NCBI RefSeq assembly: GCF_009707955.1
Contig: NZ_WMDQ01000001.1
Location: 372,001-436,000 of the forward strand
Length of the DNA stretch: 64,000 nt
Source: Flavobacterium sp. LC2016-13
GTDB lineage: Bacteria > Bacteroidota > Bacteroidia > Flavobacteriales > Flavobacteriaceae
Direction of reading: 5' to 3'
The notes beneath the pieces are model-generated. The model ran no database searches. It saw nothing but the letters and a program-made list of their open reading frames with translations, and was not told the origin of the DNA. A program made the position numbers and the translations under genes. Positions 1-64,000 of this stretch are shown piece by piece (positions within the stretch are counted from its first letter, which is position 1; each line of letters starts with the position of its first letter).

Positions 1-183
1 GATATCGTACAGCATGCAGAAAAAGAAAACAATAACTATCCTTCTGAAATCGAATATTATAATGCTGTGAATTACTTAAAATTTAATGATAAAACCGAAG
101 TTGAAATGGGAGCTTATTTCTCAACAGGATTTAACACTTTTCAAACTAAATTTAATGAGTTTACTGCAAGTTTTCAAAAGTAA
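1..183 (+). CDS. C-terminal fragment of an unidentified protein
   Basis: An open frame enters from the left edge and ends at TAA 181-183, giving the last 60 residues of a protein whose start lies outside the window. The fragment is polar, with many Asn, Glu, Phe and Tyr residues, and has no recognisable motif or membrane segment. A strong hairpin with a T tract follows at once, as expected for the 3' end of a real gene. I do not recognise the family and assign no function. Confidence 0.6.
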   Translation, partial: DIVQHAEKENNNYPSEIEYYNAVNYLKFNDKTEVEMGAYFSTGFNTFQTKFNEFTASFQK

Positions 184-205
184 TACGCTTTTGAAATTAT
201 AACAT

Positions 206-243
206 AAAGCCGGTTTGAAACAATTCAAATCGGCTTTATTTTT
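206..243 (+). terminator. Rho-independent terminator of the left-edge gene
   Basis: Arms 206-219 and 224-237 form a 14-bp stem with one G-T pair around an ACAA loop, followed by a T-rich tail on the + strand. It overlaps the stop codon of the convergent lipoprotein gene, so it may act weakly in the other direction too. Confidence 0.75.
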
Positions 244-1087
244 TCGGAGGTGTTTTAACAACAATAATACTTTGTCCGTAACCTGCCCAGATACCAATTC
301 CGCCTTTTATATTCGATTTTAAACTTGTATTCGATGGGTAAATTGGGTTTTTACTGTTTACAATTTCGTTTTGCCAGCTGTTCCAGAAATCTAAAGCGTC
401 TTTATTTTGAGTTCTTAATTTTACATAAATTAAATCTCCATCGGCAAAATAAGGTGTAAATTTCGTTTTAGGAAAAAGCAAAATCCCCCTGTTTATTTGT
501 ACGGAAATATTTGGTGAACTAAAGTTTTTATCATCTAAATTGCCATAAAAAGCAGGAACAAAAACCGGTTCTTCATCAACGATTTTTGTCGCAACCTGAT
601 AATAATTTTTTTCGTTTAAAGGATCATCAAATTTCACAAAAACATAACCTGTGGTATCTGTTGGATTACTTTTTATATATTCGGCACTTTTAAGCTCAAC
701 ACTTTTTGGTATCGTCGTTACAGCTTCGACAACACGACTTAAATATTCTATTTTTAGTGAATATTCTTTTCCCGCTTCTCCTTTTAAAGTAGATCCAAAA
801 TACACAAAGGGTGGTATTCTGTTTTTATCATTTTTAACTCTTAAAACTTCTGAATTCACACCATCAGAAATTGTAATTTTTGCAGAGCGTATTACATGGT
901 TTAAAACATTTGTAGTGTCAATTACATCGGTTACCGGAATACTGCTTGACAATAAAACCTGAGCATAATCATCTTCTTCAATCCAGCCTTCAACTACAAT
1001 TTTAGATTCTATGCTTTGTTCCTTAAAATCATCTTTAGAACAACTTGTTATCAGTAAGGCAAAAAGAAATAGTATATATTTTTTCAT
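236..1087 (-). CDS. DUF4249 family lipoprotein
   Basis: The 283-residue protein starts with a lipoprotein signal: a Lys pair, a hydrophobic core and the lipobox ITSC with Cys16. The segment beginning KIVVEGWI, followed by alternating beta-type sequence, is characteristic of DUF4249, a Bacteroidota family of unknown function. Its gene starts 3 bases after the stop of the TonB-dependent receptor gene (1091-3370), so the two are surely cotranscribed. DUF4249 proteins are commonly found beside such receptors. By inference it is an outer-membrane-anchored accessory of that receptor; no substrate can be read from the sequence. The family call is fairly sure, the role is not. Confidence 0.8.
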   Translation of the reverse strand: MKKYILFLFALLITSCSKDDFKEQSIESKIVVEGWIEEDDYAQVLLSSSIPVTDVIDTTNVLNHVIRSAKITISDGVNSEVLRVKNDKNRIPPFVYFGSTLKGEAGKEYSLKIEYLSRVVEAVTTIPKSVELKSAEYIKSNPTDTTGYVFVKFDDPLNEKNYYQVATKIVDEEPVFVPAFYGNLDDKNFSSPNISVQINRGILLFPKTKFTPYFADGDLIYVKLRTQNKDALDFWNSWQNEIVNSKNPIYPSNTSLKSNIKGGIGIWAGYGQSIIVVKTPPKK

Positions 1088-1090
1088 TTC

Positions 1091-3370
1091 TTAAAATTTA
1101 AATCTCCAGCTAATGGAAGGCAAAATTCGATACAAAACTTTCTTATCTTGCTTTACAACAACGGTATTTTTATCATTATTAACCTGAACATCCAAAACCA
1201 CATAAATCGGATTATCAAGATTGAAAGTATTATAAATCGAAAAATTTAAAGCACTTTCTTTCTTATTGGTTTTCAGGAAAAAGTAATTTACTGAAAGATC
1301 TGTTCTAATATAATTTGGCATTTGTGCATTATTATATTCGGAGTATTCCTTAACCGGATTATTGTTTATAAAATACCATGAAGTTGGCATTGTAAATCGA
1401 TTTCCTGAACTGAATATTTGCGTGACACCAAAGTTCCATTTTTGATTTAAATCATACATCCCTACCAACGAAAGATTATGGCGCCTGTCATATTTGGCAA
1501 AATAGGTATTTCCGTTATTGAGTTTATCAAAATTTCGATCAGACCAACTCAAAGTATAACTTATCCAGCCGTTAAATTTTCCATTATTTTTTCTCAACAT
1601 CATTTCAAAACCATACGCTTTTCCTTTTCCAACCAATAAATCATTTTTGAATGTTGTAATTTCATTAAACTGAGTTATTCCGTATGGATATTCAAGTAAG
1701 TTTTTCATTGATCGATAAAAACCTCCAAAAGAAGAACTTAAATTTCTTGAAATATTTTGATTTGATCCTACTGAAAATTCATCTGAAGTTTGTGGTTTTA
1801 TTCCATCCGAACTTGCAATCCAAAAATCTGTCGGAATTCCAACGCTCGAAGTTGTTATCAAACTCAAATATTGATATTGTCTGTTATAAGATCCGTAAAA
1901 AGAATATTTTTCATTTGCTAAATAATTCAATAAAACCCGTGGCTGAAAATGCAAATAAGAATCATTAGAACCAGACGTATAATAATTAATCCGAAGCCCT
2001 AATTCTGCATTTAAATGATCGGTTAATTTTGGTTTAATCGTAGTAAAAACGGCAGCTTCATTGGCATTAATTATATTATTTTGAGTAGTATTACTGCTGT
2101 CCGTAAAATTTTCAACATTTATATTTTGAGGCTGTAAATTGTGATGAACATATTGGAATCCAGATTCGACAGGAATATTTTTTATCCAATATTTAAAAGC
2201 ATTATTAAACCCGAAATCTTTTACATACGAAGAAACTCCAAATTGAATTGTTGCCTGCTCCATATTCAAATCATTAGAATATTTGCTAAAATAAACTGAA
2301 TTCGACATGCTTGTTTTAGGCGAAAATGTGGTTACCAAAGTTGGAGAAACGGTGAGATTACTCCATTTCATATTTGTTTTTAAAGTAAGATTATTATCAT
2401 TAATTTTCAGATCATCGCTACTGATAAAAGCATCTACAGATAACAAATTATTCTTTGAAACTTGAGATATAAAAGTTATGTTTCCGTCTGAAAATCCATA
2501 TTTCATATCCTGAACATCATTGCTATTTGAACCTGAATTTACTAATGGCGCAACGACTTCATCAATATATGTTTTTCGTCCGGAAATGTAAACTCCGGTC
2601 TTTTCATTTACGGGAACAGCCAAAGTTAATTGCGATGCTAAAATGCCAAGATTTCCCTGAATCGCAAATTCTGAAGGTATTTTTTTATTGGGAATTAATA
2701 ACGTTGTAGAACTCAAACGCCCGCCATATTTTGAATTAGAACTTGATTTATCAAACTCAACTTCTTTAATATGATCTGTGTTATAAAAAGGAAAAATACC
2801 TAACAAATGTGACATTCCATAAACGGGAGTTCCATCATATAATATGGCGTTATGTCCAGGATCGCCTCCTCTTACATATAAATATCCGTTGGCATCTCCT
2901 GAATTCTGAACGCCGGGCATTAATTGTAAAATTTTAATAATATCTGTGGTTCCAAGAGAAGTTGGTACAGAAGACAATTCTTTTAAGTTAAAAGATAATT
3001 TACCTCCTGATAAAGCTGTAACACCACTTTTCTTGTCATTTTCTATGATTACTTCTTTTAAAAGAGAAATATCTTTTTCTAAAGTAATTGAAATTAGAGT
3101 GTCTTTTAAAAAATCAAAATCAATAGATTTATGAATATAACCCAATTGATTTATTGTTAGTTTAATTTTTCCTAAAGGAATACTTCCTGAAAAATTACCA
3201 AGAGTATCTGTTAAGGTGTAAAAGTTTTGATTATTTGAAGTAAAAGAAATACTTGCCCCAACTAAGTTTTCGTTTTCACCGGATTTCACATTTCCATTAA
3301 TATTGGCTTTTGACTGCGCAAATACACTGGAAAAACATAATAAACAAAGGATAATAATTGGTTTCAGCAC
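1091..3370 (-). CDS. TonB-dependent receptor with carboxypeptidase-regulatory-like N-domain
   Basis: The 759-residue protein has a signal peptide (about 1-19, ending in VFAQ), a carboxypeptidase-regulatory-like beta-sandwich (about 22-105), a plug domain (about 120-225, with the plug signature YLYVRGGDPGHNAILYDG) and a beta-barrel that ends in an aromatic C-terminus (WRFKF). It is an outer-membrane receptor of the class that pairs with DUF4249 proteins, and the DUF4249 gene follows after 3 bases. The start is GTG at 3370; the next upstream in-frame codons include a stop, so no ATG alternative exists. The ligand is unknown. The barrel is shorter than in typical SusC proteins, and no SusD partner is present, so a polysaccharide utilisation role is not supported. 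Confidence 0.88.
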   Translation of the reverse strand: MLKPIIILCLLCFSSVFAQSKANINGNVKSGENENLVGASISFTSNNQNFYTLTDTLGNFSGSIPLGKIKLTINQLGYIHKSIDFDFLKDTLISITLEKDISLLKEVIIENDKKSGVTALSGGKLSFNLKELSSVPTSLGTTDIIKILQLMPGVQNSGDANGYLYVRGGDPGHNAILYDGTPVYGMSHLLGIFPFYNTDHIKEVEFDKSSSNSKYGGRLSSTTLLIPNKKIPSEFAIQGNLGILASQLTLAVPVNEKTGVYISGRKTYIDEVVAPLVNSGSNSNDVQDMKYGFSDGNITFISQVSKNNLLSVDAFISSDDLKINDNNLTLKTNMKWSNLTVSPTLVTTFSPKTSMSNSVYFSKYSNDLNMEQATIQFGVSSYVKDFGFNNAFKYWIKNIPVESGFQYVHHNLQPQNINVENFTDSSNTTQNNIINANEAAVFTTIKPKLTDHLNAELGLRINYYTSGSNDSYLHFQPRVLLNYLANEKYSFYGSYNRQYQYLSLITTSSVGIPTDFWIASSDGIKPQTSDEFSVGSNQNISRNLSSSFGGFYRSMKNLLEYPYGITQFNEITTFKNDLLVGKGKAYGFEMMLRKNNGKFNGWISYTLSWSDRNFDKLNNGNTYFAKYDRRHNLSLVGMYDLNQKWNFGVTQIFSSGNRFTMPTSWYFINNNPVKEYSEYNNAQMPNYIRTDLSVNYFFLKTNKKESALNFSIYNTFNLDNPIYVVLDVQVNNDKNTVVVKQDKKVLYRILPSISWRFKF

Positions 3371-3400
3371 TTGGTTTTAATAATAGAAAAGTGCGAAAGT

Positions 3401-3439
3401 AAACAATTATAACCCAATAACATCAGGTTATAATTGTTT
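3401..3439 (-). terminator. Stem-loop between pdxJ and the receptor gene
   Basis: Arms 3401-3414 and 3426-3439 pair perfectly over 14 bp around an 11-base loop. It lies just after the pdxJ stop on the minus strand and probably ends that transcript, although the T tract is weak. A degenerate -7-like element (TACTTTCG on the minus strand, 3394-3401) for the receptor gene abuts it. Confidence 0.55.
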
Positions 3440-3450
3440 TAATTTTAATC

Positions 3451-4164
3451 TTATTTTAATTTATTCAGGTACATATTTACCACATTATCTAAACCTAGAT
3501 AAAGCGCTTCTGAAATTAAAGCGTGACCTATAGAAACTTCTAATAACCCCGGGATATTTTGTTTGAAAAACTGAATATTATCTAAACTTAAATCATGTCC
3601 GGCGTTAATTCCTAAACCTAATTCATTTGCCAATTCTGCTGATTTAACATACGGATCAATTCCGTTTTTATTTCCTAAATCATATTGATGTGCAAAAGCT
3701 TCCGTGTATAATTCGATTCTGTCTGTTCCTGTTTTTTTCGCTCCTTCGATCATTTCCAGAATTGGATCTACGAAAATCGAAGTTCTGATTCCGTTTCGTT
3801 GAAATTCCTGAATAACTTCAGTCAAATAAGCTTGATTTTTTAGTGTATCCCAACCTGCAGAAGACGTAATTGCTCCAATTGCATCCGGAACTAAAGTTAC
3901 CTGAGTTGGTTTACATTCTAAAACCAAATCGATAAAATTATGTTGCGGATTTCCTTCAATATTATATTCGGTATAAACGATGGCTTTTAAATCTCTTGCA
4001 TCCTGATAACGAATATGGCGCTCGTCCGGACGCGGGTGAATGGTGATTCCCTGCCCTCCAAATTTCTGAATATCCGTCGCTACTTTTAGTAAATCTGGAA
4101 CGTTTCCGCCTCGCGCATTTCGCAGGGTTGCAATTTTATTGATATTTACACTTAACTTTGTCAT
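3451..4164 (-). CDS. pdxJ: Pyridoxine 5'-phosphate synthase
   Basis: PdxJ condenses 1-deoxyxylulose 5-phosphate with 3-amino-2-oxopropyl phosphate to give pyridoxine 5'-phosphate, the ring-closing step of the DXP-dependent vitamin B6 pathway in the cytoplasm. The 237-residue length is normal. Visible signatures are the N-terminal VNINKIATLRNARGG strand, the TIHPRPDERHI phosphate-binding and catalytic loop (about 41-51), and the C-terminal NAGHDL and SIGHAL motifs of the TIM barrel. It stands alone on the minus strand, divergent from the CBS gene at 4281, with a 14-bp hairpin after its stop. Confidence 0.96.
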   Translation of the reverse strand: MTKLSVNINKIATLRNARGGNVPDLLKVATDIQKFGGQGITIHPRPDERHIRYQDARDLKAIVYTEYNIEGNPQHNFIDLVLECKPTQVTLVPDAIGAITSSAGWDTLKNQAYLTEVIQEFQRNGIRTSIFVDPILEMIEGAKKTGTDRIELYTEAFAHQYDLGNKNGIDPYVKSAELANELGLGINAGHDLSLDNIQFFKQNIPGLLEVSIGHALISEALYLGLDNVVNMYLNKLK

Positions 4165-4192
4165 ATAAATAGATAATTAATTCTAGTAACAC

Positions 4193-4214
4193 TATATTTG
4201 TTACGACAAAAATA
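4193..4214. promoter_or_regulatory. Divergent -7 elements between pdxJ and the CBS gene
   Basis: Two exact TAnnTTTG matches lie back to back: TATATTTG at 4193-4200 on the + strand, and TATTTTTG on the minus strand at 4207-4214, correctly placed for pdxJ. A good -33 TTG is not visible for either. The plus-strand copy would leave an 80-base leader for the CBS gene. Confidence 0.4.
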
Positions 4215-4280
4215 CAAAGTAAAACGTAGCAGTTTTTGCTATTTTTTGATTATTTTGCGTGAAATATCTTCAATTGATTT

Positions 4281-4940
4281 ATGACAGAAATTACTAACTA
4301 TATCACAAACGATTTTCGAGCAATTGATAGTCAGGAAACGATAGCATCGGTTCAGGACTTTTTTGCTGACGTGAATTTTTCGCATTTTCCGGTTTTAGAA
4401 AATGGTATTTTCATTGGAAGTATTGCTTCTGATGATGTCGAAACTTTTGATATCGACAAAAAAGCAATTGACTATAAATATACTTTAGAACGTTATTTTG
4501 CCAGAAAATCAATGATGTGGCTTGACGTTCTAGAAGTTTTTGCCAAGAACCACACCAACACTGTTCCGGTTATCGATGAAAATAATACCTATATAGGATA
4601 TTATGAAATGGAAGATATCATGAAATTTTTTCAGGAAACTCCATTTTTAAAAGAACAAGGCGGGATTATTATTGTGCAAAAAGGTCTTTTAGATTATTCA
4701 ATGGGTCAGGTAACTCAAATTGTAGAAAGTAATAATGGCAAAATACTGGGCTGTTTTATATCTGAAGCTGATTTAGAAAATGTTCAGATTACAGTAAAAA
4801 TTGGCATTGGACCGATGAATGAAATTATTCAGACTTTTAGACGATATAATTACGAGATTATTTCAGAACATCAGGAAGATGCATACATCAATAGCCTGAA
4901 AGAACGTTCTGATTATTTAGACAAATACCTTAATATATAG
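4281..4940 (+). CDS. CBS-domain protein with ACT-like C-terminus
   Basis: This 219-residue cytoplasmic protein carries two CBS motifs, roughly residues 8-60 and 72-120, seen as repeated FPVLENG.. and VPVIDENNTYIGYYEMED patterns. CBS pairs usually bind adenine nucleotides. The remaining part (about 128-205) has the alternating strand-helix pattern and the GxxxxIIQTFRRYNYEI ending expected of an ACT-like regulatory fold. It precedes nadK by 87 bases on the same strand, an arrangement I believe is common in flavobacteria. A role as a nucleotide-sensing regulator, perhaps tied to NAD(P) supply, is inference only. Confidence 0.82.
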   Translation: MTEITNYITNDFRAIDSQETIASVQDFFADVNFSHFPVLENGIFIGSIASDDVETFDIDKKAIDYKYTLERYFARKSMMWLDVLEVFAKNHTNTVPVIDENNTYIGYYEMEDIMKFFQETPFLKEQGGIIIVQKGLLDYSMGQVTQIVESNNGKILGCFISEADLENVQITVKIGIGPMNEIIQTFRRYNYEIISEHQEDAYINSLKERSDYLDKYLNI

Positions 4941-5027
4941 TTTTCTATGTTGAACCGGTTACTTGTTTAATCGTTTTGACGAAAAAAATAGCGATAAACA
5001 ATTAAATAAAAAACTCTTCAACACCAG

Positions 5028-5915
5028 ATGAAAGTAGCCATTTACGGACAGTATTATCAGAACAGTACAGAACCTATTATCAAGGATATATTTTTGTTTT
5101 TTAAAACGAATAATGTCGAAATGGTTATAGAAGAAAACTTTCTAAAGATGCTTCACGAAAAGGAACTTGTAAAAAAAGAATATAAAACTTTTTCTGCAAT
5201 CACATCCTTAGACAGCAGTTTTGAAATGCTGATTAGTATTGGTGGTGACGGAACTATTTTAAGGGCTGCTACTTTAGTACGTAATTCAGGTGTTCCTATT
5301 TTAGGTATTAATGCAGGAAGGCTTGGTTTTTTGGCTACTGTTCAAAAAGAAAAAATAGACAGCTTTTTACAATTTGTTATTGACAAAAATTACACTACTT
5401 CTGAAAGAACTTTATTAAGCATAACATGCGATCCTAAAAATGATGCTATTGAAGAAGATTTGAATTTTGCGATGAATGAGATTACGGTGAGCAGAAAAGA
5501 TACGACTTCGATGATTACAGTTGAAACATATCTTAATAATGAATATCTAAATTCATATTGGGCTGACGGTTTAATCATCTCTACGCCAACAGGCTCTACA
5601 GGTTATTCTTTAAGCTGTGGCGGCCCCTTGTTAACACCTGATGTTAAAAGTCTGGTAATTACACCTATTGCTCCACATAATTTAACAGCAAGACCTCTTG
5701 TTATTCCTGATGATACTGAAATCAAGTTACGTGTTTCGGGAAGAGAAGATCAATATTTGGTTTCATTAGATTCAAGAATAGCTTCTGTAAAAAATGAATC
5801 AGTTTTAACAATCAAAAAAACAGATTTTAAAATAAAAATGGTCGAAATCCCGGGGGAAACTTTCTTAAAAACCTTGAGAAACAAATTACTTTGGGGAGAA
5901 GATAAGAGAAATTAA
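5028..5915 (+). CDS. nadK: NAD kinase
   Basis: NadK phosphorylates NAD+ to NADP+ in the cytoplasm. The 295-residue length fits the family. The catalytic GGDGT motif is present at residues 72-76, and the NAD-binding segment TPTGSTGYSLSCGGP lies near residues 185-200. The start ATG at 5028 gives the usual short N-terminal strand (MKVAIYG). It lies 87 bases downstream of the CBS-domain gene and may be cotranscribed with it. A small hairpin follows the stop. Confidence 0.97.
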   Translation: MKVAIYGQYYQNSTEPIIKDIFLFFKTNNVEMVIEENFLKMLHEKELVKKEYKTFSAITSLDSSFEMLISIGGDGTILRAATLVRNSGVPILGINAGRLGFLATVQKEKIDSFLQFVIDKNYTTSERTLLSITCDPKNDAIEEDLNFAMNEITVSRKDTTSMITVETYLNNEYLNSYWADGLIISTPTGSTGYSLSCGGPLLTPDVKSLVITPIAPHNLTARPLVIPDDTEIKLRVSGREDQYLVSLDSRIASVKNESVLTIKKTDFKIKMVEIPGETFLKTLRNKLLWGEDKRN

Positions 5916-5933
5916 GCTTTTTTCTAATTCGCC

Positions 5934-5956
5934 ACTATACGATTATAGTACTTTTT
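5934..5956 (+). terminator. Weak hairpin after nadK
   Basis: A 6-bp stem (5934-5939 with 5944-5949, CGAT loop) is followed by a run of five T residues. It is short and A/T-rich, so termination may be partial. Confidence 0.4.
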
Positions 5957-6041
5957 GCCGTTTTGCATATATCGAATCATTATTAAATGTCTCAAAATCA
6001 TGTTGTATATTGAAAAAAAAGCACATTTAACTAAAGGAACG

Positions 6042-6070
6042 TTGATTCGTATCGATAATTATTATATTTG
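6042..6070 (+). promoter_or_regulatory. Promoter of the DUF6089-uppS-bamA-ompH operon
   Basis: TTG at 6042-6044, an 18-base spacer and TATATTTG at 6063-6070 match the Flavobacterium consensus TTG-N17-23-TAnnTTTG exactly. Transcription would begin near 6077, 12 bases before the ATG at 6089. This is the best promoter match seen in the window. Confidence 0.75.
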
Positions 6071-6088
6071 CACGCAATTTTGAATTAA

Positions 6089-6763
6089 ATGAAGAAAATT
6101 TTTAATTTATTGTTATGTTTTTTCCCCCTTATTACACTTAATGCTCAAATAAACGAGATAGGTGTTTTTCTTGGTGGAAGTAACTTCGTTGGTGACGTAG
6201 GAAGCACAACTTATATCAATCCGGATAAACTGGCTTTTGGTGTTTTGTACAAGTGGAATAAAAGTCCTCGTCATTCATATCGCTTTTCGTATACACAATC
6301 ATCCGTTACAGGAAATGATTTTGAATCAGAAGAAGGAGGGCGAAACAAAAGAGGTTACAAATTTAAAAATAATATTAAAGAACTATCTGCCGGTTTAGAA
6401 TTCAACTTTTTTGATTTTAATCTTCACGATTATCATCCAAAAATTACTCCTTATGTATATTCAGGTTTAAGTTATTTCTTTTATGATGATCTATATATTA
6501 TAGGAGGACAAACAAGAAAAGAAAAAACTTCAAGTTCAATTGCTATTCCTATGACGTTAGGAATAAAATCAAATGTATCTCCAAAACTTATTTTAGCAGT
6601 AGAAGTTGGAGCACGTTATACTTTTACAGATAACATTGACGGAAGTAATCCGAATAATGAAGCTTTGAGATTTGGAAATATAAATAATAATGACTGGTAT
6701 GTTTTCTCAGGTGTTACACTAACATATACCTTTGGACTAAAACCTTGCTATTGCGCAGAATAA
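6089..6763 (+). CDS. DUF6089 family outer-membrane protein
   Basis: The 224-residue product begins with a signal peptide (about 1-19, ending in LNAQ) and continues as alternating polar and aromatic strands, consistent with a small 8-stranded outer-membrane beta-barrel. The segment INEIGVFLGGSNFVGDVG after the signal peptide is typical of DUF6089 (older name: outer membrane protein beta-barrel family). It is the first gene of the operon and sits 4 bases before uppS; this order, DUF6089-uppS-bamA-ompH, is conserved in Flavobacteriaceae. Its function is not known. Linkage to bamA suggests a role in envelope assembly, which is inference. Confidence 0.85.
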   Translation: MKKIFNLLLCFFPLITLNAQINEIGVFLGGSNFVGDVGSTTYINPDKLAFGVLYKWNKSPRHSYRFSYTQSSVTGNDFESEEGGRNKRGYKFKNNIKELSAGLEFNFFDFNLHDYHPKITPYVYSGLSYFFYDDLYIIGGQTRKEKTSSSIAIPMTLGIKSNVSPKLILAVEVGARYTFTDNIDGSNPNNEALRFGNINNNDWYVFSGVTLTYTFGLKPCYCAE

Positions 6764-6767
6764 TAAA

Positions 6768-7508
6768 ATGAACTTAATAGACTCTATAGACCTAACAAAC
6801 CTACCTAAACATCTGGCCATTATTATGGACGGTAATGGACGTTGGGCAAAGCAACAAGGTTTTTTGAGAGCTTTTGGCCATGAAAACGGTACAAAATCTG
6901 TAAAAAAAACAATTACAACTTGTGCAAAACTTGGTATCGAATACTTAACACTTTATGCTTTCTCTACAGAAAACTGGAATCGTCCTAAATTGGAGGTTGA
7001 AGCTTTGATGAAAATATTGATCAATTCTTTAAAAAAAGAGCTTGGTACTTTGCAAGAAAACAATATCAGGTTAAATGCAATTGGAAATCTTGAGAAATTG
7101 CCAAAAAGTGCTCAAAAAGAACTTTTAGATGTCATCGATAAAACCAAAAATAATACGCGTCTTACCTTAACACTGGCCTTAAGTTACGGATCAAGAGAAG
7201 AATTGGTAAATGTCGTAAGAATCATCAGTGATAAAGTTAAAAATAATATAATTTCAATAGACACTATTGACGATTCAATTATAAATGAGCATCTTTACAC
7301 GCAAAATTTACCAGACGTAGATTTATTAATACGAACAAGTGGAGAACATAGAATAAGTAATTTTTTGTTGTGGCAGATAGCCTATGCAGAGTTATATTTT
7401 ACTAATGTCTTATGGCCAGACTTTAAAGACCAAGATTTATATGAGGCTATTATTAGTTATCAAAAAAGAGAACGTAGATTTGGAAAAACCAGTGAACAAA
7501 TTAAATAA
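6768..7508 (+). CDS. uppS: Isoprenyl transferase (undecaprenyl diphosphate synthase)
   Basis: This cis-prenyltransferase extends farnesyl diphosphate with isopentenyl diphosphate to the C55 lipid carrier used for peptidoglycan and surface polysaccharides. The 246-residue length is normal. The catalytic block IIMDGNGRWAKQ is at residues 18-29 with the catalytic Asp21, and the C-terminal substrate-binding block RTSGEHRISNFLLWQ is complete. It lies 4 bases after the DUF6089 gene and 7 bases before the preferred bamA start, so the genes form one operon. Confidence 0.97.
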   Translation: MNLIDSIDLTNLPKHLAIIMDGNGRWAKQQGFLRAFGHENGTKSVKKTITTCAKLGIEYLTLYAFSTENWNRPKLEVEALMKILINSLKKELGTLQENNIRLNAIGNLEKLPKSAQKELLDVIDKTKNNTRLTLTLALSYGSREELVNVVRIISDKVKNNIISIDTIDDSIINEHLYTQNLPDVDLLIRTSGEHRISNFLLWQIAYAELYFTNVLWPDFKDQDLYEAIISYQKRERRFGKTSEQIK

Positions 7509-7515
7509 TTTTTTA

Positions 7516-10197
7516 GTGTTACAAAAAAGAATACAAATAGTCTTTACCCTTCTTCTATTGGGTAGTTTTTCACAAATAAAAGCACAAGAAAGAGTTCCTT
7601 TTGATCAAGGAAAAAAATATATTCTTGCTAAAGTTTCTGTTGTTGGTAAAATAAGCTTCAATGAACAAACCGTTGTTACCTTCTCTGGCCTTCAAAAAGG
7701 ACAGGAAATAACTGTTCCCGGTGAAGAAATCAGTGGTGCAATTAAAAAACTGGGCAAACTTGGCCTTTTTGATGAGATCTCTTTTTATGTAAATAAAATT
7801 GATAACGATAGTATTTATCTGGACTTAAACATTATTGAACTTCCGAAGTTAAACGAAGTTAAATTTGTCGGTATCAAGAAAGGTAAAGTCGAAGGATTAA
7901 TTAAGGATAATAACCTGACAAAAAACAAAATTGTCAACGAAAACTTAATTACTACAACTAAAAATTATATTGAAAATAAATATAAAAAAGAAGGTTATTA
8001 TAACACTAAAGTTACTATTACAAATACACCTGACACTACTGCCGGAAACCACGTAAACATGCTTGTTCGTGTAGATAAAGGTGATAAGGTAAAAATTAGC
8101 AAAATTGACTTCATAGGCAACGAAAAACTTACTGATAATCAGTTAAGATCAGCTATGAAAGATACAAAGCAAAAAAACATTTTCCGTGTTCTGAAAAAGT
8201 CAAAATTTATTCCTGAAAAGTACAAAGCTGACCTAGAAAAAGTTATTGCTACCTATAAAGAAAAAGGATATCGTGATGCGCGTATTATATATGACTCTGT
8301 TACTTATAACAAACAGAAAAATATGCTTGCTATCAAAATTAATCTGGAAGAAGGAAATAAATATTACTTTGGAAATATTAAATTCTTAGGAAATACAGTT
8401 TATTCAGACCAACTTTTGAATCGTTATTTAGGAATCAAAAAAGGAGAAACTTATAATGGTGTTTTGCTTGAAAAAAGAATTGCCGATAAGACAAAACCTG
8501 ACGCAGAAGATATAACAAACTTATACCAAAATAACGGTTATTTATTCTCTAATATTAATGCTGTAGAGGTAAAAACTGTTAACGATACAATTGACTTTGA
8601 GATTAGAGTTACTGAAGGTCCAATTGCATATTTTAATAAAATATCGGTTGTTGGAAACGACAAAACGAACGATCATGTTATTTACCGTGAGTTAAGAACT
8701 AAACCGGGTGAAAAATACAGTAAAGAACAGTTGGTTAGAACTATTCGTGAAATTGGACAATTAGGATTTTTTGATCCTGAAGCTATCGATCCTAAATTTA
8801 AAAATGTTGATGCAGCAGCAGGAACTGTTGACATTGAATATCACGTAGTAGAAAAAGGATCTAGCCAGGTAGAACTTCAAGGAGGTTACGGTGGTGGAGG
8901 TTTCATTGGAACCTTAGGATTATCGTTTAATAACTTCTCTGCCAGAAACTTATTTAAAAAAGATTCTTATAAGCCTTTACCAATGGGAGATGGACAAAAA
9001 GTATCACTTCGTTTGCAAGGAAGTACTTATTTCCAAACGTATAGTTTATCGTTCTCTGAGCCATGGTTTGGTGGAAAAAAACCAGTACAATTTAGTTCAT
9101 CTTTATCGTACAGTAAGCAGTTTTTGAATGATTATGCTACAAGACGTGTAGATAAAAGCAAAAGTTTTAATATTTTTACAGTACAAGTTGGTCTGGCTAA
9201 AAGGTTAACAGTACCAGATGATTATTTTGTCTTATCTCAATCGGTAAGTTACCAACACTATGATTTAAATAACTATAACACAGGTTTATTTACTTTTGGT
9301 AACGGAGCATCAAGAAACTTAGCTTACACTATCGGAATTTCAAGAAGTAATAAAGGGGTTAACCCAATATTCCCTACATACGGATCTGAATTTAGTATTT
9401 CTGCCAAAGTAACACCTCCATACTCATTATTTAACAATATTGATTACGGTGATCTAAAAAATCAAAAAGAATACAAAACAAGATATACAGGAACAACAAC
9501 AATTACCACTGCAGATGGATCAGCAATAAGCCCTGGTGATTATACAAAAACACAAACTGTAAATGGTCAGTCAACTACCGTAAGTGTGGGATCTGATTAC
9601 CAAAGTGCAGATACTGATGTTGGTAAAGTCGATCAAAAGAGATACAACTGGTTAGAATATTATAAAATTAAATTTAAAGCAGATTGGTATACTAAAGTAT
9701 ATGGTAAATTAGTTTTAAGAACATTAACCGAATTTGGTTTCTTAGGAGCTTATGATCAAGCAAGAGGTGTTGTACCTTTCGAGCGTTTCTATTTAGGAGG
9801 AGACGGAATGGCGAACTACTCTATGGATGGTAGAGAAACGATTCAGTTAAGAGGTTATCCAAATAACTCATTAACACCAGTAAATAGTGCAGGAGAACAA
9901 ATTGGAGCAACAATTTATAATAAATTCTCTATGGAATTACGTTATCCAATTACATTAAAATCATCAGCATCTATATATGCCTTAACATTTTTGGAAGCCG
10001 GATCATCTTATCCAACATTCAAAGAATACAATCCGTTTGATTTGAATCGTTCTGCAGGTGTTGGTTTACGTGTATTTATGCCGGCATTTGGATTATTAGG
10101 TATTGATTTTGGTTATGGTTTCGATGCTTTACCTGGCTCTGTTACAAACAAGGCAAACGGTTGGGAAACACATTTCATTATTGGACAACAGTTTTAG
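7516..10197 (+). CDS. bamA: Outer-membrane protein assembly factor BamA
   Basis: BamA is the Omp85 core of the machine that folds beta-barrel proteins into the outer membrane. About five POTRA repeats occupy roughly residues 25-430, followed by a 16-strand barrel that ends in an aromatic residue (GQQF). The lid-loop motif appears as LRGYPNNS. The frame is open back to ATG 7384 inside uppS, but that adds 44 unconvincing residues. I prefer GTG 7516, 7 bases after the uppS stop, because the product then begins VLQKRIQIVFTLLLLGSFSQ, an ideal signal peptide. GTG 7492 is the alternative. The chosen form has 893 residues. Confidence 0.93.
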   Translation: MLQKRIQIVFTLLLLGSFSQIKAQERVPFDQGKKYILAKVSVVGKISFNEQTVVTFSGLQKGQEITVPGEEISGAIKKLGKLGLFDEISFYVNKIDNDSIYLDLNIIELPKLNEVKFVGIKKGKVEGLIKDNNLTKNKIVNENLITTTKNYIENKYKKEGYYNTKVTITNTPDTTAGNHVNMLVRVDKGDKVKISKIDFIGNEKLTDNQLRSAMKDTKQKNIFRVLKKSKFIPEKYKADLEKVIATYKEKGYRDARIIYDSVTYNKQKNMLAIKINLEEGNKYYFGNIKFLGNTVYSDQLLNRYLGIKKGETYNGVLLEKRIADKTKPDAEDITNLYQNNGYLFSNINAVEVKTVNDTIDFEIRVTEGPIAYFNKISVVGNDKTNDHVIYRELRTKPGEKYSKEQLVRTIREIGQLGFFDPEAIDPKFKNVDAAAGTVDIEYHVVEKGSSQVELQGGYGGGGFIGTLGLSFNNFSARNLFKKDSYKPLPMGDGQKVSLRLQGSTYFQTYSLSFSEPWFGGKKPVQFSSSLSYSKQFLNDYATRRVDKSKSFNIFTVQVGLAKRLTVPDDYFVLSQSVSYQHYDLNNYNTGLFTFGNGASRNLAYTIGISRSNKGVNPIFPTYGSEFSISAKVTPPYSLFNNIDYGDLKNQKEYKTRYTGTTTITTADGSAISPGDYTKTQTVNGQSTTVSVGSDYQSADTDVGKVDQKRYNWLEYYKIKFKADWYTKVYGKLVLRTLTEFGFLGAYDQARGVVPFERFYLGGDGMANYSMDGRETIQLRGYPNNSLTPVNSAGEQIGATIYNKFSMELRYPITLKSSASIYALTFLEAGSSYPTFKEYNPFDLNRSAGVGLRVFMPAFGLLGIDFGYGFDALPGSVTNKANGWETHFIIGQQF

Positions 10198-10209
10198 TAC
10201 AAATTTTAG

Positions 10210-10217
10210 TACATTTG
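10210..10217 (+). promoter_or_regulatory. Possible internal promoter before ompH
   Basis: TACATTTG, an exact -7 match, lies in the 48-base gap between bamA and the first ompH gene. A short direct repeat (TTTTAGTACA, twice) overlaps its left side. No -33 TTG is visible, so this is tentative. Confidence 0.3.
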
Positions 10218-10245
10218 GTTAAAAATTTGAAAATAAAGTAATGTT

Positions 10246-11265
10246 ATGAGGAAACAGTTTTTATTTATATTTTTAGCCTTGATTGTAGTATATACAAGTC
10301 AGGCTCAGACAAGGACGACAAGGATTGGGTATATTGACATGGAATATATACTGGAGAATGTCTCTGATTATAAAGAAGCAAAAGCCCAGTTAGAGCTAAA
10401 AGCTCAGAAATGGAAACAAGAAATAGAGGCCAAAAAGTTAGAAATTAATAATCTTAAAGAAAGTCTTAAAGCCGAAAAAGCTTTACTTACGAAAGAACTT
10501 ATTGATGAAAGACAAACTGAAATTAAATTTCTTGAAGATGAAATGTTGTCTTATCAGGAAAAGCAATTTGGAGCTGACGGAAATTTAATAAGACATAAAG
10601 CGGCTTTGGCAAAGCCAATACAAGATCAGGTTTTTACAGCTGTTCAGGATATTGCCGAAGCAAAAAATTATGATTTCGTTTTTGATAAGTCATCAGATTT
10701 AACAATGCTTTTTAGCAATAAAAGATTTGATATTAGCGACCAGGTTTTACGTATATTAAACAGAACTGATAAACGTGAGCAATTGACTAAAAAACAATTG
10801 AAAGATCAGGAAGTTAAAGAAAAACGTGAGAATGAAATTGATGAAAATCCGGCAATGGCTGATCGACAAAAAGTATTAGATCAAAGAAAAGCTGCCAGAG
10901 AAAAATTAATTGAAGACAGAAGGCTGGAGCAAGAAGCTAAGAAAAAAGAATACGACGATAGAAGAAAAGCAATTGCTGCCGAAAGAGAAGCTAAAAAAAA
11001 TGGCACGGTTTCTGAACCAGCAAAAACTGAAACAACAAAAACTGATGCTAATACAAATGCTGCTACAGCAAAACCTGTATCAACAACAACAGAACCTGCA
11101 ACAACTACTGAACCAGTAGTTGATAAAGCCGCAGAAAGACAAAAACTTTACGAGCAACGTAAAAAAGAATTAGAAGAAAGAAAAAAGAAAATTCTTGAAG
11201 AAAGAGAAGCGGCTAAAAAAGCAAAAGAAGCCGAAACACAAAAAACAAATACGACCGATAATTAA
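10246..11265 (+). CDS. OmpH/Skp family periplasmic chaperone with long charged tail
   Basis: Skp-type proteins hold unfolded outer-membrane proteins in the periplasm and hand them to BamA. Residues 1-21 are a signal peptide ending in SQAQ, and residues about 25-185 form the OmpH domain with long coiled-coil arms rich in Lys, Glu, Gln and Ala. The tail (about 185-339) is unusual: it is dominated by Lys/Glu-rich helices interrupted by a Thr/Ala/Pro-rich linker around residues 255-295. A standard Skp has about 160 residues, so this one is twice the usual size. It follows bamA by 48 bases and precedes a normal-sized paralogue. Confidence 0.9.
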   Translation: MRKQFLFIFLALIVVYTSQAQTRTTRIGYIDMEYILENVSDYKEAKAQLELKAQKWKQEIEAKKLEINNLKESLKAEKALLTKELIDERQTEIKFLEDEMLSYQEKQFGADGNLIRHKAALAKPIQDQVFTAVQDIAEAKNYDFVFDKSSDLTMLFSNKRFDISDQVLRILNRTDKREQLTKKQLKDQEVKEKRENEIDENPAMADRQKVLDQRKAAREKLIEDRRLEQEAKKKEYDDRRKAIAAEREAKKNGTVSEPAKTETTKTDANTNAATAKPVSTTTEPATTTEPVVDKAAERQKLYEQRKKELEERKKKILEEREAAKKAKEAETQKTNTTDN

Positions 11266-11279
11266 TTAATATTTTAAAA

Positions 11280-11783
11280 ATGATGAAACAAATCAAAACT
11301 TTACTAATTGCTGCCATGTTAGTTTTAGGAGCAAGTAACACAATGAATGCACAAGCTAAGGTAGCTCATGTTGATGTTAGCGAGATTATGTCGAAAATGC
11401 CTGCAATGCTTGACGCTCAAAATCAACTTCAAAAATTAAGTGGTACATACGATGCGGAATACAAAAAAATGGTTGACGAATATCAAGTAAAAATCAAAAA
11501 GTATGAAGCTGAAGCTGCTACTGTAACTGAAGCTGTAAACGGTGAACGTTCTAAAGAAGTTCAGGACATGCAAAAAAGAATTGTAGATTATAGAGACAAT
11601 GCTCAAAAAGAACTACAACAAAAAGAAACTGATATCGTAAAACCTTTAATGGAAAAAGTAAGAGCTTCTATTCAAAAAGTTGGAAAAGCTAAAGGTTTCC
11701 AATATGTATTAGACGGTTCAACTCTTTTATTAGCTGATGGTCCAAACATTACTGCTGATGTTAAAAAAGATTTAGGATTCTAA
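11280..11783 (+). CDS. OmpH/Skp family periplasmic chaperone
   Basis: This 167-residue protein has the normal Skp length. A signal peptide (about 1-24, ending in NAQA) precedes the conserved VAHVDVSEIMSKMP segment, the coiled-coil arms and the C-terminal QYVLDGSTLLLADGP strand. It is a tandem paralogue of the preceding gene, 14 bases away, and is the last gene of the uppS-bamA operon, which ends at a strong hairpin. The start may be either of two adjacent ATG codons (11280 or 11283). Confidence 0.93.
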   Translation: MMKQIKTLLIAAMLVLGASNTMNAQAKVAHVDVSEIMSKMPAMLDAQNQLQKLSGTYDAEYKKMVDEYQVKIKKYEAEAATVTEAVNGERSKEVQDMQKRIVDYRDNAQKELQQKETDIVKPLMEKVRASIQKVGKAKGFQYVLDGSTLLLADGPNITADVKKDLGF

Positions 11784-11800
11784 GAAATACATTCTATTAT

Positions 11801-11838
11801 AAAAAAGGCTCAACTTAAAAAGTTGAGCCTTTTTTTTG
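11801..11838. terminator. Bidirectional terminator after the ompH genes
   Basis: A perfect 16-bp stem (11801-11816 with 11820-11835, loop AAA) is flanked by an A run on the left and a T run on the right. It can terminate both the ompH operon and the convergent receptor gene at 11841. Confidence 0.9.
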
Positions 11839-11840
11839 TG

Positions 11841-14021
11841 TTATAATTTTATCTTCACTCCTCCATTAATGGTAAAGCCTTCAGTATGCATCCAGATATC
11901 ATCAAAAGTTGGTGCATTGTGTGGGTCATTTACCACTCTTTTATAATTACTTTGTCTCGTATCTGTAAAGTTTTCAAAATTGATAAAAAAGGCAAAATTC
12001 TTCCATAATGTTTTTTCAATCATGAATCCAAATTCCCAATAGGTTGGAGTTTTGCTACCATTGTACAAATATTGCTCATCGGTAAAATAGCCTTCCAAAC
12101 CCATTTTAAAATTATTCTCCTTTTCATAAATCAATGCCAGATTAACTTTGTTTTTTGGCATTAAAGGCAAAACCTGATTGCTGGTTAAATACTTCGCTTT
12201 TGCATCTGTAAAAGTATATCCAACAAAAAGCTTAAAATCTTCATGATAAATAAACTTTAAATTCGTTTCAAAACCATTACTTAAAACAGGATCCGCAGCA
12301 TTGAAAAAGAAAGAATAACCTGTTTCATTTTGCAAAACCATTGGTTTACTGATTTGCGTAATAAAAAACATCTGATTGACAGAAAATTTTAAATCAGAAA
12401 AAATATTTCCTTTATAGTTTATATCTGCAGTTCCTCCAATACTTTTTTCTGCTACAACATTCTGTAAAGCTTGTACATTTTGATATTGCATCGTTTCTGT
12501 CTGTTCTGTAAAAACAGTTGGAATCTTATATCCTAAACCTCCGCCTACTCTACTGCTCCATTGCGAATTTATTTTAAATAATGCTGAAATCTTCGGCAAG
12601 AAAAAAGTTTGATTTTTAGAGAAATTAATATTCGAGTAAGATACATTATCAACTCGTAAACCATTTTCTAATTTGATGGTTTCAGAAACATCCCAGGTAT
12701 GCTGAACGTACACTCCTGTTGTAAAAGATTTTGAATCTAAAATACCTGAGTTTCTTTGTTCAAAATTATCATAGACTACATTAGCACCTGTTATAAGAGT
12801 ATATTTCTTTTTATTGATAACATAAGAAGCATCTGTAAAAGAATTTATATTAAGACCGGAAAACTTATACCCAGGAATATTGATTACCCTGTCAAAGAGA
12901 CTTAAACTTTGTTTTAATTTAAAACTATTCTGATTTTCAAATTTCTTATCCAACTCAAAAGTTGTAGTGTTTCGAGTTGTTTTGTTTTTCTCAAAATAAA
13001 CATGGTAGGCATCAGCATTTCCATCAATTACATGCATATCTCCACCTTCCATATTGGTGCTTGTATAACTGTTTCCCAGCATAAAACTAAACGTTTCTGA
13101 AGGATAATAAAACAAACGTGGATTTATGGTAAAATTGTGTGATTTTGGTGTTTCAGAAAAATCATCTTTATCTACATCATAGGCTTTCTGAAAATTTACT
13201 AATCCAAGTAAAGCATATCCAAATTTTCCTTTTCGCTGTGATGCATAAGCTCCAATATTAGTCTGACCAATATTAGATTGATTCAAAATGAAGTTATATT
13301 CACCTTTTTCTTTAGGAGTTTTAGATATAAAGTTAATTACTCCCGCAATTGCCCCTCCTCCATATAATGTTGAAGACGGACCTTTAATAACCTCTACTTG
13401 TTGTAAATCTAAAGGCGGAATTTCAAGAATACTTAAACCACTCGCGAAATTACCAAAGTTTGCATAACCATCTTTTAATAGTTGAGTATAGCGACCATCA
13501 AGGCCTTGCACACGAATACTTGCGCTACCACTCGTTGCTGATGTTTGCTGTACTTGTAAGCCCGTACTTTCGTGCAAAACCATACTTACATTTGCCGGTT
13601 TCATATTTGCCTTTTCATCCAGTTCTTCGGCATCTATAGATTCTATTCGTGTTGGAGTATTTTTGATCGTTCTGCTTGTACGTGTAGATTGTACAATAAC
13701 CTCATCTAATTCCTCTTCCTCGCCCGGAGTCAATTCTACAGTTAAAACTTCATTATTCTTTTGAGGAAAAATTACGCTTATGAAGAAATTTTCATAACCT
13801 AAAAAACTAAAAACAATTTTATGTTCTCCGTTTTCAATGGCATTTAATTCTAAACTACCATTATTATCTGTTATTCCTGAAATAGTAGTTTCCTGAACCT
13901 GAACTGAAACACCAGTTAAATTTTCCTGAGTTTTGCTATCCTTTACGATAACTTTTAAAGTGTTTTGGCTATACATAAACGAACACGAGAGCATAGCCAA
14001 AATAATTATATATTTTGTCAT
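11841..14021 (-). CDS. TonB-dependent receptor, probably for a metal or metal complex
   Basis: The 726-residue protein has a signal peptide (about 1-18), a carboxypeptidase-regulatory-like domain (about 20-105), a TonB-box-like stretch ending DEVIVQSTRTSR, a plug (about 115-235, with IEVIKGPSSTLYGGGAIAGV-like sequence) and a beta-barrel. The plug and barrel resemble the siderophore/vitamin/metal receptor class rather than SusC. The only linked gene is the Cys-rich DUF6660-like protein 69 bases upstream, whose cluster of cysteines suggests metal handling, so a metal substrate is inferred. The exact ligand cannot be read from the sequence. Confidence 0.88.
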   Translation of the reverse strand: MTKYIIILAMLSCSFMYSQNTLKVIVKDSKTQENLTGVSVQVQETTISGITDNNGSLELNAIENGEHKIVFSFLGYENFFISVIFPQKNNEVLTVELTPGEEEELDEVIVQSTRTSRTIKNTPTRIESIDAEELDEKANMKPANVSMVLHESTGLQVQQTSATSGSASIRVQGLDGRYTQLLKDGYANFGNFASGLSILEIPPLDLQQVEVIKGPSSTLYGGGAIAGVINFISKTPKEKGEYNFILNQSNIGQTNIGAYASQRKGKFGYALLGLVNFQKAYDVDKDDFSETPKSHNFTINPRLFYYPSETFSFMLGNSYTSTNMEGGDMHVIDGNADAYHVYFEKNKTTRNTTTFELDKKFENQNSFKLKQSLSLFDRVINIPGYKFSGLNINSFTDASYVINKKKYTLITGANVVYDNFEQRNSGILDSKSFTTGVYVQHTWDVSETIKLENGLRVDNVSYSNINFSKNQTFFLPKISALFKINSQWSSRVGGGLGYKIPTVFTEQTETMQYQNVQALQNVVAEKSIGGTADINYKGNIFSDLKFSVNQMFFITQISKPMVLQNETGYSFFFNAADPVLSNGFETNLKFIYHEDFKLFVGYTFTDAKAKYLTSNQVLPLMPKNKVNLALIYEKENNFKMGLEGYFTDEQYLYNGSKTPTYWEFGFMIEKTLWKNFAFFINFENFTDTRQSNYKRVVNDPHNAPTFDDIWMHTEGFTINGGVKIKL

Positions 14022-14090
14022 TTGATATTAAATTAAATAAATACTAAAAATACCCGAAGCAAAAACTACGAGTAAAAAATCAATATTGAT

Positions 14091-14420
14091 CTAACTTAGC
14101 TTTGGCGGTTGCCAAATACCTAAATAAATATCTTTGTAATTTCCAGAAATATATAAGTCATTTTGTCTTTTAGTTTCAACAAAACTTACGTTCTTATCTG
14201 CAGTAAAAATACTTTTCTGAAATTGAAAACCATGAACTCCACAACAAGCACAAGAACATAAAGGTGCGCACTGATCGTTTTGAAAATCTGATTTTTTATC
14301 TTGAGAATGGTTTTTATGAAGTTCTGTTTTTGCGAAAGAAGTACAATCATCTATATCATTACAAGGAAGTAATGACAATGCGACAAGATAGATTGAAAAC
14401 AAAAAACAAATAAATTTCAT
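14091..14420 (-). CDS. Small Cys-rich secreted protein, DUF6660-like
   Basis: The 109-residue product begins with a hydrophobic segment (about 3-19), so it is exported or membrane-anchored. It carries eight cysteines. Five of them are packed at residues 51, 55, 57, 59 and 60, followed by GVHGF; His35 and His38 lie just before this cluster. The pattern matches what I recall of DUF6660, a family found beside TonB-dependent receptors in Flavobacteriaceae, but I could not check this. A close Cys cluster suggests binding of copper, zinc or a similar ion (inference). It is likely cotranscribed with the downstream receptor gene. Confidence 0.7.
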   Translation of the reverse strand: MKFICFLFSIYLVALSLLPCNDIDDCTSFAKTELHKNHSQDKKSDFQNDQCAPLCSCACCGVHGFQFQKSIFTADKNVSFVETKRQNDLYISGNYKDIYLGIWQPPKLS

Positions 14421-14544
14421 GTCGTAAAGATAAAGAAATATTCTATGATCAGTTTACAAAAAAATGAATCCTATTTAGATAAATTTCAAAATTATTTAAC
14501 CTAAAATTGAATAAAAAGTACGAATTTAGATTCTGAAAAATATG

Positions 14545-14552
14545 TAACTTTG
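14545..14552 (+). promoter_or_regulatory. -7 element of murI
   Basis: TAACTTTG matches TAnnTTTG exactly and ends 4 bases before the murI ATG, implying a nearly leaderless transcript. A -33 TTG at the usual distance is not visible. Confidence 0.45.
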
Positions 14553-14556
14553 CTTT

Positions 14557-15333
14557 ATGACAAACAACAATCCTATAGGCGTTTTTGATTCTGGTATTGG
14601 TGGAACTTCCATTTGGAATGCTATTCATGACTTACTTCCCAACGAAAATACTATCTATTTAGCAGACAGCAAAAATGCTCCTTACGGTCAGCGAACCAAA
14701 GAAGAGATTGTTGCTTTGAGTAAAAAAAACGTAGATTTTTTAATTGCAAATAATTGCAAATTAATCGTCGTTGCTTGCAATACTGCAACCACAAATGCAA
14801 TTCAGGAATTACGTGCTGAATATGACATCCCGTTTATAGGAATTGAACCTGCCATAAAACCTGCTGCAAATAATTCTAAAACACAAATTATTGGTATTCT
14901 GGCAACCAAAGGAACTTTGAACAGTGAGTTATTCAACAAAACTGCCGAAATGTTTCAACATACTACAATAATTGAACAAGTAGGTCATGGCTTGGTTCAA
15001 CTTATTGAAGATGGTAATTTAAATTCTCCGGAAATGACTCAATTATTAGAATCATATTTACGACCAATGATTGATGCTAATATTGATTATCTGGTTTTAG
15101 GCTGCAGTCATTATCCGTATTTAATTCCTCAGATTAAACAAATACTTCCTGAACATATTCAGATTATCGATTCCGGAGAAGCTGTTGCGCGCCAAACTCA
15201 AAACGTATTACGTGAAAAAGTAGGCTTTTCAGAAGCAGAAAAAAAAGCGCCTGTTTTTTATGTGAATTCAAATCCTGCCGTATTAAAATCAATTTTAAAC
15301 GACAAATACGACGTTATTGAAAAAGATTTTTAA
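14557..15333 (+). CDS. murI: Glutamate racemase
   Basis: MurI interconverts L- and D-glutamate and supplies D-glutamate for peptidoglycan. The 258-residue protein contains every catalytic landmark: FDSGIGG with Asp11 and Ser12, ACNTAT with catalytic Cys74, and LGCSHYPYL with the second catalytic Cys183. It lies alone on the + strand, convergent with an outer-membrane protein gene that ends only 4 bases away, and no terminator is visible between them. Confidence 0.97.
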   Translation: MTNNNPIGVFDSGIGGTSIWNAIHDLLPNENTIYLADSKNAPYGQRTKEEIVALSKKNVDFLIANNCKLIVVACNTATTNAIQELRAEYDIPFIGIEPAIKPAANNSKTQIIGILATKGTLNSELFNKTAEMFQHTTIIEQVGHGLVQLIEDGNLNSPEMTQLLESYLRPMIDANIDYLVLGCSHYPYLIPQIKQILPEHIQIIDSGEAVARQTQNVLREKVGFSEAEKKAPVFYVNSNPAVLKSILNDKYDVIEKDF

Positions 15334-15337
15334 ATCG

Positions 15338-16573
15338 TTATTCAAATTTTCGCTTGACGAACCAAATTCCGTCTAAAGATAAATTAAGTGAGATTTTATG
15401 ATAATTTTCTTTGATCAGATTATCTGAAATTCTTCCTTTTTGCCCATAAGAATACGATATATTCAACGCTGAATAAGTGTTGTCTATTGGTAATGAAAGC
15501 CCGAAAGAAATAGAAGCGTTATTGATTCTTTTTCCATCAACTTCTAGATAACCAGTATCAAAATTGGCGCCTGCACTATATTGAATACGATCCAGATATC
15601 TTCGAACATCTTTTTTGGCACTATAAGTAAAACCGAACGCAAATCTATCCTGATTAACAAAATTACCATACAGTTCAGATTGATTGGTACTATTCCACAA
15701 GCTTTTTTCATAATCCATTGTCAGGTTTAGATTATTTTTAAAACGCTTGCTAATCCCTACTCCAATCTCCAAAGGCATATAATAATCATCTGTATCTGAA
15801 GCAACATTAGATTCAACAGTAGTAACGACGTCGTTGGTTATCGTTTGAACTGTTTGCACCTTTGCCGCTTTTAATCTTGCTGGAGCTTTGAAAGTTGAGG
15901 CAATCGTAAAAGTAGAATCTATTTTGTATTGAGCTCCTAATGTTGCCCGCACGCCATTGTAATCTGTTTTTTTACTAATTGATGTAACTGAATTCGAAAT
16001 TAAATAAGCCCTGTCATCTGAGGTATTTCCAAACAACACTGTTGCTGTAGCACCAATTGCTAATTTTTTACCAAATCGATATCCATACGAAAAGTCAAAA
16101 TTATTTAATCCGCCAGAACCTGCTGCCGTTAAATAATAATATTCCTGACTATCAATTATGGGTAATTTTAAATTAGAAATTTTAAAAGCAGCACTAGAGT
16201 AAGGCCTTAAAGCCACACTAAATCCTGAATTCTTTGTAACAGGAAAAGCAAAAGCAATATGCGAGAATTGAAAATTATTACGTTTTTCAGACCTTGAACC
16301 ACTTTCATAAGTTGTCGCAATAGCTTTGCCTCCAACATCAAACATAAAATGATTTAAAGGAAGATACGCTAATGAAGCAGGATTCAGATTATTAATAAAT
16401 ATACTTGATGGTAAGGCCATTCCCGAAGAACCAATAGAAGGAATTGAACCAAAATCTGAATCATACAAACTCCCTAAACCATATAATGAATAAGGTGAAC
16501 TTGAAATACTTTGAGAAAATGAAGTTAACGACATTAAAATGAAGCAACTTAAAAAAGCTATTTTATTTTTCAT
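15338..16573 (-). CDS. Outer-membrane beta-barrel protein, FadL-like
   Basis: The 411-residue protein has a signal peptide (about 1-20, ending in SFSQ) followed by SSSPYSLYGLGS and a segment of the type SSGMALPSSIFINNLNPASLAYLP. An N-terminal stretch that places an Asn-Pro-Ala motif after a Gly/Ser-rich run is typical of FadL/OMPP1-like channels of Bacteroidota. The rest is regular beta-barrel sequence. Its ATG overlaps the stop codon of the DUF4270 gene (TAATG), so the two are translationally coupled. Function is unknown; transport of a hydrophobic ligand is only an inference from the fold. Confidence 0.7.
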   Translation of the reverse strand: MKNKIAFLSCFILMSLTSFSQSISSSPYSLYGLGSLYDSDFGSIPSIGSSGMALPSSIFINNLNPASLAYLPLNHFMFDVGGKAIATTYESGSRSEKRNNFQFSHIAFAFPVTKNSGFSVALRPYSSAAFKISNLKLPIIDSQEYYYLTAAGSGGLNNFDFSYGYRFGKKLAIGATATVLFGNTSDDRAYLISNSVTSISKKTDYNGVRATLGAQYKIDSTFTIASTFKAPARLKAAKVQTVQTITNDVVTTVESNVASDTDDYYMPLEIGVGISKRFKNNLNLTMDYEKSLWNSTNQSELYGNFVNQDRFAFGFTYSAKKDVRRYLDRIQYSAGANFDTGYLEVDGKRINNASISFGLSLPIDNTYSALNISYSYGQKGRISDNLIKENYHKISLNLSLDGIWFVKRKFE

Positions 16574-17898
16574 TAATATGAGATGTAATAAATTTTCAAC
16601 TGAATTTTATTGTTCAAATGTTTTTGATCTCCTAAAACAATTCTGTTGACAGATTTAGAAATTCCTGGCAATGTTAGAATAAGAGAAGATCTCGAATCTG
16701 ATTGTTTCGTCACTTCTTTTTGAAGAAATCCGCCTACAGAAATTGAGTATCCAATATTTTCATTAAACTCATCCGTTTTTTGATTTAATCTTCCATAAAC
16801 CGTAGCTCCTGCCGAATTTAATAATACACTGCTAATTCTATTTAAATTATCAGCGACATAAATACTTAAAGAATCTGCCAGAGGATATTCTTTTGAAAAC
16901 GTATTGGTAACTGGTTTTAAAATCAGTTCGGCATCGACAATTGTGCCTTTATCAGCAATATACCTGAGCTGCTTTATATTAGGGAAATCAATCCGGCAAG
17001 CAACTCCTGCGCCTGATTGAATAAATCCCTGTCGGTTGGTTAGCGAACTGGATAATTTGCTGCTTGAAATAGGCAAATTTTGAATGAGTGTTCCTGTCTT
17101 ATCAGACGAAATCGAATTGAATTGCTTAGTTGCATCTCCAATACTAAATTCTATAAAATACGATTTCTCATCTTCACCCTGATATTTAGAATAATACATT
17201 CTAACAACGCTTGTACTTGTGTTAAAACCAATAACACTAGAAGAATTAGATGTCGAAGGAACTAAAACAAGTCCTTTTAAATATTCCGTAAAACTATCAA
17301 GATCAGTGACTTCTTTTTTCTTTATTTTCTGAAAAAGAGCTTCACCAAATACAGGATCCATTTTTATATTAATAGAATCCTTTTCTACAGGCCTTGGTTT
17401 ATAAGATATGCTGCCCAAACTTTCGGAGCCATACGTTAGAGTCGAATTATTATAAAAACTAACATCATCTGTTTTTGGCTTAATGGTTTGCAGGACTCTA
17501 TGAATATCAAATGTTTGCACTTTTGTTGTATCTCCATAATGATAGTTATCATATCTTAAGATCATCGATATAGAATCAAAAACATAATTAACCGCTTCTG
17601 TATCAGAACCGTTATTAATTAAATTATAATTACTTGAAGATAATCGAAAATAACTTTCTGATTTTATTTTTCCAAAAATCGGATCTTCATAATTACCAAC
17701 TAAAATCCGGCTCTGATTTGATGTTACCAATGAGTCGAAATTTATAGTAGAAAGATCAACTGTTACGGTATCAATTAAAATTACTTTATTATTTACAGCC
17801 AGATAATCAGATCCAACTACAAATTCGCCGGAATCTGTATCAGTACCACATGAAAGTATTGTAAGAGCAAAAAGAAACATCAATATAAACTTATGCAT
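16573..17898 (-). CDS. DUF4270 family lipoprotein
   Basis: Starting at ATG 17898, the 441-residue product begins MHKFILMFLFALTILSCG, a clear lipoprotein signal with Cys17. The frame extends upstream to 17940, but a TATATTTG -7 element at 17915-17922 lies within that extension, which favours the shorter start. Segments such as TINFDSLVTSNQSRILVGNY and the FDSISMILRYDNYHYGD pattern are typical of DUF4270, a Bacteroidota surface lipoprotein family of unknown function. The gene is coupled to the following outer-membrane protein gene by a one-base overlap, suggesting that the two products act together at the outer membrane. Confidence 0.82.
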   Translation of the reverse strand: MHKFILMFLFALTILSCGTDTDSGEFVVGSDYLAVNNKVILIDTVTVDLSTINFDSLVTSNQSRILVGNYEDPIFGKIKSESYFRLSSSNYNLINNGSDTEAVNYVFDSISMILRYDNYHYGDTTKVQTFDIHRVLQTIKPKTDDVSFYNNSTLTYGSESLGSISYKPRPVEKDSINIKMDPVFGEALFQKIKKKEVTDLDSFTEYLKGLVLVPSTSNSSSVIGFNTSTSVVRMYYSKYQGEDEKSYFIEFSIGDATKQFNSISSDKTGTLIQNLPISSSKLSSSLTNRQGFIQSGAGVACRIDFPNIKQLRYIADKGTIVDAELILKPVTNTFSKEYPLADSLSIYVADNLNRISSVLLNSAGATVYGRLNQKTDEFNENIGYSISVGGFLQKEVTKQSDSRSSLILTLPGISKSVNRIVLGDQKHLNNKIQLKIYYISY

Positions 17899-17914
17899 AA
17901 TCGTATTTTTTGAA

Positions 17915-17922
17915 CAAATATA
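17915..17922 (-). promoter_or_regulatory. -7 element of the DUF4270 gene
   Basis: On the minus strand this reads TATATTTG, an exact match to the -7 consensus. It would start transcription near 17908, about 10 bases before ATG 17898, and so helps decide the start codon. Confidence 0.5.
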
Positions 17923-17963
17923 TAGGGCACAATTCTGCATTACACTATAACATATACAGTCTC

Positions 17964-18038
17964 GCTATTTTCACCTATAAATAGCAAAAAAACATCTACA
18001 ATAGGTTTATGGCAACAAATAATTGGTTCAGCCATAAA
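17964..18038. other. Two inverted repeats in the divergent DUF4270/beta-barrel intergenic region
   Basis: The 190-base divergent gap holds two small inverted repeats: GCTATTT / AAATAGC (17964-17970 and 17979-17985) and TTTATGGC / GCCATAAA (18006-18013 and 18031-18038). Neither is followed by a T tract, so they are not terminators. They could be operator sites or leader structures. No binding protein can be named. Confidence 0.35.
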
Positions 18039-18105
18039 AAACGGTATTTAGTCTATCAAAAAGCACCATACATATATCTTCTTTTTTTTAAAACCATTAG
18101 GCACC

Positions 18106-18113
18106 TACTTTTG
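18106..18113 (+). promoter_or_regulatory. -7 element of the Kelch/LytS cluster
   Basis: TACTTTTG is an exact TAnnTTTG match 16 bases before the ATG at 18130. No clear -33 TTG is seen at the usual distance. Confidence 0.45.
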
Positions 18114-18129
18114 AACCAATAATTAAGTA

Positions 18130-18969
18130 ATGAAAATAAGGCTTTTAATAGGTTCTCTTTTTTTGATTTCGTTTTTGAACATGAAGGCTCAGGAAAAGTT
18201 TTCGGTTAATATGAATTTAAAAACAGAGCCCACTGACAAAATTGATTTTAATGAAGCAAGTATTGGAATATTTTTCAATGCCGCAATTAATTCAAAAAAT
18301 GAAATAAAGAACACCATTGAATATTCGAATTTGAAAGTGAATTACGAACAGGGAAGCTTTAAAGCATTTGAAAATCTGGATCAATTTGTACAGATAAAAA
18401 ACAAATTTGAAATCGCTCATACATTTTCGAGTCCAAAACTGAATCTTGCTTTAACGCCAACAGCTAATTTTCAGAGAAATTTGGAAGCATCTGATATAAC
18501 GCTCTTAGGAAGTTTTGAAATAAGTCAGCAAATTGGCGCAAAGGCAAACCTTAATATTGGTGTTTCGAGAACAGCAATTTTTGGTTATCCTAAGTTCATT
18601 CCAACTTTATCATTTCAGTATAAAGTTAATGATAAAAGTGCTTTGTTAATTGGGTTTCCGGATTCTAAGATTTCATATTCGAATAATGTTCGAAATGCAT
18701 TTAGTTTAACCAATAGCTTTAATGGCAATTTTTACAACTTAGATAATTCTTTAAATCAGGTAAATAATGCTGCAAAAGTTAGTGTATCACAAATGACTTC
18801 GGCACTTGAATATGAGCGAAATGTTGATAAAAATTGGTTTATAAATTTTAAAGCCGGTTACGATTTCAATAAGACGTATAATCTTATTGATGATAATAAT
18901 CATAAGGTCTATGATTTTAATACCGGGAACGGATATATTTTGGGAATTGGCATCAAATACAAACAATAA
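18130..18969 (+). CDS. Outer-membrane beta-barrel protein, possibly DUF6268
   Basis: The 279-residue protein has a signal peptide (about 1-20, ending in MKAQ) and then regular amphipathic strands, as in a 10- to 12-strand barrel. The segment around LLIGFPDSKISYSNNVRNAF resembles the DUF6268 outer-membrane family, but that is recalled and not checked. It opens the cluster of six + strand genes that includes the Kelch and DUF4907 lipoproteins, and ends 16 bases before the Kelch gene. The likely role is an outer-membrane partner of those lipoproteins (inference). Confidence 0.6.
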   Translation: MKIRLLIGSLFLISFLNMKAQEKFSVNMNLKTEPTDKIDFNEASIGIFFNAAINSKNEIKNTIEYSNLKVNYEQGSFKAFENLDQFVQIKNKFEIAHTFSSPKLNLALTPTANFQRNLEASDITLLGSFEISQQIGAKANLNIGVSRTAIFGYPKFIPTLSFQYKVNDKSALLIGFPDSKISYSNNVRNAFSLTNSFNGNFYNLDNSLNQVNNAAKVSVSQMTSALEYERNVDKNWFINFKAGYDFNKTYNLIDDNNHKVYDFNTGNGYILGIGIKYKQ

Positions 18970-18985
18970 ATAAATTTAATACACT

Positions 18986-19993
18986 ATGAATAATTTAAAA
19001 AATGGAATATTATTAGCGGCATTATTTTCGAGCCTCTTTTTTATAGGCTGCAGCAAAAGTGATGACGAAGATGATTTAATAGGAAACTGGGTTAAAAAAT
19101 CTGCATTTGACGGACCTGCAAGATCTAGTGCTACTAGTTTTGTTATTGGAGATTATGCTTATATAGCAACTGGTTACACGGGAGATGTGTATTTGAAAGA
19201 TTTATGGGCGTACAACTCAACAGGAGATTATTGGGAACAAAAAGCTGATTTTACAGGAATTGCAAGAAGTTCTGCTTCAAGTTTTACACTTAACGATAAA
19301 GGATATGTAGGGCTTGGTTATGATGGAACAAATAAATTGAAAGATTTTTACCAATACGATCCTACCAGCAACAGTTGGACTCAAAAAACGGATTTTGCAG
19401 GAACGGCACGTTACGCTGCTGTAGGTTTTCAGGCTGGCGGAAAAGCGTATTTTGGAACTGGTTATGATGGAAATTATTTGAAAGATTTTTATCAATATGA
19501 TGATCAAGCCAATACATGGACACTTATGAATGGTTTTAGCGGAAACAAAAGACGTAATGCTTCTGTTTTTATAATTGACGATAAAGCTTACCTGGTAGCC
19601 GGAATTAATAATGGTGTTTTACAGGCAGATTTTTGGCAATTTGATCCTGCTGCAGATGTTTGGACAAGAAAACGTGATATCGATCAGGATAAAGATGATG
19701 ACGATTCATTCAATGATGATTATACTATTGTTCGTTCTAATGCTTCTACTTTTTCTATAAACGGTTTAGGATATTTAGTTGGTGGTGAAGGTTTAAAAAC
19801 AATTTGGGAATATACTCCAACTACTGACTTATGGGTTGAAAGAACTTCTATGGAAGGAGCTTCGAGAACTGACGCTGTTGGTTTTGCAATTAACAACAGA
19901 GGTTTTTATATGTTAGGAAGATTAGGTTCTACTTATTTTGATGATGCGTGGGAATTTAAACCTTTAGAGGAACAAAATGACGATGATAATTAA
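18986..19993 (+). CDS. Kelch-repeat lipoprotein
   Basis: The 335-residue product has a lipoprotein signal with lipobox FIGC (Cys22) followed by an acidic, flexible SDDEDD linker. Six Kelch-type repeats of about 45-50 residues fill the rest: each has an R-S/N/D-A pair, a central GY or GG turn, and a closing Y/F-x-P-x-x-D/N-x-W element. Six repeats are enough to close a beta-propeller. In the fifth repeat an acidic insertion (DQDKDDDDS, near residue 235) widens one loop and may bind cations. The gene overlaps the DUF4907 gene by 17 bases, so the two products are made together. A carbohydrate- or protein-binding role is inferred; no oxidase residues are evident. Confidence 0.88.
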   Translation: MNNLKNGILLAALFSSLFFIGCSKSDDEDDLIGNWVKKSAFDGPARSSATSFVIGDYAYIATGYTGDVYLKDLWAYNSTGDYWEQKADFTGIARSSASSFTLNDKGYVGLGYDGTNKLKDFYQYDPTSNSWTQKTDFAGTARYAAVGFQAGGKAYFGTGYDGNYLKDFYQYDDQANTWTLMNGFSGNKRRNASVFIIDDKAYLVAGINNGVLQADFWQFDPAADVWTRKRDIDQDKDDDDSFNDDYTIVRSNASTFSINGLGYLVGGEGLKTIWEYTPTTDLWVERTSMEGASRTDAVGFAINNRGFYMLGRLGSTYFDDAWEFKPLEEQNDDDN

Positions 19994-20315
19994 TAGTAAA
20001 AAACAATTCTTCTGGGCCAAAATCCAGAAGAATTTACTTTTTATCCTGCTTGTTTTACTTTTGGCATCTTGCAAAAAAAGTGAAACATTTAAAACTGAAT
20101 CTTTCAAAACCACATCAGGTTGGGGATATTCAATAGCTTATAAAAATAAAATTGTAATCAAACAATCCGTTATTCCGGTTTTAAGCGATACCAAAAGCTT
20201 TTCGACAGAAGAAGATGCATTAAAAGTGGGGAGTTTAGTAGAAAAAAAACTCCGCGATGGCATTTTGCCTACGGTAACAAAAAATGATTTAATTTTATTA
20301 AAAATAAAAATCTAA
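19977..20315 (+). CDS. DUF4907 family lipoprotein
   Basis: The 112-residue protein has a lipoprotein signal (lipobox LASC, Cys32) and a compact domain beginning SGWGYSIAYKNKIVIKQSVI and ending with a Val-Glu-Lys-Lys helix and a short strand, which fits DUF4907. This family of unknown function is found with Kelch proteins in Bacteroidota. The start overlaps the end of the Kelch gene by 17 bases, and the stop is followed at once by the ATG of the sensor kinase, so the three genes are tightly coupled. A second ATG at 19983 is an equally plausible start. Confidence 0.78.
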   Translation: MTMIINSKKQFFWAKIQKNLLFILLVLLLASCKKSETFKTESFKTTSGWGYSIAYKNKIVIKQSVIPVLSDTKSFSTEEDALKVGSLVEKKLRDGILPTVTKNDLILLKIKI

Positions 20316-21428
20316 ATGAATATAGGCGCCATTAAAAATACAAACTCTAACAAAATTTTATTCCATAGTATTATATGGACTTTCTTTATTTTGACTTCTT
20401 TAATTCAATTTTACGAAAGTCCTTTTAGTATCAATAATGATTTCTATGTACAATGGGCAACGGGAATTATTTTGTTTTATCTGAATTATTTTTATCTGGT
20501 TCCGGTTTTACTTTTAGAAAAAAAATATTGGCTTTACTTTGTTTTTGTATTTGCGCTAATCATAATTTTTATGGTTATCAGGATTAATTATTTTATTCCT
20601 GAATTTAAACACATAAGGCCACGAAACATGCCGCCACCGGGAAATATGGATGTAAGATTCATGTATAGAGGCGGAAAAGTAAGAGGTATAATGGCAACCA
20701 GGCATCAACCGCTGTTTTTTAAAATTGGGCCTTCTTTATTTTATATTTTAATTATTGCAATAAGCGCTATTATTAGAACATTAACCGAGTTTTATAATAA
20801 TCAGCAAAATAAATTAATTGCCGAAACACATAGAACAAATACTGAATTAATATACTTGCGAAAACAAACGAATCCGCATTTTTTATTCAATTCTTTAAAT
20901 AGTATCTATTCTTTGGCACACAAGAAATCTGATTTGGTCCCTGATGCCATCGTGACATTATCAGAATTAATGCGCTATATGCTGTATGAAACGGATAACA
21001 AAACGGTGGCTTTAGAAAAAGAGATCAACTATATTCAAAATTATATTGAACTGCAAAAACTAAGGCTTAATAATATCGAAGACATTGTAATAAACGTTCA
21101 CGGTAATACCAAAAACAAGTTTATAGAGCCTTTATTATTGATTTCATTTGTAGAAAATGCTTTTAAATACGGGACTGATTATAAAGGGGCAGCCCATGTA
21201 AAAATTAAGATTTTCATATTAGATGACAATCTGGATTTCTGGATTGAAAACACTATTGAAAATTATGTAAAGGACCCTGAAAATTCAGGAATTGGTTTAG
21301 TAAACATTCAAAATCGACTTGATTTGCTTTATCCAAATGCACACGTACTCAACATAACACAAGATAATCAATATTATCGTGTCCATTTAAATTTAAATCT
21401 GGACAAAATTCAAACGTCAATAAATTAA
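20316..21428 (+). CDS. LytS/YehU-type sensor histidine kinase
   Basis: Four membrane segments lie at about residues 14-33, 45-66, 71-93 and 135-155, followed by a His_kinase (PF06580-type) domain. The phosphorylated histidine is His188 in the NPHFLFN motif; the N box is VENAFKYG (269-276) and the G box GIGLVNIQNRL (315-325). The loop between segments 3 and 4 (about 95-133), probably periplasmic, holds Met105, Met111, Met116 and Met126 and several Arg and His residues. The gene starts right after the DUF4907 stop. Its cognate regulator is probably the LytTR protein at 22258, one gene further on. Confidence 0.92.
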   Translation: MNIGAIKNTNSNKILFHSIIWTFFILTSLIQFYESPFSINNDFYVQWATGIILFYLNYFYLVPVLLLEKKYWLYFVFVFALIIIFMVIRINYFIPEFKHIRPRNMPPPGNMDVRFMYRGGKVRGIMATRHQPLFFKIGPSLFYILIIAISAIIRTLTEFYNNQQNKLIAETHRTNTELIYLRKQTNPHFLFNSLNSIYSLAHKKSDLVPDAIVTLSELMRYMLYETDNKTVALEKEINYIQNYIELQKLRLNNIEDIVINVHGNTKNKFIEPLLLISFVENAFKYGTDYKGAAHVKIKIFILDDNLDFWIENTIENYVKDPENSGIGLVNIQNRLDLLYPNAHVLNITQDNQYYRVHLNLNLDKIQTSIN

Positions 21429-21437
21429 TATCACTTT

Positions 21438-22148
21438 ATGGACAGAAAAAAATTCATCCGAAACAGTATTTTAGGAATTGCCTCATTAGCAACTGCTACA
21501 AAAATATTAGAATCCTGTTCAAAAAGCGACAACGACGATAACGGTTCAGAATCTTCTTCTGACGGAAGTTGTACTGTTTCGCCTTCAGAAACTAAAGGGC
21601 CTTTTCCAATCAAAACACCAAGTCAGTTAGTGTTAGAAAACATAAAATCAGACCGAATTGGAGTTGCATTGCTAATCAATTTGACTATTGAAAATCAAAC
21701 TAAAGATTGTACGCCATTAGAAGGTGTTTTGGTCGATGTTTGGCATTGTGATAAAGACGGAAATTATTCTGAATATGGCGGCACTTCCATGCAACAAACA
21801 GATTATACATCTGTACATTTTTTAAGAGGAAGACAAACTTCAGATGCTAAAGGAAATGTTTCATTTCTGTCGATTTTCCCTGGTTGGTATCAAGGCAGAG
21901 CGCCGCATGTACATGTTGAAGTTTTAACTTCTTCGGGATCTTCATTATTGGTGACACAAATCGCTTTTCCTGAAAATGTTTCCAGCGAAGTATATTCAAG
22001 TACAAATTATTCTGCTCACGGTCAAGCCGATACTTCGAACACTAGAGACAATGTTTTTTCTGATAGTTTATCTGATGAATTAGCCACATTAACAGGAAAT
22101 TTGACAGATGGTTATACATTAAGCAAAACTATAACAGTAAAAGCATAA
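21438..22148 (+). CDS. Intradiol ring-cleavage dioxygenase-like exported protein
   Basis: This 236-residue protein has the fold of catechol/protocatechuate dioxygenases, which use non-haem Fe(III). All four expected iron ligands can be proposed: Tyr110 (in DKDGNYSEY), Tyr151, His157 and His159 (in GWYQGRAPHVHVEV), with Arg154 as the usual stabilising residue. The N-terminus (MDRKKFIRNSILGIAS) is an export signal ending near a Cys at 27 (LESC), so it is probably a lipoprotein facing the periplasm. A secreted intradiol enzyme cannot easily feed cytoplasmic catabolism. It sits between the sensor kinase and the regulator. The true substrate is unknown. Confidence 0.82.
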   Translation: MDRKKFIRNSILGIASLATATKILESCSKSDNDDNGSESSSDGSCTVSPSETKGPFPIKTPSQLVLENIKSDRIGVALLINLTIENQTKDCTPLEGVLVDVWHCDKDGNYSEYGGTSMQQTDYTSVHFLRGRQTSDAKGNVSFLSIFPGWYQGRAPHVHVEVLTSSGSSLLVTQIAFPENVSSEVYSSTNYSAHGQADTSNTRDNVFSDSLSDELATLTGNLTDGYTLSKTITVKA

Positions 22149-22257
22149 TTTACATGTAATAAAACCAGTATTTTATGAAAATTTTAAAACTTAATTCATT
22201 GGTTTCAAACTACTTTTGACTGCCGAAACAAATTTCTAAAAATTTAATCCAAAACAG

Positions 22258-22974
22258 ATGAAATGTGTAATTATAGACGATGAACCTTTAGCGGTTGAAT
22301 TATTAGAAGATTTTGTGCGAAAAGTAGATTCATTAGAATTAGTGAGCACTTTTAATAATGCAATTGATGCTGTTTCATTTATCAATCAAACCAATATCGA
22401 TTTGATCTTTTTGGATATTCAAATGCCACATTTCTCGGGAATTGAATTTTTAAATACCATCGAAAAAAAACCTTTAATTATTTTTACCACAGCTTATTCT
22501 GATTATGCTGTCGAAGGTTTTAATCTTGGTGCTGTTGATTATTTAGTAAAACCAATTCCGTTTCATCGTTTTTTAAAATCGGTAGTACGAGCACAGCAGA
22601 TTTTTAATCCGACTGCAGCAATTCAGGCCATTTCTGAAAATACAACTGCTCCTGAATTAGAACAGGATTTTATGTTTGTGAGAGCTGAATATGAAAATGT
22701 AAAAATGAATTTTTCGGATATTTTATTTATCGAAGGCTTAAAAGATTACGTGAAAATTTACACCACTGATAATAAATTTACCCTGACCTTAATCAGTCTG
22801 ATAAAGTTAGAGAATTTACTTTCGAGCAAAGGATTTTCAAGAATTCACAGGTCTTATATTATCAATATAAAACATGTAAAATCAATTCAAAAAAATAAAG
22901 TTTTAATTAGCGATAAACGAATTCCTATTAGTGAAAGTTATAAAAATGCTTTCTTCGAAAGAATCAATTTATAA
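22258..22974 (+). CDS. LytTR-family response regulator
   Basis: The receiver domain (1-118) has the acidic pair at Asp7-Asp8, phosphoacceptor Asp53 in FLDIQMP, a Thr pair near residue 77, and Lys98 in LVKPI. The LytTR DNA-binding domain occupies about 138-235, with the usual KDYVKIYT and RIHRSYIIN segments. This is the regulator type that partners LytS-like kinases, so the kinase at 20316 is the natural mate, although the dioxygenase-like gene separates them. LytTR proteins bind promoters as direct repeats; such sites were not identified. A strong terminator follows. Confidence 0.94.
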   Translation: MKCVIIDDEPLAVELLEDFVRKVDSLELVSTFNNAIDAVSFINQTNIDLIFLDIQMPHFSGIEFLNTIEKKPLIIFTTAYSDYAVEGFNLGAVDYLVKPIPFHRFLKSVVRAQQIFNPTAAIQAISENTTAPELEQDFMFVRAEYENVKMNFSDILFIEGLKDYVKIYTTDNKFTLTLISLIKLENLLSSKGFSRIHRSYIINIKHVKSIQKNKVLISDKRIPISESYKNAFFERINL

Positions 22975-22995
22975 TTTGCTTTTAACTTTCAAAAT

Positions 22996-23046
22996 AAAAA
23001 TTCCAAATTCCAAGAATGCTGACACACATTGGAATTTGGAATTTTT
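22996..23046. terminator. Bidirectional terminator between lytTR and the carbonic anhydrase gene
   Basis: Perfect 18-bp arms at 22996-23013 and 23029-23046 enclose a 15-base loop, with an A run before and a T run after. It serves the convergent genes on both sides. Confidence 0.85.
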
Positions 23047-23067
23047 ATTATTTGGGATTTCTTAAAT

Positions 23068-23580
23068 TTATTCCTTAAACCAACCGGAATACATTACATA
23101 ATTGTTCGAAATACGTTCGATTTCACCTGCAAAATCAGACTGATCTATATCTTTCACTTTTTTGGCAGGAACACCGGCATAAATACTTCCAGAAGTCACA
23201 ACCGTATTTTGTGTTAAAACAGCTCCGGCTGCTACAATCGAATTACTTTCGATAACACAATTATCCATTACGATAGCGCCCATTCCTATTAAAACATTGT
23301 CATGAACGGTACAGCCATGAACAATCGCATTATGTCCAATCGAAACATTATTCCCGATAATAGTTGGATGTTTTTGGTAAGTACAATGAATAATGGCTCC
23401 ATCCTGAATATTAACTTTATTTCCTATTTTAATAAAGTGAACATCGCCGCGAATTACAGCATTAAACCAAACACTGCAAGAATCTCCAAAAGTAACATCA
23501 CCTACAATAGTCGCATTTTCGGCAACATAACAATCTTCTGGAATTACTGGAGATTTTCCGTTTACAGATTTAATTAACAT
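23068..23580 (-). CDS. Gamma carbonic anhydrase family protein
   Basis: The 170-residue protein is a left-handed beta-helix with hexapeptide repeats. The expected metal-binding histidines are present in the segments GAIIHCTYQKHPT and VSIGHNAIVHGCTV. This matches the YrdA/PaaY/CaiE branch of the gamma carbonic anhydrase family. Such proteins are cytoplasmic trimers that bind zinc or iron; many have weak or untested carbonic anhydrase activity, so the name is a family label. The gene follows the PorP/SprF gene by 12 bases on the minus strand. Confidence 0.92.
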   Translation of the reverse strand: MLIKSVNGKSPVIPEDCYVAENATIVGDVTFGDSCSVWFNAVIRGDVHFIKIGNKVNIQDGAIIHCTYQKHPTIIGNNVSIGHNAIVHGCTVHDNVLIGMGAIVMDNCVIESNSIVAAGAVLTQNTVVTSGSIYAGVPAKKVKDIDQSDFAGEIERISNNYVMYSGWFKE

Positions 23581-23592
23581 AATAAAAAGTGT

Positions 23593-24582
23593 TTAATTAA
23601 TAGCAGGACAGTTACAATCGTAACGTTCCTTGGTACAAAATAAATTGATTCCTAAAGTAATCTGGTGATAACCACCAGTATCAAATTTTACGTCTCCTGT
23701 AACTTGCGAATAGGTATAAGCAAACATAAAATTTTTATAATTGACACCAATAATAGGTGTAATATATTGCAGTTTTTGCGAAGCTACTCCGCTTCCGGCT
23801 CTATATTGTGCACCATCAAAACTTCTTCTATAGGATAATGCAGCCCACAAACTTCCAAAATCCATGTTTTTGTAAGCTTTTAAATTTACATCAATAGATT
23901 TTTCTTTCGTCTGATCAAATAACTGAAATAAAATAGAAGGTTCCCAGGTAATATTTTCTCTTTTGCCAAAAACATATCCGGCGCTAAATAGAAACTTTCT
24001 TAAATTATCGTTTTCATACTCTGTATAAATTTCTCTTCTGGTTTCAAGAACGCCCTGAACAGTAGCATGCGCATAAAAATCAAGATAATTATAAGATGCT
24101 CCGATATCTACATTAAAATAAGAATCTTTCTGGATCTGACCAAAAACAATGGGGTCAAAAGTTCCTCCAAATTTTGTTTCATCTAACTGACTCTGAATTA
24201 CGCCTCCGCTAATACCAAATGAAAGCTGATTTAAATCGACTTCATCTCTCGAAAACATAATATGATGGGCATAGGTAAGCTTAAATCCTTTTTCAGAATG
24301 ATATCCGTTTTTATCATTAAAAACAATAATTCCAGCACCTGACCTTTCTCCTATTCTTCCGTTAAAACTTAAAGTTTGAAGCGATGGCGCATCTTCCTGA
24401 CCAAACCATTGTTTTCTGGCTGTTAGTCTTATTTTGGCACAATTCGCCGCACCAGCCATCGAAGGATGAATTAAATAATAATTATCTGATAAATAATCTG
24501 AATAAACAGGAATGCCTTCTTGAGAAAAAGAAAAAAAGGAGTTCAATAAAAAAAACAATAAAAGCCTGATTCTAAATTTCAT
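23593..24582 (-). CDS. PorP/SprF family type IX secretion protein
   Basis: The 329-residue outer-membrane protein has a signal peptide (about 1-20, ending in SFSQ). It then shows the family hallmark in which the processed N-terminus leads to an SDYLSDNYYLIHPSMAGA-like segment (canonical form: Y..N....NPAYAG) and the ARKQW motif. PorP/SprF proteins connect T9SS cargo with type B C-terminal domains to the secretion and anchoring machinery. Unlike the copy at 59771, this one has no cargo gene or OmpA gene beside it: its neighbours are a carbonic anhydrase gene and nfu. Its cargo must therefore be encoded elsewhere. Confidence 0.87.
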   Translation of the reverse strand: MKFRIRLLLFFLLNSFFSFSQEGIPVYSDYLSDNYYLIHPSMAGAANCAKIRLTARKQWFGQEDAPSLQTLSFNGRIGERSGAGIIVFNDKNGYHSEKGFKLTYAHHIMFSRDEVDLNQLSFGISGGVIQSQLDETKFGGTFDPIVFGQIQKDSYFNVDIGASYNYLDFYAHATVQGVLETRREIYTEYENDNLRKFLFSAGYVFGKRENITWEPSILFQLFDQTKEKSIDVNLKAYKNMDFGSLWAALSYRRSFDGAQYRAGSGVASQKLQYITPIIGVNYKNFMFAYTYSQVTGDVKFDTGGYHQITLGINLFCTKERYDCNCPAIN

Positions 24583-24711
24583 AAAGGCAATAATATTTAA
24601 AAATATTGTCAGCTCTTCTATTTTAATACGATTAATTTGAAAAGAGTCTTAATTATTTTATTAAAAAATCAAATATAGCCATTAGTAGAAAATAACTTTC
24701 TTAAATTTGTA

Positions 24712-24719
24712 AAAAATTA
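24712..24719 (+). promoter_or_regulatory. -7 element of the nfu gene
   Basis: TAAATTTG is an exact TAnnTTTG match 6 bases before the ATG at 24726, implying a very short leader. No TTG stands at the usual -33 distance. Confidence 0.4.
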
Positions 24720-24725
24720 CCACTC

Positions 24726-25625
24726 ATGACAAAAATCACTATAAGAGAAACTCAAAATCCTACTATCCTAAAGTTCGAATTTGAAGATTTCATCACTCAA
24801 AATCAAAATTTTGAGTTCAAAAATATCGATGAGGCTCAAGCATCACCACTAGCACAACAATTATTTTATCTTCCTTTTGTAAAAACAGTTTATATCTCAG
24901 GAAATTTTATTGCTATAGAAAGATATAGCATTGTAGAATGGGATGATGTACAAGATGCTGTTTCTGAACAAATTGCAGCGTTTGTAGACAAAGGCGGCGT
25001 TATTATTAAAATCGACGAAAATCAAGCTAAAAAACAACCTATTACGGTTTACGGAGAAACAACTCCAAATCCGTCAGCATTGAAATTTGTAGTTAGCAGA
25101 ATGTTAACCAGAAATCCGGTTGAATATAAAAATATCGATCAGACTGCTTCTTCTCCGTTAGCAAAAGAATTATTCAAATTTCCGTATGTAAAAGAAGTTT
25201 TTATCGATGAAAATTATATTTCGGTAACAAAATATGATATCAACGACTGGCAGGAAATCACTTTAGAAGTTAGAACTTTTATCAAACAATTTATTGAAAA
25301 CGGCGGAACTGTTTTAGACGAAAGTTTAATTGAAGTTACAACAAAAAATGATGTTACGAAGGATGAAAATTTTGATAAATTAGATGTTACTTCTCAACAA
25401 ATTATAAATATCCTGGAAGAATATGTGAAACCGGCAGTTGCTGCAGATGGTGGAAATATTGCTTTTGATTCTTATAATGAAGATGACAAAACTGTAAAAG
25501 TTATTCTTCAGGGTGCTTGCAGTGGATGTCCGTCATCTACTTTTACTTTAAAAAGCGGAATCGAAAATATGCTAAAAAGCATGTTGAACGATGAAGGTAT
25601 TAAGGTAGAAGCTTTAAATGCATAA
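24726..25625 (+). CDS. NifU/Nfu-type iron-sulfur carrier with duplicated N-domain
   Basis: The 299-residue protein ends in a NifU C-terminal domain (about 222-297) with the cluster-binding GACSGCPSS motif (Cys265 and Cys268). It therefore carries [4Fe-4S] clusters to target apoproteins in the cytoplasm. In front of it are two Nfu N-terminal-like domains in tandem, about residues 4-98 and 106-200, each with the pattern TxNP(T/S)xLKF, SPLAxxLF and FPYVK or LPFVK. Bacterial Nfu proteins usually have one such domain or none, so the tandem copy is worth noting. It stands alone with its own promoter and terminator. Confidence 0.92.
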   Translation: MTKITIRETQNPTILKFEFEDFITQNQNFEFKNIDEAQASPLAQQLFYLPFVKTVYISGNFIAIERYSIVEWDDVQDAVSEQIAAFVDKGGVIIKIDENQAKKQPITVYGETTPNPSALKFVVSRMLTRNPVEYKNIDQTASSPLAKELFKFPYVKEVFIDENYISVTKYDINDWQEITLEVRTFIKQFIENGGTVLDESLIEVTTKNDVTKDENFDKLDVTSQQIINILEEYVKPAVAADGGNIAFDSYNEDDKTVKVILQGACSGCPSSTFTLKSGIENMLKSMLNDEGIKVEALNA

Positions 25626-25646
25626 AAAACACCTTTAAAAAATATG

Positions 25647-25677
25647 AAAAGCGCTTCAAATGAGGCGCTTTTTTTTA
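25647..25677 (+). terminator. Terminator of the nfu gene
   Basis: AAAAGCGC (25647-25654) pairs with GCGCTTTT (25665-25672), and the right arm continues into a run of T residues. Confidence 0.8.
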
Positions 25678-25783
25678 TTAATGCATATCGTTCTAATTTC
25701 AATAAATTATTTTAAATACACGTTTTTCATATCTTCTAAATAGTTATATTGTTGTTCTAAACTAATAACCAAAAACTAGAACT

Positions 25784-26179
25784 ATGGCATTATCTTCATT
25801 CTTTAAAAATTTATTTGGCTCGGCCAAAGAAACCACTACTGATTTGGCAAATAAAGCCGAAAGCACTTTTGAACAAGCAAAAGAAGAAGCTGCTCCTTTA
25901 ATTAATAAAGCAGAAGTTTTTGCAGAAGAAACTTTCGCTAAAGTTAAAGAAGCTGCTGAACCAATATTGGAGAGTGCTGTAGAATATGCCAGCAAAGCAA
26001 AAGACATTGTAAGCGAATATGTTGAAAAAGCTTCCGATTCATTAAGTGATGTAATCGATTCTGCAAAAGAAAAAACTGCTGAAACAGAAACTGTGGTTTC
26101 AGAAACTGTGGTTGACGCCAGTGAAGAAACTAAAACAGCAACCGACGAAGCTGTTGATAATACTACAGACAAGGAATAA
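25784..26179 (+). CDS. Ala/Glu/Lys-rich helical protein of unknown function
   Basis: This 131-residue protein is made almost entirely of Ala, Glu, Lys, Ser, Thr and Val in an 11-residue-like amphipathic pattern (for example AKEAAEPILESAVEYASKAK). It has no signal peptide after MALSSFFKNLF and no cysteine. The pattern recalls apolipoprotein-, YtxH- or LEA-like helical proteins that coat membranes or act under stress, but I do not recognise a specific family. Its last 35 residues are Thr/Val/Glu-rich and probably disordered. It is monocistronic, between the nfu terminator and the MscS promoter. Confidence 0.65.
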   Translation: MALSSFFKNLFGSAKETTTDLANKAESTFEQAKEEAAPLINKAEVFAEETFAKVKEAAEPILESAVEYASKAKDIVSEYVEKASDSLSDVIDSAKEKTAETETVVSETVVDASEETKTATDEAVDNTTDKE

Positions 26180-26214
26180 AAAATTACTTTTTTTCTTATA
26201 GCAATAAATATTTT

Positions 26215-26222
26215 TATATTTG
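26215..26222 (+). promoter_or_regulatory. -7 element of the MscS gene
   Basis: TATATTTG matches the -7 consensus. Transcription would start near 26229, upstream of the hairpin at 26236-26261, so that hairpin would lie inside the leader of the channel mRNA. Confidence 0.45.
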
Positions 26223-26235
26223 CACTTTTAATACC

Positions 26236-26261
26236 ACCTTCTCACCAGAGAAGGTTTTTTT
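26236..26261 (+). terminator. Hairpin with T tract before the MscS gene: terminator or attenuator
   Basis: A perfect 8-bp stem (26236-26243 with 26248-26255, ACCA loop) runs into seven T residues, 11 bases before the ATG at 26273. It may terminate the upstream transcript, but because a -7 element lies just before it, it could instead attenuate the channel gene. Confidence 0.65.
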
Positions 26262-26272
26262 ATTTTGATAAA

Positions 26273-27085
26273 ATGGAAATGAATTCAACCCAACTTAGCA
26301 ATTACGCGACCCGATTTATTGGCGTATTGCTTGATTATTCCCCAAAATTAATCTCTGCAATCTTAATTTTATTTATTGGCTTATATGCGATAAGATTAAT
26401 AAACAGAATTATTAGAAAAGTAATGATTAAGAGAAATCTTGATCCTACTTTAACCAAGTTTCTTGCTGATATTTTGTTATGGGCTTTACGCGTTTTATTA
26501 TTTGTAACGTTTATTTCAAAACTGGGAATTGAAACTTCGTCGTTTGTTGCCATTTTAGGAGCAATGGGACTTGCTGTAGGTTTATCATTGCAGGGTTCGC
26601 TTTCTAATTTTGCAGGCGGAATGCTGATTATTGTTTTTAAACCTTTTAAAGTTGGAGACACAATTGAAGCGCAAGGCGTTATAGCAACGGTTTTAGAAAT
26701 TCAAATTTTTGTTACTAAGATGCTTACGGGAAATAATCAGACTGTTTTTGTACCAAATGGCGCATTATCTAACGGAACAATTATTAATTATTCGATGCAG
26801 GGAGAAAGAAGGGCAGATTTGACCTTTGCCGTATCTTATGATTCTGATATTAAAAAAGCGAAGGATATTCTTTTGGATGTGTTAAACAAAAATCCTAAAG
26901 TACTTAAAAAGCCTGCTCCTGAAGTTTTTGTAAAAAACCTAACGGCAAGCTCTGTAGAATTTGCAGTGCGTCCGTGGGCGAAAAATGTAAATTACGGATC
27001 TGTTTTTTCTGAAACTTTAGAGAATTGCAAAGCAGCTTTAGACGAAGCAGGAATTGCTATTCAACCTTTTACACTTCAAAAATAA
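26273..27085 (+). CDS. Small-conductance mechanosensitive channel (MscS family)
   Basis: The 270-residue inner-membrane protein has three membrane segments (about 18-42, 60-80 and 88-115). The third is the pore helix, rich in Gly and Ala as usual (GAMGLAVGLSLQGSLSNFAGG). It is followed by the cytoplasmic beta-domain (VGDTIEAQGV, FVPNGALSNGTIINYS) and the alpha/beta cage. MscS channels open when membrane tension rises during hypo-osmotic shock. A second in-frame ATG lies at 26279. The gene converges on tsaB, with 6 bases between the stops. Confidence 0.93.
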   Translation: MEMNSTQLSNYATRFIGVLLDYSPKLISAILILFIGLYAIRLINRIIRKVMIKRNLDPTLTKFLADILLWALRVLLFVTFISKLGIETSSFVAILGAMGLAVGLSLQGSLSNFAGGMLIIVFKPFKVGDTIEAQGVIATVLEIQIFVTKMLTGNNQTVFVPNGALSNGTIINYSMQGERRADLTFAVSYDSDIKKAKDILLDVLNKNPKVLKKPAPEVFVKNLTASSVEFAVRPWAKNVNYGSVFSETLENCKAALDEAGIAIQPFTLQK

Positions 27086-27091
27086 ATAAGA

Positions 27092-27763
27092 TTATTTTTT
27101 TGATGGCGGCGCTATCATAAAATCTTTTAAATAATAAGGTTCAAAATAAGCGACATCTACAGTGTCGCTTTTTTGATATTTATCAAAACTAATTTTACTC
27201 ATTGCTGACGCTGAAGGATATTTGATTTCTTCTAAAAACACAAAATTATCTTTTGTTAAAACCGGTTTGCATTTATCGGCACAATCGCCAACAAAATAAA
27301 CGGTTTCAGTAATAGCTGCAAACGAATTTTCATCAATAACTTCAGCCTGAATTGGTCTTTCGGTTTCTAAATTCGAATTAAAAATGGCACTGTAAACTTC
27401 CATTCTTCTGGCATCAAGCATCGGAATAATTTTTCCAACAGAAACTTTAGCCTGAGATGCTAAAGTTTGCAAAGTATCTACAGCAATTAACGGAAGGTTT
27501 AATGCAAAACACAATCCTTTTGCCGCCGAAACTCCGATTCGTAAACCTGTATAAGAACCCGGCCCCTGACTTACTGCAATGGCAAGTAAATCCTGAACGG
27601 TGATTCCGGCTTCGGCGATTATTTCTTCAATAAAAACATGAAGTTTTTCTGCATGCGAATAGCCTTCTTCTGCAATTTCCTTACATAAAATCGTCTCACC
27701 ATTTTTTGCGATAGAGACTGAACAATTTTTGGTCGCGGTTTCGATATTGAGAATAAAAGCCAA
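27092..27763 (-). CDS. tsaB: tRNA threonylcarbamoyladenosine biosynthesis protein TsaB
   Basis: TsaB is the inactive ASKHA-fold partner that binds TsaD and helps attach threonylcarbamoyl to A37 of ANN-decoding tRNAs. The 223-residue protein shows the family start AFILNIETATKNCSVSI and the signature SQGPGSYTGLRIGVSAAKGL (about 66-85). The start codon is TTG at 27763: no in-frame ATG or GTG lies close upstream, and this start gives the standard TsaB N-terminus. It is the last gene on the minus strand of the export operon region, 27 bases after the small membrane protein gene. Confidence 0.93.
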   Translation of the reverse strand: MAFILNIETATKNCSVSIAKNGETILCKEIAEEGYSHAEKLHVFIEEIIAEAGITVQDLLAIAVSQGPGSYTGLRIGVSAAKGLCFALNLPLIAVDTLQTLASQAKVSVGKIIPMLDARRMEVYSAIFNSNLETERPIQAEVIDENSFAAITETVYFVGDCADKCKPVLTKDNFVFLEEIKYPSASAMSKISFDKYQKSDTVDVAYFEPYYLKDFMIAPPSKK

Positions 27764-27790
27764 AGTAGTAAAGTGTTTTTTATTAAAAAA

Positions 27791-28045
27791 TTATGTAAAA
27801 ATTGAAGTTGCAAAAATAAAGGTTAATAACCAAAATAACAGAAATGCCACACCTAAATTTGCTAATAAAAAGCCTAAATATATAATCAGTCTTTTTTCTA
27901 TTGCAAAATATTTAAATTTATAATTATAATATTCTGTCTTATAGACACTGTAATGCACCCATATCAAATAAATAACTACAGTAATAAAAGCACCTAATAA
28001 ACTGAAAAGCATTTCTGCCGGAACTCCATGTAATGCAATAATCAT
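27791..28045 (-). CDS. Small membrane protein of unknown function
   Basis: The 84-residue protein has two hydrophobic segments, about residues 10-30 and 52-80, joined by a Tyr/Lys-rich loop (VYKTEYYNYKFKYFAIEKR). No family is recognised. Spacing of 9 bases after the adaptor gene and 27 bases before tsaB places it in the same transcription unit. The predicted form is an inner-membrane hairpin, with the charged loop in the cytoplasm by the positive-inside rule. Confidence 0.6.
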   Translation of the reverse strand: MIIALHGVPAEMLFSLLGAFITVVIYLIWVHYSVYKTEYYNYKFKYFAIEKRLIIYLGFLLANLGVAFLLFWLLTFIFATSIFT

Positions 28046-28054
28046 ACTATTGAT

Positions 28055-29347
28055 CTACTTTTTGGGAGCATCCGTTTTTTTAAGCTTCACTTTATCCCCA
28101 GAATTCAATTCTTTAGATACCGTTGTATATGGCCCCGTAATGACAACATCTCCAGGTTTTAAGCCAGACATTACTTCAATATTAGTATCGTCCTGAATAC
28201 CTGTTTTAATGATTGTTATTTTAGCTTTATCATCAACTTTTACAAAAACACATTCGAATTTCTTATCGCTTTTTGGTGTTGCTTTTTTATCTTCGCTTGG
28301 ATCTTCAACTTTAAAATCTTTTACTGCAGTAGTATCTGATTTTACAACAACTGAACTGATTGGCACTGCCAAAACATTTGTTTTTGTTTTTGTAATAATA
28401 TCAACTGTAGCAGTCATTCCGGGTCTGAAAGGTGAATATGCAGCTGGCTGACCTTCTAGTAAATCCTGATATGATTCTTTTAGAATACGAACTTTTACTT
28501 TAAAATTAGTTACCTGATCTGATGTTAATGTAGTACTGGCAGAATTAGAAATACTGGTTACAACTCCTTTAAATTTCTTTTTTAAATAAGCATCAACTTC
28601 AACATTGGCTTCATCTCCAATTTTAATTTTTACAATATCATTTTCGTTTACATCAACTTCAACTTCCATATTGTTTAGGTTGGCAACTCTCAAAAGTTCT
28701 GTTCCCGCCATTTGTTGCGTTCCTAAAACTCTTTCACCCAACTCAACATTTAAAACTGAAATTGTTCCGTCTGCAGGAGCATAAATTAAAGTACGTCCAA
28801 GGTTGTCTTTTGCTTCTGTTACAGATGCAGATGCACTTTGAACATTATAATAAGAGCTTTGTCTTGTCGCTTTTGCAACTTCAAAAGTAGCGATTGATTT
28901 ATCCCAGTCTGATTTTGAAATTACTCCTTTATCGTACAATGTTTTATTACGCTCGTAACTTGCCTTTGCTTCTTTAAAATTTGCTTCAGACTGTGTTAAA
29001 CTGGCTTTTGTTCCTGATAAATTTGCAACTGATCTGTCTAGTCCTGAAGTATATAAATCAGGATTTATTTTTACCAATAAATCTCCTTTTTTAACAACCT
29101 GACCTTCTTTTACATTTAATGCAATAATTTCACCCGAAACCATTGATGAAAGTTTTACTTCAATTTCGGGTTGAATTTTTCCTGTTGCAGAAACGGTTTC
29201 AACAATAGTTGATGCTACAACTTTTGAAATCTCTACTTCTTTTCCTTCATCCTTATTTCCTATTACTCCCGCTTTTGAAAGACCAACTAATATTGCAATG
29301 ATAACTATTGCACCGCCGACTAAGAAATAAATTGTTTTTTTTGACAT
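28055..29347 (-). CDS. Efflux periplasmic adaptor protein (MacA/HlyD-like), second copy
   Basis: The 430-residue protein has an N-terminal membrane anchor (about 6-25), a biotinyl-lipoyl-like domain split by a coiled-coil hairpin (about 60-205, with LDRSVANLSGTKASLTQSEA-type helices), a beta-barrel and a membrane-proximal domain. Near residues 335-375 a highly charged, probably flexible insertion (SEDKKATPKSDKK) interrupts the C-terminal region; the first adaptor of the operon lacks it. Adaptors join an inner-membrane pump to a TolC channel. The gene follows the tolC-like gene by 6 bases. Confidence 0.9.
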   Translation of the reverse strand: MSKKTIYFLVGGAIVIIAILVGLSKAGVIGNKDEGKEVEISKVVASTIVETVSATGKIQPEIEVKLSSMVSGEIIALNVKEGQVVKKGDLLVKINPDLYTSGLDRSVANLSGTKASLTQSEANFKEAKASYERNKTLYDKGVISKSDWDKSIATFEVAKATRQSSYYNVQSASASVTEAKDNLGRTLIYAPADGTISVLNVELGERVLGTQQMAGTELLRVANLNNMEVEVDVNENDIVKIKIGDEANVEVDAYLKKKFKGVVTSISNSASTTLTSDQVTNFKVKVRILKESYQDLLEGQPAAYSPFRPGMTATVDIITKTKTNVLAVPISSVVVKSDTTAVKDFKVEDPSEDKKATPKSDKKFECVFVKVDDKAKITIIKTGIQDDTNIEVMSGLKPGDVVITGPYTTVSKELNSGDKVKLKKTDAPKK

Positions 29348-29353
29348 AGTAAA

Positions 29354-30805
29354 TTATTTTGTGATAATTGGAACGATTGGAATCCCAAAGTAAAATTCAA
29401 GTATTTTTATTTTGAACATGTAATCATATTTTGTTCTTATAACCTCTGATTGTGCATTGGTTAACAATGTTTGTGCTTGTGTGAAATCGAATGAATTCAT
29501 CAAACCTACATCGTATTTTTCTTTTGCATAATTATAAGCCTGCTGTCTTGCTTCTAAAGTTACTGTCGAAGATTCATAGGCATTTAAAGCTCCTTTAGCA
29601 TCTGTAAAAGCAGTATAAACATTACGTTGCAAATCTAAACTTTTTTGCTCTAAATCTATTTTAGATTTCTCTAAACTTACTTTACTTCTTTCAACATTAT
29701 TTCTAACAGAAAAGCCATTAAAAATTGGAACAGAAAGCTGAAGTCCAAATGATTGTCCTTTATTATCATTAAATTGATCTAAAATAGGAGCCGGTCCACC
29801 TAAAGTTGGAGAATAATTCGGTTCTAAAACTGCCTGATTTGTTCCTTCTACATAACCTATTTGTCTTGTTGGGTTTGCAGTATTTAAAGTAGAACCAGTA
29901 ATAATATCTGAATAACTAGCTCTTGTATTAAAATTATAAAAAGCACTCAAAGTTGGCTGATATGCACCTTTTGCAATAATAACATTTCTCTCAGCAATTT
30001 CAAGATTAGTCTGTGCTAATTTTAATTCTGTTCTGGTTTCTTTTGCTTTATTGTAAATATCAATTGGACTTTGTGCCATGATATTGTTTTCGTCTTTTAC
30101 ATCTGTATTGTCGATTACATCAAAATCAGCAAACTCTTTTAACTGTAATAATTGGGCCAAACTTAATTTAGAAATTAATACACTATTCTCTGCAACAATA
30201 ATTGCTTGTTGATCTGTTGCAGCAGTTGCTTTTAAATCATACAAATCGCCACGCGGAATTGTTCCTGCATTTACCATTTCTTCAGAACGGGCCAAACGTT
30301 TTTGATCAATAGCCAGCTGCTCTTTTTTAACTTTTAAATTTTCCTTATTGAAAAGAATTTCTAAAAATGCATTCGCAACATTCAATGAAATATCTTCCTG
30401 CATTTTCGTCAATTGATATTGTGATGCAATGATAGCCAGTTTAGTTCTGCGAAGTGTATTTTGGTTTTGCAAACCTTTATAAAGATCAACACCTACAGAA
30501 GCTCCAATAGATGAATATTGAGTTGTCGAATTTTGAAGCAAACCTGTTGTAATATTTTGATTCAGACCAATGTTCCAGGAATGCGAAGCATTTGCATTTA
30601 CAGAAGGTAGAAAGTTACCTAAAGCACCTCTTTTATCTATCACTGCATTTTTCACATCCAATTCAGATAATTTGATTGTGATGTTATTGTCTAATGCGTA
30701 TCGAACACATTCTTCCAGAGTCCATTGTTTTGGCTGAGTTTGAGCTGACAAAGTCAACCCGCATAACAAAGCAAAAACAAGACTATTATATTTATTTATT
30801 TTCAT
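29354..30805 (-). CDS. TolC family outer-membrane efflux protein
   Basis: TolC proteins form trimeric outer-membrane channels with a long periplasmic tunnel. Starting at ATG 30805, the product has 483 residues and a signal peptide (about 1-20, ending in LSAQ), followed by WTLEECVRYALDNN, the standard start of the mature OEP fold. Two internally related halves of long helices and short strands follow. The frame extends 8 codons upstream to 30829, but that adds a poor leader (MLYFHLKY). It sits between the two adaptor genes of the MacAB-like operon. Confidence 0.93.
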   Translation of the reverse strand: MKINKYNSLVFALLCGLTLSAQTQPKQWTLEECVRYALDNNITIKLSELDVKNAVIDKRGALGNFLPSVNANASHSWNIGLNQNITTGLLQNSTTQYSSIGASVGVDLYKGLQNQNTLRRTKLAIIASQYQLTKMQEDISLNVANAFLEILFNKENLKVKKEQLAIDQKRLARSEEMVNAGTIPRGDLYDLKATAATDQQAIIVAENSVLISKLSLAQLLQLKEFADFDVIDNTDVKDENNIMAQSPIDIYNKAKETRTELKLAQTNLEIAERNVIIAKGAYQPTLSAFYNFNTRASYSDIITGSTLNTANPTRQIGYVEGTNQAVLEPNYSPTLGGPAPILDQFNDNKGQSFGLQLSVPIFNGFSVRNNVERSKVSLEKSKIDLEQKSLDLQRNVYTAFTDAKGALNAYESSTVTLEARQQAYNYAKEKYDVGLMNSFDFTQAQTLLTNAQSEVIRTKYDYMFKIKILEFYFGIPIVPIITK

Positions 30806-30885
30806 ATATTTTAGATGAAAGTATAGCAAGCAAGCTACACAAATTTAACATTTTTTAAAACCAAAAAAACCTTTACAATTTCAAA

Positions 30886-32001
30886 TTATTTTTTTTCTCC
30901 TTCAGTAATTAATCCCTGATTCCAGATTTTAATTTTATCTGTGGCACTAATTCCGCTTTTAACCTGAACATAAATTCCGTCACTAACTCCTAAAACTAAA
31001 TCTCTTCTTTGAAATTTTTGCGGAGCAGTTTCAATTTCAACATAAGGTTTTTGTGTTTTTTTGTCAAATTGAACCAATGATTCTTTGATTGCCAAAACTT
31101 TATCTGCTTTTTCTAAAATAATAGAAGCATTCGCGCTTAAACCGGCTCTAATAAAAGTAGCGTCTCTGTTTTCTAATGAAGCTTTAATTTCAAACTGAAT
31201 TGCACCATTTTCTACTACACCTTTTGGAGCAATATCAGTTAAAACAGCAATAAATTTTTTGTTTTCAATAGCTCCAACTGTAATCTCAATTGGCATTTTT
31301 TCTTTTATTTTTCCAACTTCAGATTCATCTATTTTTCCAATAAAAATCATTCTTCCCACATCAGCAACACTTGCAATTGTAGTTCCTTCATTAAAGTTAT
31401 TACTTTCAATAACCTGATTTCCTACTTTTACGGGAACAGCTAAAACCATTCCGTTTACTGTTGAACGAATTAGTGTATTTGCATAGGTTCCTAATGAAGT
31501 TGTCGTTCCTGTTTTTACAATATCTAAACTTTGTCTCGCTGCCTGATAGTTTTGTTTGGCTTGCGTATAAGTTAATTGTGCAGCATCAAAATCGTTTGCA
31601 GAAATAACATCTTTATCAAACAATGTTTTCTGTCTTTTATAGATTTTTTCCTGATTATCTAAAGCAATTTTAGCGGTTTGCACCTGATTTTGAGTTGTGC
31701 TCACATTCGATACGTTGGCAACAACTCTAATTTTGGCAATCATATCGCCTGCTTTGATTTTTTCACCTGCTTTAATATACACTTGTTCAATAATTCCCGA
31801 GATGTTTGGTTTGATTAGGACTTCTTCATCCGGCTGAATATTACCTGTCGCAATAGTACTTTTTACGATCGTTTTAATTTCTGCTTTCTCCGTTTTAAAT
31901 ACAATTGGAGATTCTTGATTTTTAGCGTATAAATAATATAATGCGCCAAAGAAAACTATAGCAATAAAAATTAAAATGGTTACAGTTACTCCTTTTTTCA
32001 T
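30886..32001 (-). CDS. Efflux periplasmic adaptor protein (MacA/HlyD-like), first copy
   Basis: The 371-residue adaptor has an N-terminal anchor (about 6-25), a lipoyl half-motif (IIEQVYIKAGEKIKAGDMIA), a coiled-coil hairpin (about 95-165) and C-terminal beta domains (PIEITVGAI, AGLSANASIIL). It follows the second MacB-like permease by 43 bases and precedes the tolC-like gene by 80 bases, so it is the likely MacA partner of these permeases. It differs clearly in sequence from the adaptor at 28055. Confidence 0.92.
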   Translation of the reverse strand: MKKGVTVTILIFIAIVFFGALYYLYAKNQESPIVFKTEKAEIKTIVKSTIATGNIQPDEEVLIKPNISGIIEQVYIKAGEKIKAGDMIAKIRVVANVSNVSTTQNQVQTAKIALDNQEKIYKRQKTLFDKDVISANDFDAAQLTYTQAKQNYQAARQSLDIVKTGTTTSLGTYANTLIRSTVNGMVLAVPVKVGNQVIESNNFNEGTTIASVADVGRMIFIGKIDESEVGKIKEKMPIEITVGAIENKKFIAVLTDIAPKGVVENGAIQFEIKASLENRDATFIRAGLSANASIILEKADKVLAIKESLVQFDKKTQKPYVEIETAPQKFQRRDLVLGVSDGIYVQVKSGISATDKIKIWNQGLITEGEKK

Positions 32002-32044
32002 TTTGTTTTTGGTTTAATTCGATTATTTTTTTGATTGATAATTT

Positions 32045-33310
32045 TTATTCTGTTCGTAAAGCATCTACCGGCTTTACATTAATTGCGGTTTGGGCCGGAA
32101 TAAATCCTGCCAATAAACCTGATCCTACTAATATTAATAATGCAACAAATACAACTCCTAAATCAACGCTCGGATTGGCGAACATTGTATTGCTTCCTGG
32201 CGGCATCGAATCTAAAGCCATATTCAGCAATGCGATAATTCCTGTGGCTACAGCAATGCCTAACATCCCTGAAATGATTGTTAAAAAAATAGCTTCTGAT
32301 AAAATTTGTCCGCGAATAGCTGCCGGCGTTGCGCCTAAAGCTCTTCGAATTCCTATTTCTTTTGTACGTTCTTTAACTACAATAAGCATGATATTCGAAA
32401 TTCCGATAACTCCGGAAATCAAAACCAAAGTTCCTACAAAATAAGCAATGATATTTAAAATACTAAAAAGACTTTGCACTTTATTAAACTGCTCGTATAA
32501 ATCAAAATTTCCTACTGCTCTGTCATCTGCAGGATTTATAGAATGCAGTGCTCTTATTTGTTCTAAAATTTTTGGTTTCAAAGAAGTAATTGATGTTTCG
32601 TCTTTTGCCGTTAATGCCATCCATCCTACTTTATCTCCATAATTAAAGGCTTGTTGAAAAGTCGTAAACGGCATAAAGATATTCTTTTGTTCCTGTTCAG
32701 CATTTCCTCCTTGTTGTTTAGATTTATAAACACCAACAACCATAAAATTAATTCCATTTACTTTAACGTACGTTCCAATCACCTCTTCTTCTTTTCCATA
32801 AAGTTCAGAAATAACACCTTTCCCAATAACAGCTATTTTTCGTCTTTCAAGAATATCCTGTTGGTTTATAAAACGCCCTTTTATAATATCCATCGGCTGT
32901 TGTTTAATCAGCTCCGGATAATCTCCATAAATTGTAAAAGAAGAAGTTTTTGTTCCGCGTACTACATTATTTGTCCCGTTAAAATCACCTAATTGATTTC
33001 TTGGAGAAACATATAATAAATCCGGAAAAGCTTGTTTTAAAGCCATTACATCACTATTTCTAAAATCATAGCGACGTGTTTTTGGCAATCCTTTATATGC
33101 TTTTGATGTTGTCTGACTCCACATAAACATTGTGTTTGTCGCAATACCGTCAAAACCTTTTTTAATTCCGTTTTCTAATCCATTTCCGGCTGCAAGTAAT
33201 ATTACTAAAATAAATATACCCCAAAACACCCCAAAAGCAGTTAGAACCGTTCTGAAAACATTGGCTGTTAAAGCCTGTAAAATCTCATCCCAATTATCTT
33301 TATTAAACAT
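32045..33310 (-). CDS. MacB-like ABC transporter permease (second)
   Basis: The 421-residue inner-membrane protein has an N-terminal membrane helix (about 18-40), a large periplasmic MacB_PCD domain (about 45-270) and three C-terminal helices with the FtsX motif (GISNIMLIVVKERTKEIGIR at about 305-325). The four-helix layout and the absence of a fused ATPase show it is a permease half that needs a separate ATP-binding protein, encoded at 34550. The gene follows its paralogue by only 2 bases; the two permeases probably form a heterodimer. Confidence 0.93.
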   Translation of the reverse strand: MFNKDNWDEILQALTANVFRTVLTAFGVFWGIFILVILLAAGNGLENGIKKGFDGIATNTMFMWSQTTSKAYKGLPKTRRYDFRNSDVMALKQAFPDLLYVSPRNQLGDFNGTNNVVRGTKTSSFTIYGDYPELIKQQPMDIIKGRFINQQDILERRKIAVIGKGVISELYGKEEEVIGTYVKVNGINFMVVGVYKSKQQGGNAEQEQKNIFMPFTTFQQAFNYGDKVGWMALTAKDETSITSLKPKILEQIRALHSINPADDRAVGNFDLYEQFNKVQSLFSILNIIAYFVGTLVLISGVIGISNIMLIVVKERTKEIGIRRALGATPAAIRGQILSEAIFLTIISGMLGIAVATGIIALLNMALDSMPPGSNTMFANPSVDLGVVFVALLILVGSGLLAGFIPAQTAINVKPVDALRTE

Positions 33311-33312
33311 AA

Positions 33313-34557
33313 TTATTCGTCTCTAAGTGCTACAATAGGTTTTATTTTGGCTGCTCTGTAAGCTGGGAAAAATCCGGCGAGTGCGCCTGCAAATACAAGT
33401 AAAACAAGTGTTGTTAAAGCCACACTAAAATCGACTTGCGGATTTCTGAAATACTCGCTTTGTACCATTGGTCCAACAAATTCCAACAATAATAAACTTG
33501 CCAGCAATCCCGTAAATCCGGCAATCGTAGTTATAAAAATAGATTCGTGAAGTATCATCGAAATAATCGAAAATGGAGATGCACCAAGTGCTTTTCTGAT
33601 TCCAATTTCTTTTGTTCTTTCTTTTACAATAATTAGCATAATATTACTTACACCAACAACTCCGGCAATAATAGTACAAATACCAACCCACCAAAAGAAC
33701 AATCTGATATAAAGATTTAAATCATAAAACTGTTTGGCATCTTTAACCGAATTATAAGCATTTATTCCGCCATCATCTTCTGGAGCTACAACATTTTTAC
33801 TTTTTAGCAAATTTTTTAAATCCTGCGTAAATTTTTCAGATTGTGCCAAAGCTTCATCATAATCATTTGTCTTTTTTAAAGTAAAAAACAAATTACTAAT
33901 TTTATCTCCTGCCCCAAAAGCTCTTTGTACCGTAGTTTTAGGCAAATAAGCTCTTGTTTCTTCTCTTTCTCCACCAGGATCTGTAAAAACCCCTACTACT
34001 TTAAAATTGATATTACTAATCGAGATTTCTTTTCCTAATGCATCTTTATCTTTAAACAAATCGGTTTTGACTTTCATTCCAATTGTCGCCACTTTTTCAT
34101 TATTAGCTAAATCTTTAGCATTAATAAATCGGCCCTGAACAATCGTCAAATTTTCAATTCCGCCATAATCAGGATCAACTCCTCTGTATTGGTAACTTCC
34201 AGATTCTTTTCCATAAGAGAAAGCTGCTCCCCAATAATTCTGTGTTGAAGCTCTCAAATCTAATTTATCCTCAAATTTCTGAACAGATTGTGAGTAATCA
34301 CTATTTCTAAACTGAATTTGTCTTCCGGGATTCAATCCTTTATATTCTTTGGTTGTTGTACCAGACCAAACTTCAATAATTCCGGCGGCATCGCGCTCGA
34401 ATTGTTTTTCAATTCCGTTCTGAAGCCCTTTTCCGGCTCCCAGCAAAATCACCAAAATAAAAATCCCTGAAGCTACAGAAACTCCAGTCAAAAAAGTTCT
34501 TAACCTGTTTTTAGAGATTGCTTCAAATATTTCCTGCCAACGTTCAATATTAAACAT
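33313..34557 (-). CDS. MacB-like ABC transporter permease (first)
   Basis: This 414-residue paralogue of the next permease has the same plan: an N-terminal helix (about 18-40), a periplasmic MacB_PCD domain and three C-terminal helices with the motif GVSNIMLIIVKERTKEIGIR. The conserved KPIVALRDE C-terminus is also present. Its ATG overlaps the end of the ATP-binding gene by 8 bases, so translation is coupled. MacB-type systems use ATP to drive export from the periplasm through TolC rather than transport across the inner membrane. Confidence 0.93.
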   Translation of the reverse strand: MFNIERWQEIFEAISKNRLRTFLTGVSVASGIFILVILLGAGKGLQNGIEKQFERDAAGIIEVWSGTTTKEYKGLNPGRQIQFRNSDYSQSVQKFEDKLDLRASTQNYWGAAFSYGKESGSYQYRGVDPDYGGIENLTIVQGRFINAKDLANNEKVATIGMKVKTDLFKDKDALGKEISISNINFKVVGVFTDPGGEREETRAYLPKTTVQRAFGAGDKISNLFFTLKKTNDYDEALAQSEKFTQDLKNLLKSKNVVAPEDDGGINAYNSVKDAKQFYDLNLYIRLFFWWVGICTIIAGVVGVSNIMLIIVKERTKEIGIRKALGASPFSIISMILHESIFITTIAGFTGLLASLLLLEFVGPMVQSEYFRNPQVDFSVALTTLVLLVFAGALAGFFPAYRAAKIKPIVALRDE

Positions 34558-35251
34558 AAGATGTAGCTCTAACTTGTTCTACCATTTTATCATCTATAAT
34601 AAGTCCGTCTTTCAGGACCACATTTCTTTTGCACATTGCGGCAATATCAGGCTCGTGTGTAACAATTAAGATGGTTTTACCTTCATCATTAATTCCCTGA
34701 ATAAGTTCCATTACTTCGTAAGAAGTTTTAGTATCCAAAGCTCCTGTTGGTTCATCGGCCAATAAAACTTTTGGGTTCGATGCCAAAGCTCTTGCAATCG
34801 CCACACGTTGTTTTTGACCTCCTGAAAGTTCGCTTGGTAAATGGTGCGAATGCGATCCCAAACCAACTTTTTCTAAATATCTCATTGCAATCTCGTAACG
34901 CTCTTTTCTTTTTATACCTTGATAATACAATGGCATAGCAACGTTATCGAGTGCAGTTTTATAATTGATTAAATTGAAAGATTGAAAAACAAATCCCAAA
35001 AACTTATTTCGATATTTTGAAGCAATCGTTTCGTTAAGTTTTTTTATCGGGGTTTTATCTAAAATATAACTGCCAGAATCTGCCTCATCCAAAATTCCCA
35101 AAATATTAAGAAGCGTCGATTTTCCTGATCCTGAAGATCCCATAATCGCAACCAGTTCGCCTTCCTGAATATTAAAGTTTATTCCTTTTAACACATGCAA
35201 CTCTGAACTTCCCATTTTATAGGATTTGTGCAAATCTTTGATTTCGATCAT
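34550..35251 (-). CDS. ABC transporter ATP-binding protein (MacB/LolD type)
   Basis: The 233-residue protein has all ABC motifs: Walker A GSSGSGKST (38-46), Q-loop Gln90, signature LSGGQ (142-146), Walker B KVLLADE (161-167) and switch His near residue 200 (VTHEPD). Sequence around MGSSELHVLKGI and GVLDEADSG-like segments is typical of the MacB/LolD family. It is the first gene of the six-gene export operon (ATPase, two permeases, adaptor, TolC, adaptor) and powers the two MacB-like permeases. Confidence 0.95.
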   Translation of the reverse strand: MIEIKDLHKSYKMGSSELHVLKGINFNIQEGELVAIMGSSGSGKSTLLNILGILDEADSGSYILDKTPIKKLNETIASKYRNKFLGFVFQSFNLINYKTALDNVAMPLYYQGIKRKERYEIAMRYLEKVGLGSHSHHLPSELSGGQKQRVAIARALASNPKVLLADEPTGALDTKTSYEVMELIQGINDEGKTILIVTHEPDIAAMCKRNVVLKDGLIIDDKMVEQVRATSYV

Positions 35252-35396
35252 GATCTTGTTAAATTTAACGACAATAATAATATTTTTATTAAGTAATTTA
35301 TGATAATAAAACGTTAATAGTTTGATTTCATTATTACAATAAGACTCTATTTATTATCAATTGTTACACTTATTTAAAATAATATAATTGTTTTCT

Positions 35397-35404
35397 TAAT
35401 TTTG
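35397..35404 (+). promoter_or_regulatory. -7 element of the DUF4403 gene
   Basis: TAATTTTG is an exact TAnnTTTG match 23 bases before the ATG at 35428. A TTG at the standard -33 distance is not visible. Confidence 0.4.
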
Positions 35405-35427
35405 CATCACTCAAAAAAATCATAACA

Positions 35428-36834
35428 ATGAAGTTTTTTTCAACACTTTCTTTATTTACGCTACTTACCGTACTTTTTAGCTGTTCAACAACTCAAAAAT
35501 TAGAAACTTTAAAACCTGAACCAGATGATGCAAGTCCATTAGTTTATGACAGCAATCCATCGTTTATTAATCTGCCAATTACTGTAAAACTTCATGATAT
35601 TGAAAATCAAACCAATACTCTTTTAAATGGTTTAATTTATGAAGATAATAACATTGAAGATGATGATATCGAAATGAAGATTTGGAAACAGGCTCCTATA
35701 AAAATTCAAAATGATCCTGCAAATCCGGATAAAAAAATAAAAACGATTCTTCCTTTAAAAGCAACAATTAAATACCGCATTGGTACTAAAAAATTAGGCG
35801 TTGAACTTTATGATACGCGCGAATTCAACTTAAATGGGATAATTACTTTATCTAGCGAAGTTGCTCTGACGAACTGGAAGCTAAATACGAAAACTGAATT
35901 CAAATCTCTTGACTGGAACGAAAGCCCAACGATGAGTGTTTTCGGGAAAAACATGCCAATAACTTATTTAGTTAATCCGGCAATTTCTATTTTTAAATCA
36001 AAAATTGAAAAAAGTATTGATGATGCGATCGAAAAATCTATGGATTTTAAACCGAATGTTTTGTCGGCTTTAGAAAAAATCTGTACTCCGTTTAAAATGA
36101 GTGATACTTTTGAGACTTGGTTACGAATTGTTCCGGTTGAAGTTTATTCGACGAATGCAAAACTTAAGAACGATTTGTTTTTATTAGACATGGGAATGAA
36201 ATGCAACATGGAGACTATTGTTGGCAAGCAACCTGATTCTAAATTCAATGCGAGTAAAATTGTTTTGAAACCTGTGGCTAAAATTCCGAATCAAATTGCT
36301 GCTAATATTGCTGCGATTTCAACTTATGCCGATGCTTCTAAAATTATGACCCAAAATTTTGCAGGCCAGGAATTTGGTTCAGGAAGCAAAAAAGTTACAG
36401 TGAAAAATGTAGCAATCTGGCATAAAAATGATAAAATGATTATAGCGCTTGATGTTTTAGGATCTGTAAACGGGACCATATATGTAACCGGATTTCCACA
36501 ATATAATCCTCAAACTAAAGAAATATATTTTGACAAATTAGATTATGTTTTAGATACCAAAAGCAAATTAATGCGAACTGCAAGCTGGCTTGCTCAAGGT
36601 TATATTCTGAAGAAAATGGAAGAAAGCTGTCGTTATTCTATACAAACCAATTTAGAAGAAGGCAAAAAAAGTATGGCTGCTTATCTTAAAAACTATTCTC
36701 CAATGCCCGGCGTTTTTGTAAACGGAAAAATGGAAGATATTCAGTTTGATAAAATTCAACTCACAAATCAGGCTATAATTGCCTTTATAAAGATAAACGG
36801 AACTGTAAATGTTTCTGTTGATGGACTGAAATAA
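35428..36834 (+). CDS. DUF4403 family lipoprotein
   Basis: The 468-residue protein begins with a lipoprotein signal (lipobox LFSC, Cys19). The mature part has the DUF4403 plan: an early SFINLPITVKLHDIENQTN strand-helix unit, repeated amphipathic beta strands with a long helix (IEKSIDDAIEKSMDFKPNV), and a second similar half. Such a duplicated, elongated fold resembles lipid-binding TULIP proteins, which would suit a periplasmic lipid or hydrophobic-ligand binder; that is inference. It is monocistronic, and a 32-base perfect palindrome follows it. Confidence 0.85.
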   Translation: MKFFSTLSLFTLLTVLFSCSTTQKLETLKPEPDDASPLVYDSNPSFINLPITVKLHDIENQTNTLLNGLIYEDNNIEDDDIEMKIWKQAPIKIQNDPANPDKKIKTILPLKATIKYRIGTKKLGVELYDTREFNLNGIITLSSEVALTNWKLNTKTEFKSLDWNESPTMSVFGKNMPITYLVNPAISIFKSKIEKSIDDAIEKSMDFKPNVLSALEKICTPFKMSDTFETWLRIVPVEVYSTNAKLKNDLFLLDMGMKCNMETIVGKQPDSKFNASKIVLKPVAKIPNQIAANIAAISTYADASKIMTQNFAGQEFGSGSKKVTVKNVAIWHKNDKMIIALDVLGSVNGTIYVTGFPQYNPQTKEIYFDKLDYVLDTKSKLMRTASWLAQGYILKKMEESCRYSIQTNLEEGKKSMAAYLKNYSPMPGVFVNGKMEDIQFDKIQLTNQAIIAFIKINGTVNVSVDGLK

Positions 36835-36840
36835 CAAAAA

Positions 36841-36872
36841 GAAAAAGGCAGAATAATTATTCTGCCTTTTTC
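36841..36872. terminator. Palindromic bidirectional terminator
   Basis: A perfect 32-base palindrome (arms 36841-36856 and 36857-36872) with A-rich and T-rich ends. It serves the DUF4403 gene on + and the last gene of the SCO operon on -, and contains that gene's stop codon. Confidence 0.85.
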
Positions 36873-37114
36873 TTTTTCGATTGGTACATCCTATAAATTA
36901 GAACTCCAATTAAAGCCACAAGCAAATACGGAATAACCATTAAGTAAACAATTCCGTCATTTACAGCTTCTGCTTTTTTTACATTAGAATCTCCCGCAAG
37001 AGCAGCACGGCACATTGCGCATTGTGCATTTGCGCTCAGAGAAAAGAAAATAGAGAAAAGAGCATAGAAACATTTCGTTGAGAAAAAATTCACCAATCTA
37101 CTTCTATCTACCAT
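36857..37114 (-). CDS. Small CxxC membrane protein at the end of the oxidase-maturation operon
   Basis: From ATG 37114 the product has 85 residues: a signal-like hydrophobic segment ending in LSANAQ, then a CAMCRAAL motif with two cysteines three apart, and one membrane helix (about 60-80) with a Lys-rich tail. The upstream ATG at 37156 overlaps the previous gene by 8 bases and would add 14 polar residues; either start is possible. The CxxC just outside the membrane, and linkage to SCO and DUF420 genes, suggest a redox or copper-handling accessory of cytochrome oxidase assembly (inference). Similar small proteins occur at this place in other flavobacteria. Confidence 0.72.
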   Translation of the reverse strand: MVDRSRLVNFFSTKCFYALFSIFFSLSANAQCAMCRAALAGDSNVKKAEAVNDGIVYLMVIPYLLVALIGVLIYRMYQSKKKKAE

Positions 37115-37148
37115 TCTATTTTCTTTATACTTTATTCTATTTTCTATT

Positions 37149-37688
37149 TTAAACATAATAAGGAGAAATCATTAAGTAAACCACAACGCCTGTAACAGCA
37201 ACGTACAACCAAAGTGGAAATGTTATTTTAGCTATTTTTCTATGCCTGTCAAATCGTTCTGCAAGAGCTCTTACATACGTTATTAAAACCAAAGGAATAA
37301 TAGCGATAGATAACAAAATATGTGTTATTAAAATAAAGAAATACACGAAACGAATTATTCCTTCACCTCTAAATTTAGTAGAATCTGTTGTCATATGATA
37401 AGCTACGTACATAACCAGAAACGCAACTGACAAAGCAATAGCAAAAGTCATTAAGCGCTCATGAAGCTTTCGTTTTCCGCTTTTAATAGCTATTACCGCC
37501 CAAACTAATACAATTGCTGTAATACCATTGGTTGTTGCGTAAATTGGCGGCAAAAAAGGAAGTGGTTCTACATGAAACCCTAAATCTTTTAATTTAACTC
37601 CGAATAAAATACCTACTACAACCGGAATTATAATTGAAACTGCAATAATAAATTTGCTGAATTTTTTTTCTAATGAATGATCTTCCAT
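37149..37688 (-). CDS. DUF420 family membrane protein (CtaM-like)
   Basis: The 179-residue protein has five predicted membrane segments and conserved histidines (His39, His76, a YHMTT motif near 97, and His118 in ITHILLS). It belongs to DUF420; a Gram-positive relative, CtaM, is needed for making active haem-copper oxidase. The gene starts 2 bases before the SCO stop region and is followed by the CxxC protein gene. A role in oxidase maturation is strongly suggested by the family and by location. Confidence 0.87.
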   Translation of the reverse strand: MEDHSLEKKFSKFIIAVSIIIPVVVGILFGVKLKDLGFHVEPLPFLPPIYATTNGITAIVLVWAVIAIKSGKRKLHERLMTFAIALSVAFLVMYVAYHMTTDSTKFRGEGIIRFVYFFILITHILLSIAIIPLVLITYVRALAERFDRHRKIAKITFPLWLYVAVTGVVVYLMISPYYV

Positions 37689-37690
37689 TT

Positions 37691-38380
37691 TTATTCTTCT
37701 AATAATATTTTAATATCCTCCTGAATGTCTCTAACTCCTTTTTTATCTAAACCGTCATAATACAAAATTGGATTTCCAAATTCATCCTTACGACAACGAA
37801 TATTTCCGTCTTTATCAATTAAAGCAAATAAACCTGAGTGTTCAAAACCTCCATTTACTTTAGAATTTTCTCCGGCATACAAATTAAATCCTTTATTAGA
37901 TAAATCCATAATAGTGGCTTTATCACCCGTTAAAAAATTCCAGTTAGATGATTTAACTCCCAATAGTTTTGCGTGCTCTTTTAAAATTTGTGCTGTATCA
38001 TGATTTGGATCAATTGTTATGGAAACAATTCCAAAATTAGGATTACCAAAAAATGTTTTCTCAATTTCTAACATGCTCAAGTTCATTTTCGGGCAAATTG
38101 ACGGACATGTTGTAAAGAAAAACTCTAACACATATACTTTTCCTTTATAGGTTTGATTTGATACTTTAACGTTATCCTGATTTGTTAATTCAAATTTTGG
38201 TGCAGGACCAATTGTCAACAATTTTGCATCAGATTTTGAAGATTTTAAACCAACATTATCTAAACGATTTCCTTTTACCACTTCACCATTTTTTACTCTT
38301 TCTACAATTTTAGGCACAGCATAAATTCCGAAGATTAAAATGATAAACGAAATTCCGATATAAGATTTATTTTTAAACAT
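37691..38380 (-). CDS. SCO family copper chaperone
   Basis: SCO proteins insert copper into the CuA site of cytochrome c oxidase subunit II. The 229-residue protein has an N-terminal membrane anchor (about 8-26) and a periplasmic thioredoxin-like domain. All three copper ligands are present: Cys92 and Cys96 in the TCPSICP motif, and His181 in FEHSG. It follows a degenerate paralogue lacking these residues by 12 bases, and precedes the DUF420 gene by 2 bases. Confidence 0.94.
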   Translation of the reverse strand: MFKNKSYIGISFIILIFGIYAVPKIVERVKNGEVVKGNRLDNVGLKSSKSDAKLLTIGPAPKFELTNQDNVKVSNQTYKGKVYVLEFFFTTCPSICPKMNLSMLEIEKTFFGNPNFGIVSITIDPNHDTAQILKEHAKLLGVKSSNWNFLTGDKATIMDLSNKGFNLYAGENSKVNGGFEHSGLFALIDKDGNIRCRKDEFGNPILYYDGLDKKGVRDIQEDIKILLEE

Positions 38381-38392
38381 TATGATTTCAAT

Positions 38393-39049
38393 TTAAAGTT
38401 GTTTAGTGGCGTTGTGATTTTTCTTAAGGGCTGCACGATATTCATATAAAATGATTTTAAAATCATCCAGCATTTCGTTGCTTAATTCAGATGGATGAAA
38501 AGTATCGTATCCTTCTTTGTATTCATCCTTTTTATCTTTATTTCCACCTTTACGGCCTCTTAGATTTCTTTCTTTATCTACAATATAAACATTAGGAGTT
38601 CCGAGATTTTTATCTAGTTTTCCTTTCAAATGTAATTGCTTATAGAAAGCCTCAATTTCTGCCGGAGGCGCAAAAACAAAATTCCATCCCTTAACATCTG
38701 TAAAAGGCTTAAGCGCATCAACTACCTTTTGAGCTTCAATTTCTGTACCTAAAGGGCAAATTACTACAAACTGAAGATCTTCGAAACCATAATAGCGTTT
38801 GTAAATTTTTTCATTAAGATTAAAGTAATTTCCTCTGCTGTTTAAGATATCAGAACCGGAAAAACCTAAAACAGTAATTTTTTTATCGAGAGATACTTTT
38901 TTGCCGTCTAAAGATTTCCAATTTCCAAAGTCAGCAATTTTGGGAGTAATTACGGGAAGTTTTGTAAAACTATTTACACCTGAAGCAAAAAACAAATAGG
39001 CTACAATTGGCAAAACAAAAAGCACAAAAAGAACTATATTTTTTTTCAT
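38393..39049 (-). CDS. SCO/thioredoxin-like membrane-anchored protein lacking the copper site
   Basis: The 218-residue protein has an N-terminal anchor (about 4-22) and a domain with thioredoxin-like strand order (ITVLGFSGSD, LQFVVICPLG, TPNVYIVDKERNLRGR). Where SCO proteins have CxxxC after the first long strand, this one has GFSGSD (about 62-67), and the only cysteine is Cys98. No SCO-type HSG histidine is seen. It is the first gene of the SCO-DUF420 operon, with its own -7 element. It probably helps oxidase assembly without binding copper in the SCO way; it may be a structural partner of the real SCO. Confidence 0.72.
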   Translation of the reverse strand: MKKNIVLFVLFVLPIVAYLFFASGVNSFTKLPVITPKIADFGNWKSLDGKKVSLDKKITVLGFSGSDILNSRGNYFNLNEKIYKRYYGFEDLQFVVICPLGTEIEAQKVVDALKPFTDVKGWNFVFAPPAEIEAFYKQLHLKGKLDKNLGTPNVYIVDKERNLRGRKGGNKDKKDEYKEGYDTFHPSELSNEMLDDFKIILYEYRAALKKNHNATKQL

Positions 39050-39074
39050 TGTATTAATGGAAGTTATTGAGGTA

Positions 39075-39110
39075 CAAAAATAAAAAAAGCTCCGTTAAAC
39101 GGAGCTTCTT
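39075..39110 (-). terminator. Terminator of the ctaB-cox operon, abutting the next promoter
   Basis: An AAGCTCCG/CGGAGCTT stem (39087-39094 with 39100-39107) is followed on the minus strand by seven T residues. The same T tract leads into TATTTTTG (39075-39082), an exact -7 element for the degenerate SCO gene. This splits the respiratory block into two transcription units. Confidence 0.8.
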
Positions 39111-39127
39111 TTCGAATTAATATCATG

Positions 39128-39484
39128 TTAAAAATTCCATTTAATAGTAGAATCTTTAAAAACCCCATAAATATAATGTCCTTCTGTCAACAGAATAAAC
39201 AATAAATATAATACCAGGAAGATAACTGGCGATACAACAGACCATCTAAGGCTGCTTTTTTCACCTTCCATGTGCATGAATGCCCATACTATAAAATAAG
39301 CTTTGACAATTGTCAGGATATAGAAAATCCAGTTCAATAAATTCAAACCTACAAAATGACTAAACTCTAATCCTTCGGGTTTTATAATACCCAAAATAAC
39401 CTCTACTGTAGTTATTACAGACAGTAATCCAAAAACAAACCAGATTCTTTTTGTATTTGATACGTATTCGTGGCCGTGTGACAT
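39128..39484 (-). CDS. Cytochrome c oxidase subunit IV family protein
   Basis: The 118-residue membrane protein has three predicted helices (about 13-32, 45-68 and 80-102). The segment ILTIVKAYFIVWAFMHMEGE is the hallmark of prokaryotic subunit IV (COX4_pro). It is the last gene before the terminator of the ctaB-subunit III operon, 18 bases after the longer subunit III gene. It is a small accessory subunit of the haem-copper oxidase. Confidence 0.92.
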   Translation of the reverse strand: MSHGHEYVSNTKRIWFVFGLLSVITTVEVILGIIKPEGLEFSHFVGLNLLNWIFYILTIVKAYFIVWAFMHMEGEKSSLRWSVVSPVIFLVLYLLFILLTEGHYIYGVFKDSTIKWNF

Positions 39485-39502
39485 AATGATAAATCTTAAA
39501 AA

Positions 39503-40483
39503 TTAAACTAAGTAGAAAACTGTAAATACAAATACCCAAACTAAGTCGACAAAGTGCCAGTATAAACCAACTTTCTCTACCATTTCGTAGCTTCTTCTTT
39601 TTTCGTAAGTACCTAATAATACATTAAAGAAAATAATGATATTAATGATAACTCCAGAAAATACGTGGAATCCGTGGAATCCTGTAATGAAGAAAAAGAA
39701 ATCAGCAAACAATTTACTTCCGTATTCGTTTCTTGTTAGGTTTGCACCTTCTACAACGTATTTTGCTGTACTTAAACGAGTTTCAGAATCTGCTCTTGAT
39801 AAAATAGTTTTCTTCTTTTTCTCAGTAAGTGTTTCAGTTCTTATTAACAAATCAGGATGAGCTTTAAAACCAGCCTGAATTTCAGCAACAGAATATGTTG
39901 GCACTGTTTCAGCACTTTCCATAAACCATTTCCCTTTTGCTCTTGTAAGCGCTTCCGGTTGTTCCGGTAATTTTACAGCAAACTCTTCAAGAGCTACTCT
40001 TTTACCATCTTTATCAACAAACTGCAACAAACTTCCTCCTACTGTTTCAACAGCACCGTACTCACCTTTAATGAAGTTTTTCCATTCCCAAGCTTGAGAA
40101 CCTACGAAAATAAAACCTCCAATAATAGTTAAGAACATATAAATTGCAACTTTTGTTTTTTTCAATTGATGACCAGCATCAACAGCCAAAACCATTGTTA
40201 CAGATGAGAAAATTAAAATAAAAGTCATTAAGGCTACATAATACATTGGAGCCGAAACACCATGCATAAATGGGAAGTGAGTAAACACTTCATCAGCCAA
40301 TGGCCAAGTTTCAATAAATTTAAATCTAGAAAAACCATAAGCAGCCAGGAATCCAGAGAATGTCAGGGCATCTGATACGATAAAAAACCACATCATCATT
40401 TTACCATAACTTGCTCCTAATGGCTCATTGCCGCCTCCCCAAGTTTTTTCTTCGTTATTTGCAGTAGTAACTGTCGCTTCCAT
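39503..40483 (-). CDS. Cytochrome c oxidase subunit III with a large soluble insertion
   Basis: The 326-residue subunit III has membrane helices at about residues 28-50, 75-100, 110-130, 255-280 and 300-325. Typical motifs are present (MMMWFFIVSDALTFSGF, GFHGFHV, YWHFVDLVWVFVF). Between the third and fourth helices a hydrophilic insertion of about 115 residues (138-252) is absent from ordinary subunit III. It is rich in Lys and Glu and includes an EKKKK run. The gene follows a shorter subunit III paralogue (40526) by 42 bases. Subunits I and II are not in the window. Confidence 0.92.
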   Translation of the reverse strand: MEATVTTANNEEKTWGGGNEPLGASYGKMMMWFFIVSDALTFSGFLAAYGFSRFKFIETWPLADEVFTHFPFMHGVSAPMYYVALMTFILIFSSVTMVLAVDAGHQLKKTKVAIYMFLTIIGGFIFVGSQAWEWKNFIKGEYGAVETVGGSLLQFVDKDGKRVALEEFAVKLPEQPEALTRAKGKWFMESAETVPTYSVAEIQAGFKAHPDLLIRTETLTEKKKKTILSRADSETRLSTAKYVVEGANLTRNEYGSKLFADFFFFITGFHGFHVFSGVIINIIIFFNVLLGTYEKRRSYEMVEKVGLYWHFVDLVWVFVFTVFYLV

Positions 40484-40525
40484 AAAAGATATTCGTTAAA
40501 AAGTTCCCAAATTTACGTTTTTTTC

Positions 40526-41113
40526 TTATTTAAAGAAATATAAAAATAAAAATAAATATACCCATAATAAATCCAAAAAGTGCCAATACATCGCACCTAG
40601 TTCTATACCAAGAGTTTGAGTCGAATTGTATTTTTGTTTAAAATGATTATAAATTATAATTAAAAGTGAAATTAGCCCACCAGCTAAGTGCAATAAGTGT
40701 GTAACGGTAACTACATAAAGGAAAGTTGTAGTAATTGAGCTACCTTGTCCTGTAAAATAATACCCGCTTTTTACGATTTGTCCAAAACCTACAAATTGTA
40801 AAACCACAAATAAAATACCTAATGCTAATGTTCCTAAAAGCAATCCTGTTGTTGCGCTTCTATTATCTTTTTGAATTGCTTTTTTAGCCAGATAAAAAGT
40901 AACACTACAACCTATAATAACTGCTGTACTATATAAAAATGCTGTTGGTAATTCGAAATTCTTCAACCAGTCAGCTCTTGATTTACTTACTACAAATGCA
41001 CTTGTAAGCCCGGCAAACATCATGGTCATACTTACCATTGCGAACAACAAAATCAGTTTTGCCGATTTTGATTTTCTTAATTGTTCCTCACCTGTTGTCA
41101 TTGTCATTTCCAT
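40526..41113 (-). CDS. Cytochrome c oxidase subunit III, short form
   Basis: The 195-residue inner-membrane protein has five helices and the usual subunit III signatures: FAMVSMTMMFAGLTSAFVVS in the first helix region, THLLHLAGGLISL in the middle, and YWHFLDLLWVYLFLFLYFF at the C-terminus. It is the compact form and has no insertion. The gene lies 2 bases after ctaB. Two subunit III genes in tandem are usual for Flavobacterium oxidase loci; both products are probably part of, or alternatives in, one enzyme. Confidence 0.94.
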   Translation of the reverse strand: MEMTMTTGEEQLRKSKSAKLILLFAMVSMTMMFAGLTSAFVVSKSRADWLKNFELPTAFLYSTAVIIGCSVTFYLAKKAIQKDNRSATTGLLLGTLALGILFVVLQFVGFGQIVKSGYYFTGQGSSITTTFLYVVTVTHLLHLAGGLISLLIIIYNHFKQKYNSTQTLGIELGAMYWHFLDLLWVYLFLFLYFFK

Positions 41114-41115
41114 AA

Positions 41116-42018
41116 CTATCTTAAAAATTTATCTACTATAAATACAATCTGCAATAACGAAATATACGAAACGCTTACCAACATTAATGTTCTTGCTGCT
41201 TTTGCTGTTCGTAACTGATACAAACGTACTGCATAAAACAACATCCACAAACCTAATAAAAACACTAAAATCGCAGCGATTGGCGTTATAAACAATTGCC
41301 CTGTATAACCTAAAACCGGTAATAATGAAGCAATTATCAACCAAATTGTATATAACATGATTTGCAACGCAGTGCCTTTATCTTTTTTTCCTGTTGGAAG
41401 CATAAAGATTCCTGCTTTTTCATAATCTTCATATAAAAACCAGCCAATTGCCCAAAAATGAGGGAATTGCCAGAAAAACTGAATCAAAAATAAAGTCCCT
41501 GCTTCTATTCCAAATTCTCCTGTTGCCGCAACCCATCCTAACATAAACGGAATTGCACCGGGAAAAGCACCAACAAATACTGATAACGAAGTTACTGTTT
41601 TTAAAGGTGTATATATGCTTGTATATAAAAATATCGAAATTGCAGCAAACATTGCTGATTTTGCATTGATGCTATAAAGTAATGCAATACCAATAATGGC
41701 AAGCAAACTTGCAACAAATAGTGCTGTATTAGGAGACATTCTTCCCGAAGGAACCGGACGATTTTTAGTTCGATCCATTAATGAATCAATATCTTTTTCT
41801 ATTACCTGATTAAAAGCGTTTGAAGCTCCAACCATACAATATCCTCCAATAGACAAAACGATTAAAACACTCCACTTAAAAGGATGATCTGCATTAACAC
41901 CCAATAAATATCCGGCAATCGAAGAGAATAATACACTAATAGCCAAACCTGCCTTAGTTATTTCTTTGAAATCCTGAAATATTGATTTTAATGAAAATGT
42001 ATTTTTTGTAGCGTTCAA
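41116..42018 (-). CDS. ctaB: Protoheme IX farnesyltransferase (haem O synthase)
   Basis: CtaB adds a farnesyl group to haem B to give haem O, the precursor of haem A for cytochrome oxidase, in the inner membrane. The 300-residue protein has about nine helices and the UbiA-type Asp-rich motif NQVIEKDIDSLMDRTKNRP (near 87-105) plus the second loop DYEKAGIFMLP. The start codon is TTG at 42018: no in-frame ATG is nearby and an exact -7 element lies 36-43 bases upstream. It begins the operon that continues with subunits III and IV. Confidence 0.95.
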   Translation of the reverse strand: MNATKNTFSLKSIFQDFKEITKAGLAISVLFSSIAGYLLGVNADHPFKWSVLIVLSIGGYCMVGASNAFNQVIEKDIDSLMDRTKNRPVPSGRMSPNTALFVASLLAIIGIALLYSINAKSAMFAAISIFLYTSIYTPLKTVTSLSVFVGAFPGAIPFMLGWVAATGEFGIEAGTLFLIQFFWQFPHFWAIGWFLYEDYEKAGIFMLPTGKKDKGTALQIMLYTIWLIIASLLPVLGYTGQLFITPIAAILVFLLGLWMLFYAVRLYQLRTAKAARTLMLVSVSYISLLQIVFIVDKFLR

Positions 42019-42053
42019 TACAGTAAATATTTGTATGTTTTTTTTGAGTGGTG

Positions 42054-42061
42054 CAAATGTA
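42054..42061 (-). promoter_or_regulatory. -7 element of the ctaB-cox operon
   Basis: On the minus strand this reads TACATTTG, an exact -7 match placed about 36 bases before the TTG start. No -33 TTG is visible at standard distance. Confidence 0.45.
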
Positions 42062-42173
42062 CAAATTAGATTGTAGAATCCTGAACTATAAATTTAGATT
42101 TTTTCAATAAAACCTTTATAAAATAAGGACTTGCAAATCTTTAACACATTATTTCGAAAAATCTTATTAAATC

Positions 42174-44312
42174 CTAATAATCAAAATACCAATTGAAGAT
42201 GTCAGAACGCAATCCGATTGTGAACCAAGTTGTATTTTGCTTAAAAGTTGTTGCTGTTTCTTGTGTTGGATCAAAGTTTCTATAAATAAAACTTCCAAAG
42301 AACTTCAAATTAGTCATTGGGTTTATTAAATATCCTGTTTGAATATCAGCAATAAAAACATTGGTTGTATTACCCTGTCCTACTTTTACTCCTGTATCGT
42401 ACGGACGTTTTTCATCATAACTTTTATAAATATTTCCTCCGTAATTATAACTATCCTGTGCAGTATCAAAATCTAAACCTCGTTTACCAACCGTAAATTT
42501 TGCATCTGCAAAATAACGTCCGTTATGGTAACGGCCGATTGCTACAAGCTCTTCAAAATTACCTCCCCATTGGTGTCCCATACTTTGGTTATTATGAGCA
42601 TAATTGGTAATTGCCGCACTATGCGAATACACATAAGGACGCACATGGTTATATTCTAATTGCAACAATAAATCTTTTACTTTAAAAGCATTGAAGTATT
42701 TTGCTCCTAATTGGTATCCAAATTTATTTTTCCAGCTATTATCGCCACCTTTTACATCTCCAAATGAAAATTCATCAATTAATAACTGACCGTATAAATT
42801 AACACTGTTATTCCATTTATATTTTGCAGACATTCCTAAAAGCGCATTTCCGCTTCTTGAAGAAGAAGCAAACTCAACAGAACGATAAAAAATAATCGGG
42901 TTTACAAAATTCACATCAAATCCTCTATTGTTTGTATCTGTCCAAACTACAGATTCAAAGAAACCCATGTTCAATTTATTCGAAACATTCCAGCTCAAAT
43001 AATGATTCGCCATGTATTTAGATGCATAAGTTTTATCAACTGTTACATCCGGACGAACATCCTTAAGCCACATATAGGTATTGGTGTATTTTATTTTCCA
43101 GAAAGTGGTATTGATTTTAAAATACGGATACGGGCTTGCTCCATCACTTTCAAGCAAAGAACGATATCCATCTCCAATAAAATTTCTTCCATAACCTAAT
43201 TGCAAATCAAAAAACTTGCTTGGTGCATAGGTAAGATTGGCTTCTGCCAAAGGAAAATCGTACGCATCAGTTTTAAATCTTTTTGCGATTCCCATTCCCG
43301 GAATAATCGCCGGATTTCCTCCCGAAGGTTTTAGCGTTTCGGCATAATCATTATAATAACCTGCGAATCGACCCTGACTTTCAAAAATTGTCGTTGTAAA
43401 ATTAATTTCCTTTCCTAAACCTCCTCTAAAATTTAAAGCTCTTGTGTTTACATAAGTAGAAGGATCAATATCTGAAGCTTTACCCATTTGCAAATCAAGA
43501 ATAGGATTTAATGCCAGCCAATAATCTTCACCTTCAATCTGAACTAAATTCTGATTCCAAAATTTTCTACCCAACCAGGTCGAAACATTTTTTTGAAGTG
43601 ATTCATTTACTGCTTTTAAATTATAATATTTTGAAACTTCAGCATAAGTATATGGTTTTGAAGCTGTATGATTATTACTTCCAACATGATTCATTGCCCC
43701 ATCAAATTGTGCATAATAACTATGAGAAAACGGGATATTTAAATGGCTTTCGAACTCCGGATTTGTATATTTTTTATAAACAATACTATCCAGTTCTGTC
43801 ATTGGTGTTTCAAGTGGCTTCTCAATTTTAGATGCTGCCAAAGCTTCTGCCGCAATTTGATCGGCACTTTTTAAAGGAATTGCTATTGAAATGGTATATT
43901 TAGAATATGTTGGTTTTCCGCTGTAAGTTGATGGTTTAATTTTTGGGAATTTACCAAACACGTTTTTAGCTTCTTCTGACAATGCTTCATTTTCAGCACC
44001 AACATAAATAACTTTGAATTCTCCATTAATATCTACTTCAAAAAGAACTTTTACTTCTCCAGTATAGTTCGTTTGTTTTAAATTTTCAGGAACTTGAAAA
44101 TTATTATAAACAAAATCCTGAACTTCTTTATAAAAGCAATTTTCTAATTTTTTAGACTGCAAATTTTCACAATTTGGAAAAACAGGAAATTGTTCGGTTG
44201 TAAAACCCGGTTTAACAGAACTATTATTTGTTTCTTGTGAAAATGTAACTAAGGAAGACAGGATAAGAATAAAAGATAAAGAATTCTTAATGATGTAAAA
44301 TTTGGTTTTCAT
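42174..44312 (-). CDS. remB: RemB-like gliding-associated outer-membrane protein
   Basis: The 712-residue protein has a signal peptide (about 1-25), then a TonB C-terminal-like domain (about 75-155, with the segment GEVKVLFEVDINGEFKVIYV), and a large region of beta-barrel-type strands rich in Tyr, Trp and Asn. I recognise this layout as that of RemB, a protein linked to gliding motility in F. johnsoniae; recognition is from memory. In that organism RemB is an accessory motility factor that is not strictly needed. The gene starts at the base after the deoC stop, so the two share an operon. Confidence 0.65.
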   Translation of the reverse strand: MKTKFYIIKNSLSFILILSSLVTFSQETNNSSVKPGFTTEQFPVFPNCENLQSKKLENCFYKEVQDFVYNNFQVPENLKQTNYTGEVKVLFEVDINGEFKVIYVGAENEALSEEAKNVFGKFPKIKPSTYSGKPTYSKYTISIAIPLKSADQIAAEALAASKIEKPLETPMTELDSIVYKKYTNPEFESHLNIPFSHSYYAQFDGAMNHVGSNNHTASKPYTYAEVSKYYNLKAVNESLQKNVSTWLGRKFWNQNLVQIEGEDYWLALNPILDLQMGKASDIDPSTYVNTRALNFRGGLGKEINFTTTIFESQGRFAGYYNDYAETLKPSGGNPAIIPGMGIAKRFKTDAYDFPLAEANLTYAPSKFFDLQLGYGRNFIGDGYRSLLESDGASPYPYFKINTTFWKIKYTNTYMWLKDVRPDVTVDKTYASKYMANHYLSWNVSNKLNMGFFESVVWTDTNNRGFDVNFVNPIIFYRSVEFASSSRSGNALLGMSAKYKWNNSVNLYGQLLIDEFSFGDVKGGDNSWKNKFGYQLGAKYFNAFKVKDLLLQLEYNHVRPYVYSHSAAITNYAHNNQSMGHQWGGNFEELVAIGRYHNGRYFADAKFTVGKRGLDFDTAQDSYNYGGNIYKSYDEKRPYDTGVKVGQGNTTNVFIADIQTGYLINPMTNLKFFGSFIYRNFDPTQETATTFKQNTTWFTIGLRSDIFNWYFDY

Positions 44313-45056
44313 TTAATATTGATTTGTGGTATTTCCTCCGTTGGCAATTGTTTTTGCTGCCGAAGTTCCAATTCGTTTTACTCCTAAACGAATCATTTCT
44401 ATTGCTTCATCATACGTTCGAACACCTCCTGCTGCCTTGATTGGCAAAGGCGAAGCGTTCTCCAGCATCATTATAATTGTTGGAATGGTTGCTCCGTTTG
44501 GTAAATCATTTTCAGTTTTAAAAAAACCTGTCGATGATTTCACAAAAACAGATGCATAATTTTCTTCTTTAAAATTTGACATTACAATATTTTTTATCAA
44601 AGCCGAAAGCTGAATAATTTCTTTATCCGTTAAAGCCGCAACTTCAATAATCCATTTTACTGTTTTATTGTTTGACAATCCAATTTGTGTTCCTAATAAA
44701 ATTTCCTGTTTTACTAATTCAAGATCTCCATTTTTGAATGCATTGTAATTACAAACAAAATCTAAATCATCTGCACCATTTTCAATCGCTTCTGTGGCTT
44801 CTTTAATTTTTGTTTGAGTATCAGACTTACCTTCCGGAAAATCTATAACAGTACCAATAAGTAAAGTTGAATTAGCTTGTACGATCATTTTTTTAGCCAG
44901 AGAAACTTGTTCCGGCCGAATCATAATCAATTTAAAACCTTCGGCGATAGCTTCGGCAATTGCATTTGTAACCACAATATTATTTTCTGCTTCTGAAAGT
45001 CCGGCTTGAGAGGCAGTTTTTAAGTAAGTAGAATCTAAATATTGTTTAACATTCAT
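44313..45056 (-). CDS. deoC: Deoxyribose-phosphate aldolase
   Basis: DeoC cleaves 2-deoxyribose 5-phosphate to glyceraldehyde 3-phosphate and acetaldehyde. From ATG 45056 the product has 247 residues and begins NVKQYLDSTYLKTAS, the usual start of the TIM barrel. The Schiff-base Lys lies in the segment FVKSSTGF and the second Lys in PIKAAGGVR; the Asp region is DDLDFVCNYN. The frame is open 10 codons further upstream to 45086, but the -7 element at 45084-45091 overlaps that extension. The gene is followed at once by the RemB-like gene. Confidence 0.95.
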   Translation of the reverse strand: MNVKQYLDSTYLKTASQAGLSEAENNIVVTNAIAEAIAEGFKLIMIRPEQVSLAKKMIVQANSTLLIGTVIDFPEGKSDTQTKIKEATEAIENGADDLDFVCNYNAFKNGDLELVKQEILLGTQIGLSNNKTVKWIIEVAALTDKEIIQLSALIKNIVMSNFKEENYASVFVKSSTGFFKTENDLPNGATIPTIIMMLENASPLPIKAAGGVRTYDEAIEMIRLGVKRIGTSAAKTIANGGNTTNQY

Positions 45057-45083
45057 GATTTTTAGGCACATGTAGAATTGGGA

Positions 45084-45091
45084 CAAAAATA
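45084..45091 (-). promoter_or_regulatory. -7 element of deoC
   Basis: Minus-strand TATTTTTG, an exact consensus match, would start transcription about 20 bases before ATG 45056 and supports that start over 45086. Confidence 0.45.
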
Positions 45092-45141
45092 CATTTTAAA
45101 TTCAAAAAAAATACTCTTTTGAACCTTCATTTTCAGGCAAT

Positions 45142-45165
45142 AAAAAAACCCACCGAAGTGGGAAT
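45142..45165 (-). terminator. Terminator of the gcvH-vanZ unit
   Basis: On the minus strand the stem CCCAC-TTCG-GTGGG is closed by a UUCG tetraloop and followed by seven T residues. It ends 5 bases beyond the VanZ-family stop. Confidence 0.85.
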
Positions 45166-45169
45166 TATA

Positions 45170-45553
45170 TTATATTCTATCGATTTGCTTTTTAAGAACT
45201 ATCGCTGTAAAGATTCCTATTGTCGCTCCAATTGCATTTGCTAAAATGTCTGTAACATCAGCTGATCTTGTAGTGGTAAAAACACTTTGCAGAATTTCGA
45301 TTGTAATTCCGAAAAAAACAGAAAATATAAACGAAATTAAGTACGCTTTATAGTCATCCGGTGCTTTTCCTTTAAGTTCTTTTTTGAAAAATAAAATCCA
45401 CGAAAAAGTAAATCCGAAATGAAAACAGAAATGAACGATTTTGTCAATACTCGGAAAATTTACCGCAGGAATATTACTTGAATCTGTTAAACAAAAATAA
45501 GTGATAACTCCTGAAAGGATAATTGCCCAAAGAAGCAAGAGTTGTTTAGGCAC
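45170..45553 (-). CDS. VanZ family membrane protein
   Basis: The 127-residue protein has four predicted membrane helices and the VanZ-like motifs [12 protein letters not shown] (about 37-48) and [16 protein letters not shown] (about 93-108). VanZ-family proteins are a broad group; one member gives low-level teicoplanin resistance, but nothing here suggests a resistance role. The start is GTG at 45553, inside the end of gcvH (8-base overlap), so translation is coupled. Pairing of gcvH with a VanZ-type gene is often seen in flavobacteria. Confidence 0.87.
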
Positions 45554-45926
45554 CGATAAGTTGTGTATAAGCTTCGTCAGACAATAAAGAATCTATTTCT
45601 GATGCATCAGCAATTTTTATTTTAATCATCCATCCTGCTCCGTAAGGATCAGAGTTTACTGTTTCAGGAGCACTTTCTAAACTTTCATTAAAAGCAATAA
45701 TTTCTCCTGTTAAAGGCAAAAACAAATCTGAAACTGTTTTTACAGCTTCAACTGTTCCAAAAACCTCATCTTTATCAAGTGTTTGATCTAAAGTCTCTAC
45801 TTCAACATACACGATATCTCCTAACTCTTTTTGAGCAAAATGAGTAATTCCTACAGTTGCAACATCTCCTTCGATGCTAACCCATTCGTGATCTTTTGTG
45901 TACTTTAAATTTGCTGGTATGCTCAT
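45546..45926 (-). CDS. gcvH: Glycine cleavage system H protein
   Basis: The H protein carries the lipoyl arm that shuttles the aminomethyl group between the P, T and L proteins. The 126-residue length is typical. The lipoyl lysine is Lys63 in the segment [15 protein letters not shown], and the C-terminus follows the usual pattern ([14 protein letters not shown]). Other gcv genes are not in the window. A TACATTTG -7 element lies 41-48 bases upstream, in the sprA-gcvH gap, so the gene is transcribed independently of sprA. Confidence 0.95.
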
Positions 45927-45966
45927 AATAGTATGTTTGAAAATTGATAATTTAATAATTTAGTCA

Positions 45967-45974
45967 CAAATGTA
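45967..45974 (-). promoter_or_regulatory. -7 element of gcvH
   Basis: Minus-strand TACATTTG, an exact match, lies in the 85-base gap after sprA, about 41 bases before the gcvH ATG. No standard -33 TTG is seen. Confidence 0.4.
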
Positions 45975-46011
45975 ATAATCTTCTAATGAAATCTAGTTTA
46001 GAAACCTAAAA

Positions 46012-49000
46012 TTAATTTCCGAAATTATATCGAAGTGTAAACCCTGAGCGAATATTTGTTAACGGAAACGATGTTGAAATTACCGCTTTCGAGAATGAGT
46101 GATCGTAATAAAATATAGCCGTTAAGTTTTTACTAAATGAATAATCTGCTGTCACTTTTAGCGACCATATATTTTGTCCTGCAGCTAACTGATTATTATC
46201 ATAATCCAAATAACGAACTAACGTTTGATTATTTCTCATAGAGAAATCTGCTTTTATATTGATATCACTTTTAATAATTCCTGTTGGACTATCAGCAAGC
46301 CTCGATGAGAAAATAACATCTTTAAAACGATATCCTAATCCTACAACATATTCGATTCCTTTTACTTCTGTCAATAAATTATTATCAAAACTCATTGATA
46401 ATGCTCTGTCTTTTTTGATTTCTGTTAGCAATCTTAAAGAACTCTTTAATTCGAAATCTACTCGAATAAGCGGACTAAATTGCTCTACCAAATTGACATT
46501 TGACATGATCGTTTTGTTGTAAAAATTATAATTTACATCTTGATTTTCCCCAGTTGTTAAAGCCTTATCATAATCAAAATTAGACCTGAACTGATTAATT
46601 GTATATGATGCTCTGTAATTATGCTGTAAAGAGAAACGCTTGAATTTATCCTTAAAGAATTTATAACGCATTAAACCATTATATTTTATACTCCAGTTTG
46701 GAATAGGAAAACTTTTAAAGATTCCTGTCGAAGCCCCGGAAGCATCACTTCCTGAATAAGCTGCTAAAAACGACGGTAATAAAACGGCCTGATTACTTTT
46801 TCCGTACCCAATAGGATATCCTGCATTTGATGTATAAATATCTCTTTTGTTTTTATCCGGATCGTTGTTAGGATCTACAGGAGGCGCGGGAATTGGATTT
46901 GCCGCATCTCCATATCTCGGAATTGCATCTGCTGAACCATAATAACTTTCAGCTAAACGATTCGCAATAATCAAACGGTTGTTTCTAAAATCATCAAAAG
47001 CAGCAGACTGCGTTTCGTTACTTGTAGAAAATGCTGTTTTAATTAATACAGTCGAAATCGAAAACATTCCATACGTATAAGGCGATTGTGCTTCATATAC
47101 CCCATTTTCAACCTTATATTGCTCAGATGAATTTTCAGAATACGAACGATCCATCGTTAAATCTATTTTCAAATCAGGAAACAAATCTATATTCGTCGTT
47201 ACTTTTAAAAGCTTATTAGTTACTTGTGTAAAGTTCTGATTAAACTCTTGATAATCTGTCAACCATCCGTTTTTAGCTGCTTCATAACGTACATCATCCT
47301 GGCTTCCGAATATAAAACCTAATGTCGGTTTAGATGTTCCTAAGAAACCAACACTTGGTGTGTATCCAGGTAATACCGTTCCGCTATTTTTTGTATAATT
47401 AACCTGAATGTTTTTAACGCTAGTCAAAACACCAATTAAACCATCATAAAACGGGCTATTGTTAACAACCGGTTTTGTTGCTGTATTTACAATTTTCTCT
47501 CCTGGTTTTGGCGGTGCAACAACTTTAGGTTTTGCAGGTTTTTTCCCCCCCGGCACCAAACCTAAATACTTATACAACATATTCATATTAAAAGTTGTAG
47601 TCAACGTATTTGAGTTAGCATTTTGAATTGTATTTCCTAAATTGTATTCAGTACCTGTAGTTTCATCAACAAATTCAGAAAATGCAGTTGACGAACGTTG
47701 CCAGCTATAATCTGCCGTATATGAATAACTTGCTTTTACAAAACTAAGCACCGGAATTTTATTGATTGGAATATCATAATTCAACACTAATTGTTGTATG
47801 TGTTGATTTGGTGTTCCGATATCAAAATAATCATCCCAGATATTGAAGTCTTCTTTTGGCGAATTATCATCATTTAAAAAGTTTCGAACAATATTATTTG
47901 ACGCTGCTGTATAGTTTAATTTTAGTGATTTTGTTAAGTTGTAACCAAATCCATATTGATAATTAAAAGCAAAATTTCGTCTGTAAAGCGGATCAAGCCC
48001 AATTCCCTGAACCTCAACTTCTCTATATTGCTGACGGTTGCTTTGTCTTAAAATATTAGTATTAAACGTGATATTAGAAGGCAAATAATTAAAATTAAAG
48101 TCACTTAACAATTTCCAATAATCACTTTTTTTCATGAATTTGGTTTGTTTAAAAGGAACTACTTCTTTAGGCTGAAAAGTATAAGCATAATTTACTGCTG
48201 TATTTGACTGCTCATCTTCGTAACTTTCTACTTCATAATCATGGCGTTCAACCTGGTTGTATGATTGAGAAACTGTTAAGTTTTCAACATCATAAATATG
48301 CTGTTTTTGCTCAGGAGCCCTGTCTTTTCTTACGCCAATAAAGTTGATGCTTTTTCTTTTTGTGTAATCTATAGCACGCGTTCTGATATTATCTTTTTCA
48401 GCCTGATCTGTTGTTTCTCTTAATAACTGATCTAGTTTTATATCCTGATTAAAAGGATCATATTCCGGCGTGATAACCTCTTCTCCGATAGCATAATTAA
48501 ACGGCAAATTGATTCCCCATTTTTTCGGAAGCAGTTTTCCTAAATTTAAATTGGTAACAATATTATATTGCTGAATATCTTCACGGTCTCTTTCATTTGC
48601 ACCTTGCTCTAATGATCCAAAACCAATGGTACTCTTTTTACCTGATGCAGAAATAGTAGCGAAATCAGCCATATTTGTATCGATATTCAATATCGCAGCC
48701 ATACCGCCTTTGTTATCCATATCAGACATACGAAGTTCGTTAAACCAAACCTCTCCTTTTATATCTTTATGATCTGCCCTGCTTTTTACTCCGACCATTA
48801 AGTTTCTCACTAAACCAAAATTAGGATTTCCTTTTATACCTAATCTTAATCTGGTATCACCATCTCCTCCTTCTACATCACCATCGTCGTCTGGATAATA
48901 TACTCCGTTAATATCTCTTTTTGCAGAGTTAATGTCAAGAGGCATTGCCTTAATTTTCATTTTGGTCAATAAATCAAGTGCTAAATCTATATCATTATCT

Positions 49001-52000
49001 TCCATCCACACCTGATCAGGACTTATGGCACATGATCCTCCGGTTCTGGTTACTTTTAAAGGAATCTCGACTTGGTAAAAGTTTTGAGTAAAATCATTTC
49101 CAAAACGAATAAATCCAACCATTTCATCGTCTAATAATGTACTTTCATTTGGCAAAGATTCAGCATGCAAAAACATTTTAAGTTTTTTGTACTGACGCAT
49201 GTCAACACTCACATTTTTAAATACTGCTCTTGAATCCTGATATTGTAAACCGGCACCACCAACTCGTACTGCTAAAGCTTGCTCATTTTGATTTATAACT
49301 GTGTTATTATTGTACAACTGCTCTCTTTGTACTCCTGGAGGAATTACATAGTTTACAGGACATTTTGTACCGTTTTCCTGAATATTAACTGCTGCAACAT
49401 CAAATTCTGTATTATCGTCATCCGGATTTGTATCATTTGCATCCAGTGAGCTTGTATATCTTCTCCACTCACCTCTTACAAGGTCTAAAGCTCCAAAACG
49501 AACAGTCATCTGATCATTAAAACCTGTCATAAACATACGCATGAATCGAATAGATCTAAAATCTGTTATGTTTCCAATTGTGTTTTGTGGTTGCGAAACA
49601 GGAATTTTAAACTGAATCCATCTTGCATTTGTTGTCGTTCCGTTTGGCAATTCAACATTAGATACTTCACGAATATCCGTAATATAATTTTGACCAACTT
49701 GCATTCCTGGCTTAAGATCAATGCTGTATTCGTAATATGCATTAATCGTATTCATTGTATTATCACGATTGATATCTTCAACATCCGGCAATGTTGTAGA
49801 TCCACGATTCGGGTCGTCAATACTAACAGCAGAGTTTCCTTCTAAACCATTATATTTTTTATAACGCTCCAGAACTCCTCCTTCGGTATTTAAATAATAC
49901 GTATAATCATCTGCAGCCGGATCCGCTTCTCCTGCATAATTGTTATAAACAGATCCTTCTCTTGAGTTTGGCAATCCATCTAAACCAACATCCTGATTTC
50001 TTCGATTATCAGCATTCGTATCAAATGCATAAATTAAAGATTGTGATGCCGGAACGTCTCCCCAAAGTGGTTGCGGATTTACCATTACCTGATCCGGGCC
50101 TAATCCGTTTTCATATTGTTTTCTTCCATCTTTCAGGACATCTTCAGAGACTTCACCTAAATTGAAATAGATTTTACCGGTATTATTTGTTTGCGCTTCT
50201 CCATTTCCTACATACGGGTCAAGTACCCAAAACTGGATATATTCTACATTTCCCTGCTCAAAATTGGTTGAATTTAAAGCACGCATAATTCCACCAAAAT
50301 TTGAAGTTACAGGATCTGTACTAAAACTTGGATTATTATTGTATGGTCCTCTTTCAGAAGGATAATAACTTAAGTCTAACGTATTGATAACTTGTATTTG
50401 TCCTTGTGCAATATCTGTATTCGGATACAATTCTTTACTATAAACCCTTCTTGTTGTATTTAACGACAAATCGTCGTTTGAAATACCGGATGGTTTTGAA
50501 GAATAAAAAACAGGATCAATAGTATACCAAGCTAATTTTGATCTTTTAAAACCGTAAGATAAGGTACTTGAATTGGCATTAAAAGTATTATCATTGATCG
50601 AATTTATAAACGGCGTAGAAGCTAAGCTCCAGGCATAAGCCGAACGCATATCTATAGTAGATTGTGATCCTTCAAAGTCATCAATATAAATTGTTGGTTC
50701 GCCTTCAAAATCACTTGCTTTTGGAGCATCGGGTTTCAAGAAAGCTACTTCTCCACGAATCGAAAGATTAGAAGGAACATCCGTATCTATATTTGGTAAT
50801 TTATTTACTAATCGTGTAAAGAATGGAACTTCTGTTGCGTAGTTTCCGTTAAAACCGAAAATTGTATTATTTACTGATTCCTGACCGTAACTTGATTTTT
50901 GAGTAAATGGCTTTTCAGTCATTTTTAAATAAGTACCTCCAATTACAAAATTATCAGAAATTTTATGCTCAATGTTGAAGCCCATGAATCTTCTGGTTTG
51001 TTGCCCGAAGATTGAATTATTTTCTAACGAAACTTCAATTGGTGTATTTGAAGCCTGAAGTGAAGGATCAAGAATCTGAACTCTTCCTAATTGATAATCG
51101 ACACTATAATCGATACCTTCCATAAGTTTTCTTCCTGCCGCGGTAACTACAACTGAACCTTGCGGTACATTGAATGCACCAATTGGAATACCATTACTTC
51201 CTGATGATTTATACTTTCCGCGTAATAAAAATTTATTTTTATCACTGTCTTGTAAAGCTCCGGATTGTGTGTTTCTATACATGTTTCTAAACACGTATTT
51301 TTGTTGATTGGCATTATAGGTATTAGGATCTTTATAATTTTCTGCTGAACCTGTATTTTGTAATTTCTTAAATAAAAGTTCTCCAAAAGGTTCTTTGGTC
51401 GTGAAAATAATTCGTGCGTTTTGAACGTCTACCGTTACTCCCGGAATATAATCAAAGAAACCATCACCACCACCTTGCGGATCATTATTGTAATTTAATC
51501 TGTCTAAGTTAAATACATTCAATAATGGGGTTTGCTCGACTTTGTTATCTGCAGTTGGATTAGAAGGAAAACTAGTTCCTGTAACCGGGCTAATATAATT
51601 TATTGGTGAAGGATCTGTATAAAGAATATTTAATCTAAAATCGTCTTGTTTTATTTGATAAGCTTGTGGAATTTGATAGACGTTTTTCATCATCAGGTTC
51701 CAAACAGGAGTATTAACGTTTGTTAAACTGCTTTTTAGCATTTTTAAAATCAAACTTTGTGTAATAATAGCCTGATTAGATGTGTTATTTCCTGTTACAA
51801 TAGTACCATCAACTCCATCACTACCAAATTCTCCAACCTGATACACTTCGTTTCCAACCGTATATTCGTATGCAACTGCTAAAATTTCGTCATTTGCTAA
51901 ACGTTGCTGCAAAGAGATGTATCCCAATTGTGAGTTAAAAGTATATTCGTTTGAGGTTAATTTCCTGGCATTTTCAAGAACCGAATAATCAGTTCCTTCA

Positions 52001-53253
52001 CTTACTGTTGCGCTGTTAAAACCAGATTTTGCCGTTACAATTTCTCTAATATTTTGATTTAAAAATGATCCTCCCTGCCCAATTGCTTTAGGATCATATT
52101 TATTATTCTTATTATCTGTTGGTGAATCAATCGGAACATTAAAAAATCCTGTGGTAGGGTTTACTACTACAAGTTCATTCTCAGGAACTCTGGTTAATTG
52201 GCCTTCTCCTAAATCCTGAAGTCCGATAATGTTTCGTAAATTATTATTTGTAGTGCTTACTCTGTTTTGCTTATTGGTTACCCAAACTTCTAATCTTGTA
52301 ATTTGAACGCGGCTTCTAATTAATGGATAACCTACTAACGATTCATCATACTTGTCTCTAAAGTATTGAGATAAGAAGAAGTGCCTGTCGTTATCATAGT
52401 CTAAAGCATATAAATCAAAATTCTGAACCGTTCCGCCACCTTCTGCAACTATACTCTTTGTTTGGGATTTTTGTTCTGAGAAAACTCCGGTAATCGTTGT
52501 TCTTCCAAATTGTAATTGTGTTTTTACACCAAATAAGCTCTGAGCCCCACGAATTAGGGAACTATTTAAAGGCATACTAACGTTACCAACTTCTACTTTT
52601 TGAATAATATCATCTTCAGAAGGCGTATAGGCTAGTTTAAAGAGGTTTTGAAATGCAAATGTAGATTGTGTATCGTAATTTGCGTTTACTTCTAGTCGGG
52701 TACCTACTTTACCCATTAAACTCATACTAATACGCTGGTCAAAATCAAAAGTAAGACTTGACCTGTTTCTTGGAGAAAATGAAGGATTATCTTGTTTTGT
52801 ATATCGAATACCTAAGTCCATTTCTACGGATCCTGTAGGTTTTACGTCGATTGTATTACTTCCGAAAACACTTTCAAAAAGACTTGAATTTATGTAATAT
52901 CTCGGCAATAAATCTTTCTTAGCTGCTTCACTGCCAGACTTTTTACCATCGATCGCATCTGATTTTTTTCTGAAATAATCTCTTCTGGATTCTTTCAAAA
53001 CTAAATCTTCGTACTCTTTTGGGGTTAAAACAATTGGATAGTCGATAGAAAAACCATCAACAGAATTTGTATAGATGTATCGATCTGTTGCCGGATCGTA
53101 TTTATAAGCCGAAAGTATGCTTGGTGGATTTTCCAACTCAACTTTACCTACAGAAAACTGAGTTTTAGTTGTATCTTGAACTGCTGGATTTACTTGTGCC
53201 CGCAAAACATTACCGCAAAATAAAACCAGTAAAAAAATACAAATTTTACGCAT
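46012..53253 (-). CDS. sprA: T9SS translocon / gliding motility protein SprA
   Basis: SprA is the giant outer-membrane channel of the type IX secretion system; its barrel has 36 strands in F. johnsoniae. The 2413-residue length fits the family (about 2400). It has a signal peptide (about 1-19, ending in LRAQ). SprA-family landmarks are an N-terminal SIDYPIVLTPKEYEDLVLKE segment, repeated YxxDPSxxYxG-type plug sequences in the middle, DDFEGSQSTIDMRSAYAWSL near residue 865, and a barrel with a terminal aromatic strand (LRYNFGN). It lies 23 bases after ruvA and may share its promoter. It exports gliding adhesins and enzymes, including the cargo at 60726. Confidence 0.97.
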   Translation of the reverse strand: MRKICIFLLVLFCGNVLRAQVNPAVQDTTKTQFSVGKVELENPPSILSAYKYDPATDRYIYTNSVDGFSIDYPIVLTPKEYEDLVLKESRRDYFRKKSDAIDGKKSGSEAAKKDLLPRYYINSSLFESVFGSNTIDVKPTGSVEMDLGIRYTKQDNPSFSPRNRSSLTFDFDQRISMSLMGKVGTRLEVNANYDTQSTFAFQNLFKLAYTPSEDDIIQKVEVGNVSMPLNSSLIRGAQSLFGVKTQLQFGRTTITGVFSEQKSQTKSIVAEGGGTVQNFDLYALDYDNDRHFFLSQYFRDKYDESLVGYPLIRSRVQITRLEVWVTNKQNRVSTTNNNLRNIIGLQDLGEGQLTRVPENELVVVNPTTGFFNVPIDSPTDNKNNKYDPKAIGQGGSFLNQNIREIVTAKSGFNSATVSEGTDYSVLENARKLTSNEYTFNSQLGYISLQQRLANDEILAVAYEYTVGNEVYQVGEFGSDGVDGTIVTGNNTSNQAIITQSLILKMLKSSLTNVNTPVWNLMMKNVYQIPQAYQIKQDDFRLNILYTDPSPINYISPVTGTSFPSNPTADNKVEQTPLLNVFNLDRLNYNNDPQGGGDGFFDYIPGVTVDVQNARIIFTTKEPFGELLFKKLQNTGSAENYKDPNTYNANQQKYVFRNMYRNTQSGALQDSDKNKFLLRGKYKSSGSNGIPIGAFNVPQGSVVVTAAGRKLMEGIDYSVDYQLGRVQILDPSLQASNTPIEVSLENNSIFGQQTRRFMGFNIEHKISDNFVIGGTYLKMTEKPFTQKSSYGQESVNNTIFGFNGNYATEVPFFTRLVNKLPNIDTDVPSNLSIRGEVAFLKPDAPKASDFEGEPTIYIDDFEGSQSTIDMRSAYAWSLASTPFINSINDNTFNANSSTLSYGFKRSKLAWYTIDPVFYSSKPSGISNDDLSLNTTRRVYSKELYPNTDIAQGQIQVINTLDLSYYPSERGPYNNNPSFSTDPVTSNFGGIMRALNSTNFEQGNVEYIQFWVLDPYVGNGEAQTNNTGKIYFNLGEVSEDVLKDGRKQYENGLGPDQVMVNPQPLWGDVPASQSLIYAFDTNADNRRNQDVGLDGLPNSREGSVYNNYAGEADPAADDYTYYLNTEGGVLERYKKYNGLEGNSAVSIDDPNRGSTTLPDVEDINRDNTMNTINAYYEYSIDLKPGMQVGQNYITDIREVSNVELPNGTTTNARWIQFKIPVSQPQNTIGNITDFRSIRFMRMFMTGFNDQMTVRFGALDLVRGEWRRYTSSLDANDTNPDDDNTEFDVAAVNIQENGTKCPVNYVIPPGVQREQLYNNNTVINQNEQALAVRVGGAGLQYQDSRAVFKNVSVDMRQYKKLKMFLHAESLPNESTLLDDEMVGFIRFGNDFTQNFYQVEIPLKVTRTGGSCAISPDQVWMEDNDIDLALDLLTKMKIKAMPLDINSAKRDINGVYYPDDDGDVEGGDGDTRLRLGIKGNPNFGLVRNLMVGVKSRADHKDIKGEVWFNELRMSDMDNKGGMAAILNIDTNMADFATISASGKKSTIGFGSLEQGANERDREDIQQYNIVTNLNLGKLLPKKWGINLPFNYAIGEEVITPEYDPFNQDIKLDQLLRETTDQAEKDNIRTRAIDYTKRKSINFIGVRKDRAPEQKQHIYDVENLTVSQSYNQVERHDYEVESYEDEQSNTAVNYAYTFQPKEVVPFKQTKFMKKSDYWKLLSDFNFNYLPSNITFNTNILRQSNRQQYREVEVQGIGLDPLYRRNFAFNYQYGFGYNLTKSLKLNYTAASNNIVRNFLNDDNSPKEDFNIWDDYFDIGTPNQHIQQLVLNYDIPINKIPVLSFVKASYSYTADYSWQRSSTAFSEFVDETTGTEYNLGNTIQNANSNTLTTTFNMNMLYKYLGLVPGGKKPAKPKVVAPPKPGEKIVNTATKPVVNNSPFYDGLIGVLTSVKNIQVNYTKNSGTVLPGYTPSVGFLGTSKPTLGFIFGSQDDVRYEAAKNGWLTDYQEFNQNFTQVTNKLLKVTTNIDLFPDLKIDLTMDRSYSENSSEQYKVENGVYEAQSPYTYGMFSISTVLIKTAFSTSNETQSAAFDDFRNNRLIIANRLAESYYGSADAIPRYGDAANPIPAPPVDPNNDPDKNKRDIYTSNAGYPIGYGKSNQAVLLPSFLAAYSGSDASGASTGIFKSFPIPNWSIKYNGLMRYKFFKDKFKRFSLQHNYRASYTINQFRSNFDYDKALTTGENQDVNYNFYNKTIMSNVNLVEQFSPLIRVDFELKSSLRLLTEIKKDRALSMSFDNNLLTEVKGIEYVVGLGYRFKDVIFSSRLADSPTGIIKSDINIKADFSMRNNQTLVRYLDYDNNQLAAGQNIWSLKVTADYSFSKNLTAIFYYDHSFSKAVISTSFPLTNIRSGFTLRYNFGN

Positions 53254-53276
53254 ACAATTCGTTTATGTTAATTGAG

Positions 53277-53858
53277 TTATAAACTTTTTAAGGCTTTTTT
53301 GATGATTGTTTCAACGGTCGCTTCTGGATCTTCTTTAACAATCTTTTCGACTACTTTTTCAGAAGTTTTTCGAATAAATCCTAAAACTTCCAAAGCAGAT
53401 AACGCTTCATCTCGATTTGTATTGTTTTGAACTACTGAAACTTCGTCCAAATCGTACAACTTTAACACTTTTTCTTTCAAATCAAGTATAACTCTCTGTG
53501 CTGTTTTGTTTCCAATTCCTTTAATAGATTGAATAACTCCTACATCTCCGGAGGCAATAGCGTTTATGATTTGTCTTGGTTCTATTGAAGATAACATTGT
53601 TCTGGCAATATTAGCCCCAATTCCAGAGACGGATAATAACATTCTGAATATTTCTCTTTCTGATTTTTCTGCAAAACCAAATAATGTATGCGCATCTTCT
53701 TTGATTTGAAGATGCGTATACAATTTTATAAAATCAGCATTTGGAAGAAGAGAAAAGGTATGTAAAGAGATATTTACCTGATATCCAACTCCGTTACAGT
53801 CTATTACAACTTCTGTAGGATTTTTCTCAACTAACTTTCCTTGCAAATGTGCTATCAT
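53277..53858 (-). CDS. ruvA: Holliday junction branch migration protein RuvA
   Basis: RuvA binds the four-way DNA junction and loads RuvB. The 193-residue protein has the OB-fold N-domain (MIAHLQGKLVEKNPTEVVID), the helix-hairpin-helix region (LLSVSGIGANIARTMLS and IQSIKGIGNKTAQRVILDLK) and the C-terminal RuvB-binding helices (about 145-193). Its gene has its own promoter and lies just upstream of sprA, an order that I recall as conserved in Flavobacterium. Confidence 0.97.
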   Translation of the reverse strand: MIAHLQGKLVEKNPTEVVIDCNGVGYQVNISLHTFSLLPNADFIKLYTHLQIKEDAHTLFGFAEKSEREIFRMLLSVSGIGANIARTMLSSIEPRQIINAIASGDVGVIQSIKGIGNKTAQRVILDLKEKVLKLYDLDEVSVVQNNTNRDEALSALEVLGFIRKTSEKVVEKIVKEDPEATVETIIKKALKSL

Positions 53859-53876
53859 ATTTATATTTTATTGCAG

Positions 53877-53910
53877 CAAATATAACAAAAATGCAATAAA
53901 AATAAGACAA
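53877..53910 (-). promoter_or_regulatory. Promoter of ruvA (and probably sprA)
   Basis: On the minus strand, TTG (53908-53910) is followed after 23 bases by TATATTTG (53884-53877), matching the Flavobacterium consensus. An inverted TTTATTGCA/TGCAATAAA pair surrounds the -7 element and might be an operator or a chance feature of the A/T-rich gap. Confidence 0.6.
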
Positions 53911-53935
53911 TTTTATTTGATCCTTACAAGAAATG

Positions 53936-56227
53936 CTATTTTGCTAATTTATTTTTTTTATTTTCTTTTTCCTGCGCATCAATAACAGCAATTGCCGCCA
54001 TATTTACCATTTCTTCAACACTTGCTCCTAATTGAAAAATGTGAACCGGTTTACCCATTCCCATCATAATAGGACCAATAGAACTTACTTTATACAATTC
54101 TTTCAATAATTTATAAGTAATGTTTGCTGATTCTAAGTTAGCAAAAATCAATGTATTAACTTTTTTACCTGCTAATTTAGAAAAAGGAAATTTCTCTTGT
54201 AGCATTTCAGGATTTAAAGCAAAATCGGCCTGAATTTCTCCATCAACAATCATTTCAGGATGGTTTTTATGTAAATAAGCTACAGCTTCTCTTACTTTTG
54301 ACGCTCCAGGACTTGTAGATGAACCAAAGTTTGAAAATGAAACCATTGCAATAACAGGCTCAACACCAAACATTTTTGCTGTTTTAGCAGTCATAATTGC
54401 AATATTTACTAAATCTTCTGAAGAAGGATTTATATTGATTGCAGTATCTGATAAAAACATTGGGCCACGAGAGGTTAACATCATGTTTGCTGTTGCAACA
54501 AGTGATGCTCCGTGTGCTTTTTCAATTAATTGTAACATTGGTTTCACCACACTTGGATAACTTCTTGTATGACCTGTTACCAAAGCATCTGCTTCGCCTT
54601 CGTTTACCATCATTGCCGCAAAATAGTTTCTTTCGCGCATGTATTTTTGAGCATCCAGTAATGAAACGCCTCTTCTTTCTCTTGTTTCCCAGTATGAAGT
54701 TGCAAATCTGTTACGTCTTGCTTCTTCTTCGTTTGTTTTAGGATCAATGATTTCAAGATCAGCATCAAAACCTAATTCGGCTTTTAGTTCTAAAATAACT
54801 TCTTTGTTTCCTAATAAAATTGGAAAACCAATACCGTCTTCATGAACAATTTGTGCTGCTTTTAAAACATTTAATTGATCAGCTTCTGCAAAAACAATTC
54901 GTTTTGGGTCCATTTTAGCACGGTTTGTAATCAAACGCACCATTTTATTATCGTTACCCATACGTTCGCGAAGCACATCTTCATAAGCTGCCCAGTCTGT
55001 AATAGGATTTTTTGCTACACCGGATTCCATTGCTGCTTTTGCAACTGCAGGTGCTACAATTGTAATCAATCTAGGATCAAATGGTTTAGGTATAATATAT
55101 TCCTGACCAAAACCTAATTTTGTTGCACCGTAAGCTACGTTAACCTGCTCCGGAACTGGCTCTTTTGCCAAAATAGCTAACGCTTTTACAGCAGCCATTT
55201 TCATTGCTTCGTTAATTTTCGTAGCACGAACGTCTAGCGCTCCTCTAAAAATATATGGAAAACCTAAAACGTTGTTAACCTGATTAGGAAAGTCTGAACG
55301 TCCTGTAGCCATAATAACATCTTTACGAGTTTCTACAGCTAAATTATAATCGATTTCCGGATTTGGATTTGCCATTGCAAAAACAATCGGATTATTTTTC
55401 ATTGTTAATAACATTGCTGGCGAAAGGATATCTCCTGAAGATAAACCTATAAAAACGTCAGCTCCGTTTACAGCTTCTGCCAAATCAATTTTAGGACCGT
55501 CAATTGCATATTTCAATTGCAAATCTGATAGTGAAGGATTATCTTTTGTTAAAAGTCCTTTACTATTAAACATTAAAATATTTTCTACTTTAACACCTAG
55601 CAAAACATATAAATCAGTACAAGCTATTGCAGCCGAACCTGCTCCAGAAACTACTACTTTTACATCTTCTGCTTTTTTTCCTGCCAATTCAAGCGCGTTG
55701 ATTAAAGCTGCAGAAGAAATAATTGCTGTTCCGTGCTGATCATCGTGCATTACCGGAATATCTAATTCTTCTACCAGTCTTCTTTCGATTTCAAAAGATT
55801 CCGGTGCTTTAATGTCTTCTAAATTTATTCCTCCAAAAGTTGGAGCAATATTTTTTACGGTCTGAATAAATTCTTCAATATCCTTTGTTCCTATTTCGAT
55901 GTCAAAAACATCAATATCAGAGAATATTTTAAACAATAAACCTTTACCTTCCATAACTGGTTTAGATGCTTCGGGACCAATGTCTCCAAGGCCTAAAACA
56001 GCTGTACCGTTTGATATAACGGCAACTAGATTTCCTTTTGCTGTATATTTATAAACATCATCGATGTTTGCTGCAATTTCTAAACATGGTTCTGCAACAC
56101 CTGGCGAATAAGCCAAAGAAAGATCTCTTTGGGTTGCGTATTTTTTTGTTGGAACTACCTGAATTTTTCCTGGAGTTGGCTCTGAATGATACAGTAACGC
56201 CTCTTTTCTTTTACTCTCTTTGTTCAT
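53936..56227 (-). CDS. maeB: NADP-dependent malic enzyme (MaeB type)
   Basis: The enzyme converts malate to pyruvate and CO2 with reduction of NADP+. The 763-residue protein has an N-terminal malic domain (about 1-430, with the segments [25 protein letters not shown] and the nucleotide-binding [15 protein letters not shown]) and a C-terminal phosphotransacetylase-like domain (about 440-755), which in this class is regulatory rather than catalytic. Length is typical of MaeB. A TATCTTTG -7 element lies 26-33 bases upstream of the ATG. Confidence 0.96.
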
Positions 56228-56252
56228 TGTTTTTAGCTTTTATTCGAGCTTA

Positions 56253-56260
56253 CAAAGATA
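56253..56260 (-). promoter_or_regulatory. -7 element of maeB
   Basis: Minus-strand TATCTTTG, an exact TAnnTTTG match, is placed to start transcription about 19 bases before the maeB ATG. Confidence 0.45.
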
Positions 56261-56327
56261 TAAGTCTTGGTTTAAAATGGCGTGTTTTTATAGCTTTCTT
56301 TTGTTAAAAAGAAAATTGAGGCGAATC

Positions 56328-56356
56328 AAAAAAAAAGCCCAACACAATATTGGGCT
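56328..56356 (-). terminator. Terminator of the 56385 CBS gene
   Basis: A 7-bp stem AGCCCAA/TTGGGCT (56336-56342 and 56350-56356) is followed on the minus strand by nine T residues. It separates the CBS gene from maeB. Confidence 0.8.
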
Positions 56357-56384
56357 CTGTTTTTTTACTATTTTTTTGATTTGT

Positions 56385-56810
56385 TTATTGCGAAATATAA
56401 GAATTTAAGTGGTTAATAGTGTCTTTTTGAATTTCTATAATAGCCTTAACCACATCGCTAATAGAAATAATTCCAACTACAATTTCATTGTCTAAAACCG
56501 GTAAATGCCTAATACGTTTTGTACTCATAAGCTCCATACAATCTTCGATATTGTTTGACAGATTTACAGAGAAAACGGTACTTTCCATAATTTCGTGAAC
56601 ATAGGTTTCTTTAGACGATTTGTCTTTCAAAACAATTTTTCTGGCATAATCTCTTTCAGACAATATTCCTTTTAAACTGGTTCCGTCAATAACCAGAATT
56701 GCTCCAATGTTTTTTTCTCCCATTACTTTTAGGGCTTCATAAACAGTTGTTGTTGAACGTACCGAAAAAACATTTCTCCCTTTTGTGTTTAGTATTTGAT
56801 CTACAGTCAT
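56385..56810 (-). CDS. CBS-domain pair protein
   Basis: The 141-residue cytoplasmic protein is a single CBS pair (about 8-60 and 72-128), with the motifs IGAILVIDGTSLKGILSERDY and RHLPVLDNEIVVGIISISDV. Such stand-alone pairs bind AMP, ATP or related nucleotides and act as energy sensors or regulators of partner enzymes. No partner is evident: the next gene downstream is maeB, but a terminator lies between. It is different from the CBS-ACT-like protein at 4281. Confidence 0.88.
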   Translation of the reverse strand: MTVDQILNTKGRNVFSVRSTTTVYEALKVMGEKNIGAILVIDGTSLKGILSERDYARKIVLKDKSSKETYVHEIMESTVFSVNLSNNIEDCMELMSTKRIRHLPVLDNEIVVGIISISDVVKAIIEIQKDTINHLNSYISQ

Positions 56811-57004
56811 ATCTGAAAAATTTTAATAACTATAAAGTTAAAAAAAAATGTATATAAATGACATTTTTTAAGACCTAACGCATTCATTTTGAATATAATA
56901 AGTTAAATTTCGTTTTAAAGAAATTTTAATTTAAAAAAATGAATGAATTTTAAGACTTTTTTGCGAAGAATGCAGGGTTTTTGAGAATAGTGAAGATGTT
57001 TAAA

Positions 57005-57223
57005 TTATTCAAAATCAAGTAACTCGTTTATTGATATTTCTAAACCTTTACATATTGCAAGCAGATATAAATAAGTAGGATTAAATTCACCCGCTTCAAC
57101 TTTATGGATAGATTGCTGATCTTTAAGTATCAATAATCCCAATTTAGCTTGTGACAATCCTTTAGCACTCCTAAGCTCTTTAATCCGAGCACCTAATCGC
57201 TTTAATTCTTCTGACTTATCCAC
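57005..57223 (-). CDS. Small XRE-family helix-turn-helix regulator
   Basis: The 72-residue protein is a single HTH_3 domain: helix 1 ARIKELRSAKGLSQ, turn and recognition helix AKLGLLILKDQQSIHKVE, then the family pattern GEFNPTYLYLLAICKGLEIS. No ligand-binding domain exists, so it is a minimal DNA-binding regulator. The start is GTG at 57223. It diverges from an unknown gene at 57355, and a 20-base near-palindrome stands between them, which would suit autoregulation and control of that neighbour (inference). Confidence 0.88.
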   Translation of the reverse strand: MDKSEELKRLGARIKELRSAKGLSQAKLGLLILKDQQSIHKVEAGEFNPTYLYLLAICKGLEISINELLDFE

Positions 57224-57266
57224 TGTTTTATATTTCAGACAATTTGCGTTTTCTATTTATTATTTT

Positions 57267-57286
57267 TAACATACTATAATATGTTA
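57267..57286. promoter_or_regulatory. Near-perfect palindrome, candidate operator of the XRE regulator
   Basis: TAACATA (57267-57273) and TATGTTA (57280-57286) are exact inverted arms around a 6-base centre. The site lies 44-63 bases before the XRE start and just upstream of the -7 element of the divergent gene, so a bound repressor would cover that gene's -33 region. Confidence 0.5.
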
Positions 57287-57300
57287 TTTAAAGTTTTTCG

Positions 57301-57308
57301 TACATTTG
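57301..57308 (+). promoter_or_regulatory. -7 element of the 57355 gene
   Basis: TACATTTG, an exact match, lies 46 bases before the ATG at 57355 and 15 bases after the palindrome. Confidence 0.4.
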
Positions 57309-57354
57309 ATTTTAAAACATTAGACGAAAATATATAATTAAAAAAATCTTATTG

Positions 57355-57696
57355 ATGGTTGAAAATGAAACTAAAAACTTAGAAAATCTACGAAAATTAA
57401 CCGCTCGCTATTTTAACACATTAAATCCATCAAATGATAAAACCGGGACTTATACCGCTCAAATTAAGTTTGCAAATTATTTTGAGTTGGGTTGCGTTAT
57501 TACCAATATGATAAAATTATGCATTTTGGCAGTAGATCAAGATTCGCATAAAATTTCAGATAAAAATTCATCTATTAATGTGTCACTTATTCTAGAAATG
57601 ATTTTAGAAATGTTTCCTATGAATGAATTTGAACTATTAAGTGATATTAGCGAGATACTTATTGCAGATTATTCAAGTGTTAATAAAAAAGATTGA
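57355..57696 (+). CDS. Unknown 113-residue protein divergent from the XRE regulator
   Basis: The frame begins with TTG 57352, but the next codon is ATG 57355, which is the natural start. The product is a soluble, mostly helical protein with no signal peptide, and no family is recognised. Notable points are a central ANYFELGCVITNMIKLCILA stretch, which is amphipathic rather than a membrane helix, and an acidic Met/Leu-rich segment (LEMILEMFPMNEFELLSD). A strong terminator follows. Its function may be linked to the XRE regulator; nothing more can be supported. Confidence 0.6.
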   Translation: MVENETKNLENLRKLTARYFNTLNPSNDKTGTYTAQIKFANYFELGCVITNMIKLCILAVDQDSHKISDKNSSINVSLILEMILEMFPMNEFELLSDISEILIADYSSVNKKD

Positions 57697-57701
57697 AAAT
57701 A

Positions 57702-57740
57702 AAAAAGCTCTTTTCTTATTAGGGAAAAGAGCTTTTTGCA
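57702..57740. terminator. Bidirectional terminator between the 57355 gene and the OmpA gene
   Basis: Perfect 14-bp arms (57702-57715 and 57724-57737) enclose an 8-base loop, with A and T runs at the ends. The converging genes on both sides share it. Confidence 0.88.
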
Positions 57741-57753
57741 TTAAAAATAGTAT

Positions 57754-59760
57754 TTATAAGTAGGTAATTATAAATTCACTTCGTCTGTTCTTCATGTGTT
57801 CTTTCTCACTGCATTTTACACCGTCGGCACATTTATTTACCAATTGTGTTTCTCCATATCCTTTTGCCGTTAATCGGCTTTGATCAATTCCTTTTTGTAC
57901 GAGCCAGTTTTTTGTTGATTCTGCTCTTTTCTCAGATAATACCATATTTTTTGAAGCTGTATCGCGAGAATCTGTATGCGAACGAATATCTAATTTTATA
58001 GTTGGATATTGTTTTAACATCGCAACAAGCTTTAATAATTGCGGCTCTGAAGTTTTTTTGATTGTTGCTTTACCTAAATCAAAAAAGTTCATTGGTAAAT
58101 TAAGCAGTTTAGCCAAATCTGTTCCTACTGCCATTGGCTGAAGTTTTACAGTCTTTAATGTTGCTACTTTTACCATTATAGTTTTTGCTACTATTATTGG
58201 TTTGGCTTTCTTTTCTATAGCAATAGGTAAAGTTGTTTTTCCTGATAATTTTTTAATGGCTACCGAAACTTCTTTGATATCATAATCTGTTTTTGATGTT
58301 TTTATGAAGTACTTTTTACCGCATTTTACATTTGAAAAAACATAATTCCCTTTTGAATCCGAAACTACTTCTGTTGCTGTTAAACGACCTTCATCAAACA
58401 AAATTAAACTTACGTTTGGCAGCGGTTCGTTTGTCTCAGAATCTGTAATTGTTCCTGATAATTCTTGTTCGCAAATTAGTTTACGGAATTCTGTAAATCG
58501 ATAAACATCATCAAGTCCGTGGCCGTTATCTCTATTTGAAGAGAAAAATCCGTTTCTGTTTTTACTATTGATAATAAAAGCAAAATCGTCTTGTTTACTA
58601 TTGATTGGCTCACCAAGATTTTGAACTTCATCAAAAGAACCGTCTTTATTTATTTTTGAAACAAAAACATCAAGTCCGCCTAAACCCGGGCGGCCATCGC
58701 TTGCAAAATAAAGCTCGTTATCATCTGATATAAAAGGAAAAGTTTCTCTTCCTTCGGTATTGATTTCCGGACCTAAATTTTCGGGTTTACCAAAAGTTCC
58801 GTCTCCATTTACAGCGACTTTAAATAAATCTGAAAGCCCCAAAGTTCCGGGCATATCTGATGCAAAATATAATGTTTTTTCATCACTGCTTAATGATGGA
58901 TGTGCAACGCTGTATTGATCGCTATTAAATGGAAGTTCTTCAACTTTATTCCATTTACCATCGATTAAAATAGCTCTGTATAGTTTTAATAATGTAACTC
59001 TATTTTCATTATGTCTTTTTTTACCATTTATAGAATTATTTCTGGTAAAATACATCGTTTTTCCATCTTTTGAGAAAACCGGTGTCGATTCATTGAAATT
59101 TACAATCAATTCGTTTTTATGAAAAAGTGTTGGCGTTCCGATGCTTCCATCCGCCATTAATTCAACTGAATATAAAGCCGAAATAGCTTTATTTGTCCAT
59201 TTAAAACTCTTTTTAAATATACTTCCCGTATCTCTGGCAGATGTAAAAACTAATTTATTATCCAGAATGGTACTTCCGTAATCAGAATCTTTAGAATTGA
59301 TTCCGGCATCGGCAATTTCATATCGGCCTGAATTTGTTTTAATGTCTTCGAGATAATTTCTGTATTTTTTGAATAAAATTGCTCTCTTATCTGAAGGTGT
59401 TTTTTGACTGAATTTTTCTAAAACTTCATCTGATTTGCTATAATCTCCTGCCGATTTTAAACATTGGGAATATCTGTAAAAATATTCTGCCTGCTGATTT
59501 TCATTAAATAAAAACAAATCTTTATAACATCTTAATGCTTCTGTAAATGCTCCGCTATAATAATACGAGTTACCAAGCCTTTGCAAAACATGTTCGTCTT
59601 TGTAACCTTTGTTTATTACATTTTCATATAATTTTATAGCATCGGCGTAAGCATAATTATCATACTTTTTATCAGCATTTTTTATGGTTGAAGTTTGCGC
59701 ATTTGCATTTATAAAAAAACATATCAACAAAAGGGAATAAGCTAAATTTTTAATTTTCAT
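57754..59760 (-). CDS. OmpA-family protein with TPR, PD40 and carboxypeptidase-regulatory-like domains (T9SS PorE-like)
   Basis: The 668-residue protein has a signal peptide (about 1-21, ending in NAQT), a TPR-like helical N-domain (about 25-125), a WD40-like PD40 propeller (about 155-430, with several LYFASDxxGxxGxxDLF repeats), a carboxypeptidase-regulatory-like domain (about 435-510) and a C-terminal OmpA peptidoglycan-binding domain (about 560-665, with RSHTDSR and the SEKRAESTKNWL motif). This is the layout of PorE-type proteins, which link T9SS parts to peptidoglycan. It follows the PorP/SprF gene by 10 bases, in the usual cargo-sprF-ompA order. Confidence 0.88.
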   Translation of the reverse strand: MKIKNLAYSLLLICFFINANAQTSTIKNADKKYDNYAYADAIKLYENVINKGYKDEHVLQRLGNSYYYSGAFTEALRCYKDLFLFNENQQAEYFYRYSQCLKSAGDYSKSDEVLEKFSQKTPSDKRAILFKKYRNYLEDIKTNSGRYEIADAGINSKDSDYGSTILDNKLVFTSARDTGSIFKKSFKWTNKAISALYSVELMADGSIGTPTLFHKNELIVNFNESTPVFSKDGKTMYFTRNNSINGKKRHNENRVTLLKLYRAILIDGKWNKVEELPFNSDQYSVAHPSLSSDEKTLYFASDMPGTLGLSDLFKVAVNGDGTFGKPENLGPEINTEGRETFPFISDDNELYFASDGRPGLGGLDVFVSKINKDGSFDEVQNLGEPINSKQDDFAFIINSKNRNGFFSSNRDNGHGLDDVYRFTEFRKLICEQELSGTITDSETNEPLPNVSLILFDEGRLTATEVVSDSKGNYVFSNVKCGKKYFIKTSKTDYDIKEVSVAIKKLSGKTTLPIAIEKKAKPIIVAKTIMVKVATLKTVKLQPMAVGTDLAKLLNLPMNFFDLGKATIKKTSEPQLLKLVAMLKQYPTIKLDIRSHTDSRDTASKNMVLSEKRAESTKNWLVQKGIDQSRLTAKGYGETQLVNKCADGVKCSEKEHMKNRRSEFIITYL

Positions 59761-59770
59761 ATTTACTCTA

Positions 59771-60682
59771 TTAAAAGAATCTTGGAGATGTCATTCTGTT
59801 ATAATTATTGAAAAAATCGAAACGCAGGAAAATTTCATGAGATCCTGAATTGTATCTTCTTAAATTAGTCGTTTCATGGTCATAACCATAACCTATATAT
59901 AGTCCGTTAGTAACTTGAAAACCTGCCATTGCACTTACTGATGCGCTCCAGCGATACGCAAGACCAACAACAAATTTATCGTTGAACATAAAATTACCCG
60001 AAACATCAACTTGTAAAGGCGCTCCTTCGACCATTTTTGTTAATACTGCCGGTTTGAATTTTATATATTCTAAATGATCTAAATTAAATACATAACCTGC
60101 CATAAAATAATAGTTGATTTTATCTTTAAAAATAGCAACATCATCATCGTTATAACGATTTGTCTGGATAAAATTAGGAACTGATAATCCTAAATATGCT
60201 TTATCTGAATGCCAATAAATTCCGGCTCCGACATTTGGTGTAAATTTATTTTTTAAATCCTGAAATTGCGGATCATCCTGATCTTCGTATGATAATTTAT
60301 TTACATCAAGATTAAAAAGATTTGCTGTTCCTTTTATTCCGAAAGAAAGTTTGAATGATTCAGAAGTTGGAATACTATAAGATAAATCAGCCGACAATGT
60401 GTTTTCATTCGTTGGCCCGATTTTATCGTTTACCAAAGAAACGCCTAATCCTAATTTGCTATTATTTAAAGGTGTATTTACAGAAAAAGTACTTGTTACC
60501 GGCGCTCCGTCAAGTCCAACCCATTGTGTACGATATAACCCGAAAACGCTTAATACACCTCGCGAACCTGCATACGCCGGATTAATTTCGATCGTATTAT
60601 ACATGTATTGTGTAAATTGCGCGTCTTGCTGAGCTGAACACACAACTGAAAAAAACATAAAAACTAAAATTAATTTTTTCAT
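59771..60682 (-). CDS. PorP/SprF family type IX secretion protein paired with the 60726 cargo
   Basis: The 303-residue outer-membrane protein has a signal peptide (about 1-17), followed by the family hallmark QDAQFTQYMYNTIEINPAYAG, a standard Y..N....NPAYAG segment, and the RTQW motif. Beta-barrel strands follow, ending in an aromatic residue (SPRFF). In F. johnsoniae SprF is needed to export SprB, and SprF-like partners serve cargo with type B C-termini. The gene lies just after such a cargo gene, so that protein is its likely client. Confidence 0.93.
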   Translation of the reverse strand: MKKLILVFMFFSVVCSAQQDAQFTQYMYNTIEINPAYAGSRGVLSVFGLYRTQWVGLDGAPVTSTFSVNTPLNNSKLGLGVSLVNDKIGPTNENTLSADLSYSIPTSESFKLSFGIKGTANLFNLDVNKLSYEDQDDPQFQDLKNKFTPNVGAGIYWHSDKAYLGLSVPNFIQTNRYNDDDVAIFKDKINYYFMAGYVFNLDHLEYIKFKPAVLTKMVEGAPLQVDVSGNFMFNDKFVVGLAYRWSASVSAMAGFQVTNGLYIGYGYDHETTNLRRYNSGSHEIFLRFDFFNNYNRMTSPRFF

Positions 60683-60697
60683 AATAAGTTTTAAAAT

Positions 60698-60720
60698 GGC
60701 TTAGTCAAACTAAGCCGTTT
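60698..60720 (-). terminator. Hairpin between the cargo gene and its sprF-like gene
   Basis: GGCTTAGT (60698-60705) pairs with ACTAAGCC (60709-60716) around a 3-base loop. A short T run follows on the minus strand. It lies inside the operon and probably reduces, rather than stops, transcription into the sprF-like gene. Confidence 0.5.
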
Positions 60721-60725
60721 ATTTT

Positions 60726-63700
60726 TTATTTATTGAGATATAAGTAGCCTGATTTTTCGTGTTGATTTGATTCGCTATCTCTGTATTTCAAGATGTAGAA
60801 ATAAGTTCCAACCGGTAAACCTTCAGATTGTTTTACTGTTGTACGTCCCGCAGAAAAACCTCTAAAAGCTCTTTCTTCGTTGTTGTAATGATCAATATCA
60901 AATACTAATACTCCCCAACGATTATATATTTCAACTGTATTATCAGGATAACATTCTAATCCCTGAATATAGAATCTTTCGTTTTTACTATCTCCGTTTG
61001 GAGAAAACGCATTTAGAACATTAATTTGACAACCGTTTAGCGGTAAAACTGTTGGTTTATCTTCCAGGTTACTTCCGTTATCTGATTTATCTTCTACAAG
61101 AATTCCTTTTTCACTTCGTCCTTGTACAGTTGCCTGATTGCTTACGCTTCCAAAATTAATATCACTTTGTTTTATGGTGTATTTTGCCGTAAAAGTGTTT
61201 TCGTCTGATTCATTTACATCTAAATCTATCGCTTGTCCCGAAACAATAACTCCAGGTAAAGGATCTATGATTGTAATACCTTTTAATGGAACATTACCTG
61301 TATTTGTGATCTTGAATTTATAGGTAATTGTTTCACCTGCATTTGCAAATCCGCTTGCATTTTCATCATTAAAAGTTGCCGTTTTGATCACTGCAATTGC
61401 CGGAACTTCGACAAAAACATTCAGCGTTGCACTACTACAATTTGATGCACTTGCTTTTTCGCAAATTTGATAATTTAATGTGTAATGTCCGCCTGGTGTA
61501 TTTGGTTTCACACTAATAGTTCCGTCAGAATTAAATTCAAAATAAGGACTTGCCGGTGTATTTGAAATTATAACATCTGTTGCATTAACCGGTAATCCGC
61601 TTAATGTATCGTTATCCAGAATGTTGATAAATTCTAATGAACCATTAATTCCGTCAACTGCAATTTCTCCATCATTATTGGCTACAATTACTTTATTTGG
61701 AGTAACCGGAACCACTGAATTTAACACTTTTACATTTACAACAGCCTGACTGCAATTAGATAAATGCAATGCATCGCAAATTTGATATGTAAGTTGATAA
61801 TCTCCTGATGGTGTTCCTGGTTTTACATCGACAGAACCATTTGCATTTAAAATTAAATTAGCATTTGAAATTACTGTACTTAAAACTACATCTGCAGGAT
61901 TAATTGTTAATCCGTTTAGTTTATCATTATCGAATACATTTGTTGATGTACTTGTTCCTTTACTAGCATCTATTGGTCCAGCTGTATCATCATTTGCTTT
62001 AATTGTAAAAGTTGGACTTGCATTACATTGCGGAGTTGCCGCCGGATAATTTACAGGAACACTAACTGTTGGGTTTAATGAAAACTCCATTGTAACTGCC
62101 GGTTTTGTGTTTTCAAATCCATCAGCACCTTCTGTCCATTGACCATTTGCCAATAACCATCCCGGCCAGTCTAATCCATTTCCGTCATTATCAATAATAG
62201 CACCCAGCCATAAAATATTTCCGCTTAATGGTAAATTGGTTTGAGTTGCTACTACATTATTATTACTGTCAATCCATTTAATTGTCAATAAATTATTTGG
62301 CGTAAAATTGTCAGGGACAACATTATAAGATACGTAAGGAACATTATTAGAACAATAACTGTTTGCCGTAACTGTCATTGTTGGTTCATCAACAGTTACT
62401 TCGATAGTTGCTGTGCTACAATTTGTAGGGTTTAGTTTTTCGCATATTTGATAAACTATTTCATAAGTTCCTCTTGGCGCATTTGCTCCTACTGTTACCG
62501 TTCCGTCAGGGTTTAATGTTAAAACCCCTTTTGGATCTGCTGTTACGATTGAAAGATTCAAATCTGCTGCAACAACTGGTAATCCATTGTTTTTATCATT
62601 ATCAAAAACATTCACAACCGTTTGAGGCTGATTTATTCCAACAACTGATGGAACTGTATCCGGATTAGCTTTTAAATCTCCTGCCGTTACGATTACTTCG
62701 ATAGTTGCTGTACTGCAATTTGTTGGGTTTAATTTTTCACAAATCTGGTATGTCAAATCGTAAGTTCCTGCTGGTGCATTTGCACCTACTGTTACTGTTC
62801 CATCAGGATTTAATGTTAAAACCCCTTTTGGATCTGCTGTTACGATTGATAAGTTTAAATCTGTTGAAACAACTGCTATTCCGTTATTGGTATCATTATC
62901 AAAAACATTCACAACCGTCTGTGGCTGATTTGTTGTGATAACTGAAGCAACTGTATCGGTATTGGCTTTTAAATCTCCCGCTGAAACAACTATCGTACTT
63001 TTCGCTGAATCGCAATTTGTTGGGTTTGTAATTTCACAGATGCTGTATTCTACTTCGTAATTTCCTGCCGGTGTGCCCGCAGGTACGCTTACCGTTCCGT
63101 CTGAATTTAAGGTAAATCCTGTTGGAACCGTGATTGGTGTTAATTTAACTTCGCCTGCACTTGTTCCAATTACTACCGGATTTCCGTTTAACGTGTCATT
63201 TAAAACCAATGATTCTGTTTTACCTCCAACATTTCCTCTTACTATCGTAGTTGTCGTTTCTGTTACCGCATCAATTCCAGGAGCCGTTACGGTTACTTCG
63301 ATAGTTGCTGTACTGCAGTTGGTTGGGTTTAATTTTTCACAAATCTGATATGTCAAATCGTAAGTTCCTGCTGGTGCATTTGCGTCTACTGTTACTGTTC
63401 CGTCTGCATTTAATGTTAAAACTCCTTTTGGATCTGCCGTTACGATTGAAAGGTTCAAGTCTGCTGCAACAACTGCTGCTCCGTTATTGGTATCATTATC
63501 AAAAACATTCACAACCGTTTGTGGCTGATTTGTTGTGATAACTGAAGCAACTGTATCGGTATTGGCTTTTAAATCTCCTGCAGAAACTACAATCGTACTT
63601 TTTGCTGAATCGCAGTTCGTTGGGTTTGTAATTTCACAGATGCTGTATTCTAATTCGTAGTTTCCTGCAGGTGTTCCTGCCGGTACACTTACCGTTCCGT

Positions 63701-64000
63701 CCGCATTTAAGATAAATCCTGTTGGAACTGAAATTGGCGTTAATTTAACGTCTCCGTTTTGGGTTCCGATCACAACCGGATTTCCGTTTAATGTGTCATT
63801 TAAAACCAATGATTCTGTTTTACCTCCAACATTTCCTCTTACTATAGTGGCTGTCGTTTCCGTTACCGCATCAATTCTAGGAGCCGTTACGGTTACTTCG
63901 ATAGTTGCTGTACTGCAGTTGGTTGGGTTTAATTTTTCACAGATTTGGTATGTCAAATCGTATGTTCCTGCTGGTGCGTTTGCGCCTACCGTTACTGTTC
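60726..64000 (-). CDS. Large repeat-bearing T9SS cargo with gliding-associated (CHU_C, type B) C-terminal domain; 5' part outside the window
   Basis: The frame is open to the right edge, so only the C-terminal part (about 1090 residues) is seen. It shows eight domains of about 80-100 residues of the type DxNGxxV...LNxDGTVTV...PAGTYDLTYQICEKLNPTNCS, each with a Cys pair. One different Trp- and Asn-rich domain (positions about 61970-62390) interrupts them, and a DUF11-like domain follows (ITYKFKITNTGNVPLKGITI). The end is a CHU_C/type B sorting domain with SPNGDSKNERFYIQG and VEIYNRWG motifs. The protein is surface-exported by SprA with the help of the neighbouring SprF-like protein, and is probably an adhesin. 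Confidence 0.92.
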   Translation of the reverse strand, partial: TVTVGANAPAGTYDLTYQICEKLNPTNCSTATIEVTVTAPRIDAVTETTATIVRGNVGGKTESLVLNDTLNGNPVVIGTQNGDVKLTPISVPTGFILNADGTVSVPAGTPAGNYELEYSICEITNPTNCDSAKSTIVVSAGDLKANTDTVASVITTNQPQTVVNVFDNDTNNGAAVVAADLNLSIVTADPKGVLTLNADGTVTVDANAPAGTYDLTYQICEKLNPTNCSTATIEVTVTAPGIDAVTETTTTIVRGNVGGKTESLVLNDTLNGNPVVIGTSAGEVKLTPITVPTGFTLNSDGTVSVPAGTPAGNYEVEYSICEITNPTNCDSAKSTIVVSAGDLKANTDTVASVITTNQPQTVVNVFDNDTNNGIAVVSTDLNLSIVTADPKGVLTLNPDGTVTVGANAPAGTYDLTYQICEKLNPTNCSTATIEVIVTAGDLKANPDTVPSVVGINQPQTVVNVFDNDKNNGLPVVAADLNLSIVTADPKGVLTLNPDGTVTVGANAPRGTYEIVYQICEKLNPTNCSTATIEVTVDEPTMTVTANSYCSNNVPYVSYNVVPDNFTPNNLLTIKWIDSNNNVVATQTNLPLSGNILWLGAIIDNDGNGLDWPGWLLANGQWTEGADGFENTKPAVTMEFSLNPTVSVPVNYPAATPQCNASPTFTIKANDDTAGPIDASKGTSTSTNVFDNDKLNGLTINPADVVLSTVISNANLILNANGSVDVKPGTPSGDYQLTYQICDALHLSNCSQAVVNVKVLNSVVPVTPNKVIVANNDGEIAVDGINGSLEFINILDNDTLSGLPVNATDVIISNTPASPYFEFNSDGTISVKPNTPGGHYTLNYQICEKASASNCSSATLNVFVEVPAIAVIKTATFNDENASGFANAGETITYKFKITNTGNVPLKGITIIDPLPGVIVSGQAIDLDVNESDENTFTAKYTIKQSDINFGSVSNQATVQGRSEKGILVEDKSDNGSNLEDKPTVLPLNGCQINVLNAFSPNGDSKNERFYIQGLECYPDNTVEIYNRWGVLVFDIDHYNNEERAFRGFSAGRTTVKQSEGLPVGTYFYILKYRDSESNQHEKSGYLYLNK
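62699..64000. repeat. In-frame 600-base tandem repeats within the T9SS cargo gene
   Basis: The 62700-63299 block is repeated with high identity at 63300-63899, and a further copy begins at 63900. Each 600-base unit is itself two related 300-base halves (one coding the QICEKLNPTNC type, the other the SICEITNPTNCD type). The period is exactly 200 codons, so reading frame is kept when a unit is gained or lost. The repeat continues beyond the window. Confidence 0.88.

Follow-up and report, generated by a model that had tools for sequence, protein, structure and literature searches.

A BamG2/BamH2 gene pair linked to Kelch, DUF4907 and LytS/LytTR genes in Flavobacteriaceae: a probable auxiliary BAM module with its own two-component switch

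Work published in 2025 established BamG and BamH as core parts of BAM, the machine for outer-membrane protein assembly, in Bacteroidota, and in the accessible text of both reports their paralogues, BamG2 and BamH2, are described as silent and without a role. In the solved complexes (F. johnsoniae 9n2d; B. thetaiotaomicron 9hiv, 9hj3 and 9his; P. gingivalis 9hjm) a barrel is paired with an arched DUF4270 surface lipoprotein, and the conserved, extended N-terminus of BamG fills the lateral opening used by FadL channels (Nat Microbiol paper, accessible part). According to the same accessible texts, growth of F. johnsoniae requires BamA, BamG and BamH, while subunit homologues including BamG2 and BamH2 can be deleted, and BamG2 is readily deletable in B. 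thetaiotaomicron also. On rich medium the F. johnsoniae BamG2/BamH2 showed no appreciable expression (PMC12611786, in the part available). In Bacteroides and Porphyromonas the complex also contains BamI, a six-bladed propeller surface lipoprotein that in B. thetaiotaomicron contacts BamH (PMC12578637, in the part available). On the regulatory side the closest described systems are LytS/LytTR pairs such as E. coli YpdA/YpdB, a LytS-type kinase and LytTR regulator that act with direct repeats 21 bp apart; by our own count on the published oligonucleotide, in the portion of the source available, the YpdB site holds GGCATTTCAT twice at this distance.

Here we describe a locus of Flavobacterium sp. 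LC2016-13, within an analysed stretch of 64,000 nucleotides (the window, whose numbering is used throughout), that brings relatives of these components together. A sequence-only reading had singled out six tightly linked plus-strand genes, and all six are present as open reading frames; the Kelch and DUF4907 genes overlap by 17 bases (19977-19993), and the DUF4907 stop codon ends at 20315, with the kinase ATG at 20316. The same reading had taken the six for a complete system and missed a divergent pair of genes on the minus strand (15338-17898), which code for BamG and BamH paralogues and are likely among its outputs. The features of the locus are:

15338-16573, minus strand: bamG2, FadL/TodX-type outer-membrane barrel, BamG paralogue by PDB profile matches
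16573-17898, minus strand: bamH2, DUF4270 surface lipoprotein (Pfam DUF4270 7.6e-28), BamH paralogue by AF2 fold
17915-17922, minus strand: promoter element of bamH2, -7 box TATATTTG, placed 16 bases ahead of the codon at 17898
17951-18001, minus strand: bamH2-facing array of 21-bp period, TTGTAGATG (18001-17993), TTATAGGTG (17980-17972) and CTGTATATG (17959-17951)
18026-18081, plus strand: array facing the Kelch operon, repeats at 18026-18039, 18047-18060 and 18068-18081, 21-bp period, predicted LytTR sites
18106-18113, plus strand: promoter element of the Kelch operon, -7 box TACTTTTG, placed 16 bases ahead of the ATG at 18130
18130-18969, plus strand: DUF6268 outer-membrane barrel, optional (Pfam 6.2e-13)
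18986-19993, plus strand: surface lipoprotein with six Kelch repeats (Pfam Kelch_1 1.1e-23)
19977-20315, plus strand: DUF4907, small protein, probably periplasmic (Pfam 1.5e-20)
20316-21428, plus strand: LytS-type histidine kinase (Pfam His_kinase 1.5e-24)
21438-22148, plus strand: intradiol-dioxygenase-like surface lipoprotein, optional accessory (Pfam Dioxygenase_C 8.3e-12)
22258-22974, plus strand: LytTR response regulator (Pfam Response_reg 4.5e-21, LytTR 1e-18)

The divergent pair is paralogous to BamG and BamH, as judged by sequence for BamG2 and by predicted fold for BamH2. BamG2 is a FadL-family barrel whose nearest solved relatives, on sequence comparison, are BamG chains: its family profile (A1) matched 9hiv_F (1.5e-86), 9hjm_F (1e-82) and 9n2d_B, annotated 'Bam G' (2e-65), and the single window sequence matched 9n2d_B at 3.9e-33. 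The SPYS-x-YG motif of the BamG N-terminus is kept, with P27, S29, G32 and G34 invariant among 49 sequences. The longest reading frame of bamH2 starts at 17940; we infer that the start codon is 17898, as the lipoprotein signal begins at Met15. The AF2 model of BamH2 (pLDDT 87.4) keeps the whole BamH fold: VIA-align gave Z scores of 25.5, 24.1 and 20.9 with BamH from the BAM entries of F. johnsoniae, P. gingivalis and B. thetaiotaomicron, against 12.2 for the next fold, with 392 residues aligned to 9n2d_C at an rmsd of 4.2. A lipobox is present in 75 of 78 BamH2 sequences, and 65 of these 75 carry at least two acidic residues after the Cys. The genome codes separately for canonical BamG and BamH, matching the F. 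johnsoniae BAM at 4.4e-204 and 1.8e-182; BamG2 is 30% identical to this BamG, and BamH2 gave no BLAST match to this BamH. In all likelihood the window pair is the BamG2/BamH2 that the two 2025 papers report as unexpressed or undetected, and since the F. johnsoniae genome has exactly two BamG-like matches, the F. johnsoniae locus of this type, L119, almost certainly holds the pair reported for that species.

Unlike core BamG and BamH, this pair, reported as dispensable and unexpressed on rich medium, is linked to Kelch, DUF4907 and two-component genes. The order bamG2-bamH2, divergent from Kelch-DUF4907-kinase-regulator with or without a leading DUF6268 barrel gene, was found in 77/80 Flavobacteriaceae loci (45/48 in the genus and 32/32 in other genera), a count that ignores small unlabelled reading frames between members; among the 78 loci with BamH2, 60 have none of these and 18 have one of 61-147 aa. 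Homologues of four flanking genes were found in none of the 32 loci of other Flavobacteriaceae genera. Because the order is held while the flanks do not recur, we conclude that the linkage goes beyond chance; the proposal that a two-component system and envelope genes form a conserved unit is borne out, and free variation of the neighbours, named beforehand as a sign to the contrary, was not seen. Among 249 genomes of the genus, BamG2 was present in 69/70 with DUF4907 and in 0/179 without it. The barrel (54/80 loci) and the dioxygenase-like protein (13/80) are optional members, so that the latter, earlier regarded as a core part, was not found in 67/80. The parts stay together in rearranged loci, for example in L139, where kinase, regulator, Kelch, DUF4907, bamH2 and bamG2 follow one another on a single strand and the kinase is divergent (23% identity). 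Outside Flavobacteriaceae, 60 DUF4907 loci contained Kelch in 37, BamH2 in 10 and BamG2 in 7; as DUF4907 is there usually accompanied by Kelch but not by detected BamG2 or BamH2, the DUF4907-Kelch pair exists independently of BAM.

The kinase and regulator have the composition of a LytS/LytTR pair, with a His_kinase domain bearing the phospho-acceptor His, a partner with receiver and LytTR domains, and adjacent genes, which overlap by 4 bases in 10/32 loci outside the genus. His188 of the kinase is invariant in 24 sequences, and its N-terminal loop is variable. The common promoter contains two mirrored triple-repeat arrays, placed identically ahead of a TAnnTTTG box, with a 21-bp repeat period, which is typical of LytTR regulators. 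This periodicity stands out from shuffles (z 9.6; lag 42, z 3.0; remaining lags from 8 to 44, -4.0 to 2.7) and was found in 19/32 promoters versus 7/72 intergenic regions elsewhere in these loci; in the bamH2-facing array a lag of 27 (z 7.0) occurs alongside that of 21 (z 6.1). The Kelch-operon -7 box lies 38 bases from box 3 in 36/36 genus loci fitting the box-2 pattern, ten of the 46 with a divergent region not fitting it and being left unscored; among 37 genus loci scored for the bamH2 -7 box, 34 place it 37 bases from box 3' and two place it at 38. In one genome (G466) the locus is interrupted by other genes over about 11 kb, and each half has its own array copy.

An operator model, R1, for which 28 of the 35 distinct sites were used, gave one full-length site in the genome at 57.6 bits, with the next at 18.9 and no second full-length array among the 150 of 7305 first-look candidates that were scored. 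R1 sites of at least 25 bits occur in 64/249 genus genomes, all 64 of which have DUF4907; five of the 70 genomes with DUF4907 gave no R1 match, and two loci of other families with BamG2/BamH2 beside Kelch (L130 and L167) have no array by the matrix. LytTR operators consist of repeats 9-11 nt long, separated by spacers of 11-13 nt and close to a promoter (PMC4847170, in the part available), and the repeats here fit this rule. From the co-occurrence of R1 sites with DUF4907 we infer that the arrays are candidate operators of the locus's own regulator, and co-regulation of both operons is well supported at the level of sequence. YpdA/YpdB differs in that this locus has three boxes per promoter, a mirrored divergent promoter, a short variable N-terminal loop in the kinase and BAM paralogues.

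The Kelch protein has repeats at residues 46, 94, 142, 189, 250 and 294, the first 24 residues past the lipid Cys, and is expected to form a six-bladed propeller. It would resemble BamI in being a propeller on a surface lipoprotein, and it is encoded beside bamH2 as BamI lies beside BamH; unlike BamI it has no extra N-terminal domain, and no BAM subunit, BamI included, was seen among the 60 of 86 PDB matches listed for it. A surface-export signature, defined as at least two acidic residues among the six after the lipid Cys, was found in 74/77 Kelch orthologues that have a lipobox and in 13/13 dioxygenase-like proteins, which points to the surface for the latter and not to the periplasm, where it had been placed. 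The dioxygenase-like proteins conserve NYS-x-Y, GWY and HxH in 13/13, in keeping with a Dioxygenase_C domain whose two Tyr and two His we take to be the iron ligands of a putative enzyme; the genome holds no other PF00775 match, and the gene occupies three different positions across its 13 loci. DUF4907 is modelled (AF2, pLDDT 91.1) as a helix plus b-b-b-a. It is lipid-anchored in the window, about half of its relatives having no detected lipobox (present in 37/76), and because just 1/37 of those with one carries the signature, it falls outside the surface lipoproteins and is probably periplasmic.

We favour the view, with moderate confidence, that the locus encodes an auxiliary BAM module, expressed conditionally and with its own two-component switch. 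A stimulated LytS-type kinase would phosphorylate the LytTR regulator, which would occupy both mirrored arrays and activate both operons. One operon would then supply the BamG2 barrel and the arched surface lipoprotein BamH2, and the other the Kelch lipoprotein, DUF4907 and the two-component system, with an outer-membrane barrel and dioxygenase-like lipoprotein in some species. By analogy with BamG-BamH-BamI of Bacteroides, BamG2, BamH2 and Kelch, the last in a BamI-like place, might join BamA as an alternative extracellular canopy that serves certain clients or conditions. The DUF4907 gene abuts that of the kinase, and its product could act as a relay, reporting the periplasmic or canopy state to the kinase. 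Several findings weigh against this view. In the parts of the reports available, bamG and bamH of F. johnsoniae resisted deletion despite the presence of this locus, and a bamH suppressor did not act via bamH2; either BAM failure does not induce the locus or its products do not substitute. In B. thetaiotaomicron a bamH bamH2 double mutant had a stress phenotype about that of bamH alone, which its authors see as arguing against a rescuing alternative complex. The occurrence of DUF4907-Kelch apart from BAM, the Kelch protein's lack of the extra BamI domain and of BAM subunits among its listed PDB matches, the 27-base lag, and the loci and genomes that do not fit the box-2 pattern, give no R1 match or have no array count against it too.

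A potential explanation is that BamG2 and BamH2 no longer belong to BAM and instead take up hydrophobic or aromatic compounds, as a channel of FadL/TodX type lidded at the surface; the Kelch protein would bind the compound, the kinase would sense it, and the dioxygenase-like lipoprotein would attack catechol-type substrates at the surface. The A1 profile does also match TbuX (1e-15), CymD and TodX, the genome's sole PF00775 match lies here, and the accessible reports find the pair both dispensable and, on rich medium, silent; however, chains of BAM entries are the best matches by far, the motif of the BamG N-terminus that closes the FadL-type opening and, in the model, the whole BamH fold are kept, and most loci have no detected dioxygenase, so we consider this reading unlikely. 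Rather less probable still is a general response to BAM or envelope stress in which loss of canonical BAM is sensed and BamG2H2 replaces BamGH. A dedicated regulator with envelope output would suit it, and the Nature discussion, in its accessible part, leaves room for BamH being more critical under stress. Yet, in the parts of the reports available, F. johnsoniae, which carries this locus, needs BamA, BamG and BamH for growth, and BamG2 and BamH2 were undetected in delta-bamH proteomes of B. thetaiotaomicron.

PorV is likewise a FadL homologue (Nat Microbiol paper, accessible part), and BamG2-BamH2-Kelch might receive a particular secreted or surface protein, as a shuttle in the manner of PorV or a partner in surface-lipoprotein export, and not aid BamA. 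In another family, L124, L127, L129, L131 and L134 each have DUF4907 after three Kelch genes, and in L124, the one locus of the five examined for this, a protein with a T9SS tail lies nearby; but no T9SS tail was found in the window Kelch protein, and the features of BamG and BamH are kept, which leaves this reading very improbable. An accidental gene cluster, for which just the optional status of two members speaks, is scarcely credible given the conserved order and co-occurrence. The auxiliary BAM module remains our preferred reading, and the silence of the F. johnsoniae pair on rich medium fits a regulon in its off state.

The accessible published work treats BamG2/BamH2 (F. johnsoniae; B. 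thetaiotaomicron BT1785/BT1786) as a pair alone, and does not mention that Kelch, DUF4907 and two-component genes and the mirrored arrays go with it. This agrees with the earlier remark that no described pathway joins the parts: no paper on DUF4907 was found in the literature searched, against one on DUF6268, and 'Kelch' and 'two-component' are absent from the main texts of both BamG2/BamH2 papers. Tentatively, and with somewhat less assurance than for the module itself, we suggest that Bacteroidota may be able to re-equip BAM, a dedicated two-component system sensing the surface or periplasmic state via DUF4907 and Kelch and, by way of the mirrored divergent LytTR promoter, swapping a second canopy of BamG2, BamH2 and the Kelch propeller onto BamA. 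This would amount to an alternative BAM complex under regulation, and DUF4907 would be a kinase accessory of a kind not seen before. The silent BamG2/BamH2 gain a likely regulator, a predicted operator and partners, and joint switching by the locus's own sensor and regulator may explain why these spare BAM parts are silent in the laboratory. If this is true, the locus would give DUF4907 and DUF6268 their first functional setting, and when the second canopy is used, and for which clients, would become a testable question in F. johnsoniae.

The six plus-strand ORFs that the sequence-only reading took for a complete envelope sensing system, including the dioxygenase-like protein, stand at the positions it gave them, as do the Kelch/DUF4907 overlap and the DUF4907/kinase junction, and Pfam bears out all six gene families. 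To see which genes travel together, we read 140 DUF4907-centred neighbourhoods, comprising all 32 Flavobacteriaceae hits from outside the genus Flavobacterium, 48 of the 70 genus hits and 60 of the 81 class hits from other families; the gene counts come from profiles seeded with the window proteins and are lower bounds for other families. The Kelch gene was found in 80/80 Flavobacteriaceae loci and the two divergent minus-strand genes (15338-16573 and 16573-17940) in 78, against 54 for the barrel and 13 for the dioxygenase-like gene. The six genes are therefore rejected as the whole system, since the divergent pair is kept more strictly than two of their number. The host genome (5.9 Mb) has 15 LytS-type kinase matches, two DUF4270 proteins, and one match each for DUF4907 and the PF00775 dioxygenase. 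Among named organisms, Flavobacterium has the closest relatives of the locus, the 15338-16573 protein being 94% identical in Flavobacterium sp. P3160.

The divergent genes encode relatives of BamG and BamH, core subunits of the Bacteroidota outer-membrane protein assembly machinery, BAM. A profile built from 49 relatives of the 15338-16573 protein, BamG2, matched PDB chains 9hiv_F (1.5e-86), 9hjm_F (1e-82) and 9n2d_B, 'Bam G' (2e-65); the first two carry no label beyond 'Outer membrane protein', and their identity as BamG was taken from their entries. The aromatic channels TbuX, CymD and TodX scored 1e-15 or weaker, far below the BAM entries. The bamH2 product is a DUF4270 protein, the profile of which finds BamH (9n2d_C) at 1.4e-9, and its AlphaFold2 model (pLDDT 87.4) reached Z scores of 25.5, 24.1 and 20.9 against the BamH chains from three species, compared with 12.2 for the next fold. 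Judged by sequence, the pair are paralogues, because canonical BamG and BamH are encoded elsewhere in the genome (4.4e-204 and 1.8e-182 against the chains of F. johnsoniae). BamG2 is 30% identical to the canonical BamG of the host, and BLAST finds no match between BamH2 and the canonical BamH. The longest bamH2 ORF, from 17940, begins upstream of a predicted -7 promoter box, and the likely start codon is at 17898; annotating from the first ATG would thus add 14 codons too many.

Could the cluster nevertheless be accidental? Free variation of neighbours was not seen, as the order BamG2-BamH2 <> [barrel]-Kelch-DUF4907-kinase-regulator held in 45/48 genus loci and in all 32 loci of other Flavobacteriaceae genera, 77 of 80 together, while homologues of four flanking genes occurred in 0/32 of the latter. 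This test skipped small unlabelled ORFs between members and treated DUF4907 as optional, because its ORF was lost to an overlap filter in six loci; these still count as DUF4907 loci, having been the centres of the PF16250 search. Among the 78 loci with BamH2, 60 had no unlabelled ORF between members and 18 had one of 61-147 aa, some of these being the missed DUF4907 gene. The three exceptions are a split locus (L075), a contig end (L091) and a DUF4907-Kelch pair standing alone (L111). Among the matches listed, those of the BamG2 class all stand at the top, at 489 bits or above, with a gap down to 269.6 for the next. They occurred in 69 of 249 genus genomes: 69 of the 70 with DUF4907 and 0/179 of those without, giving a Fisher value of 1.9e-61 that overstates independence because the genomes share ancestry. 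On the conserved order and this co-occurrence we reject an accidental cluster. Several genus genomes without DUF4907 (G403, G406, G433, G459 and others) carry two or three BamG-like matches each, none within the BamG2 score range, among the matches listed; further BamG-like paralogues thus seem to exist outside the locus.

Outside the Flavobacteriaceae the pairing of parts is looser. In the 60 loci of other families, Kelch stands near DUF4907 in at least 37, BamH2 in at least 10 and BamG2 in at least seven, and a Pfam check of ten class-level neighbours added no DUF4270 or Kelch protein. A complete set of parts can be reshuffled and still remain together, for example in L139, the kinase of which is distant (23% identity). 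Five loci of another family (L124, L127, L129, L131 and L134) have three tandem Kelch genes followed by DUF4907, with BamG2 and BamH2 undetected, and upstream in L124 lies the gene for a T9SS-tailed GEVED protein.

The intergenic region between the two operons carries a pair of repeat arrays:

18026-18081, plus strand, Kelch-operon-facing array of three boxes in the window
18001-17951, minus strand, bamH2-facing array of three boxes in the window, mirroring the Kelch-side array

Across the 32 divergent promoters from outside the genus, direct repeats had a period of 21 bp (z 9.6 against dinucleotide shuffles), with z 3.0 at lag 42 and -4.0 to 2.7 at the remaining lags from 8 to 44. Lag-21 matches of at least 9 of 12 were seen in 19/32 of these promoters compared with 7/72 control intergenic regions of the same loci (z 7.6). 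Published LytTR regulator sites are repeats of 9-11 nt with spacers of 11-13 nt (available part of PMC4847170). After each window array comes a -7 box of the form TAnnTTTG, the sigma-A signal of flavobacteria (available part of PMC9723704), 38 bases from the third box on the Kelch side and 37 on the bamH2 side. In the 46 genus loci with a divergent region, the Kelch-side box lay at 38 in all 36 that fitted the box-2 search pattern, 10 being left unscored, and the bamH2-side box lay at 37 in 34 of 37 scored, at 38 in two and was not found in one. If bamH2 starts at 17898, both start codons lie 16 bases past the -7 box. A sigma-70 scan was of no help, finding 26 sites where 26.3 were expected.

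R1, a model of the Kelch-side array built from 28 of 35 distinct sites, found one full-length site in the host genome at 57.6 bits, the next scoring 18.9 (150 of 7305 first-look candidates scored); the other matches, at or below 18.9 bits, are partial, and the three best lie in contexts without evident link. In a genus-wide scan under stricter filters, with 22 candidates scored per genome, sites of at least 25 bits occurred in 64 genomes, every one with DUF4907; five genomes with DUF4907 had none, and in three that lack it the hits (21 to 24.8 bits) were partial. The G466 genome is fragmented and 75% complete; there the two operons stand about 11 kb apart with other genes in between (L291 = G466:C156, 3998-14061), and each half has kept one of two copies of the array region (165 bp, 81% identical). 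In the bamH2-side copy, a search toward the Kelch side found no TAnnTTTG box. Two observations count against a LytTR switch: the bamH2-side array in genus loci shows lag 27 (z 7.0) besides lag 21 (z 6.1), and in L130 and L167, from other families, the matrix used found no array despite adjacent BamG2, BamH2 and Kelch genes. We consider that the sequence evidence strongly supports a predicted co-regulation, in which the local LytTR regulator governs both BamG2-BamH2 and the Kelch operon. L061, L066, L120, L121 and L128 have a further LytS/LytTR pair or LytTR genes next to the BamG2 gene; the last three have no such pair after DUF4907, so the BamG2-side genes may be their cognate system.

Acidic residues after the lipid cysteine, a surface-export signature, were present in Kelch (74/77), BamH2 (65/75) and the dioxygenase-like protein (13/13). 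DUF4907 most likely faces the periplasm, because the signature was seen in only 1/37 and a lipobox was undetected in 39/76 relatives. BamI of B. thetaiotaomicron is a surface lipoprotein with a six-bladed propeller in contact with BamH (available part of PMC12578637). The window Kelch protein likewise has six repeats, an analogy rather than homology, and since the BamI propeller touches BamH, Kelch may occupy a BamI-like place on BamH2. The kinase keeps its catalytic core, and its loop among the N-terminal hydrophobic segments is, by eye in the alignment, short and variable, which argues for sensing via a partner; the obvious candidate is DUF4907, the gene of which ends in the window directly against the kinase start codon. 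DUF4907 had no PDB sequence match at E<=1, no Foldseek match under 1e-3 and, among the VIA-align matches listed, best scores in the chance range (Z 5.3, MMO inhibitory subunit; 4.8, HVO_2922), so its fold has no convincing relative among the Foldseek and VIA-align matches listed. A 12-pair hairpin with a T-rich tail (20005-20034) lies just within the DUF4907 gene, directly past the stop codon of Kelch; DUF4907, kinase and regulator could be expressed less strongly than Kelch as a result. Terminator-like sites in this region number five against 2.0 expected.

The dioxygenase-like protein is rejected as a core enzyme, its gene being optional (13/80 Flavobacteriaceae loci). Its Tyr and His motifs are kept in 13/13. 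In 11 loci the gene stands between those for kinase and regulator, in L046 between Kelch and DUF4907, and in L050 past the regulator; repeated recruitment, or repeated moves within the locus, are thus probable.

The Bacteroidota BAM was described in 2025, for F. johnsoniae in PMC12611786 and for B. thetaiotaomicron and P. gingivalis in PMC12578637. Both mention BamG2 and BamH2; the words Kelch and two-component are absent from their main texts. Our literature search found no description of DUF4907 and nothing on Kelch with LytTR in Flavobacterium, on kelch with a histidine kinase in F. johnsoniae or on an intradiol dioxygenase as a lipoprotein in Bacteroidetes. G528, a one-contig genome, has a BamG identical to 9n2d_B over the 400 residues compared, and its sequence places it in or right beside F. 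johnsoniae. It has two BamG-like matches among the matches listed, the second at L119, a locus of the same type with the full gene set including the dioxygenase; from these match counts we infer that the L119 pair is the published F. johnsoniae BamG2/BamH2. A rise of BT1785/BT1786 in iron-depleted B. thetaiotaomicron failed as a lead (3.6-fold, P=0.437; available part of PMC10434189).

We conclude that the likeliest product of the locus is an alternative BAM canopy. In the available parts of the two BAM papers, F. johnsoniae on rich medium shows no appreciable BamG2/BamH2 expression and the homologues can be deleted (PMC12611786), and in B. thetaiotaomicron BamG2/BamH2 were undetected and a bamH bamH2 double mutant resembles bamH alone (PMC12578637). 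This published lack of rescue of bamG or bamH loss favours a role tied to particular conditions or clients over one as a simple backup.
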